Source: Candidatus Endomicrobiellum devescovinae
Lineage (GTDB): Bacteria; Elusimicrobiota; Endomicrobiia; Endomicrobiales; Endomicrobiaceae
NCBI GenBank assembly: GCA_031267795.1
Contig: JAIRYK010000002.1
Span: forward strand, 1-34,785
Direction: 5' to 3'
DNA length: 34,785 bases
Of the stretch, positions 1-34,785 are shown in pieces. Position 1 is the stretch's first letter, and each line of letters starts with the position of its first letter. A program made the position numbers and the translations under genes. The notes beneath the pieces are model-generated. The model was not told the DNA's origin. It saw only the letters and a program-made list of their open reading frames with translations, and ran no database searches.

Positions 1-119
1 ATGTAACGATGGAGATAGAGTTGATAATGCCAGTGGCGATGGAGCCGCAGTTGAGGTTTGCAATAAGGGAAGGTGGAAGGACTGTAGGTTCAGGCGTTGT
101 TACTGAAATTTTGGAATAA
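1..119 (+). CDS. tuf: Elongation factor Tu, C-terminal end (partial)
   Basis: The window opens inside this gene; reading from base 3 gives 38 codons and a TAA stop. The residues include [13 protein letters not shown], the near-invariant end of EF-Tu domain 3, followed by a short SGVVTEILE tail. EF-Tu delivers aminoacyl-tRNA to the ribosome as a GTP complex. The following genes rpmG, tRNA-Trp, secE and nusG are the usual bacterial neighbours of tuf, which supports the call. Nothing can be said about the GTPase domain, which lies outside the window. Confidence 0.96.
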
Positions 120-122
120 TTT

Positions 123-131
123 TGATATAAT
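123..131 (+). promoter_or_regulatory. Candidate extended -10 promoter for rpmG-trnW-secE-nusG
   Basis: The sequence TGATATAAT contains a consensus TATAAT (126-131) with TG one base upstream, an extended -10 element. No good -35 box is visible 16-18 bases upstream, as is common for extended -10 promoters. It lies just after the tuf stop and could start a transcript of rpmG, tRNA-Trp, secE and nusG near base 138. The same TATAAT core recurs at several other gene starts in this window. Confidence 0.4.
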
Positions 132-176
132 CAGCAGAGCGGAGAAATGTTTTTTATTTCTTCACTCTGCTGTTTT
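132..176 (+). terminator. Hairpin terminator after tuf
   Basis: Bases 133-148 pair with 156-171 in a 16-position stem with one C-A mismatch and one G-U pair, and a short T-rich loop. TTTT at 173-176 follows. This looks like an intrinsic terminator for tuf. It directly follows a consensus -10, so it could instead be the 5' end of the next transcript. Confidence 0.6.
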
Positions 177-220
177 AGAAAATAAGTTGTTTAGCGGAAT
201 AAAGAAATTGGAGAATTTAG

Positions 221-373
221 ATGGCAGAAAGAGTTATTATAACCATGGCATGTAGCGTGTGCAAAAACAGAAATTACTATTTTGACAGAGGAAAAAAGCA
301 GGAAGGCAAGCTTGCTCTTAAAAAATTTTGTAAGAACTGTGGAAAGCGTACAGAACATAAAGAAACAAAATAA
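221..373 (+). CDS. rpmG: 50S ribosomal protein L33
   Basis: This 50-residue protein has the L33 layout. A short basic N-terminal strand is followed by CSVC (Cys11, Cys14) and CKNC (Cys37, Cys40), the four zinc-binding cysteines of the zinc-containing form of L33. The end GKRTEHKETK is typical. L33 sits near the E site of the large subunit. GGAG lies seven bases before the ATG. The position between tuf and secE, next to tRNA-Trp, is the classical arrangement. Confidence 0.96.
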   Translation: MAERVIITMACSVCKNRNYYFDRGKKQEGKLALKKFCKNCGKRTEHKETK

Positions 374-391
374 TTAAAGCGTTGTCGGATT

Positions 392-462
392 GGGGGCATA
401 AGCTAACGGTAAACTGTCGGTCTCCAAAACCGACTTTGGTGGTTCAAATCCATCTGCCCCCG
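392..462 (+). tRNA. trnW: tRNA-Trp (anticodon CCA)
   Basis: A seven-base acceptor stem pairs GGGGGCA (392-398) with TGCCCCC (455-461), followed by discriminator G462. The anticodon arm pairs 417-421 with 429-433 around the loop CTCCAAA, giving anticodon CCA at 424-426. The T loop TTCAAAT is present on a five-pair stem with one G-U pair. The 3' CCA is not encoded and must be added after transcription. A tryptophan tRNA upstream of secE is a conserved bacterial order. Confidence 0.95.
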
Positions 463-489
463 CTTTGAAAAATATACGAAGGTAAACAA

Positions 490-678
490 ATGAATTTAAT
501 TAAAACAGCTATACAATTTTTTAAGGACGCTTATTATGAGCTTACTAAGGCAACATGGCTTGGTAAAAAAGAAGTTGTAGGAACTACCGTTGTGGTAGTT
601 GTTTTTGTTATTATCATGTCTATTTTCGTAAGCATTGTTGATATGTTTTTAGGTACAATAGTAGGCGTTATATTATAA
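490..678 (+). CDS. secE: Preprotein translocase subunit SecE
   Basis: This 62-residue protein is the short, single-span form of SecE, which clamps SecY in the inner-membrane Sec translocon. An amphipathic N-terminal helix (about residues 3-20, with the typical ELTKATWLGKKE stretch) is followed by one hydrophobic span from about residue 29 to the C-terminus. E. coli SecE has two more spans; most bacteria have this form. It lies directly upstream of nusG with a 13-base gap, so the two are probably co-transcribed. Confidence 0.95.
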   Translation: MNLIKTAIQFFKDAYYELTKATWLGKKEVVGTTVVVVVFVIIMSIFVSIVDMFLGTIVGVIL

Positions 679-691
679 CCCGGAGCAGAAA

Positions 692-1222
692 ATGGCAAAC
701 CAATGGTACGTTGTCCATACATATTCAGGTCATGAAGATAAAGTTAAAAAAAGCTTGGAGATGGCTGTAGATAATTTAAATATGCGAGATGTTATTTCCA
801 AAGTTCTTGTTCCTACCGAAGAAGTTGTTGAAGTAAAGCAGAACAAGAAAAGAATAAAGAAAAGAAAGTTTTATCCGGGATATGTTTTTGTTGAAATGAC
901 TGTAAATAATACGACTTACTGGCTTATCAGGAATACAGCTGGTGTAACAGGTTTTCTGGGTGGGGTTAAACCTGCACCGATGGCACAAGATGAAGTAGAT
1001 AATCTCCTCAATACCATCGAAAACCCAGATGCTTCTAAGCCTAGACCCGCGGTATCCTTTGAAAAAGAAGAAAATGTGCGTATTGTTGAAGGACCGTTTA
1101 AACATTTTATCGGTATAGTTGAAGAAGTAAACCAAGAGAGAGGAAAGTTAAGGGTTATGGTTACAATATTTGGAAGACCTACACCTGTTGAGCTTGATTT
1201 CTTGCAGGTTGAAAAGATCTAA
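692..1222 (+). CDS. nusG: Transcription termination/antitermination factor NusG
   Basis: At 176 residues this is a normal-length NusG. The N-terminal NGN domain starts with WYVVHTYSGHEDKV, and its RNA-polymerase-binding part includes FYPGYVFVEM and the GVTGFLGG stretch. The C-terminal KOW domain (about residues 120-176) contains VRIVEGPFKHFIGIVEEV, which contacts Rho or ribosomal protein S10. NusG suppresses or enforces pausing and couples transcription to translation. It follows secE and precedes rplK, as in most bacteria. CGGAG lies upstream of the ATG. Confidence 0.97.
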   Translation: MANQWYVVHTYSGHEDKVKKSLEMAVDNLNMRDVISKVLVPTEEVVEVKQNKKRIKKRKFYPGYVFVEMTVNNTTYWLIRNTAGVTGFLGGVKPAPMAQDEVDNLLNTIENPDASKPRPAVSFEKEENVRIVEGPFKHFIGIVEEVNQERGKLRVMVTIFGRPTPVELDFLQVEKI

Positions 1223-1232
1223 AAAATGTTGT

Positions 1233-1274
1233 AATACTAAACAGTATTTAGTAATACTGTTTTTAGTATTTTAT
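1233..1274 (+). terminator. A+T-rich hairpin between nusG and rplK
   Basis: Bases 1233-1248 pair with 1253-1270 around a TAGT loop. The only interruption is a two-base bulge in the 3' arm. The 3' arm contains TTTTT and ends in T-rich sequence. It could be a weak intrinsic terminator or attenuator separating nusG from the ribosomal protein genes, or a processing site. Confidence 0.5.
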
Positions 1275-1311
1275 AGAATAGATTAAATGAAATAGATAGG
1301 AGCAATACTAA

Positions 1312-1746
1312 ATGGCGCCAAAAAAAGTAAAAGCAATTATTAAATTACAGATTCCTGCAGGATCAGCTAATCCAGCTCCTCCAGTAGGTACTGCCCTTGG
1401 TCCTCAAGGTGTAAATATTATGGATTTTTGTAAACAGTTTAATGAAAAAACAAAAAATATGGAAAAAGGCATGGCAATACCTGTTGTTATGACTGTTTTT
1501 GAGGATAGATCTTTTACATTTATAACAAAAGTGTCTCCAGTGTCTGCATTGATTAAAAAAGCAGCTAAAGTTGCAAAAGCTTCTGGAGTGCCTAATAGAA
1601 ACAAAGTAGGTAAAATAACATCAGCTCAAGTTGAAGAAATAGCAAAACAAAAAATGCCTGATTTGAATGCTAATGGAGATCTTGGCGCAGCAAAGCGCAT
1701 GGTTGAGGGAACTGCAAGAAGCATGGGAATTGACGTAGTAAAATAA
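1312..1746 (+). CDS. rplK: 50S ribosomal protein L11
   Basis: This 144-residue protein matches L11 throughout. The N-terminal domain has [20 protein letters not shown] and [16 protein letters not shown], the proline-rich region contacted by thiostrepton-type antibiotics and GTPase factors. The C-terminal RNA-binding domain (about residues 75-144) binds the GTPase-associated region of 23S rRNA. AGGAG lies upstream of the ATG. It forms a pair with rplA, 56 bases downstream. Confidence 0.98.
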
Positions 1747-1760
1747 TATAATTTAGAAGT

Positions 1761-1792
1761 TGTGGGAGTCGGATTTCCGACATTTAACCACA
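1761..1792 (+). promoter_or_regulatory. Ribosomal protein L1 binding site (autoregulatory operator)
   Basis: TGTGG (1761-1765) pairs with CCACA (1788-1792), and TCGG (1769-1772) pairs with CCGA (1777-1780). The asymmetric internal loop carries GAG on the 5' side and ATTTAA on the 3' side. From memory, GTGGGAG opposite a TAACCAC-type strand resembles the L1-arm base of 23S rRNA, the motif L1 also binds on its own mRNA. It ends ten bases before the rplA start and overlaps the approach to its ribosome binding site, so L1 binding should repress translation. The assignment is by resemblance only. Confidence 0.75.
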
Positions 1793-1802
1793 GGGAGAGA
1801 AA

Positions 1803-2480
1803 ATGGGAAAAAGATTAAATGAAACGGCTAAATTAGTAGATAAAAGCAAGATTTATATTCTTGACGAGGCAGTTTCTCTCGTAAAAGAAACTGCAAAAGC
1901 AAAATTTGACGAGACTATTGAAGTTCATGTCAGATTGGGTATAGATCCTAAGCAGAGCGATCAAATAGTTAGAGGCACTGTCTCTTTACCTCATGGTATA
2001 GGAAAGACTAGAAAAGTTGCAGTTTTAGCAAAAGGTGAAAAGCAGAAAGAAGCTGAAAATGCAGGGGCTGATATTATAGGTTCTGACAATTTAATTGAAA
2101 GCATATCAAAGGGTAGTCTTGATTTTGATGTCTTGGTTGCTACTCCTGATATTATGAAGGATTTAAGCAAAGTTGCTAAAATTTTAGGACCTAAAGGTCT
2201 TATGCCAAATCCTAAGTCAGGAACAGTAACTTTTGACATAGGAGCAACTGTAAAGGAACTTAAAAAAGGAAGAGTTGAATATAAGAATGATTCTTTTGGC
2301 ATAATTCATGTGCCTGTAGGAAAAGCTTCTTTTGAGAAAGGAAAGCTTGTTGACAATATAAAAGCTTTAGTTGAAGCTGTATTGAAAGCCAAGCCTTCAA
2401 GTTCAAAAGGTCAGTACATAAAAAGTATTTCTATATCTTCAACGATGGGACCTGGAATTTATGTTGAGCAAAAGATGTAA
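1803..2480 (+). CDS. rplA: 50S ribosomal protein L1
   Basis: This 225-residue protein is a standard bacterial L1. It carries the VRLGIDPKQSDQIVRGTVSLPHGIG region, and LGPKGLMPNPKSGTVT in the middle, the most conserved part of the family. The C-terminus ends with SISISSTMGPGIYVE. L1 binds the mobile stalk of 23S rRNA near the E site and represses its own operon. The upstream GGGAG ribosome binding site abuts a probable L1 operator. Unusually, the stalk genes rplJ and rplL do not follow; a terminator and rimP do. Confidence 0.98.
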   Translation: MGKRLNETAKLVDKSKIYILDEAVSLVKETAKAKFDETIEVHVRLGIDPKQSDQIVRGTVSLPHGIGKTRKVAVLAKGEKQKEAENAGADIIGSDNLIESISKGSLDFDVLVATPDIMKDLSKVAKILGPKGLMPNPKSGTVTFDIGATVKELKKGRVEYKNDSFGIIHVPVGKASFEKGKLVDNIKALVEAVLKAKPSSSKGQYIKSISISSTMGPGIYVEQKM

Positions 2481-2510
2481 AGTTGCTTTTTAATATAATT
2501 TGCGATATCT

Positions 2511-2537
2511 AAAAGGCGGCTGTGATAGCCGTCTTTT
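2511..2537 (+). terminator. Intrinsic terminator after rplA
   Basis: AAAAGGCGGCT (2511-2521) pairs with AGCCGTCTTTT (2527-2537) in an 11-pair stem with one G-U pair and a five-base loop. The 3' arm ends in TTTT. It closes the rplK-rplA unit. It overlaps a GTG at 2522 that would be an upstream start for rimP, which argues against that start. Confidence 0.85.
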
Positions 2538-2563
2538 ACTTTTGTAAGGATATGATTATTAAA

Positions 2564-3019
2564 ATGACTAAAGCCAAAGAAATAGAAAGTTTACTTGAAC
2601 CTGTAGCAATCAAAGAAGGTTACGAATTAGTAGATGTTCAATATGCTAAAGAAAACGGTGATTGGGTTGCAAGAATTTTTATTGATAAAGACGGCGGTGT
2701 AACAATGAGCGACTGTGAAAAAATGAGTATGCTTTTTGGCGCAGTTTTAGACGAGACTATCATATTAAAAGATTCTTATGTTTTGGAAATATCTTCTCCC
2801 GGACTTAACAGAGTTTTAAAAAAAGAAGAAAGTTTTAAACGTTTTATAGGCTCAAAAATAAGACTTCAAACTGTAGAACCGATTAACAATCAGAAGAATT
2901 TTTTGGGAAATCTTTTGGATTGTAAAGATGGAAAAATAAAAATTGACGATGTTAGTAACGGAATTTTTGAAATAAATTTTTTAGATATAAAGAAAGCTAA
3001 TGTAGAAACTGAATTTTAG
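2564..3019 (+). CDS. rimP: Ribosome maturation factor RimP
   Basis: With the ATG at 2564 this is 151 residues, the usual RimP length. The N-terminal domain contains ELVDVQYAKENGDWVARIFIDKDGGVT and the conserved YVLEISSPGLNRVL; the C-terminal SH3-like domain follows. RimP binds pre-30S particles and helps form the central pseudoknot of 16S rRNA. Candidate starts at 2522 (GTG) and 2552 (ATG) were passed over. The first lies in the terminator stem, and the second has AAGGA too close to it. The Shine-Dalgarno spacing for 2564 (13 bases) is rather long, so 2552 remains possible. It heads the rimP-nusA-infB-rbfA cluster. Confidence 0.92.
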   Translation: MTKAKEIESLLEPVAIKEGYELVDVQYAKENGDWVARIFIDKDGGVTMSDCEKMSMLFGAVLDETIILKDSYVLEISSPGLNRVLKKEESFKRFIGSKIRLQTVEPINNQKNFLGNLLDCKDGKIKIDDVSNGIFEINFLDIKKANVETEF

Positions 3020-3028
3020 GAGGGAGAA

Positions 3029-4285
3029 ATGTCAGAAAAGGGCGAACTCTTGATGGCTCTTGAACAAATTGAGAAGGATAAGAAAATTAAGAAAGAAGAC
3101 ATTTTGGTTGTTATAGAAAATGCTCTTGTTTCGGCATATAAAAAGCACGTTGGCAAAAACGTAAATGTTGAAGCTAAAGTAAATCCAGATACGGGTGAAA
3201 TGACAGCAAGCGTCGTAAAAGTTGCAGTAAAAGACATAGCTAACCCTTTATTGGAAGTATCTCTTAAAGATGCAAGAAAAATAAACAAAGAAATAGAAGT
3301 AGGCGAGGAAGTAAGAATCCCATTGGATACTCAGGATTTTTCTCGTATAGCTGCTCAGACGGCAAAGCAGGTTATTGTTCAAAAAATTAGAGAATCTGAA
3401 AGATGGTCTTTGTTTGAAGAAATGAAAGAAAAAGTAGGTCAAATAGTAAGTGGAGTTGTATATCGCATAGCAGGAAGAAACCTTATAGTTGATTTGGGAA
3501 AGACTGAAGCAATTCTTCCCGGTAGCGAGCAAGTTTTTAAGGAAAAGTTTAACATAGGTCAACACATAAAAGCTGTTATAATAAAAGTTGAGAAAAGCTC
3601 AAAGGGATCAGGAATTGTTTTATCTCGTGCAAGTTCTGAGCTTGTAAAGAGATTATTTGAGCTTGAAGTTCCAGAAATTTACGAAAAAGTTGTTGAGATT
3701 GTAAATGCCGTAAGAGATCCGGGAATGAGAACTAAAGTAGCAGTTTTATCGCATAATCCTAAAGTTGACCCTGTAGGAGCTTGTGTTGGCATAAAAGGCG
3801 CCAGAATAAAACCAATTATAGATGAATTAAGAGGGGAGAGAATAGATTTAGTTCCCTATTCTGTGGATCCTGTTAAATACATAGCAGGATCATTATCGCC
3901 AGCAAAAGTTATTTCTGTAAGCATTATTTCCGAAAATGAAAAGAAAGCCGAAGTCTTAGTAAGCGATGATATGCTTTCTTTGGCTATAGGTAAAAATGGG
4001 CATAATGTTAGACTTGCGGCAAAACTTACTGGTTGGCATATAGACGTAAAATCTGAAAAGCAGAAAAAAGAAGAAATTGATGCTAAAATAGAACAACATA
4101 CCGAAAATCTTTCCGAGCTTGAAGGGCTTAGCGAAAAAACTATAGAAACGCTTGTAAATTCAGGATTTACAAATATAGAAAAGCTTTCCTCACTGAATAC
4201 AGAAGATCTAACGACTTTGCCCGGTATCGGCGAAAAAACTGCTGAAAAAATTATAGAAGCAGCAAAGAAAAGTTTGGCTAAATAA
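3029..4285 (+). CDS. nusA: Transcription termination/antitermination factor NusA
   Basis: This 418-residue protein has the NusA order: an N-terminal RNA-polymerase-binding domain, an S1 domain (about 135-200) and two KH domains. KH1 contains VGACVGIKGARIKPIIDEL and KH2 contains LAIGKNGHNVRLAAKLTGW. A single C-terminal helix-hairpin-helix repeat (about 370-415, with LPGIGEKTAEKI) follows. NusA modulates pausing, termination and rRNA antitermination. E. coli NusA is longer, with two C-terminal acidic repeats; one repeat here is a shorter version. GGAGGG lies in front of the ATG. It starts nine bases after rimP and precedes infB, the canonical operon order. Confidence 0.97.
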   Translation: MSEKGELLMALEQIEKDKKIKKEDILVVIENALVSAYKKHVGKNVNVEAKVNPDTGEMTASVVKVAVKDIANPLLEVSLKDARKINKEIEVGEEVRIPLDTQDFSRIAAQTAKQVIVQKIRESERWSLFEEMKEKVGQIVSGVVYRIAGRNLIVDLGKTEAILPGSEQVFKEKFNIGQHIKAVIIKVEKSSKGSGIVLSRASSELVKRLFELEVPEIYEKVVEIVNAVRDPGMRTKVAVLSHNPKVDPVGACVGIKGARIKPIIDELRGERIDLVPYSVDPVKYIAGSLSPAKVISVSIISENEKKAEVLVSDDMLSLAIGKNGHNVRLAAKLTGWHIDVKSEKQKKEEIDAKIEQHTENLSELEGLSEKTIETLVNSGFTNIEKLSSLNTEDLTTLPGIGEKTAEKIIEAAKKSLAK

Positions 4286-4338
4286 GCTTTTAATTAACAA
4301 GCTAACGTCCGATCAATAAATGAGCATGGGAGCATATT

Positions 4339-6618
4339 ATGCCTATAAAACAAAAAGATAGTAAAGAGAAAGTTATAAAAAAGAAAACAGTTTCTGCGGA
4401 GTCAAAAACCAAAGATGCTTCCGCAAAAAAGACTATAAAGAAAAGTGCCGCAACAACAGCTAAAAAGACAGTTAAAGCTAAAACTTCTGCAAAAAAGACA
4501 GAATCAAAAACCGAAAGTAAAACTGCTAAAACAAAAATAACAAAATCTTCAACAGCTAAAAAGAAAACTGTAAAAAAAACAGTTTTACATGAAAAAAAAC
4601 AAGTTGAACAAAATACAGCAGCTAAAATTGTTGAAAAAAGAGAAGATGAACTTATAAAAGATGCTCCGAAAAAAGAAGAATCAGAAAAGATTAAAGAATC
4701 GGCAGTTAAACAGGATACAGATGAGCAGAATAAGAGAAATGATTCTGTTGTTAACAATGTAAAAGTTGAAGCTACAAATAAATATGAACAAAAAACTGAT
4801 GAACAGAAAGCTTCTATTCCAGTAAAAACTAAAGAAGTTAAGCCTGAGGTAGCAGCGACAGAATATAAAGATGTAATTTTAATAAACGAACTTATAACTG
4901 TAAGAGAACTTGCCGATAAGATGAGACTTAGATCGGGTGATGTTTTAAAGAAACTTCTGTCAATGGGAAGTCTTGCCACAATAAATCAGAGACTGGATGT
5001 AGATACTGCCACTCTTTTAGCAAATGAATTTGGTTATGATGTTAAAATGGAATCCATTTATTCGGAAGAGAAAATTGGAGCTGCCGATCAGAATGAAGAT
5101 CCATCTAAATTAAAACCTCGTTCGCCTATTGTTACAATTATGGGGCACGTGGACCACGGCAAAACGTCGCTTTTAGATGCTATAAGAAGCAGTAATATTG
5201 CAGGCGGCGAGCATGGCGGAATAACTCAGCATATAGGTGCGTACAAAGTGCAAGTTTCAGGAGGCGGTTATATAACATTTTTAGATACTCCGGGACACGA
5301 AGCTTTTACAGCTATGCGTTCAAGGGGATCGCAAGTTACTGACATAGTTGTGCTTGTCGTTTCAGCTACTGACGGAGTTATGCCTCAGACTGTTGAGTCC
5401 ATAAACCATGCTAAAGCTGCAAACGTTCCTATAATTGTTGCAGTAAACAAAATAGATATGCCTGCTGCTGATCCTCAGAAAATAAGGCAAGAGTTAAGTA
5501 ATTATGGACTTATTCCCGAAGAGTGGGGTGGCGATACTATAATGGTTGATATTTCTGCCAAGCAGAAAACGAATATAAATTCATTGTTAGAAATGATTTT
5601 GCTCAAAGCTGAAATGATGGAGCTTAAAGCAAATCCTGATAGAAATGCAGAAGGTATAGTTATAGAAGCAAGGCTTGACTCTAAGAAGGGGGCAGTCGCT
5701 ACTTTATTGATTCAAACTGGAACTTTAAAAATTGGCGATAATATTGTAGTTGGAACAACATATGGAAAAATCAGAGCTTTGGCTGACGAGCATGGTAAAA
5801 GATTTAGCTCTGCGGGACCAAGCACTCCAGTGAGCGTTTTAGGTATAAACGAGCCTCCTCAGGCTGGCGATAAGTTTGTGGTAGTTGAACACGAATCTAA
5901 AGCTAGGGAAATTGCTCAGTCTAGAAAAGAAAAAGTTAAAGAAGCTTCGTTGAAGCCTGTGCATCATTTGTCGCTTGCAGATATCAGCGCAGTAAAGGCA
6001 AAAGATTTAAGAATAATACTTAAAGCTGATGTTCAAGGATCTTTAGGAGCTTTAAGTGATGCATTGGAGAGGCTTTCTACTTCTGAGATTAGTTTAAAGA
6101 TAATACATAGAGATGCTGGAGCTATTACTGAGTCAGACGTTGCTTTAGCAGTAGCATCAGACGCTTTAATATTAGGATTTAACTTGCGTCCTGACAGCGC
6201 TGTTGAAAGGCTTGCCGAAACAGAGAAAGTAAGCATAAATGTCTATAGAATAATTTACGATTTAATTGCTGATGTCAAGTCTGCTATGGAAGGCTTGCTT
6301 GATCCTGACATGAAAGAAAAAATACTTGGTAAAGCTGTAGTAAAACAAGTATTTAAAATTTCAACTTTTGGAACCATTTCCGGCTGTTCGGTAATAGATG
6401 GAAAAATTCAAAGAGGTGCTAAAGTAAGGCTTTTAAGAGATAATGTAATTATTTTTGAAGGAAATATTTCTTCTCTAAAAAGATTTAAAGATGATGTTAA
6501 AGAAGTTGAGAAGGGTTATGAGTGTGGTATAGGTCTTGAGAATTTTTCAGATGTTAAATCAGGCGATGTGATGGAAAGCTTTATTACAGAAAAAGTTGCC
6601 AGAAAGTTAGAAAACTAA
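4339..6618 (+). CDS. infB: Translation initiation factor IF-2
   Basis: This 759-residue protein starts with a Lys/Ala/Thr/Glu-rich, probably disordered linker (about residues 1-170), followed by the IF2-N domain (around [21 protein letters not shown]). The GTPase domain has G1 GHVDHGKT (269-276), G3 DTPGH (316-320) and G4 NKID (370-373). Domains II, III and the C-terminal fMet-tRNA-binding domain follow. IF-2 brings initiator tRNA to the 30S subunit and promotes 70S joining. GGGAG lies upstream of the ATG. The low-complexity N-terminus creates a long antisense open frame at 4302-4979, which is not a gene. Confidence 0.97.
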
Positions 6619-6677
6619 TTATATTATCTCCATAATTGATAAAATTCAAATAGAGAGGACAAGGTAAAGGAAAACAT

Positions 6678-7028
6678 ATGCCGTTATCGTATAAAAGATC
6701 TGTCAGAGTGGGGGAGCTTATACAACAAACAGTTTCTGAGATTATTAGAGAAATAAGAGATCTAGATTCTGGGCTAGTTACTATTATGGGTGTCAAACTT
6801 AGTGACGATTTATTGAGTTGTAGAATTTACTACTCTGTTTTTGGATCCGATGAAGGTAAGAAAAAAGTCGGCATAGCCTTAAAGAGAAACACTAAAGAAA
6901 TCAGACGTCAGATTGCAATACGTTTAAATTTAAGACGAACACCCGAGATTGTTTTTGTCTATGATGACACTAATGAGAATGCTGATAAAGTGTTTAGCTT
7001 GTTAAAAAAAATAGAAGAAGAGAAATAA
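6678..7028 (+). CDS. rbfA: Ribosome-binding factor A
   Basis: This 116-residue protein starts with YKRSVRVGELIQQTVSEIIREIRD, the typical N-terminal helix of RbfA. A KH-like fold follows, with LRRTPEIVFVYDDTNENADKVFSLL near the end. RbfA binds the immature 30S subunit near the 16S 5' helix and is needed for cold adaptation and maturation. It lies 59 bases after infB, its usual neighbour, and precedes an nrnA-type gene. Confidence 0.95.
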   Translation: MPLSYKRSVRVGELIQQTVSEIIREIRDLDSGLVTIMGVKLSDDLLSCRIYYSVFGSDEGKKKVGIALKRNTKEIRRQIAIRLNLRRTPEIVFVYDDTNENADKVFSLLKKIEEEK

Positions 7029-7086
7029 TGTTTATAAGGAATATTATTCTTAATTTTATTCTTTTGTCTCGGAGGTTTAACTAACA

Positions 7087-8073
7087 ATGAATCTTTCTAA
7101 AAGCGATATCAATAAAATCTCAGAAATTTCAAAAATAATCAAACAATCAAAAACATTTTTCATAGCAGGGCATATAAAACCTGACGGAGACAGCATAGGT
7201 TCGGCTTTAGCTCTGGCGTCTGTTTTAAATAGAAGAGGCAAAAAAGCCTGTGTTTACAGCGTTGACGAAATACCAAAATTTGTCAAATTTTTGAAAGGGT
7301 CAAATAAAATAAAAAAAGCTGTAAAAAAAACTGATAAGTTTGACTGTGCAATAATTTTAGAGTCAGTTAATTTCTCAAGAACGGGTGGTATTATAACGCC
7401 TTCTCAGACAAAAAAAATAATAAACATAGACCACCATTTGACTTATACGGACTTTGGCAACGTAAATTATATTGTTCCTTCATCATCTTCAACGGCAGAA
7501 TTAGTCTTAAATATTTTTGAATATATGAAGATAAAACTTTTAAAACATGAAGCTGAGTGTTTATATACAGGGATTATTACAGACACAGGACGTTTTCAGC
7601 AAGTAAATACAACGCCTAATTCTCATATTGCCAGTGCAAAACTTATGGAGTGCGGGGTAGATGTAAATAAAGTTTACAAAGAAATTTATGAAAAAGGATC
7701 AATAAACGCATTGAAGCTTCAAGGGTTGGCTCTTTACGGCATAAAAACAATCTTGAACAACAAAGTCTCTTATATACTTTTGACCAAAGATATATTTAAA
7801 AAAACTAGTACTTCAGAAGGAGATTCCGAAGGCGTTGTAAATTATACCCTTAGAATAGATGGGGTTATAGTTGGTTGTGTTTTTAAAGAAGTTGACGGAA
7901 AAACAACTAAAGTGAGTTTCCGCTCAATAAGAAATTTTGATTTGTTGAAAGTTGTTCGTGAATTTGGCGGCGGTGGGCACAAGAATGCAGCAGGTTGCAC
8001 TATAAATGCCGGAATTAAAGAAGCGGTAAAGATCGTTGAGGACGTTTTGAGAAAAAAATTAAAAATAAAATAA
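7087..8073 (+). CDS. nrnA: DHH-family oligoribonuclease / pAp phosphatase (NrnA-like)
   Basis: This 328-residue protein has the DHH/DHHA1 layout. Metal-binding motifs are PDGD (32-35), an Asp in CAIILES near 86, and IDHH (DHH 115-117). The C-terminal DHHA1 substrate-binding motif GGGGHKNAAG starts at 294. NrnA enzymes degrade nanoRNA and dephosphorylate 3'-phosphoadenosine 5'-phosphate. Its place between rbfA and truB is the usual one for this family. GGAGG lies ten bases before the ATG. The exact substrate cannot be read from sequence; the family is clear. Confidence 0.9.
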   Translation: MNLSKSDINKISEISKIIKQSKTFFIAGHIKPDGDSIGSALALASVLNRRGKKACVYSVDEIPKFVKFLKGSNKIKKAVKKTDKFDCAIILESVNFSRTGGIITPSQTKKIINIDHHLTYTDFGNVNYIVPSSSSTAELVLNIFEYMKIKLLKHEAECLYTGIITDTGRFQQVNTTPNSHIASAKLMECGVDVNKVYKEIYEKGSINALKLQGLALYGIKTILNNKVSYILLTKDIFKKTSTSEGDSEGVVNYTLRIDGVIVGCVFKEVDGKTTKVSFRSIRNFDLLKVVREFGGGGHKNAAGCTINAGIKEAVKIVEDVLRKKLKIK

Positions 8074-8085
8074 AATAATTTAGAT

Positions 8086-8796
8086 ATGGCTAAGATTTAC
8101 AATGATATATCAGGAATGCTGCTTTTAGACAAACCATCAGGAATCACGTCATTTAAAGCCGTTCATAAAATAAAAAAAGTGTTAAAAGTAAAGAAAACGG
8201 GTCATTGTGGAACTTTGGATCCGGCAGCTACTGGGCTTTTGATTGTTTTGATAGGAAAGGCAACCAAATTTCAAGATAAGTTTATGAAAAAAGACAAAGT
8301 TTACACCAGCTCTTTTCTTTTAGGAACTGTCACAAACACAGGAGATTTAGACGGAACCATAATTTCCCAGAAAGATTTTTCTGATATAAATATTAAAAAA
8401 ATAAAAGAAGCTGCGAAAAATTTTACAGGAGAAATTTACCAAATTCCTCCTATGTATTCTGCTTTAAAACATAAAGGTAAAAAACTTTATGAGCTTGCAA
8501 GGCAAGGCATAGAAGTTGAAAGAAAATCAAAAAAAATTGTAATAAGCGAGTTTGAAATAATTTCCTATTTCAACGGTATTGTAACCGTCAGAGTTTCCTG
8601 TTCCAGTGGAACATACATAAGAACTTTAGCTCAAGATTTGGGGAATTTCTTAGGGTGTGGCGCAACGGTTAAAGCTTTAAGAAGAGAACAAATAGATGCT
8701 TTTGACGTCAAAAACGCTTTAAAATATGAAGATTGCGATGACGCAAATAAAATAATAGAAAATATAATCTCTTTATCGGCATGTATAAATGAATAA
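8086..8796 (+). CDS. truB: tRNA pseudouridine(55) synthase TruB
   Basis: This 236-residue protein is on the short side for TruB. It has the N-terminal LLLDKPSGITSF motif and the catalytic motif GTLDPAATG with nucleophile Asp45. YEVxxSCSSGTYIRTLAQDLG-type residues are seen as VSCSSGTYIRTLAQDLG. TruB makes pseudouridine 55 in the T loop of tRNAs. The C-terminus ends soon after the LRREQIDAFDVKNAL segment, so an extra C-terminal PUA-like domain is absent or minimal. No good Shine-Dalgarno is visible; translation may couple to nrnA, 12 bases upstream. Confidence 0.96.
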   Translation: MAKIYNDISGMLLLDKPSGITSFKAVHKIKKVLKVKKTGHCGTLDPAATGLLIVLIGKATKFQDKFMKKDKVYTSSFLLGTVTNTGDLDGTIISQKDFSDINIKKIKEAAKNFTGEIYQIPPMYSALKHKGKKLYELARQGIEVERKSKKIVISEFEIISYFNGIVTVRVSCSSGTYIRTLAQDLGNFLGCGATVKALRREQIDAFDVKNALKYEDCDDANKIIENIISLSACINE

Positions 8797-9673
8797 AAAA
8801 TCAATTGTAACCATCGGAACATTTGATGGAGTGCATAAAGGACACAGGCTCCTTATAGGTAAAACTGTGTCGTTAGCGGGAAAGAGTAAGTTAAAAAGCA
8901 TAGTAATATCGCTTGAAAAACCTGTAAAGAAGGTTAAAGGACTGCTTACAACTTGCGATGAGAAGCTTGAAGAAATAAAGGCTTTAGGTGTTGACGAAAT
9001 TATTCTGATAAATGTGCCTTCTGAAATTTTAACTTATACTGCAGATAAATTTTTTGACGAATTTTTACTTAATGAGCTAAATATTTCAGAAATAGTATGT
9101 GGTTCCGATTTTGCTTTTGGCAAAGACAGAAAAGGCGATACAGGCTGGCTTAAGAAAAAAGCAAAAAATAATAATGTTAAAGTAAGCATAGTTAAATATT
9201 TAAAAAACTCTTCAAAACAAATATCTTCGTCTTATATAAGAACATTGCTTGAAAAAGGTGATTTAAAAAATGCTGCAAAACTATTGGGCAGACCCTACTC
9301 TTTCTCAGGCATTCCATTTAAAGATAAAGGCTTTGGTAAAAAGTTAGGGTTTCCTACTGTAAATTTAAAAGTAAATAGTGATAAACTTATTCCAAAAGGC
9401 GTGTATATAAGTATAATAACGCAAAAAGACAAAATATATCCGTCTGTTACAAGTATAGGAAGTCGGCTTACTTTTAACAGGGGTGGCAAGATTGTTCCTG
9501 AAACTCATGTTTTAAATTTTGACGGCATATGGAAAAAAACTTTGACAAAAGTAATATTATTGAAAAAAATAAGAGATGAAAAGAAATTTAAGAATGTGCA
9601 AGCTCTAAAGGTGCAGATTTCAAAAGATATAGCAAAATCTTCAAAATTTTTTAAATTTGGCAAAACAGTATGA
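8789..9673 (+). CDS. ribF: Bifunctional riboflavin kinase / FAD synthetase
   Basis: This 294-residue protein has an N-terminal nucleotidyltransferase domain with TIGTFDGVHKGH (8-19) and the SSSYIRTLLEKGDLKNAAKLLGRPYS segment. The C-terminal flavokinase domain has GKKLGFPTVNLK and a GVYIS strand. It converts riboflavin to FMN and FMN to FAD. The start overlaps the end of truB by eight bases, which suggests translational coupling. truB-ribF is a common bacterial pair. The C-terminus is slightly shorter than in well-known homologues but both domains look complete. No FMN riboswitch is visible. Confidence 0.95.
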   Translation: MNKKSIVTIGTFDGVHKGHRLLIGKTVSLAGKSKLKSIVISLEKPVKKVKGLLTTCDEKLEEIKALGVDEIILINVPSEILTYTADKFFDEFLLNELNISEIVCGSDFAFGKDRKGDTGWLKKKAKNNNVKVSIVKYLKNSSKQISSSYIRTLLEKGDLKNAAKLLGRPYSFSGIPFKDKGFGKKLGFPTVNLKVNSDKLIPKGVYISIITQKDKIYPSVTSIGSRLTFNRGGKIVPETHVLNFDGIWKKTLTKVILLKKIRDEKKFKNVQALKVQISKDIAKSSKFFKFGKTV

Positions 9674-9731
9674 AAATTTGATATTTTTTTGGAGTTTTGG
9701 TAAAATTATAATAAGTTTAAGTGGAGTTTTA

Positions 9732-10079
9732 ATGTCCGACGATTGTCTTTTTTGCAAAATAGCTGAAGGAAAAATTTCATCGCATAAAGTTTATGAAGAT
9801 GAAGAAGTCTTTGCTTTTAGGGATATAAATCCTCAAGCTCCTGTTCATATAGTAATTATACCAAAAAAACATATAAACGGATTGGATAATGTTTCTCATG
9901 AGGACGAGCAGATACTTGGTCATATTCAAGTTGTGGCTGCAAAAATCGCAAAACAGTTCCCCGAGATGAAGAATGGTTTTCGTGTTATAAATAATTGCGG
10001 AGAAGACGGTGGTCAGACTGTTTTTCATATTCATTATCATCTTCTTGGAGGAAGAGTTTTTAGTTGGCCCCCAGGGTAA
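9732..10079 (+). CDS. HIT-family nucleotide-binding protein (HINT-like)
   Basis: From the ATG at 9732 the protein is 115 residues, normal for the HINT branch. It starts with DCLFCKIAEGKI and ends with the histidine triad HIHYH (His99, His101, His103) and a FSWPPG tail, both typical of bacterial HinT. Such proteins hydrolyse adenosine phosphoramidates. A start at 9657 would add 25 residues without family resemblance and overlap ribF. GTGGAG lies upstream of 9732. A TATAAT at 9707-9712 could give it its own promoter. The cellular role here is not known. Confidence 0.93.
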   Translation: MSDDCLFCKIAEGKISSHKVYEDEEVFAFRDINPQAPVHIVIIPKKHINGLDNVSHEDEQILGHIQVVAAKIAKQFPEMKNGFRVINNCGEDGGQTVFHIHYHLLGGRVFSWPPG

Positions 10080-10128
10080 TTTTTATGATAAAAATTAAAC
10101 TTTTTTAAGAAAGGCGGTGTTTTGAAAT

Positions 10129-10335
10129 ATGGTGAATATTAAAGTTCGCGATGGAGAATCTATTGAAGAGGCTATTAGGCGCTTCAAAAGAGAATGCGAA
10201 AGAAACGGAATTATGCAAGAAATTAAGAAGCGTGAATTCTACAAAGCTCCAAGCGTTTTAAAGAAAGAAAAACTTGCTGAAACAAAAAGAAAAATCCGTC
10301 GCAAAATGCTTAAAGATAACAGATGGTCCAGATAA
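10129..10335 (+). CDS. rpsU: 30S ribosomal protein S21
   Basis: This 68-residue, strongly basic protein matches S21. It begins with VRDGESIEEAIRRFKREC and continues with EIKKREFYKAPS and a Lys/Arg-rich C-terminal helix. S21 sits near the anti-Shine-Dalgarno end of 16S rRNA and supports mRNA binding. AAGGCGGTG lies upstream of the ATG. It begins the rpsU-dnaG-rpoD macromolecular synthesis group, here with a terminator and a NIF3 gene between rpsU and dnaG. Confidence 0.97.
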   Translation: MVNIKVRDGESIEEAIRRFKRECERNGIMQEIKKREFYKAPSVLKKEKLAETKRKIRRKMLKDNRWSR

Positions 10336-10346
10336 ATGAACACATA

Positions 10347-10397
10347 AAAAGGGAGTTATGTTTGGCTAATTGCTAACGCTTAACTCCCTTTTATTTT
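10347..10397 (+). terminator. Intrinsic terminator between rpsU and the NIF3 gene
   Basis: AAAAGGGAGTTA (10347-10358) pairs perfectly with TAACTCCCTTTT (10381-10392), followed by ATTTT. The 22-base apical part may fold further. It lies 11 bases after the rpsU stop. E. coli also has a terminator between rpsU and dnaG, letting S21 be made in excess over primase and sigma; the same logic may apply here. Confidence 0.88.
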
Positions 10398-10426
10398 AAC
10401 AGTCTATGAGCTTTAAGGTGGTAAAA

Positions 10427-11383
10427 ATGAAATTGAAAGATATTCAGGATATATTTATAAAAGAGGGAATCAACGAAGATCCCAGAGGATTAAATGCTGT
10501 AGAAGCAGATTTGTTGAAACGCAAAGAAGAATATAATGCTCTTTCGTCAAAAAAGAAAGAGATTTACGATATAGAAAGTCTTAGTAACCCATATTATGAT
10601 TCAAGAATTATTTACGGCGATCCAGATACCAATGCAAAAGCCATTTTGGTTGGCATAGACATAGAAACGCAAGAACTTTTGCTAGCTAAAAATCTTATGA
10701 ATTCAGGAAGAAAAATAGATTTAGTTATAGCGCATCACCCAGAAGGATATGCTTACTCAACATTTCACAGTGTTATAGGTATGCAGACAGATATTTTAAA
10801 TAATCAGGGAATACCTATAAATATTACAGAAAAAATTGTTTCAGAGAGAATTAGAGAAGTTCAAAAAAATGTTCTCCCTAAAAATAACGAAAGAATTTAC
10901 GATGCTGCTAAACTTTTAAATATTTCTTTTATGACTGCTCATTCTGTAGCTGACAACCACGTTGCGTCGTTTTTACAGAGAGAGATAGATACATTAAAGC
11001 CTGTTTATTTAAAAGAAATCATAGAATTGTTAGACAGGTACCCAGAATACCAACATGCAACTAAAATAGGTCAAGCGCCTTTTATTTTGTGTGGAAGCGA
11101 TTTTTCAAGATGCGGAAAGGTTTTTGTGGATATGACAGGTGGAACTGAGGGACCGTTGGAATCTTTTGAAAAACTTGCGGTAGCTGGGGTAGGGACTATA
11201 GTTGGAATGCATTTAAGCTCTAAAGCTGCTAAAGAAGCGGAAAAATATCACTTAAATGTTATTTTAGCTGGACATATTTCGTCTGACAATTTGGGTCTTA
11301 ACCTTTTGTTTGATAAACTTGAAAATAAAGCAGGTGAACTTGAATTTATAGAATGCTCAGGATTTAGAAGATTCAGAAGATAA
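10427..11383 (+). CDS. NIF3-like metal-binding protein (DUF34 family)
   Basis: This 318-residue protein resembles the NIF3/YqfO/YbgI family. Metal-ligand-type motifs are AHHPEG (His103, His104) and, near the C-terminus, GHISSDN (282-288). These ligands usually build a dinuclear metal site in a toroidal hexamer. The family is annotated as GTP cyclohydrolase I type 2, but its true function is unsettled. The start at 10427 is preferred because AAGGTGG lies five bases upstream; a start at 10406 would add seven residues. It ends one base before dnaG, so it is part of the dnaG-rpoD transcript. Confidence 0.8.
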   Translation: MKLKDIQDIFIKEGINEDPRGLNAVEADLLKRKEEYNALSSKKKEIYDIESLSNPYYDSRIIYGDPDTNAKAILVGIDIETQELLLAKNLMNSGRKIDLVIAHHPEGYAYSTFHSVIGMQTDILNNQGIPINITEKIVSERIREVQKNVLPKNNERIYDAAKLLNISFMTAHSVADNHVASFLQREIDTLKPVYLKEIIELLDRYPEYQHATKIGQAPFILCGSDFSRCGKVFVDMTGGTEGPLESFEKLAVAGVGTIVGMHLSSKAAKEAEKYHLNVILAGHISSDNLGLNLLFDKLENKAGELEFIECSGFRRFRR

Positions 11384-11384
11384 A

Positions 11385-13145
11385 ATGGCTATATCTGAAG
11401 ATATAATAGAAAGAATAAGACTCTCAAACAACATAGAGTCTGTTGTAAGAGAGTATCTTCCGGATTTGAAAAAGGCAGGGCGCAATTGGAAAGCTTGCTG
11501 CCCTTTTCATAATGAGAAAACTCCGTCTTTTGTGGTAAGCCCTGAGAAAGGCATTTTTAGATGTTTCGGCTGTAATACGGCGGGAGACGTTTTTAAGTTT
11601 GTTATGCTTGCAGATAATATATCTTGGCTTGAGGCTGTAAGAAAGTTGGCTCAAAAAGCAGGGATAACAATTCAAGAAACTAAGAAAAATATAACAAAAG
11701 CGTCAGAAAAATCTCAAATATTTGACATTTTGGAAAATTCGGCTATATTTTATCATAGATGTTTGCTTGAAAGTTCAAGTGCAGGCAAGGTTAGAGATTA
11801 TCTAAAAAGTCGTGGTATAACAAGTGATACTATAAATAAATTCAATCTTGGTTTTGCTCCTAAAGGGCAGCTTTTGCAGTTGGCTTTGAAAAAAGGACAT
11901 ACTACCGATGAGCTTGCAAAAGCGGGTTTAATAACTAAAACTGAGAGAGGAACTTTTTTTGAATATATGTCAGAACGCATTGTATTCCCGATTTATGATG
12001 CGCAGGGAAGAGTTGTTGCGTTTGGTGGCAGAACTATTGGAAATCAAGAACCTAAATATTTGAATAGTCCCGAGACAATTGTTTATTCTAAATCGTCAAA
12101 TCTTTACGGTTTGTACCAAACTTTGTCAGAGCTTAGAAAAGAAAGAAAGATGATTGTTCTTGAAGGGTATATGGACGTTATTATTCCGCAACAGTTTGGT
12201 ATAGCTGGAGCAGTAGCGACGCTTGGTACAGCATTTACTCAAAATCATGCGAAATTAATTGCAAGATACTCTGACGAAGTAACATTGCTTTTTGATGCGG
12301 ATAATGCTGGCAGAACAGCTACTCATAAAGCCTTGGAAATTTTGACAGAGAGTGGCATAGAGGCTAAAGTTTCTTCTTTGCCGGAACATGTTGACGCTGA
12401 TGAATATCTGAATCAGCATGGAAAAGAGAAGTTTTTAAAATTGTTGTCAGATAGTTCTAAAAGCGCTATAGATTTTATGATTGACAGAGTTTATCGGAGT
12501 GCGTTGCCGGTTGGAAAAGTCGTTTCTCCTGAAGCTAAAGCTAAAGCAGTATCAATTCTTTTAGATTTTGTATCAAAAAGTTCAAATACAATAATTCAAA
12601 GAGAATGGATAAAAAAAGTAGCTCAACATATAAATATAGACGAAGAAGCTGTTTGGCGAGAGTTTAAAAAGAAGCAAAATCTGAAAATAAAGAGCTATTT
12701 TAATGACGAGCTTAAAAATTTAACTTCTAAAGCAGTCAAAAATAAAAAGATTACAATGTCTTTGGAAGAAAATCTCTTAAATCTGATTTTAAATAATAGA
12801 GATTACCTTGAAAGAGCTGGAGCAGATTTTTTTCAGGATGCAAGATGTCAAAAAATTTATGGTTTGCTGGCTTCTGGCTTAAGCGATGCGGAAATATTAA
12901 ACGAACTGTCGCCAGAAGAAACCGTATGGTTTTCAGAGCTTACTTTAAATTCAATTGAGTATAACGATGTAAACGAAGCTTTTTTAATTATCTTAAAAGA
13001 TATGGAAGAACACAATCATAGAAGAAGAAGGCAGCAGCTTGAGAGGGAGATTCTTTTGATGACAGAAGGTAAAAAAGAAAAAGATAGTGCTTTATTTGAA
13101 GAATATAAAAAATTAACAACCCTTTTGAAAGGGTCGGGGAATTGA
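11385..13145 (+). CDS. dnaG: DNA primase
   Basis: This 586-residue protein has the full DnaG order. The N-terminal CHC2 zinc finger uses Cys39, His42, Cys60 and Cys63. The TOPRIM catalytic core has EGYMDV (Glu260) and LFDADNAGR (Asp304, Asp306), and a C-terminal helical domain should bind DnaB helicase. DnaG makes the RNA primers for DNA replication. It begins one base after the NIF3 stop and ends one base before rpoD, so the three are tightly coupled. Length is normal for the family. Confidence 0.97.
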
Positions 13146-13146
13146 A

Positions 13147-14865
13147 ATGGCAAAAAGAGATTTATTTCAAGATTTAATTGACATTGGTAAAGAGCAGGGA
13201 TATCTTACATATGAGGATATAAGTAATAATCTTCCACAAAAATATATGGTCGCTGAAAAGATTGACAGTTTTTTTGGCACTTTGGAAGACCATGGCATTC
13301 ATGTTCTGCAGGATAAAGATGTTGAAAAAGAAAAAAAGAATACGGCAGAAGCTGTTGAACAGTCTGTAAAAATAACAGAAGAGAAAGAAGATATAAATCC
13401 AGTAAGAATGTATTTAAGCGAGATGGCAAAAGTTCCTTTGCTTGAAAGGGCTGTTGAAGTTGAGTTGGCAAAAAACATAAGAGAAAATGAGAAGAAGCTT
13501 AAATTGATAGTTTTGGAATCTCCTCTTATAATAAAAGAAATAAGAAATTGGGAAACTCTTATAAGCCAGCAAGAAATGACAACTAAAGAATTGATGCCAA
13601 GAGGACGAAAGTCTCAAGCTCAGTTAAGGGGAATGGGTGTAAAAATAAAGACAGCTGTAAAAAAGATAAACCTTATAGAAAAAAACATAAACTCTCATGA
13701 AGAAAAGTTGAAACTTAAGTCTATATCTCAAAAAGATAGAGAACGTCATTTAAATAAAGTTAAACAGCTCCGCGGCGAGATAATAAATCTCATTGTAAGC
13801 CTTAATTTAAATCAAGATAAGATTAAAAGGCTTATAAATAAAATTAAAACTATAGCCCGTAAGCTTAATGAAATAAAAGACAGTGTTAGAAGATTTGAAA
13901 GAAGATATAAGAATTCTTTTTCAAAAGTTCAGACTTTATTCAAACAGTATGAAGCGGGTAAGATTTCAGCTGCTGATTTTAAAAAATCTACGGGTGTGCC
14001 TGTAAAAAACACAAGTGAAGATTTAAAAAATCTTAAAAGTTTGCTTGAAAGACAAATGAGTATGCAGGAAGGTTTTGTTATAACCGTTGAAGAAATGATA
14101 GAGACTGACAGAAAAATAAGAGAACTTGAAGAAGTTATTCATAGGGATAAAATGAAACTCATTGAAGCTAACTTTAGGCTTGTTGTTTCTATAGCAAAAA
14201 AACATGTTGGTATAAGCAATTTGGAATTGTCTGATCTTATACAGGAAGGGAATCTTGGACTTTCTAAGGCTGTTGAGAAGTTTGAGTGGAAGAGGGGTTT
14301 TAAGTTTTCAACTTACGCTACTTGGTGGATAAGACAATCTATAAACAGGGCTATTGCTGATCAAGCAAGAACTATAAGAATTCCTGTTCATATGAAAGAA
14401 CTTATATCAAAACTTACAAAGGTCAAAAAGAAGTTCCAACAGGATATAGGTAGAGAACCGTCAATAGAAGAATATGGCAAATCTTTAAGGCTTTCTACTG
14501 ACAGAATAAGAAAGATTTTGAAAATGATGCAAGAACCAGTTTCTCTAGCAACGCCTGTAGGTGAAGAAGAGGATTCAAGATTAGAAGATTTTATAGAAGA
14601 TAATAATAGTCCAAGTCCTATAGCTAAGACGCAACAATATAGACTGCAGCTTGAGCTTGAAAAAGTGTTAAACACTTTAGCTCCTAGAGAAGCTGAAATA
14701 ATAAGTTTAAGATATGGAATAGGCGTAGGATACCCAAGTACTCTTGAAGAAGTTGGTAAGAAATTTGGAGTTACTAGAGAGAGAGTAAGACAGATAGAAG
14801 CAAAAGCTATAAGAAAATTGAGACACCCGAGTAGGAGCAAATCGCTTCGTGAATATTTGGACTAG
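13147..14865 (+). CDS. rpoD: RNA polymerase primary sigma factor RpoD
   Basis: This 572-residue protein has a region 1.1-like start ([18 protein letters not shown]) and region 1.2 with DPVRMYL-type residues ([10 protein letters not shown]). A long, charged, predicted helical non-conserved region (about 100-320) follows. Region 2 contains [20 protein letters not shown] (from 360) and the -10 recognition helix with [13 protein letters not shown]. Region 4 ends with [23 protein letters not shown], the -35 recognition helix. It is the housekeeping sigma factor; its strict region 2.4 and 4.2 fit the TATAAT and TTGACA-like boxes seen in this window. It lies one base after dnaG. Confidence 0.97.
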
Positions 14866-14966
14866 ACGAAGTAAACTAATAAGAACGCTAAAATAGTTTT
14901 AAGTTGGACTGTAAAAAAGTTTTTATAAAGTTGCAGATTGGATGTTATTTTCTCGGATTATAGTTA

Positions 14967-15004
14967 AAAATACCCAAAGCTCTAAAAAAAGACTTGGGTA
15001 TTTT
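14967..15004. terminator. Bidirectional terminator between rpoD and nrdG
   Basis: AAAATACCCAA (14967-14977) pairs with TTGGGTATTTT (14994-15004) in an 11-pair stem. T-runs follow on the + strand; on the - strand the flanking AAAA supplies them. It sits between the convergent rpoD (+) and nrdG (-) genes and can serve both. The 14866-14966 stretch before it shows no gene. Confidence 0.85.
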
Positions 15005-15022
15005 CAATTTGTTTCAGGCTAA

Positions 15023-15595
15023 CTATTTCCTGCATTCTTGGACTGTATATGTTGAGGTTGTTACTAATCTTTTAATCTCTGATAAGTCTATTTCGTTTAA
15101 AATAGATTTATCATAAGTAGTTCTAAAAAGATGCGCAATTCCTGAAGATTGAATTATACTGAGCGATTGTTTTATCATGTCTAAGTCACCTTTAAAAAAT
15201 AGGTTGTATTTATCTTCAGGAGACTTTATGTCCATAGCAATAAAATCTAAAAGATTTTTATCAATTAAATCTTTTAAAACTTTAGGATTTGTTCCATTAG
15301 TGTCAAGTTTTACAAATAAATTTAATTTTTTTATTTCTTCTATAAATTCCGTTAAATCTTTTTGAAGAGTAGGTTCTCCACCAGTTATAACAACACCTTT
15401 AAGAAGTTTTTGTCTTTTTTTAAAAAAATTGAAAACTTCCTCATCGCTTATACTCGTTTCAAATAAATGTGGATAGACTAACTGGGGGTTATGGCAATAT
15501 GGACATCTCATATTGCAACCTTGCGTAAAAACAATAGCTGCAGGAACCCCCGGATAGTCTATCAATGATAATTTTTGTAATCCACCAATTTGCAT
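15023..15595 (-). CDS. nrdG: Anaerobic ribonucleoside-triphosphate reductase activating protein
   Basis: From the ATG at 15595 this is a 190-residue radical SAM enzyme. It starts with MQIGGLQKLSLIDYPG, typical of this branch, and holds the iron-sulfur motif CNMRCPYC (Cys27, Cys31, Cys34). GGEPTL lies further on as the SAM-binding segment. It uses SAM to abstract hydrogen from a glycine of NrdD, making the glycyl radical. An alternative start at 15652 would add 19 residues overlapping the upstream small ORF; the family start fits 15595. It begins one base after the stop of the small glycyl-radical ORF. No Shine-Dalgarno is visible, so translational coupling is likely. Confidence 0.93.
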   Translation of the reverse strand: MQIGGLQKLSLIDYPGVPAAIVFTQGCNMRCPYCHNPQLVYPHLFETSISDEEVFNFFKKRQKLLKGVVITGGEPTLQKDLTEFIEEIKKLNLFVKLDTNGTNPKVLKDLIDKNLLDFIAMDIKSPEDKYNLFFKGDLDMIKQSLSIIQSSGIAHLFRTTYDKSILNEIDLSEIKRLVTTSTYTVQECRK

Positions 15596-15596
15596 T

Positions 15597-15776
15597 TTAT
15601 TTACAAGGACAATATGTATTACGTATCTTAAACTCTTCTTTCTTGCCTTCATTCCATAAAGAAACAGGTCTTAAGTAACCTACAACTCTTGAATAAACTT
15701 CGCATTTTGTCCCTTCAATACAATCCCTCTTTGTCTTTAACTCGTTGATTTTTTCCTCAATTTCGTTAGCAGTCAT
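15597..15776 (-). CDS. Standalone glycyl-radical domain of class III ribonucleotide reductase
   Basis: This 59-residue ORF contains CEVYSRVVGYLRPVSLWN and GKKEEFKIRNTY. These match the C-terminal glycyl-radical segment normally fused to NrdD, with Gly33 as the expected radical site. The first 20 residues form a charged helix (EIEEKINELKTKRD) and the end is CPCK. It has a strong AAGGGGG ribosome binding site, sits 19 bases after the nrdD stop in a different frame, and abuts nrdG. I infer that it supplies the radical glycine in trans to NrdD and is the substrate of NrdG, in the way GrcA/YfiD serves pyruvate formate-lyase. I believe similar short proteins occur in other anaerobes, but this is unverified. 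Confidence 0.85.
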   Translation of the reverse strand: MTANEIEEKINELKTKRDCIEGTKCEVYSRVVGYLRPVSLWNEGKKEEFKIRNTYCPCK

Positions 15777-15795
15777 TTGTTCCCCCTTATTTAAT

Positions 15796-17856
15796 TTAGT
15801 TTACGCTAGCGCTTGCATATAACATATTTTCAAGCGCTTTTATCTGTTGATCTATTTCTTTATACTTTTCATTTTTACACTTTGGGCATTCGTGTTGTTC
15901 TCCTTCAAGATACCCGCACTTCGGGCAAGCGCTAAAAGTTGGCGTTATTGAAAAATATGGCAAACTATAGTTTTCGCATACAGTCTTTATAAAAGTTTTT
16001 AGGGCTTCAGTATCTTTAATTCTCTCGCCCATAAACATATGCATAACTGTTCCGCCTGTGTATTTGGACTGCATAGAGTCCTGCAAATTTAAGTTTTCAA
16101 AAATATCATCGGTATAATTTACAGGCAACTGACTTGAATTTGTATAAAAGGGAATATCGGCTTTTTCGCTTGCGGAAATAATATCTGGATACTTTTTTAA
16201 ATCAAGCTTTGCAAGTCTATAAGAAGTACCTTCAGCAGGAGTTGCCTCAAGGTTATAATTGTTCCCAGTTTCCTGTTGGTACTGAATTAGAATTTCTCTC
16301 ATAAAATCTAATACTTTTTCACCAAAAATTTTCCCTTTTTCGCTGCCGACTCCTTCTCCAAATAGATTCATGCAAGCTTCGTTAAGTCCGACTATGCCTA
16401 TTGTTGAGAAGTGATTTTTCCAATATTCGTTAAAGCGTTGTTTTACGCTCCTTAAATAAAAGCTCATATACGGATATAAATTGCTTGAAGTTAATTTTTC
16501 CAAAACATTTCTCTTTATTTCTAAAATCTGCTTAGCTGTGTCCATCATACTTTTGAGCCTTTCCATAAAGTCGGATTCATTTTTAGATAAGTACCCGAGC
16601 CTTGGTAGGTTTATAGTTACAACTCCTATAGAGCCAGTAAGAGGAGAAGCGCCAAAAAGTCCGCCACCTCTCTTCTGTAGTTCGCGGTTATCTATTCTAA
16701 GGCGGCAACACATGCTTCTTGCGTCTTCAGGTTTCATATCGGAGTTTATGAAATTTGCGAAATACGGAATGCCGTACTTAGCCGTAATATCCCACAAAGC
16801 TTTTATATTAGGATTATGCCAATCAAAATCTTGTGTTATATTATATGTAGGTATAGGAAATGTGAACACTCTTCCTTTAGCGTCGCCTTCAAGCATAAGC
16901 TCCAAAAAAGCTTGATTTAAAGTATCCATTTCTTTTTGGAATTCGCTGTACTTTTTGTCTTGGTGTTCTCCGCCAATAATAACAGGTTCGTCTTTATAAT
17001 GCGGGGCTACTGTTAAATCTAAAGTTAAATTTGTAAAAGGTGTTTGAAAGCCCACTCTTGTCGGTACATTTATGTTAAAAAGGAACTCCTGCAAAGCTTG
17101 CTTTACTTCTCTATATGTAAGTTTATCGTAATAAATAAAAGGAGCAAGGAGAGTGTCAAAGTTAGAAAATGCTTGAGCACCTGCGCTTTCTCCTTGAAGA
17201 GTATAAAAAAAGTTTACGATTTGTCCCAAAGCTGTTCTAAAATGTTTTGCTGGTTTGGCTTCAGACTTGCCTGAGACACCTTTAAAGCCACTTATTAGTA
17301 AATCTTGCAAATCCCAGCCAACGCAGTATGCCCCCAAAAGACCCAAATCGTGTATATGAAGGTCTCCTTCAGAATGAGCTTTTCTTATATTTTCAGTATA
17401 GATTTTGTTTAGCCAATATATTTTGCTTATTTCAGAAGAAATATAATTATTTAACCCCTGCAATGAATAAGACATGTTGCTATTTTCGTTTACCTGCCAG
17501 TCCAATTTTTTCAAATATTGGTCAACTAAATCTACGTTAAATGCTGAAGTTATTTCCCTGATTTTAGTATGTTGATCGCGGTATAATATATAAGCTTTAG
17601 CAGTTTTTTTATACAAAGAGGAAAGTAAAACTTCTTCAACCACGTCTTGAACTTCTTCTACTGATGGTTTCCTGTCTTCTAGAGAGTTTTTAAGTATGGA
17701 TAAAGCTTTGATGGCAAGTCTGTCTGCAATATCTTGCTCAAATTCTTTAGTAGCTTTTCCTGCTTTTGCTATTGCCGCAGCAATCTTTTTAGAATTAAAA
17801 GATTCCTCGCTTCCATCTCTTTTTACAATTGAACTAAAAATTTCTTCGTTTTTCAT
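15796..17856 (-). CDS. nrdD: Anaerobic (class III) ribonucleoside-triphosphate reductase, large part lacking the glycyl-radical domain
   Basis: This 686-residue protein has an N-terminal ATP-cone (VKRDGSEESFNSKKIAAAI, about 1-95) for allosteric control. A ten-stranded barrel follows, including SMCCRLRIDN with Cys383 and Cys384. The C-terminal zinc site has Cys644, Cys647, Cys657 and Cys660. It reduces ribonucleoside triphosphates to deoxy forms without oxygen. The usual RVxGYxRP glycyl-radical segment is missing: the protein ends in a helix (about 666-680, EIDQQIKALENML) and a short tail. That segment is encoded by the next ORF. AGAGGAAA lies before the ATG. A NrdR-type operator lies upstream. 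Confidence 0.95.
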   Translation of the reverse strand: MKNEEIFSSIVKRDGSEESFNSKKIAAAIAKAGKATKEFEQDIADRLAIKALSILKNSLEDRKPSVEEVQDVVEEVLLSSLYKKTAKAYILYRDQHTKIREITSAFNVDLVDQYLKKLDWQVNENSNMSYSLQGLNNYISSEISKIYWLNKIYTENIRKAHSEGDLHIHDLGLLGAYCVGWDLQDLLISGFKGVSGKSEAKPAKHFRTALGQIVNFFYTLQGESAGAQAFSNFDTLLAPFIYYDKLTYREVKQALQEFLFNINVPTRVGFQTPFTNLTLDLTVAPHYKDEPVIIGGEHQDKKYSEFQKEMDTLNQAFLELMLEGDAKGRVFTFPIPTYNITQDFDWHNPNIKALWDITAKYGIPYFANFINSDMKPEDARSMCCRLRIDNRELQKRGGGLFGASPLTGSIGVVTINLPRLGYLSKNESDFMERLKSMMDTAKQILEIKRNVLEKLTSSNLYPYMSFYLRSVKQRFNEYWKNHFSTIGIVGLNEACMNLFGEGVGSEKGKIFGEKVLDFMREILIQYQQETGNNYNLEATPAEGTSYRLAKLDLKKYPDIISASEKADIPFYTNSSQLPVNYTDDIFENLNLQDSMQSKYTGGTVMHMFMGERIKDTEALKTFIKTVCENYSLPYFSITPTFSACPKCGYLEGEQHECPKCKNEKYKEIDQQIKALENMLYASASVN

Positions 17857-17875
17857 AAAATTTCCTCTTTAACGA

Positions 17876-17937
17876 CAGAATTATGTATTTGCTATTTATA
17901 AAAAGTTTCTGATATTGTACTTAAATAAGCAATTCTG
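17876..17937 (-). other. Possible hairpin in the nrdD leader
   Basis: On the - strand CAGAATT (17937-17931) can pair with AATTCTG (17882-17876). Inside it GCTTATTT (17930-17923) can pair with AAATAGC (17897-17891) with one bulged base. The inner loop is about 25 bases. It ends 12 bases before the nrdD Shine-Dalgarno. The pairs are mostly A-T, so stability is uncertain. The rest of the roughly 200-base leader shows no reading frame or known riboswitch. Confidence 0.3.
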
Positions 17938-18024
17938 GCACTGTTTACGGTATAAGAAAATACTTTGATTTTACGAACTTTTCTGTTAATCCGATTTGGA
18001 AGCCAAAAGTCTGCAATGCTTATA

Positions 18025-18040
18025 ACACTATATGTAGTGT
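18025..18040 (-). promoter_or_regulatory. NrdR box 1
   Basis: ACACTATATGTAGTGT is a near-perfect palindrome that fits the NrdR consensus, roughly ACACWATATATWGTGT. NrdR is the ATP/dATP-sensing repressor of ribonucleotide reductase genes. The box lies 32 bases from a second, weaker box, about three helical turns, as is typical for NrdR operators. It is just upstream of nrdD, the expected target. Confidence 0.85.
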
Positions 18041-18056
18041 GGATAGTCTTTAGTTG

Positions 18057-18072
18057 ACACAACATATATTAC
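18057..18072 (-). promoter_or_regulatory. NrdR box 2 (degenerate)
   Basis: Read on the - strand this is GTAATATATGTTGTGT, matching 12 of 16 positions of the NrdR consensus; one half-site (TTGTGT) is intact. It overlaps the -10 box of the nrdD promoter, so NrdR bound here would block RNA polymerase. Its 32-base spacing from box 1 supports the call. Confidence 0.7.
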
Positions 18073-18094
18073 ATTAGTAAAAAATAAATGTCAA
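18066..18094 (-). promoter_or_regulatory. Promoter of nrdD
   Basis: On the - strand TTGACA (18094-18089) is a perfect -35 box; a 17-base spacer leads to TAATAT (18071-18066). The TGA of the -35 box is also the stop codon of nadA. Transcription should begin near 18059, giving a leader of about 200 bases. A second, weaker extended -10 (TGTTATAAG, 18027-18019) touches NrdR box 1 and could be an alternative start. Confidence 0.7.
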
Positions 18095-19014
18095 GCGTTT
18101 ATTTCTAACATTTTTGAGATGGGAAGATAGGCTTTTTTTCTGATGTTGTCCTGCACAAGGACAATATTTTTCATGTTGACAAGAACGTCATAGACTTTTG
18201 CCAATGTTATTTTTTTCATGTTTGGGCATATGCTAAGGTTTGTTGCGGGGTAAAATTTTTTTTCGGGATTATCTTTTTGCAGTTTATACAATATACCTGT
18301 TTCTGTACATATAATAAATTCTTTAGAAGAGCTTTCTTTAATATGTTTGCACATGCCTCCTGTTGATAATGCATAGTCTGCTAAGCCAAGAACTTCAGGA
18401 CGGCATTCAGGATGTGCTAAAACCTCTGCTTTAGGGTATTTATTCTTAGCTGTTTTTACATATTCGGGTAAAATAAAATTGTTGTGTGTGGGACAAAAAC
18501 CGTTCCAAATATTCATTTTTATGCCTGATACTTTTTGGATATATCCGCCTAAATTCCTATCAGGAGTAAAAATAATGTCAATATTCTTACCAAAAGTCTC
18601 AACTACTCTCTTTACGACATTTACCGCATTTGAAGATGTGCAGCATATGTCACTTTCTGCTTTTACTGCTGCAGAAGTATTCACATAAGATACAACTACG
18701 GGATTTTTAAACTTTGATTTAAACTCTTTTAGTTTTTCTACAGTTATCATATCTGCCATAGGGCAACCTGCTTCCAAATCAGGTATTAAAACTTTCTTTT
18801 GAGGATTAAGAATAGAAGCAGTTTCAGCCATAAAATGCACGCCACAAAAAACAATAACGTCAGCTTTTGTATGAGCCGCTTGCCTACTTAATTCCAAAGA
18901 GTCGCCAACGAAATCGGCTATATCGTGTATTTCGGGACGTTGATATATATGGGCTAAAACTACCGCTTTCTTTTCTTTTTTTAAAATGTTTAACTTTTGA
19001 ATAATATCGTTCAT
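18091..19014 (-). CDS. nadA: Quinolinate synthase
   Basis: This 307-residue protein has the A-type NadA pattern of three similar domains. It carries the conserved cysteines expected to hold the 4Fe-4S cluster: CGVHFMAETA, NGFCPTHNN and, near the end, CPNMKKI. AHIYQRPEIHDIADFVGDSL at the start and HPECRPEV are also family motifs. It condenses iminoaspartate with dihydroxyacetone phosphate to quinolinate for NAD synthesis; nadB and nadC are not in this window. AGGAAAGG lies before the ATG. It follows metW by 54 bases on the same strand. Confidence 0.95.
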   Translation of the reverse strand: MNDIIQKLNILKKEKKAVVLAHIYQRPEIHDIADFVGDSLELSRQAAHTKADVIVFCGVHFMAETASILNPQKKVLIPDLEAGCPMADMITVEKLKEFKSKFKNPVVVSYVNTSAAVKAESDICCTSSNAVNVVKRVVETFGKNIDIIFTPDRNLGGYIQKVSGIKMNIWNGFCPTHNNFILPEYVKTAKNKYPKAEVLAHPECRPEVLGLADYALSTGGMCKHIKESSSKEFIICTETGILYKLQKDNPEKKFYPATNLSICPNMKKITLAKVYDVLVNMKNIVLVQDNIRKKAYLPISKMLEINA

Positions 19015-19068
19015 TTAACCTTTCCTATCTTCTTATGTAATTAAAATCTTTTATTTGATTGCAATTAG

Positions 19069-19665
19069 CTACTTTGTAATGAAGTAAACTGCTGTTTGAG
19101 CAAAAAGATTGGGGAGAAGTTTAATTTCTTTCCCTGTTCTGTAGAAGAATTTATTAGCGATTTTATACTTTTTTTCAAAACAGAACGTTTCAAAGTCTTT
19201 TATACTCAAAAACCTTAGATTAGGCGAATTATACCATTGGTAAGGAAGGTTTTTTGTAACTGGAGAATTCCCAAAAAGAAGATCTATCCTAGCCGTTATA
19301 TATGCAAAATTAGGAAAGCCTATAATAATTATTTTTCCCAGTCTAAAACATTCTTCAATTACAAAATCTATTTTTTTTACTTCTTGTAAGCTATTATATA
19401 GAATTATATAGTCAAAGCTTTTTGGTGGATATGCCTCTATTCCGCCCTCTATGTCCGAATGAAAAACCGTCAACCCTTTTTCAACACAAGAATATATCAA
19501 ACTGTCATTCAACTCTATACCTTGAGCATTTATGTCTTTTGTTTTTGAAAGATAATACATCAAACGTCCGTCCCCACAACCTAAATCCAAAACTTTTGCA
19601 TTTGGCTCAATAACAGAGGCGATTTTTTTGTATTCAGAAGGAATTTTTCTCAATATATCAGTCAT
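19069..19665 (-). CDS. metW: MetW-like SAM-dependent methyltransferase
   Basis: This 198-residue protein has the class I methyltransferase motif VLDLGCGDG (25-33) and the MetW features YIILYNSLQEVK and IIGFPNFAYITARIDLLFGNSPVTKNLPYQWYNSPN. MetW usually accompanies MetX and is thought to support homoserine acylation; its exact biochemical role is not settled. The start overlaps the end of metX by four bases (ATGA), a sign of coupled translation. Length is normal. Confidence 0.9.
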   Translation of the reverse strand: MTDILRKIPSEYKKIASVIEPNAKVLDLGCGDGRLMYYLSKTKDINAQGIELNDSLIYSCVEKGLTVFHSDIEGGIEAYPPKSFDYIILYNSLQEVKKIDFVIEECFRLGKIIIIGFPNFAYITARIDLLFGNSPVTKNLPYQWYNSPNLRFLSIKDFETFCFEKKYKIANKFFYRTGKEIKLLPNLFAQTAVYFITK

Positions 19666-20789
19666 GATAAAGCCTCTTTCAAAACTTTTTCAAGAAAATG
19701 TATAATGAGTTTTGTTTGATCTTTTACTTCAACCAAAAAAGAGTCATGTCCATATGTTGATTTTATTTCAACATATGTTGTGTTATATCCTCTTAAAGTT
19801 AGTTGTTTTACTATATTTTCAGACTGATAAGACGGATAAAGCCAATCAGACGAAAAAGACATGACCAAAAACTTAATATCTTTATGTTTGGCATTCGGTA
19901 AAAAATTGTTTCCTGATACGTCAAAATAATCCATAGCTTTTGTAATGTATAGATACGAATTAGCATCAAATCTTTTTACAAAAGTGTCTCCCCTATATTT
20001 CAAATACCCTTCAACTTCAAAATCTGGAGTAAACTTAAATGTGCGATCTTTATCTTTAAGATTTCTTGAAAATTTTTCCTGCATAAACTTGTCGCTCATA
20101 TAGGTTATATGACCTATCATTCTAGCTATTGCAAGACCTCTGTCTGGTTGACTTTGGTCGTAATAATTTCCGTTCTTCCAACCTATGTCTGCCATGATGG
20201 CTTGTCTGCCGACTTCATTAAATGCGATTTGTTGAGGGGAATGTTTCATGGTTGTGGCTATTGGTATTGCTGAACATATTTTTTCAGGATACGAAATAGC
20301 CCATTGCAAAACCTGCATTCCTCCCATAGATCCACCAACTACGGCAAGCAGTTTATCTATTTTAAGAAAATCTATAAGTTTTTTCTGACAATGAACCATA
20401 TCAGATATTGTTATTATCGGGAAATCTAGTGCATAAGGTTTGTTTGAAGTTGGATTGAGTGACGACGGTCCTGTACTTCCGGCACAGCCTCCTAAAACGT
20501 TTGAACATATTACGAAATATTTGGAAGTATCAAAAGCTTTTCCGTGACCTATCATATTGCTCCACCAGCCCGGCTTTGCCTCATGTTCATGAAACCCTGC
20601 AGCGTGAGCATCTCCAGAAAATCCGTGCGTAATAAGTACGGCATTGTTTTTTTTCTCATTTAATGTGCCGTAAGTTTCATATGCTATTGTAACATCTCTA
20701 AGCTGTTTCCCAGATTCAAGAATAATATTTTCAATTTTACAAAGTTTAACTTTGGTGATTAAAAGTGAATTTTCAGAATGTTCAGTCAC
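19662..20789 (-). CDS. metX: Homoserine O-acyltransferase (MetX)
   Basis: This 375-residue alpha/beta hydrolase has the nucleophile elbow GGSMGG (Ser154) and NVLGGCAGSTGPSS, which forms the oxyanion region. DWLYPSYQSE and STYGHDSFLVE near the C-terminus carry the likely Asp and His of the triad. MetX activates homoserine for methionine synthesis by acetyl or succinyl transfer; acyl specificity cannot be decided here. The start is GTG, with AAGGA upstream. It overlaps metW, its usual partner. Confidence 0.94.
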   Translation of the reverse strand: MTEHSENSLLITKVKLCKIENIILESGKQLRDVTIAYETYGTLNEKKNNAVLITHGFSGDAHAAGFHEHEAKPGWWSNMIGHGKAFDTSKYFVICSNVLGGCAGSTGPSSLNPTSNKPYALDFPIITISDMVHCQKKLIDFLKIDKLLAVVGGSMGGMQVLQWAISYPEKICSAIPIATTMKHSPQQIAFNEVGRQAIMADIGWKNGNYYDQSQPDRGLAIARMIGHITYMSDKFMQEKFSRNLKDKDRTFKFTPDFEVEGYLKYRGDTFVKRFDANSYLYITKAMDYFDVSGNNFLPNAKHKDIKFLVMSFSSDWLYPSYQSENIVKQLTLRGYNTTYVEIKSTYGHDSFLVEVKDQTKLIIHFLEKVLKEALS

Positions 20790-20855
20790 GATTATTCCTT
20801 TAGCTGATATATTAGCGCAATGAGAGGATGCTATAGACAGACAGCAATTATATCT

Positions 20856-21452
20856 TTATTTAAGCTTTTTTTCTATAAAATAGCGTATAAGAGAGCTTGT
20901 TTCGTCTATCCCTAATATGGAAGAATCTACGCATAGATTATAAGATTCAGCTGCGCCCCAAATTTTTTGCGTGTAATAATTGTAATATTTAGCTCTTTCC
21001 TTGTCTTTATGACCAATGAGCTTTTCCGCTTCTTTCTGAGAAATGTTGTTTTTTAAGCTTATTCTTTTTATTTTGTCTTTTTTGTCGGCGTAGATAAATA
21101 TGCTTATACAGTTGGGATGTTCTCTTAGAATATAATCCGTGCATCTACCTACAAATATGGCGGATTCTCTTTGTGCAATCTGCCTTATTATGTCGCTTTG
21201 AATTTTAAACAGTAAATCGTCAGATATCGGATTTGTATTAAAGACATCTGCAAACATTCCAGATGTCAAAAAATTTTTATCTTCATCAGCTTTTTCAAAA
21301 AAATTTTCTCCAAGTCCGCTTTTTTTAGCTGCTATTTGCAAAAGAGTTTTATCGTAAAACGGTATGTTTAAAGTGTCAGATAATTGTTTAGCTATCATAA
21401 GCCCGCCACTGCCGTATTGTCGGGCTATTGTTACTATAAATTTTCTTTTCAC
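20856..21452 (-). CDS. Cytidylate kinase-like family protein
   Basis: This 198-residue protein starts with VTIARQYGSGGLMIAKQLSDTL, a P-loop variant (GSGG) seen in the cytidylate kinase-like family, and has IFVGRCTDYIL in the middle and a lid-type KDKERAKYYNYYT segment. Such proteins are often encoded by anaerobes and are distinct from true CMP kinase; their substrate is unknown to me. The start is GTG with GGGAGG upstream. It begins 17 bases after the MATE stop, suggesting co-transcription, though no functional link is obvious. Confidence 0.82.
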   Translation of the reverse strand: MKRKFIVTIARQYGSGGLMIAKQLSDTLNIPFYDKTLLQIAAKKSGLGENFFEKADEDKNFLTSGMFADVFNTNPISDDLLFKIQSDIIRQIAQRESAIFVGRCTDYILREHPNCISIFIYADKKDKIKRISLKNNISQKEAEKLIGHKDKERAKYYNYYTQKIWGAAESYNLCVDSSILGIDETSSLIRYFIEKKLK

Positions 21453-21469
21453 AACTCAACCTCCCGTAT

Positions 21470-22825
21470 TTATATCATTCCATTTTTTTTAAATCTCTTA
21501 TGCTCGTAATTCATTAAAATGACAGTTGCTATGAAAGCGGCTAAATCAGATATGGGCATGATAATCCATACGCCAGTAACTCCGAAATATTTTGGCAGTA
21601 TAAGGAGGAGAGGGATTAAAAATATAAACTGTCTCGTCATAGACAGAATTATTGAAAGGTTAGCTTTTCCTATACTTTGGAAAAATACTATAGATACCGT
21701 CTGATAGCCAACCAAACAATAAGTCATAAGGACATAACGCATTCCTACGGCAGTTACTTTAATAAGTTCTTTGTCTGTGGTAAACAAAGAAACTATAGTA
21801 TGAGGAAATATTTCCGCAATCAAAGAACCTAATGTCATCACTCCTACTGCTATAAAAATTGTCTTTTTCAGCACTTCATTAACCCTTTTGTATAATCCAG
21901 CTCCATAATTATATCCTGATATTGGCTGCATTCCCTGAGTTAATCCCAAAACAATCATAACAAAGATAAACAAAACCCGGTTTACTATTCCGTACGCTCC
22001 TACGGCAGTATCTCCTCCATAAATAGAGAGATTTTTATTTATAAGTATTATGATTATACACGTAGCGGCATTAAGAAGAAAAGGAGACAAGCCAATTGAA
22101 AATATTCCTTTTACAATATTTTTATTTAAAGCGAAAAATTTCTTTTGAAAATGTATAAAATTTGTTTTATTGCTAAAAAATTTTATCTGCCATGCCAATG
22201 CCAAAGTTTGAGAGATAACCGTTGCAAAAGCGCTTCCACGGATACCCCAACCAAACTTAAATATAAATAAAGGATTAAGAACAAGGTTTATAAGTATGGT
22301 TGCAAAAGTTGCAATCATAGCTTTTTTAGGGTGTCCTTGAGAACGCAACAAAGAGTTAAGTCCCATATACGTGTGCGTAATAACGTTGCCTATTAAAATG
22401 ATAGCCATGAAGTCATGAGCATGTGGGAGCGTTTGCTGGCTTGCCCCAAAAAAAAGAAGTATCGGATCTAAAAAAAGCAATAATACTACAGAAAAAAGAA
22501 TCCCTATTATTGTATTTAAAACAATGACATTGCCTAAAATATAATTTGCCGCTTCATAATCCTTTTGTCCAAGCCTTATTGAAAGCATTGCACCTGCGCC
22601 AACACCAATTAGCTGACCGAATGCAACACCTAAATTCATTATAGGGAAAGTTATAGATAAACCTGATAGAGCCGCTACTCCTACGCCGTGTCCTATAAAT
22701 ATGCTGTCTGTAACGTTATAAAGCGATGTAGCAAGCATCGCCATAATTGCCGGGAGCGCATACTGCGCTAATAATTTTCCTATATTTTCAGTTCCAAGCG
22801 TAAGAGGAGCAATATTTTTTTTCAA
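21470..22825 (-). CDS. MATE family efflux transporter
   Basis: This 451-residue membrane protein shows two halves of about six hydrophobic spans each, as in MATE (NorM/DinF-like) antiporters that exchange Na+ or H+ for drugs or metabolites. The N-terminal ALPAIMAMLATSLYNVTDSIFIG and the central GLTQGMQPISGYNYGAG are strong family signatures. The start is TTG, with AAGGA upstream; no closer ATG fits the family N-terminus. The substrate cannot be predicted. A promoter at 22862-22890 drives it. Confidence 0.93.
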   Translation of the reverse strand: MKKNIAPLTLGTENIGKLLAQYALPAIMAMLATSLYNVTDSIFIGHGVGVAALSGLSITFPIMNLGVAFGQLIGVGAGAMLSIRLGQKDYEAANYILGNVIVLNTIIGILFSVVLLLFLDPILLFFGASQQTLPHAHDFMAIILIGNVITHTYMGLNSLLRSQGHPKKAMIATFATILINLVLNPLFIFKFGWGIRGSAFATVISQTLALAWQIKFFSNKTNFIHFQKKFFALNKNIVKGIFSIGLSPFLLNAATCIIIILINKNLSIYGGDTAVGAYGIVNRVLFIFVMIVLGLTQGMQPISGYNYGAGLYKRVNEVLKKTIFIAVGVMTLGSLIAEIFPHTIVSLFTTDKELIKVTAVGMRYVLMTYCLVGYQTVSIVFFQSIGKANLSIILSMTRQFIFLIPLLLILPKYFGVTGVWIIMPISDLAAFIATVILMNYEHKRFKKNGMI

Positions 22826-22855
22826 TTTCTATTCCTTTAAAATATTAATAATTAA

Positions 22856-22884
22856 TTACATATTATATAAAGATTTTGTATAAT
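22856..22884 (+). promoter_or_regulatory. Promoter of the small secreted protein gene
   Basis: TTACAT (22856-22861) as -35, a 17-base spacer and a perfect TATAAT (22879-22884) as -10. Transcription should start near 22891, giving a leader of about 34 bases with GGGAG before the GTG start. It interleaves with a promoter on the other strand. Confidence 0.6.
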
Positions 22885-22890
22885 TGAAAA
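22862..22890 (-). promoter_or_regulatory. Promoter of the MATE transporter gene
   Basis: On the - strand TTTTCA (22890-22885) as -35, a 17-base spacer and a perfect TATAAT (22867-22862) as -10. It is shifted by only six bases from the opposite promoter, so polymerase can bind only one direction at a time. Confidence 0.55.
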
Positions 22891-22924
22891 AGTAACTACA
22901 CTATTTTAACATGGGAGATTAAAA

Positions 22925-23263
22925 GTGAAGAGATTAGTTTTAGCAGTTACGTTAGGATGTTTGTATTTTTGTGGAGTTAATGCAATAGGACAAATTTATT
23001 GTGATGAAAAAGGAACTTGCTATTTAAATCCAGAATGGTTAATAATGAATAAATATCCTGAATTTATAATCGCTACTCCAGAACCTACACCAGAGCCTAC
23101 AACTAATTTATGTTATGATGAGGATGGTCGTCTTGATTTTTGTCAAGAGCCCGGCTCATTTTGGTGGGGCAAGGATGGACGTTTCAATTACAAATCTAAG
23201 GATAATTGGGACCTTAAAATTGGCAATGGCGGTGTAGAGTTTGGAATACGTTGGAATCATTAA
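22925..23263 (+). CDS. Small secreted cysteine-containing protein, unknown function
   Basis: I do not recognise this 112-residue protein. A GTG start with GGGAG upstream gives a signal peptide with cleavage probably after VNA (residue 20). The mature part has Cys26, Cys32, Cys63 and Cys73. Cys26/Cys32 and Cys63/Cys73 each bracket a DEKG or DEDG turn. A Thr-Pro-Glu linker (TPEPTPEPTT, 51-60) joins two parts. DEDGRLDF (65-72) and GKDGRFNY (82-89) look like a repeated motif. The end NGGVEFGIRWNH resembles a terminal beta strand. It could be a periplasmic or surface protein with disulfides. The gene has its own promoter, and its stop overlaps the ldh stop tail to tail. Confidence 0.72.
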   Translation: MKRLVLAVTLGCLYFCGVNAIGQIYCDEKGTCYLNPEWLIMNKYPEFIIATPEPTPEPTTNLCYDEDGRLDFCQEPGSFWWGKDGRFNYKSKDNWDLKIGNGGVEFGIRWNH

Positions 23264-24207
23264 AACCCACTTGCTTTTATAACTTCTTTAATTTTAGCAG
23301 CAGAGTTTTGCAGAGCTTTAAGTTCTTCTTTATCAAAATCAATTTTCATAACTTGCCTAATGCCGTTTTTATGCACTATTGCCGGTACGCTTAAATATAC
23401 ATCGTTTATACCATAATAATCTTCAAGTAACGACGATACCGGCAATACGCTGTTTTGATCTTTTAAGATAGCTTTTGATATTTTTGTAAGCGATAACCCT
23501 ATTCCGTAAGAGGTCTCGCCTTTCTTCTCTATAATTTCATAAGCTGAATCTCTAACATCTTCAAAGATTTCTTTAAGTTTTTGTTCTCCTTTTTCTTTGT
23601 TTTGTGTTTCAAAATAATCTCTAAAAAATATGTCTCCGACTACAGCTTTACTCCACATAGGAAATTCACTGTCCCCATGTTCTCCAAAAATTGAAGCATG
23701 AATATTTCTAGAATCAACGTTAAGTTCTTTGCTTATAAGGTATCTAAATCTGGCGGTGTCAAGCACAGTTCCAGAACCTATAATTTCGCGAGACGGTTTT
23801 CCTGAAATTTTGTAAGTAATATAAGACAAAATATCTACTGGATTTGTAGCTACGAGGATTATTGCTTTAGGTGAATATTTTACAATTTCAGGAATAATTG
23901 TTTTAAAAATTTCAGCATTTCCTTTTATTAAATCTATTCTTGTTTCGCCTTGCTTCTGCCCTCTCCCAGCAGTTATTACAACCAAGTCTGAATTTGCAGA
24001 ATCTTTATAGTCGCCAGCATATATTTTAATCGGAGATACAAAAGGCGCACCATGAGTCAAGTCCATTGCTTCGCCTTCAGCTTTGTTCTTGTTGTAATCT
24101 ACAAGAACCATTTCTCTTGCTACGCCGCCTATCATCATTGAATAAGCATAGCGCATTCCCACGTTTCCGCATCCTACAATGCAAACTTTTGGCGATAATT
24201 TCAACAT
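23260..24207 (-). CDS. ldh: L-lactate dehydrogenase
   Basis: This 315-residue NAD-dependent dehydrogenase has the Rossmann motif VGCGNVGMRYA near the N-terminus. The substrate loop is AGRGQKQGETRIDL, where Gln takes the specificity position (an Arg would mean malate). The active-site GEHGDSEFPMWS contains the catalytic His. The Gln and GEHGDSEFP favour lactate over malate. It would regenerate NAD+ from glycolytic pyruvate, matching enolase nearby and an anaerobic life style. GGAGG lies before the ATG. It overlaps the secreted-protein gene by four bases at the stops. Confidence 0.88.
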   Translation of the reverse strand: MLKLSPKVCIVGCGNVGMRYAYSMMIGGVAREMVLVDYNKNKAEGEAMDLTHGAPFVSPIKIYAGDYKDSANSDLVVITAGRGQKQGETRIDLIKGNAEIFKTIIPEIVKYSPKAIILVATNPVDILSYITYKISGKPSREIIGSGTVLDTARFRYLISKELNVDSRNIHASIFGEHGDSEFPMWSKAVVGDIFFRDYFETQNKEKGEQKLKEIFEDVRDSAYEIIEKKGETSYGIGLSLTKISKAILKDQNSVLPVSSLLEDYYGINDVYLSVPAIVHKNGIRQVMKIDFDKEELKALQNSAAKIKEVIKASGF

Positions 24208-24248
24208 TTATAACCTCCGTTTGATTATATATAGCACTTTGTATTATC

Positions 24249-24278
24249 TTGTTTAGGGATATAAAAGAATTGTATAAT
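24249..24278 (+). promoter_or_regulatory. Promoter of the barrel-eno-holA unit
   Basis: TTGTTT (24249-24254), an 18-base spacer and a perfect TATAAT (24273-24278). The start would be near 24285, about 40 bases before the barrel protein ATG. A TATAAT on the opposite strand (24229-24224) lies very close to the ldh start and lacks a good -35. Confidence 0.5.
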
Positions 24279-24324
24279 TCTTGTCTCAATAGCATAATCA
24301 TAGCATTTTTTAGGAATTTCAAAA

Positions 24325-25707
24325 ATGAACAACCGTCTAATTAACTTTAAGGAATATTTTTTAGTGCTTTCGTTTGTTTTTTTATTGTATGTATTTGCAG
24401 GAAAGGCATATGCAACCGGAAAAAATTATGCTTGTGCCCAAGGTGTTGCCGCGAGTATTGCTTTTTTAAATCAAGGTGCTGACATTGTGGCAGATAAAGG
24501 AGTTATGACAGCAGTTTCGTCTGTAGCCCCAAACAGCACTGGGAGCCTTTCTTTATTTGGTGTGGGGTACATTGGAAAATCAAAATATAAAACGGACGCT
24601 CAAGGTAATCACATTGATCTAAGGGGAGGCTCTTTAGTTGTAGGATTAGCAAAAAGTTTTAATATTGGTTTGGGAGAATTAACTCTTGGTCCATTTTTTG
24701 AACACGGTGAAAGTTCTTATGATGGGTACAGAGATTTATTAAGTGCCGGACTAGGAAATTCTGATTATAGTGGCGGTGGATTGCTGGCGCATATTGATTT
24801 TAATAAAAATTTTTACAGCGAATTCTCAGGTAGAGGAGGTTTTAATCAAACAAATTTTGAAAATAAGATAACAAAATACGACTATAGAGCATTATATACG
24901 AGCTGTCATATAGGATCTGGTTATGCGTTCAAAGTAAACAATATTTTAAAACTTGATACTTACGGTAAATATTTTTTCACACGCAAGTTTAGCAAAAATG
25001 TTCATTTAAATGACGGCACATTTCTTAGGTTTTCAGATATTGACTCTCAACGTATAAGAGTTGGGACTAGAATATTTTTTATATTTAGCAAGCATGCCAC
25101 CGCTTATTGTGGAGCAGCATGGGACTATGCGACTACAGGAACTATTGACATTAAAGATTCAGATGATAGTTCCCCTACATTGAAAGGGGGAAGTGGCATA
25201 GGGGAAGTAGGCGCTTCTGAGACCTTTAAGGATTTTTATTTTGATTTAAGCGCCCAATGTTACGTCGGCGAGCAAAAAGGCGTATTGCTAATGCTTAGAG
25301 TTTCTTTTGATTTATTTAGCAGGATAGAAAGATTTTTAGGTTATTCTACTGAAAAATTTTATTCAGAAAAGACCAAAAGATTTAGCAAAAATTTTAAAAT
25401 GTCAAAAAAAGATTGTTTTGGCAAAAGTCTTGAAATAATAAAAAAACTGGGAGCAAGAGTAACTCACAAGAGTTTTGATAAAGGCTACATAATAGCTTTT
25501 GATTTTGCCAAGAGTTTTGAGGATTGTTGTTTGGATTCAACAGAGGCGGGAATCTTTATAACGGAAACAAACTCTGAGAACATAACTGTTGAAGTTTGTT
25601 CTGACAATAGCATACTTGGCAAAAAATTTTCTGTTAAATTTTTTGAAATGCTGATTGAAAAGTCTGATGACTCAAGCAAAGAAGAGGACAATAAAAGAAA
25701 TGCATAG
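24325..25707 (+). CDS. Outer-membrane autotransporter-type beta-barrel protein with extra C-terminal domain
   Basis: This 460-residue protein has a signal peptide (cleavage likely after AYA, residue 30). About residues 70-335 are rich in alternating, aromatic strands such as [32 protein letters not shown] and [11 protein letters not shown], like the autotransporter barrel domain. There is almost no passenger between signal peptide and barrel. After the last strand ([12 protein letters not shown]) follows a basic linker and then a soluble alpha/beta domain (about 355-450), from [17 protein letters not shown] to [13 protein letters not shown]. That domain reminds me of DUF3568-type domains; this is a weak memory-based match. 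It starts the eno-holA transcript but has no known link to either. Confidence 0.7.
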
Positions 25708-25718
25708 AGGAGGCATTT

Positions 25719-27023
25719 ATGACAAAGATTAAAAAAATTACAGGAAGAGAAATTGTTGATTCGCGAGGAAATCCTACTGTTGAGGTAGATGTTTTATTGG
25801 ACGATGGAACTTTAGGAAGAGCGGCTGTTCCTTCTGGCGCTTCAACTGGTTCCAGAGAAGCTCTTGAACTTAGAGACGGTGACAAAAAAAGGTTTGTCGG
25901 CAAGGGCGTTTTGAAGGCTGTATCAAACGTTAATAAGGAAATAGCTCCAAAAATAGTCGGATTTGATGTAAACGAACAGCAAAAAATAGATGAAACAATG
26001 ATAAAGCTTGACGGTACGGACTTTAAGAGCAATTTAGGAGCTAACGCTATACTTGGAGTCTCTCTTGCGTGTGCTAAAGCAGGAGCTATTTCAAATAGGC
26101 TTCCTGTATATGAGTATGTAAGAAAGACTTATGAAATCAAAAGTGATAAATATATTTTGCCTGTTCCTTTGATGAATATTATAAACGTCGGCGAGCATGC
26201 CGATAATAATGTTGATTTGCAGGAGTTCATGATTGCTCCTATAAACACTCCTAATTTCCATGAGGCTTTAAGAACAGGCTGTGAAGTTTTTCACAGCTTG
26301 AAAAAAGTATTAAATAGCAAAGGTTTTGCAACAGGTGTCGGCGACGAAGGTGGATTTGCTCCCAATTTAACTTCTAATGAACAAGCTTTGGAAGTAATAT
26401 GTGAAGCCGTTAAAACCGCAGGCTATGAAGTTGGCAAAGACATAGTTTTTGCTTTAGACGTAGCCGCAAGCGGGCTTTATGACAATGGCAAATATAAACT
26501 TGAAGGCGAAGTAAAAGACAAAGAAAAAACTTCGCAAGATATGATTGCTTTTTACGACAACCTTTTGAAGAAATATCCTATAATGTCCATAGAAGACGGG
26601 TTAAGCGAATCGGACTGGGATGGCTGGAAAGCTCTCACTCAAGAATTAAAATCTAAATTACAACTTGTCGGTGACGATCTTTTTGTAACAAACACAAAAA
26701 TATTTAAAGAAGGCATAGATAAGCATATTGCAAATTCTATTCTTATAAAAGTCAATCAAATAGGTTCGCTTTCAGAGACTGTTGCTGCTGTTCAAATGGC
26801 TTATAAAGCTGGTTATACTGCTATTATGTCTCACCGTTCAGGAGAAACAGAAGACAGTATAATCGCAGATTTAGCTGTTGCTTTAAATACAGGTCAGATT
26901 AAAACAGGTTCTGCTTCAAGAACAGATAGAATGTGTAAATATAATCAACTTTTAAGAATAGAGGAAGAATTAGGTTCAAAAACAAGCTATTTGGGAAGAG
27001 CCGCTTTTTCAAGCATAAAGTAA
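25719..27023 (+). CDS. eno: Enolase
   Basis: This 434-residue protein is a complete enolase. It starts with [19 protein letters not shown] and has [11 protein letters not shown] and the [12 protein letters not shown] metal-ligand region. [21 protein letters not shown] and SHRSGETED, carrying catalytic and metal-site residues, follow. Enolase interconverts 2-phosphoglycerate and phosphoenolpyruvate in glycolysis and is often part of the RNA degradosome. AGAGGAGG lies upstream of the ATG. It starts 11 bases after the barrel gene and precedes holA. One oddity is a KSDK insertion-like stretch near residue 145, within normal family variation. Confidence 0.98.
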
Positions 27024-27037
27024 TAGTGATTTCAAAA

Positions 27038-28057
27038 ATGCCTATTTTAAAAATTCAAGATTTTAACAAGTTAATACAGTCAAAAAAAACTTCGCCTGCG
27101 TATTTATTCGCAGGCGAAGAGGCTTATCTCATTGATTTATGTCTTAATAAGATAGAAAAATTGCTTGCTGTAGATGATTTAAATAGAGAAGTTTTTTATG
27201 CGTCCGACTCAACTTCAGAAGATATTTTAAATGCTGTTTTTACTCTTCCTTTTTTAAGCGATAAAAGGTTGATAATAGTAAAAGGTGTAAATAAGATGAG
27301 GGCTATAGACGCCGAACATATTACTAAATATTTATCAAACACTTCAGATACTTCTTGCCTTGTTCTTTTATATTCTGATAATTATAAAAAAGAAACTATT
27401 GCGAAGAGAAAAGAACTTTTAAACGCCTGCACATCTTCAAAAAATTGCGTTGCTGTAGATTGTAGAAAACAGTATGAAAGTGAAGCGAAAGACTTTATAA
27501 AATCTGTTTTGACTGATAAGGGTAAAAATGCCTCTTACGACATTATTTCAAGAATTATTGAAGAAAACGGCACTGATTTATTAAATATTTCAAACGAGAT
27601 AGAAAAGTTATCATTGTATGTCGGAAAAGATAAAAAAGAAATTACAGAAAATGATTTGGAAAAAGTCGGAGGATATACAAAAGAAGTAAATATTTATGCC
27701 TTATCTTCGGATATAGAATCTAAAAATTTAAAACGGGCACTATTTGTGTTAGAAAAATTGTTAAACGATGGGGAAGAGCCTGTAATGGTGCTTTCAGCAA
27801 TATCTTCTTCAATCAGAAAAATGCTCAATGCTAAGAGTATGTTAGAAGAACAAAATATGTCTGTTTCTGAAGTTGCTTCAGCTCTTAGAATACACAGTTT
27901 TTACGCTGGGACATTTTTTTCAAATCTCAAGAAACACAATGCAAAAACTTTAAAGGAAAGTTTAAAAATTATATTACAGGCTGATACAGCTATTAAGACT
28001 GGCGGCAACGATGCAGTGTCAGCTTTAGAAAAAGCCGTATTGTTTGTATGTAAATAG
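27038..28057 (+). CDS. holA: DNA polymerase III delta subunit
   Basis: This protein is 339 residues from the ATG at 27038. It has the HolA features SPAYLFAGEEAYLIDLCLNKI near the start, FLSDKRLIIVKGV, then an ISNEIEKLSLY stretch and the C-terminal GGNDAVSALEKAVLFVC. Delta is the wrench subunit of the clamp loader that opens the beta clamp. A GTG at 27026 would add four residues. No clear Shine-Dalgarno is seen for either, so translation may couple to eno. It is closed by a strong terminator. Confidence 0.9.
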   Translation: MPILKIQDFNKLIQSKKTSPAYLFAGEEAYLIDLCLNKIEKLLAVDDLNREVFYASDSTSEDILNAVFTLPFLSDKRLIIVKGVNKMRAIDAEHITKYLSNTSDTSCLVLLYSDNYKKETIAKRKELLNACTSSKNCVAVDCRKQYESEAKDFIKSVLTDKGKNASYDIISRIIEENGTDLLNISNEIEKLSLYVGKDKKEITENDLEKVGGYTKEVNIYALSSDIESKNLKRALFVLEKLLNDGEEPVMVLSAISSSIRKMLNAKSMLEEQNMSVSEVASALRIHSFYAGTFFSNLKKHNAKTLKESLKIILQADTAIKTGGNDAVSALEKAVLFVCK

Positions 28058-28073
28058 ATATTATCTAAATTAC

Positions 28074-28108
28074 AAAGCCCCTATTCCTAAAAAGGAATAG
28101 GGGCTTTT
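28074..28108. terminator. Strong bidirectional terminator between holA and rpsT
   Basis: A 15-pair perfect stem pairs 28074-28088 with 28093-28107 around an AAAA loop. The + strand ends in TTTT; on the - strand the AAA at the stem base gives a short T-run. It separates convergent holA (+) and rpsT (-). Confidence 0.92.
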
Positions 28109-28127
28109 AGTATTTGTAACAATCTAT

Positions 28128-28409
28128 TTATTTCTTTAGTTTAGCCACAAGCTTTGACAATCTTGCTTTTTGATTTGAAGCGGCTTTAGAATGGACAATA
28201 TTTTTCTTTGCAGCCTTATCCCATTCTGAAAAAGCTGTTGCCAACTGTTCTAGAGCAACTTTAACATCACCTTTCTTTACAGCTTCTTCAACTCTTTTTA
28301 TTACAGTTTTTATCTTGCTTCTAATGCTTGAATTCCTTTCAGTTCTTTTCTCTGCTTTTCTTGCTTCTTTAAGAGCAGATGTATGTCTGCCGGTTTTAAG
28401 TTTTGCCAT
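28128..28409 (-). CDS. rpsT: 30S ribosomal protein S20
   Basis: This 93-residue, very basic, helical protein matches S20, with the N-terminal region KTGRHTSALKEARKAEKRTERN, ending in SKLVAKLKK. A middle segment contains KKNIVHSKAASNQKARLSKL, the best-conserved part. S20 is a primary 16S rRNA binder. GAGGAA lies upstream of the ATG. A promoter with a near-consensus -35 is upstream. Confidence 0.96.
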   Translation of the reverse strand: MAKLKTGRHTSALKEARKAEKRTERNSSIRSKIKTVIKRVEEAVKKGDVKVALEQLATAFSEWDKAAKKNIVHSKAASNQKARLSKLVAKLKK

Positions 28410-28454
28410 TTAATATATTCCTCTCATCCGAAACTTATTTACAACTTAGCACCG

Positions 28455-28483
28455 ATTATACATAAAATTGGCAAACTGGTCAA
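28455..28483 (-). promoter_or_regulatory. Promoter of rpsT
   Basis: On the - strand TTGACC (28483-28478), a 17-base spacer and TATAAT (28460-28455). Transcription would begin near 28448, about 39 bases before the rpsT ATG. Its -35 box overlaps that of the opposite-strand promoter for the GT4 gene. Confidence 0.75.
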
Positions 28484-28506
28484 GAATAAGTAATTTTGTG
28501 TATAAT
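28477..28506 (+). promoter_or_regulatory. Promoter of the GT4 gene, with a leaderless layout
   Basis: TGGTCA (28477-28482), an 18-base spacer and a perfect TATAAT (28501-28506). Only six bases (AAAAAT) separate the -10 from the ATG at 28513, which is where transcription should begin. Confidence 0.6.
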
Positions 28507-28512
28507 AAAAAT

Positions 28513-29601
28513 ATGAATATAGCATATGTTATCACAGGGCTTGGAGTCGGCGGAGCGGAAAAGGTTACTGTTGATATTGCTAATCGCATATCACGGTTAG
28601 GCAGCAATGTAATGATAATTTATCTTGTTGGAGAAAATTTAAATCAGAAAAATATTGACACATCAATTAAGACTTACGGGGTTAATATGAAGAAAAATCC
28701 TGTGAGTTTTTTTATTTGCCTGATTAAAGTCTGGAAAATATTAAAGGATTTTAAACCCGACATAGTCCATGGACAGATGTTTCATGCAAATATATTCATT
28801 CGTATTTTACGCCTATTTGCTAAAATTCCCAAACTTATATCAACGGAGCATACTAGTTATATTGGCGGAGAGCTTAGAATGTTTTTATACCGCACAACGG
28901 ATTTTTTATCTGACTTAAACACAAATGTCTCACAAGGAGCTACTGATTATTTTGTCAAAAAAAAGGCTTTTAGTGCTAAAAAAAGCCGAACGGTTTATAA
29001 CGGCATAGATTTGGAAAAATTCAGGTTTGACCCGCAAGCAAGACAAGAAATAAGACAACAATACAAAATAGATGACAGTGATTTTGTGTTCTTAAATGTA
29101 GGCAGACTAGTACCTGCAAAAGATCATACAACGCTAATAGAAGCCTTTGCAATGGTCACATCTACCAAAACTTCTAAGCTTATGCTTGTCGGCTACGGTG
29201 AGCTATGTTCTGATTTAGAAAATTTAGCAAAAAGAAAAAATCTTTCGGATAAAGTTATTTTTGCAGGTAAACAAGATAATATTGCGGATTATTACAGTGC
29301 AGCGGATTGTTTCGTTTTAAGCTCTGCTTGGGAAGGATTTGTATTGGTGGTATTAGAAGCGATGGCTTGCAAATTGCCTATTGTAGCTAGTGACGCAGGC
29401 GGAGTCAGAGAAGTATTAAATGATGATAGCTTTATAATTCCTGTTAAGGACAGTCAAAGATTAAAAAATAAAATGCTATACGTAATGGAACTTAATAAAG
29501 AACAAAGAGATCAAGTCGGCGAAAAAAATATAAAAACTGTTCAACGCTATGATATAAATATTATTTCAAATAACTGGTTAAAAATTTATCAACAGCATTA
29601 A
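28513..29601 (+). CDS. Glycosyltransferase family 4
   Basis: From the ATG at 28513 this is 362 residues. The N-terminal half has the GLGVGGAEKVTVDIA glycine-rich loop that binds the acceptor side. The C-terminal half has FLNVGRLVPAKDH, LMLVGYGE and the sugar-nucleotide motif EGFVLVVLEAMACKLPIVASDAGGVREVL, where EGF and the final E are typical. It should transfer a hexose to a lipid-linked or LPS acceptor. An upstream TTG at 28468 would place the start inside the rpsT/GT4 promoter, so 28513 is preferred. It overlaps the convergent GT9 gene by 41 bases at the 3' ends. The substrate is unknown. Confidence 0.9.
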   Translation: MNIAYVITGLGVGGAEKVTVDIANRISRLGSNVMIIYLVGENLNQKNIDTSIKTYGVNMKKNPVSFFICLIKVWKILKDFKPDIVHGQMFHANIFIRILRLFAKIPKLISTEHTSYIGGELRMFLYRTTDFLSDLNTNVSQGATDYFVKKKAFSAKKSRTVYNGIDLEKFRFDPQARQEIRQQYKIDDSDFVFLNVGRLVPAKDHTTLIEAFAMVTSTKTSKLMLVGYGELCSDLENLAKRKNLSDKVIFAGKQDNIADYYSAADCFVLSSAWEGFVLVVLEAMACKLPIVASDAGGVREVLNDDSFIIPVKDSQRLKNKMLYVMELNKEQRDQVGEKNIKTVQRYDINIISNNWLKIYQQH

Positions 29602-30556
29602 AAACTGTTTGAGGTGTTATAAGGTTCACTTTGTCTGCAGCTATAATCGTTAATCTATGAGAGACAGGAGCTATACAAAAATAATTTGGTTGTAAAACTA
29701 TTATATTTGTTTTTGTATTTGACGCTAAATGTGTTGTTCCTGTATCAACAGATATAAGTAAGTCAACATTATTTAAAAATGCCATTAATTGTATTAAAGT
29801 TGTTTTAGAACACAAATTTTCAATTTTTTCCTGTTTAGCAAGTTCTTTAGCATAATTGACATCATTTTTTGCTCCTACTATATAAAAATCTGTATTATAA
29901 AACTTTGATTTAATCAGTTTAATTGTTTGTGCAAAGTTATCGCGATTCCATTCCGTATCAATACAATATTGCGAACTTTTGCCCTTTTTTTCTCCAGAGC
30001 CCTTTAAACATAACGCTATATTTATATTGTTTTTATCTATTATTAACTTCTGCATTTCTTGTTCGTATTTTAAATAATCTGGTAATACGGGCAATGCATT
30101 GTTATAAATTCCAAAATGAGATTTTACTATTATCTGTGAACGGTTTATCGGATGCAAAGAGCCGTCATAATACTTTTTTGAATCTTCTTTTACATTAACT
30201 CCAGTTAAATTTTTATCAATACCGGCAATGTTTTTGATAAAAAGTGCTTTTGCAAACATTATTGAAAGTCTAGAAGAATCAAGTATTAAGCACAAATCAT
30301 AGCGATTAAAGAAAAGTTTAGGATAGTTTAAAATAAACCAAAAAACTCTTTTTAATTGACTTTTAAAATTGTATTCTGGATACGGACAATAAACCATTTT
30401 GTCTATAACAGGGTTATTTTCGCAAAGAGTTTTGACCGTCTTTGGTGCTACAACAGTTATTTCAAAATCAGGAAAAGTTTTTTTTAAAATAGCAATAGCC
30501 GAGGTGGTCAACACAAAATCTCCAATATGCAAAACATTAAAACTTATGATTTTCAT
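29561..30556 (-). CDS. Glycosyltransferase family 9 (heptosyltransferase-like)
   Basis: This 331-residue protein starts with FNVLHIGDFVLTTSAIAILKKTFPDFEITVVAPK, the typical GT9 start. Its C-terminal domain has LISVDTGTTHLASNTKTNIIVL, where DTG-x-x-H contacts the sugar nucleotide. GT9 enzymes add heptose in the LPS inner core, so this supports a Gram-negative envelope. The last 41 bases overlap the GT4 gene on the other strand. It follows the GT2 gene (31664-30630) by 73 bases, and both are part of the same leftward cluster as the flippase. The exact sugar is not known. Confidence 0.88.
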   Translation of the reverse strand: MKIISFNVLHIGDFVLTTSAIAILKKTFPDFEITVVAPKTVKTLCENNPVIDKMVYCPYPEYNFKSQLKRVFWFILNYPKLFFNRYDLCLILDSSRLSIMFAKALFIKNIAGIDKNLTGVNVKEDSKKYYDGSLHPINRSQIIVKSHFGIYNNALPVLPDYLKYEQEMQKLIIDKNNINIALCLKGSGEKKGKSSQYCIDTEWNRDNFAQTIKLIKSKFYNTDFYIVGAKNDVNYAKELAKQEKIENLCSKTTLIQLMAFLNNVDLLISVDTGTTHLASNTKTNIIVLQPNYFCIAPVSHRLTIIAADKVNLITPQTVFNAVDKFLTSYLK

Positions 30557-30629
30557 TTTTTTGATTTCCTTTGAAAGACATACTAATGTTTTATTTACAA
30601 TAATGAAAAAGTTTTTTATAACTCATATT

Positions 30630-31664
30630 CTAAAAGCGATCTACAATTTCATTTAAAGATATAAAATTTTTAATAAACAATCTATAAAAAATTTTAATTA
30701 TCAACATAATTGAGCGTGGAGTTATAAGCACTGGGAAAATTTTAAACCAAAATGACAAATAAGAACGATAATATTTATATGTAAGATTTAAAAGTTTCCA
30801 CCTATAATCAAAATCTGCTTGATTATTAGTTAGTGAATATAATATGCTCATAAAAATATAATGATTTATGACATAATGATTAAGTACTTTTAGTTCTTTG
30901 GAATTTTTTCCAAAGACGTCAGCTGTAATATCATTATAGGCTATAACATCATATGAAAGTCTCTTTACAACTCCTACTTCCAATAAAAAAGGACTGTTGT
31001 CTCTTCTATATCCTACTAGTGCGTTGGATATATATTTTGCCTGCCCATTGTAATTTTTCAATATTGAAAAAAGTATATAGATGTGGGGATAGGCACTTCC
31101 TATGAATTTCTTTTCAACGGCGTACTTATCCCAAAGAGATTTCTTAAAGACAAGACAGCTTAAGTATCCAAACATTGACCCCATACTTTTTATGCAATCG
31201 TAAGTATTGTTAAATATTATATTCGTTTTATGTTTATACATACTGTGTTTAGGAATACTTTTGTTTTGAAGATTTATATCATAGCTATTATTATTTATGC
31301 AAAATATGTTTATTTGAGGATTTTTGTCTATATCTTCCAACATAATTTTTAGGGCTGTAGGTTCTAATATATCGTCGCTACCTAAAAACCAACAATATTT
31401 TCCATGTGCTATTTCCACTACTTTCAAAATATTCAAATCTGCGCCCATATTTTTATTCCAACGAAAATATGTAATGTTAGGAGTGAATTTCTTATAACCT
31501 TTTACAAGTTTTTCTGTATTATCTGAAGACGCATTGTCGCTAACGCATATTTCAACTCTATTTTTTATTGTATCGTCAAGTTGATTGACAATGCTGTCAA
31601 GTGCGTCTTTTAAGTATTTTTCACGATTATATGTAGGTATGCATATAGAGACTTTATATTGCAT
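30630..31664 (-). CDS. Glycosyltransferase family 2
   Basis: This 344-residue protein has a GT-A fold start VSICIPTYNREKYLKDALDSI. CVSDNASSDNTE and YCWFLGSDDIL follow, where SDD acts as the metal-binding DxD-type motif. A hydrophobic C-terminal stretch (about 310-330) could touch the membrane. It probably adds a sugar to an O-antigen-like glycan; abequosyl- or rhamnosyltransferase-like enzymes look similar, but I cannot assign the donor. It overlaps the flippase end by 11 bases, so the two are coupled. Confidence 0.9.
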   Translation of the reverse strand: MQYKVSICIPTYNREKYLKDALDSIVNQLDDTIKNRVEICVSDNASSDNTEKLVKGYKKFTPNITYFRWNKNMGADLNILKVVEIAHGKYCWFLGSDDILEPTALKIMLEDIDKNPQINIFCINNNSYDINLQNKSIPKHSMYKHKTNIIFNNTYDCIKSMGSMFGYLSCLVFKKSLWDKYAVEKKFIGSAYPHIYILFSILKNYNGQAKYISNALVGYRRDNSPFLLEVGVVKRLSYDVIAYNDITADVFGKNSKELKVLNHYVINHYIFMSILYSLTNNQADFDYRWKLLNLTYKYYRSYLSFWFKIFPVLITPRSIMLIIKIFYRLFIKNFISLNEIVDRF

Positions 31665-32988
31665 TTGCTATCCTTTTTTTAATAAACTTATGTGCTTTAT
31701 AAGGCAGTATCCAACAAGATGTTAATAAAAAAGAAATTATAAGTCCTAAAAGTATTCCGTTTATTCCATATTTTATTGATAAAAAGTATTGGGATGCGAT
31801 GCTTATAAATGCTTGAACAGGCGTGCAAATCCAAAAAATTTTTAAGACATTTACACTTTGTAAAAAAACAGCAAATGTATCGCTCCAAATCCTTGAAATA
31901 TAGAGTATCGCAAACAATATAAAAATCGTCAATGTAGGTTTTATATTAGCGTTAGGTGCGAGTATTCCGATAGCATCATCTGAAAATACATAAAAAAGAA
32001 GAGTTCCAGAAAGTATTATTATAAAACCAAAAGAAATATATTTGGTTAGCATATTTTTTATAACTGGAAATTGCGATTTAATGTTTAATTCACTGAAAAC
32101 AGGACAAGCCGCTATAAGTACCGCGGAATGAACAAAAATAAACAACATGAAAAATTTATTTAAAATGTTGTATTCAGTTATCCCAGCCGCATCAGAAGTT
32201 TTGGACATTATTATGTAGTCAATTCCCATAGTTAATGTTGCTGTAATTGCAAGACCACTAAATTTAAAAGCTCTAGTCATTAACTCTTTAATTACTGGAA
32301 AATCAAAATTAAAAATATTCTTGACTTCAGATTTGAAAATTTTTACAAATGGAATTGCAGAAGTTGCAAGTTGTGGGATAGTAAAAATTAACAAAGCTGT
32401 TAGAATACTTTCTCTGATAGGAAAATATCTATTGAAAAGAACTATTAAAGACATTGAAATAATCATAGCTATTGCAGGCAGTACATTTGATATATACCCT
32501 TTCTGCAATGCGTAATATGCGCGATAAACTATATTTAAAAGAACAGATAGTATGAGTATGACACCTATAATACCTATTATATTGATTGTTTGAATTTCAT
32601 TAATATAAAAATATTTGTTTAATAATATTTTTTGTATAAAAATTGAAATAAAGAACAATAGAATTATAAAAACTATGCATAAAGTTATTGCAACTTGTAA
32701 AGCTGCTCTTAAATATTTTGAATAGCTCTCATTTTTTGCTCTACATTCGGAAATAAAATTTTGAAGCGCCGAACCTATTCCCAAATCGCATAAAGAAAAC
32801 CAGCCAACTAAAGAATAAACAATCACATATACAGCGTATCTTTCTTCGCCAAGATAAAATAAAAGAGTTCGGACACTTATTATGCTTATAAGCGCAGTAA
32901 TAATTTTAGCTATCCATGCACTTGCTGCAACCAACAAATGTCTTGGTAGATGTTTAAAACGAATCAAAATATTCTCAAATTTTTGCAT
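31654..32988 (-). CDS. Oligosaccharide (O-antigen) flippase, Wzx/MATE-like
   Basis: This 444-residue protein has about twelve or more hydrophobic spans. It begins with FKHLPRHLLVAASAWIAKIITALISII and continues with RYAVYVIVYSLVGWFSLCDLGIGSALQNFIS, a typical polysaccharide-flippase pattern. It would move lipid-linked oligosaccharides across the inner membrane. The genes that follow on the same transcript are two glycosyltransferases. A remnant with the same N-terminal motif lies upstream at 33121-33234. A promoter is at 33109-33137 on the - strand. Confidence 0.9.
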   Translation of the reverse strand: MQKFENILIRFKHLPRHLLVAASAWIAKIITALISIISVRTLLFYLGEERYAVYVIVYSLVGWFSLCDLGIGSALQNFISECRAKNESYSKYLRAALQVAITLCIVFIILLFFISIFIQKILLNKYFYINEIQTINIIGIIGVILILSVLLNIVYRAYYALQKGYISNVLPAIAMIISMSLIVLFNRYFPIRESILTALLIFTIPQLATSAIPFVKIFKSEVKNIFNFDFPVIKELMTRAFKFSGLAITATLTMGIDYIIMSKTSDAAGITEYNILNKFFMLFIFVHSAVLIAACPVFSELNIKSQFPVIKNMLTKYISFGFIIILSGTLLFYVFSDDAIGILAPNANIKPTLTIFILFAILYISRIWSDTFAVFLQSVNVLKIFWICTPVQAFISIASQYFLSIKYGINGILLGLIISFLLTSCWILPYKAHKFIKKRIANAI

Positions 32989-33108
32989 TGTATATTTGCG
33001 TTTTTGTCTATTAATTGATATTCCTCTTTCAGCAATTTTTCTATCGCGCTTGAAAAATTATACTATCCAACCTAATTTTTTAGTGGCGACACATCTACTG
33101 TAATTTGC

Positions 33109-33137
33109 ATTATATTATCCTTAAAGCAAAGTTACAA
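33109..33137 (-). promoter_or_regulatory. Promoter of the flippase-GT2-GT9 unit
   Basis: On the - strand TTGTAA (33137-33132), a 17-base spacer and TATAAT (33114-33109). The -35 box lies inside the last codons of the degenerate flippase remnant. Transcription should start near 33102, about 114 bases before the flippase ATG. Confidence 0.55.
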
Positions 33138-33234
33138 GAAAAACCATAATCTTGCTAGCCAATACAGAACTTGCCACAACATAATGGCGTGGAAAGTGTT
33201 TTAAAAAGTTTTTGATGTTGAGAGATGTAGTATC
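33121..33234 (-). pseudogene. Remnant of a second flippase gene (N-terminal fragment)
   Basis: Between TGA at 33237-33235 and TAA at 33123-33121 there are 37 open codons without an ATG that fits. The translation includes FLKHFPRHYVVASSVLASKI, which aligns with FKHLPRHLLVAASAWIAKI near the start of the intact flippase. KH-x-PRH, the VA-[AS]-S core and the A-x-KI end are shared. The hydrophobic part continues as MVFLVTLL and then stops. The rest of the gene is absent. This looks like the leftover of a duplicated or replaced flippase gene. Confidence 0.75.
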
Positions 33235-33361
33235 TCATAATTATTGGACTTTTTAGCATTTAAAAGATCAAAGGAATAATGAAGCAACTCTTGATAGTTT
33301 AAGCCTGTTATATCTTTACATTTATATATTATATAAAAAAGTCATTTCAATTAGTATATTT

Positions 33362-33370
33362 TGTTATAAT
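33362..33370 (+). promoter_or_regulatory. Extended -10 promoter of rlmI
   Basis: TGTTATAAT is a perfect extended -10 (TG-N-TATAAT) 23 bases before the rlmI ATG, with AAAGGAG between them. No strong -35 is visible. Confidence 0.55.
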
Positions 33371-33393
33371 AGATATTAAAGGAGTAAGGTTTA

Positions 33394-34566
33394 ATGAAAA
33401 GAATTGTGCTTAAAGCGGGCGACGGTAAGAGAATCAAGAATGGTCATAAATGGGTTTTTTCAAATGAGGTTAAACAAGTACAAGGAACTCCACTCTCTGG
33501 TGATATTGTAAGCTTATATGATAATGCCGAAAATTTTATTGGGTTAGGTTTTTATAATCCTAATTCTCTTATATCTTTTAGACTTCTTACAAATAAAGAA
33601 GAAAAAATAGATATATTATTTTGGCAAAAGAGAATTGAAGATGCAAAAATTTTGAGAGAAGTGCTATATCCGAATGAAATTTCTTACAGAGTAGTTTTTG
33701 GTGAATCTGATAATATATCTGGCGTTATTTTAGATAAATATGAAGACTATCTTTGCGCTCAATTTGTTTCTTATGGAGCTGAAAAATGCAAAAAACATAT
33801 TTTAGAAGCTGCAAAAAATGTTTTTAATCCTAAAGGAATATTTATAAGAAACGATGTAAATTTAAGGAAGTTAGAAGGTCTTTCGCTTGAAAATGAAATC
33901 TATTTTGGAGATATTCCTAAAGATATTATTATTTCTGAAAATAGCATTAAGTTTTACGCAGACATTGTAAATGGTCAAAAAACAGGTTTTTTCTTTGACC
34001 AGAGAGATAACAGACAGAAATTTTCCGCATATTCTAAATGTAAAAAAGTACTTGACTGTTTTTGCCATACTGGGGCGTTTGGCATATATGCGAAAAAATA
34101 TTTAGCAAAAGACGTTATTTTTGTAGATTCGTCACGTCTTGCTTTGGAAATGGCGGAAAAAAATTACGAACTGAACGATTTTAAGAATTTTAATGGACTT
34201 GAAGCTGATGCTTTAGAATATTTAAATTCTCAAGAAGCAAAAGATGAAAAGTTTGATTTAGTAAATATTGATCCACCAGGATTAATAAAAAATCGTAAAG
34301 ATTTTAATGCGGGATTTAAGCATTACGTGAAAATAAATGAATCTGCGATGAAACTTTTAAATAATGGCGGGATTTTGACGACATCTTCGTGTTCTCATCA
34401 TTTAGGCTTTAGAGAATTTAAAGACGCTATACATCAAGCAGCAGCGAAAGCTAAGAAAACAGCTTTAATTTTGGAATATGGGTTTCAATCAAAAGATCAT
34501 CCTATATTGGCATCAATGCCAGAAACTGAATATCTTAACTTTGCGGTAGTTTTATTGAATAAATAA
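33394..34566 (+). CDS. rlmI: Class I SAM-dependent rRNA methyltransferase (RlmI-like)
   Basis: This 390-residue protein has an N-terminal PUA-like domain starting with LKAGDGKRIKNGHKWVFSNEV. A central linker carries VNGQKTGFFFDQRDNR. The Rossmann methyltransferase domain has LDCFCHTGAFGIYA as motif I and NIDPPGL as the catalytic region; TTSSCSHH near the C-terminus carries the conserved Cys. RlmI makes 5-methylcytosine at position 1962 of 23S rRNA in E. coli. Homologues of this size can have other targets, so the site is inferred. AAAGGAG lies before the ATG. It does not belong to the neighbouring glycan cluster. Confidence 0.9.
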   Translation: MKRIVLKAGDGKRIKNGHKWVFSNEVKQVQGTPLSGDIVSLYDNAENFIGLGFYNPNSLISFRLLTNKEEKIDILFWQKRIEDAKILREVLYPNEISYRVVFGESDNISGVILDKYEDYLCAQFVSYGAEKCKKHILEAAKNVFNPKGIFIRNDVNLRKLEGLSLENEIYFGDIPKDIIISENSIKFYADIVNGQKTGFFFDQRDNRQKFSAYSKCKKVLDCFCHTGAFGIYAKKYLAKDVIFVDSSRLALEMAEKNYELNDFKNFNGLEADALEYLNSQEAKDEKFDLVNIDPPGLIKNRKDFNAGFKHYVKINESAMKLLNNGGILTTSSCSHHLGFREFKDAIHQAAAKAKKTALILEYGFQSKDHPILASMPETEYLNFAVVLLNK

Positions 34567-34733
34567 AATATACTTAAAAATTAAAATATTTTATTTGAGG
34601 TTATAATGAAGGTTGCAACATTATAAGCAGAAGCTTATGTAATTATCAAAGATGCTAAGCGAAGGGGAAGAAAAAAAGGAAAAGGAAGAAGGCTCCAGAT
34701 ATAGAATAAAAAAAGGGAGAAAAAGGAGAATCA

Positions 34734-34785
34734 ATGAAAAGATTCTTAAATCGCTTTTTATTATTTTTGATAAAGGAGAAGAGAA
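34734..34785 (+). CDS. Unknown protein, N-terminal start (partial)
   Basis: An ATG at 34734 follows a strong AAAAAGGAG ribosome binding site, and 17 codons are open to the window edge: MKRFLNRFLLFLIKEKR. The basic start with a hydrophobic stretch (FLLFLI) could be a membrane anchor or the beginning of a signal sequence. Nothing more can be said. The 167 bases before it are rich in purines (34660-34733) and contain only a short frame (ATG at 34606) that stops after six codons. Confidence 0.45.
   Translation, partial: MKRFLNRFLLFLIKEKR

Follow-up and report, generated by a model that had tools for sequence, protein, structure and literature searches.

A class III ribonucleotide reductase with its radical glycine encoded on a separate small protein in Elusimicrobiota and other groups

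In the 34,785-nucleotide stretch of Candidatus Endomicrobiellum devescovinae DNA analyzed here (the window), the catalytic chain of a class III ribonucleotide reductase (RNR) ends before its radical segment, and the radical glycine lies on a 59-residue protein encoded by the next gene. The host organisms are bacteria of the termite gut. The split is conserved among relatives, the small gene is under selection, and the same arrangement occurs in several groups. We consider it probable, at roughly 0.85, that the two products make up a two-chain class III RNR in which the small protein serves as a radical subunit, activated by NrdG and docked non-covalently.

Organization of the locus

The genes nrdD, the small gene, and nrdG follow one another on the minus strand. 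NrdD (15796-17856, minus strand; 686 amino acids) has an ATP-cone, a barrel, a zinc motif, and a C-terminal extension. Its family assignment is firm, based on matches to TIGR02487 (548 bits against a cut-off of 326) and to the Pfam ATP-cone PF03477 (6.6e-23). The finger loop SMCCRL, with the radical cysteine region Cys383-Cys384 (16705-16710, minus strand), is invariant in a 45-row alignment (A3), and the zinc motif CPKC-x9-CPKC at residues 644-660 (15877-15927, minus strand) supplies Cys644, Cys647, Cys657, and Cys660. The roles given for the zinc motif and the finger-loop cysteines are those described for NrdD (PMC4493059).

The Pfam NRDD profile (PF13597, 562 positions) is divided between the two genes. 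NrdD covers positions 1-531 (E 3.4e-188), and the small ORF covers positions 526-562 (E 1.9e-10), its sole family match. The initial annotation, made from the sequence alone, had nrdD ending past its zinc site without a radical segment, which agrees with a match that stops at 531 of 562 positions. What follows the zinc site is instead an extension of 26 residues (15799-15876, minus strand), a feature of the split form that is predicted to be helical in the homologue L091 and that we propose as one of two docking helices.

The small gene (15597-15776, minus strand) lies 19 nucleotides from nrdD in a different frame, with a Shine-Dalgarno sequence, AAGGGGG (15782-15788, minus strand), preceding its ATG at 15776. 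Residues 1-24 of the product (15705-15776, minus strand) form an N-terminal helix region, again judged from L091, and are the proposed second docking helix. The radical glycine is Gly33 in EVYSRVVGYLRP (15678-15680, minus strand), which does not vary among the 16 small proteins aligned; residues 25-38 are likewise invariant in this set, except for Tyr/Phe at position 28. The activase gene, nrdG2 (15023-15595, minus strand), is identified by TIGR02495 (215 bits, cut-off 131). Its 209-residue ORF opens at 15652, and the match begins at residue 22, which favors a start at the ATG at 15595, 1 base past the small-gene stop. The separate 59-residue ORF with Gly33, its own ribosome binding site, the change of frame, and nrdG one base on had all been annotated initially and are all confirmed. 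A class III RNR is expected to have its radical glycine at the C terminus of the catalytic chain, as known members do; here that chain ends at profile position 531 and the glycine is on the 59-residue protein. Thus, this enzyme is a variant of class III RNR rather than an ordinary member.

The small protein ends in a CxC motif, Cys56 and Cys58 (15603-15611, minus strand), a possible redox pair. This motif is absent from some split forms, the tails of Elusimicrobiaceae proteins are longer and Cys-rich, and some fused NrdDs, in Omnitrophota, likewise end in a Cys-rich tail. By analogy with class I and II RNRs, the CxC is possibly a redox tail.

The genome of the window (1.28 Mb, 24 contigs, 92.6% complete) has exactly two PF13597 matches, NrdD and the small protein. 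Profile search of this 92.6% complete genome found no second nrdD, which the initial annotation had named as a finding that would speak against it, no other NRDD match, and no PFL-type Gly_radical domain (PF01228). One class II B12-dependent RNR, out of reach of the initial annotation, is also encoded, and the class III enzyme therefore need not be essential.

Distribution of the split form

We tallied split and fused forms by hand from the search table for a panel of 99 related genomes, the window's own included, calling a locus split where the NrdD body ends at or before profile position 540. A class III RNR match was present in 53 of the 99: 32 split, 17 fused, and 4 unclear (degraded in G018, partial or weak in G012, G080, and G091). 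In every one of the 32 split genomes, the end of the profile is matched separately; in one of them, G023, the NrdD body is broken over two contigs. Extra small-gene copies occur in G082, which has two, and G084, which has three. The split spans several genera and two families, which by their named records belong to Elusimicrobiota, with Endomicrobium and Candidatus Endomicrobiellum nearest and Elusimicrobiaceae also represented. Class III RNR is evidently dispensable in the group, as nrdD is degraded by stops in G018, of the same genus, and many small genomes of that genus have no NRDD match. In a wider search, NRDD matches were found in 200 of 340 genomes of the phylum. In two of these genomes a second match stands out: G126 has an uninterrupted full-length one besides its split NrdD, and that of G173, which crosses one stop, may represent another split copy.

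Scanning a single genome for each species yielded at least 582 pattern matches and at least 571 relatives, of which the best 80 were kept; these were ranked by likeness to the small protein, which enriches for split forms, and thus give no frequency. Among the best 80 of at least 571, the radical segment is a separate gene adjoining NrdD at 44 loci, fused at 25, and separate with no adjacent NrdD at 9. The remaining 2 are spirochaete loci that fall outside the motif used but are split and adjacent. Split loci were found in Desulfurellales, including Hippea (L057, L084, L092, and L093), Deferribacterota (L104, L105, and L128), Micrarchaeota (L099, L106, and L121), Spirochaetales (L096 and L100), and one Acidobacteria MAG (L112). 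We searched 16 whole genomes: 13 from other groups, two split Elusimicrobiota (L091 and L068), and one fused control (L059). No uninterrupted full-length NrdD was found in any of the 15 further split genomes; a long NRDD match runs over stops in G350 and G342, and pieces of the body lie on two contigs in G344 and G346.

A few of these loci carry longer radical proteins. In the Spirochaetales loci L096 (4995-5468) and L100, a radical protein of about 158 residues continues into a thioredoxin-like region with CPNC, as judged from Pfam matches below the curated cut-off. The L096 protein folded poorly from its single sequence (mean pLDDT 45). It is possible that radical carrier and reductant share one chain here. 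At L102 (4458-5177), a 240-residue protein ends in a radical domain (NRDD at 206-251 of a 260-residue frame); this protein is not NrdD, so the radical domain is also found fused to something else.

We built a tree by a quick method from 92 distinct NrdD bodies (65 split and 27 fused), leaving out 8 partial loci. The split and fused labels require 7 changes, at least 4 of them by starred branches; long-branch warnings, among them for Micrarchaeota, L112, L117, and the spirochaetes, make the deep number of changes unsure. Elusimicrobiota contain one split clade of 54 rows (support 99) with a single fused row inside it.

Two genes rather than one interrupted gene

At the 44 adjacent split loci (among the best 80 of at least 571), the frame of the small gene relative to nrdD is random (15/15/14), and the gap ranges from -23 to 165 nucleotides. 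A Shine-Dalgarno core lies within 18 nucleotides of the small ATG at 40 of the 44; as a control, the same core precedes 146 of 1192 ATGs (12%) inside NrdD bodies. In G042 the small gene is on one contig with metE and nrdG, and nrdD is on another. Comparison of 21 small genes from the window's family (210 pairs) gave a pN/pS of 0.18 for the whole gene, 0.05 for the radical part, and 0.32 for the helix, values that are rough because mean pS, at 0.65, is near saturation. By this substitution pattern, the small gene is under purifying selection.

These observations bear on two explanations that would leave a single gene. Neighboring parts in different frames, and the stops that degrade the nrdD of G018, are what a sequencing or assembly frameshift or a decaying nrdD pseudogene might show; however, the split recurs in 32 genomes across several genera and two families, the small genes have Shine-Dalgarno sites and new segments at the cut, and selection is purifying. 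We rejected this explanation, which has a negligible chance of being right, on the conservation of the split and the purifying selection. Close relatives are also split, the opposite of the frameshift among uniformly fused relatives that would have spoken against the initial annotation. Its view that the split is native, the radical subunit being a protein of its own, is instead well supported: the piece is encoded separately in all 32 genomes, the window's own among them, whose NrdD is without the segment, and the 15 further split genomes showed no uninterrupted full-length NrdD. A single polypeptide could alternatively be made by stop readthrough or programmed frameshifting from nrdD into the small ORF, and the two are in phase at 14 of the 44 loci. 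The random phases, the variable gaps, and the frequency of Shine-Dalgarno cores argue against this and led us to reject it, as does the separation of the genes on different contigs in G042; we regard it as very improbable.

Segments added at the cut

Split forms carry additional sequence on both sides of the cut. In the fused forms aligned, 3-8 residues separate the last zinc cysteine from CEVYSR. In the 44 split loci, the NrdD tail is 22 residues long in most (range 10-34), and the head of the small protein is 24 or 27 residues in most (range 5-31). Tails and heads (33 and 37 distinct segments, taken at lengths of at least 18 and at least 14 residues, respectively) are amphipathic beyond all of 500 shuffles, a result that is not a probability because the sequences are related. 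The three Micrarchaeota loci have no clear helices, so the helices are not obligatory and other ways of docking must exist.

We predicted the structure of L091, in which the genes are in phase, as one chain with the intergenic codons as linker. The prediction had a mean pLDDT of 83.9 and a pTM of 0.78, and the fused homologues in its alignment impose the canonical placement of the radical domain; a second alignment with the small proteins as their own rows (A2) was misaligned by MAFFT and kept out of folding. Helices are predicted at 658-688 (pLDDT 94 and 90 in the first blocks, 62 in the last) and at 714-729 (85-91), the radical strands at 737-748 reach 80-91, and the linker at 689-710 is below 50. 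Class III RNRs account for all of the first 36 PDB matches (query TM 0.51-0.64). Amphipathic helices on both chains in most split forms are probably a docking clamp, in which the two added helices would pair and so stand in for the lost peptide bond.

The one fused row within the Elusimicrobiota clade, L007/L059 (Candidatus Endomicrobiellum siamense), is grouped with four split ones with support of 100, and its fusion junction lacks both added segments. The plain reading of this one MAG is that the chains seem to have been re-fused. Re-fusion without the helices would suggest that both chains belong to a single enzyme, with helices that serve its split form.

Stand-alone radical domains

Some radical domains are found apart from any NrdD. 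The 9 unlinked copies among the best 80 of at least 571 relatives are all in Elusimicrobiota records; two of them, L058 and L095, lie near a contig start, where the neighbor may be cut off. Integrase, tail, or tail-fibre matches lie near L065, L088, and L097, and near L085 and L045 (G082) there is only phrog_1501, of unknown function. In the PHROGs search, 6 of 10 neighbors of the bacterial stand-alone copies matched, 3 of them to phrog_1501, and 4 did not. Separate radical-segment matches, below the family cut-off and in frames of 101-110 residues, also occur in 4 of the 17 fused genomes. Loci L048, L049, and L051 (G087, G093, and G095), in genomes with a fused NrdD, encode a protein of about 100-110 residues ending in an NrdD-type radical motif. 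From their sequence, these proteins are possible spare parts for a one-chain class III RNR.

Viral contigs yielded 123 relatives, of which the best 80 (L133-L212) were kept. By a rough rule, 58 of these 80 are stand-alone (one of which, L208, follows an NrdD body at a distance of about 1.5 kb), 15 are fused (three, L146, L154, and L156, in frames shorter than 160 residues), 1 adjoins NrdD, and 6 are without the pattern. An NrdD body was absent from 30 of 32 chosen whole viral records, which may be fragments, and present in two (G380 and G386). Of 10 neighbors in 7 viral loci, 9 matched PHROGs, including terminase, portal, tail, integrase, and helicase. Sorted by pattern class only, some viral domains have a helix-like head that resembles the one on the split subunit, some are minimal, and some have a zinc ribbon before the motif. 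INPHARED contributed 2 matches in 50,697 phage records, both without the helix and one annotated as anaerobic ribonucleoside triphosphate reductase. From these viral copies, it seems that viruses trade the radical part. We would guess, on the model of YfiD and Y06I, that the viral domains are spare parts. Phages may use the same interface, with stand-alone NrdD-type radical domains sustaining the host's anaerobic dNTP supply much as Y06I serves PFL; helix-bearing types may then be for split hosts and minimal or zinc-ribbon types for others.

Proposed enzyme and alternatives

We propose that the large chain, with its ATP-cone, barrel, Cys383/384, and zinc motif, would provide the catalytic and allosteric sites, and the 59-residue chain would provide the radical glycine. 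NrdG would make the glycyl radical on the small chain, either free or docked. Once docked, the Gly33 loop would sit in the barrel as in one-chain enzymes, and the small chain would hand the radical to Cys383 or Cys384. Control would pass through the ATP-cone, which in Prevotella copri affects how ordered this radical domain is, as described in PMC11226230. Should the small chain be able to dissociate, its release could be the means of both dATP control and oxygen repair. The small chain might conceivably be replaced after oxygen damage, as initially suggested; extra copies in some relatives and viral stand-alone copies fit replacement, but the genome of the window has one copy, apparently in an nrdD-nrdG operon.

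The small stand-alone radical-glycine proteins GrcA/YfiD and Y06I, the latter from phage T4, raise the question of whether the small protein is a spare for oxygen-cleaved NrdD rather than a standing subunit. YfiD and Y06I act in this way for PFL and are named as the only validated spare radical domains in the cited part of PMC8683613. The extra copies in G082 and G084 and the stand-alone copies in other Elusimicrobiota and on viral contigs would also fit. However, no other radical glycine for this NrdD was found in the 92.6% complete genome, so the small protein would be needed for the first activation, and none of the 32 split genomes is without the small gene. We therefore think it very unlikely that this gene encodes a spare, and the initial annotation was right to set it apart from GrcA, though spare-type stand-alone copies do exist in the phylum. 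It is also decidedly unlikely that NrdD is catalytically silent or glycyl-radical-free and that the small protein serves another partner. The class II RNR could supply dNTPs alone, but the barrel, the finger-loop cysteines, and the zinc motif of NrdD are kept, the genome search found no PFL-type glycyl radical protein as another partner, and in the window both pieces remain next to nrdG, while in one relative they are fused.

If the two-chain enzyme is a natural form, its radical chain could be produced, labelled, activated, and examined on its own, away from the barrel. This would allow direct tests of how the activase gains access to a buried glycine and of whether the radical domain has to swing out. 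The arrangement also shows a route to making an oxygen-fragile part separable.

Comparison with known systems

To our knowledge, the radical glycine of every class III RNR characterized so far is part of the catalytic chain. One-chain enzymes, such as those of phage T4, Thermotoga maritima, and Prevotella copri, share with the split form the barrel, the zinc motif, an RVVGY-type motif, and an adjacent nrdG; that of P. copri also has an ATP-cone, and one-chain enzymes are the nearest PDB structures to linked L091. The split form differs in that the radical segment is a separate protein and extra sequence flanks the cut on both chains. GrcA/YfiD and Y06I are alike in being small radical-glycine proteins that act with a large glycyl radical enzyme (described in part of PMC8683613). 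In contrast to both, the small protein here is NrdD-type rather than PFL-type, with no PF01228 found in the genome, and unlike GrcA/YfiD it is the only such segment found there and duplicates no enzyme domain.

Split RNRs of class II and in phages are known already. The cited parts of two papers describe catalytic chains encoded as two cooperating genes, class II NrdJa/NrdJb (PMC9669993) and NrdA-a/NrdA-b of phage Aeh1 (PMC3653736), but these belong to other RNR classes and are cut at other sites, whereas here the radical carrier is detached. The nrdD genes of phage phiAS4 and Lactococcus phage 949 are also in pieces; in the cited part of PMC3653736 these are single phages, with an unknown process or an intron, and no conserved split of the radical domain is described. 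The same source mentions split RNR genes in some cellular organisms, among which a split nrdD could be included. Our search of the open-access literature found no account of a class III RNR divided at its radical domain, conserved in cellular organisms or otherwise, and none of viral stand-alone NrdD radical domains.
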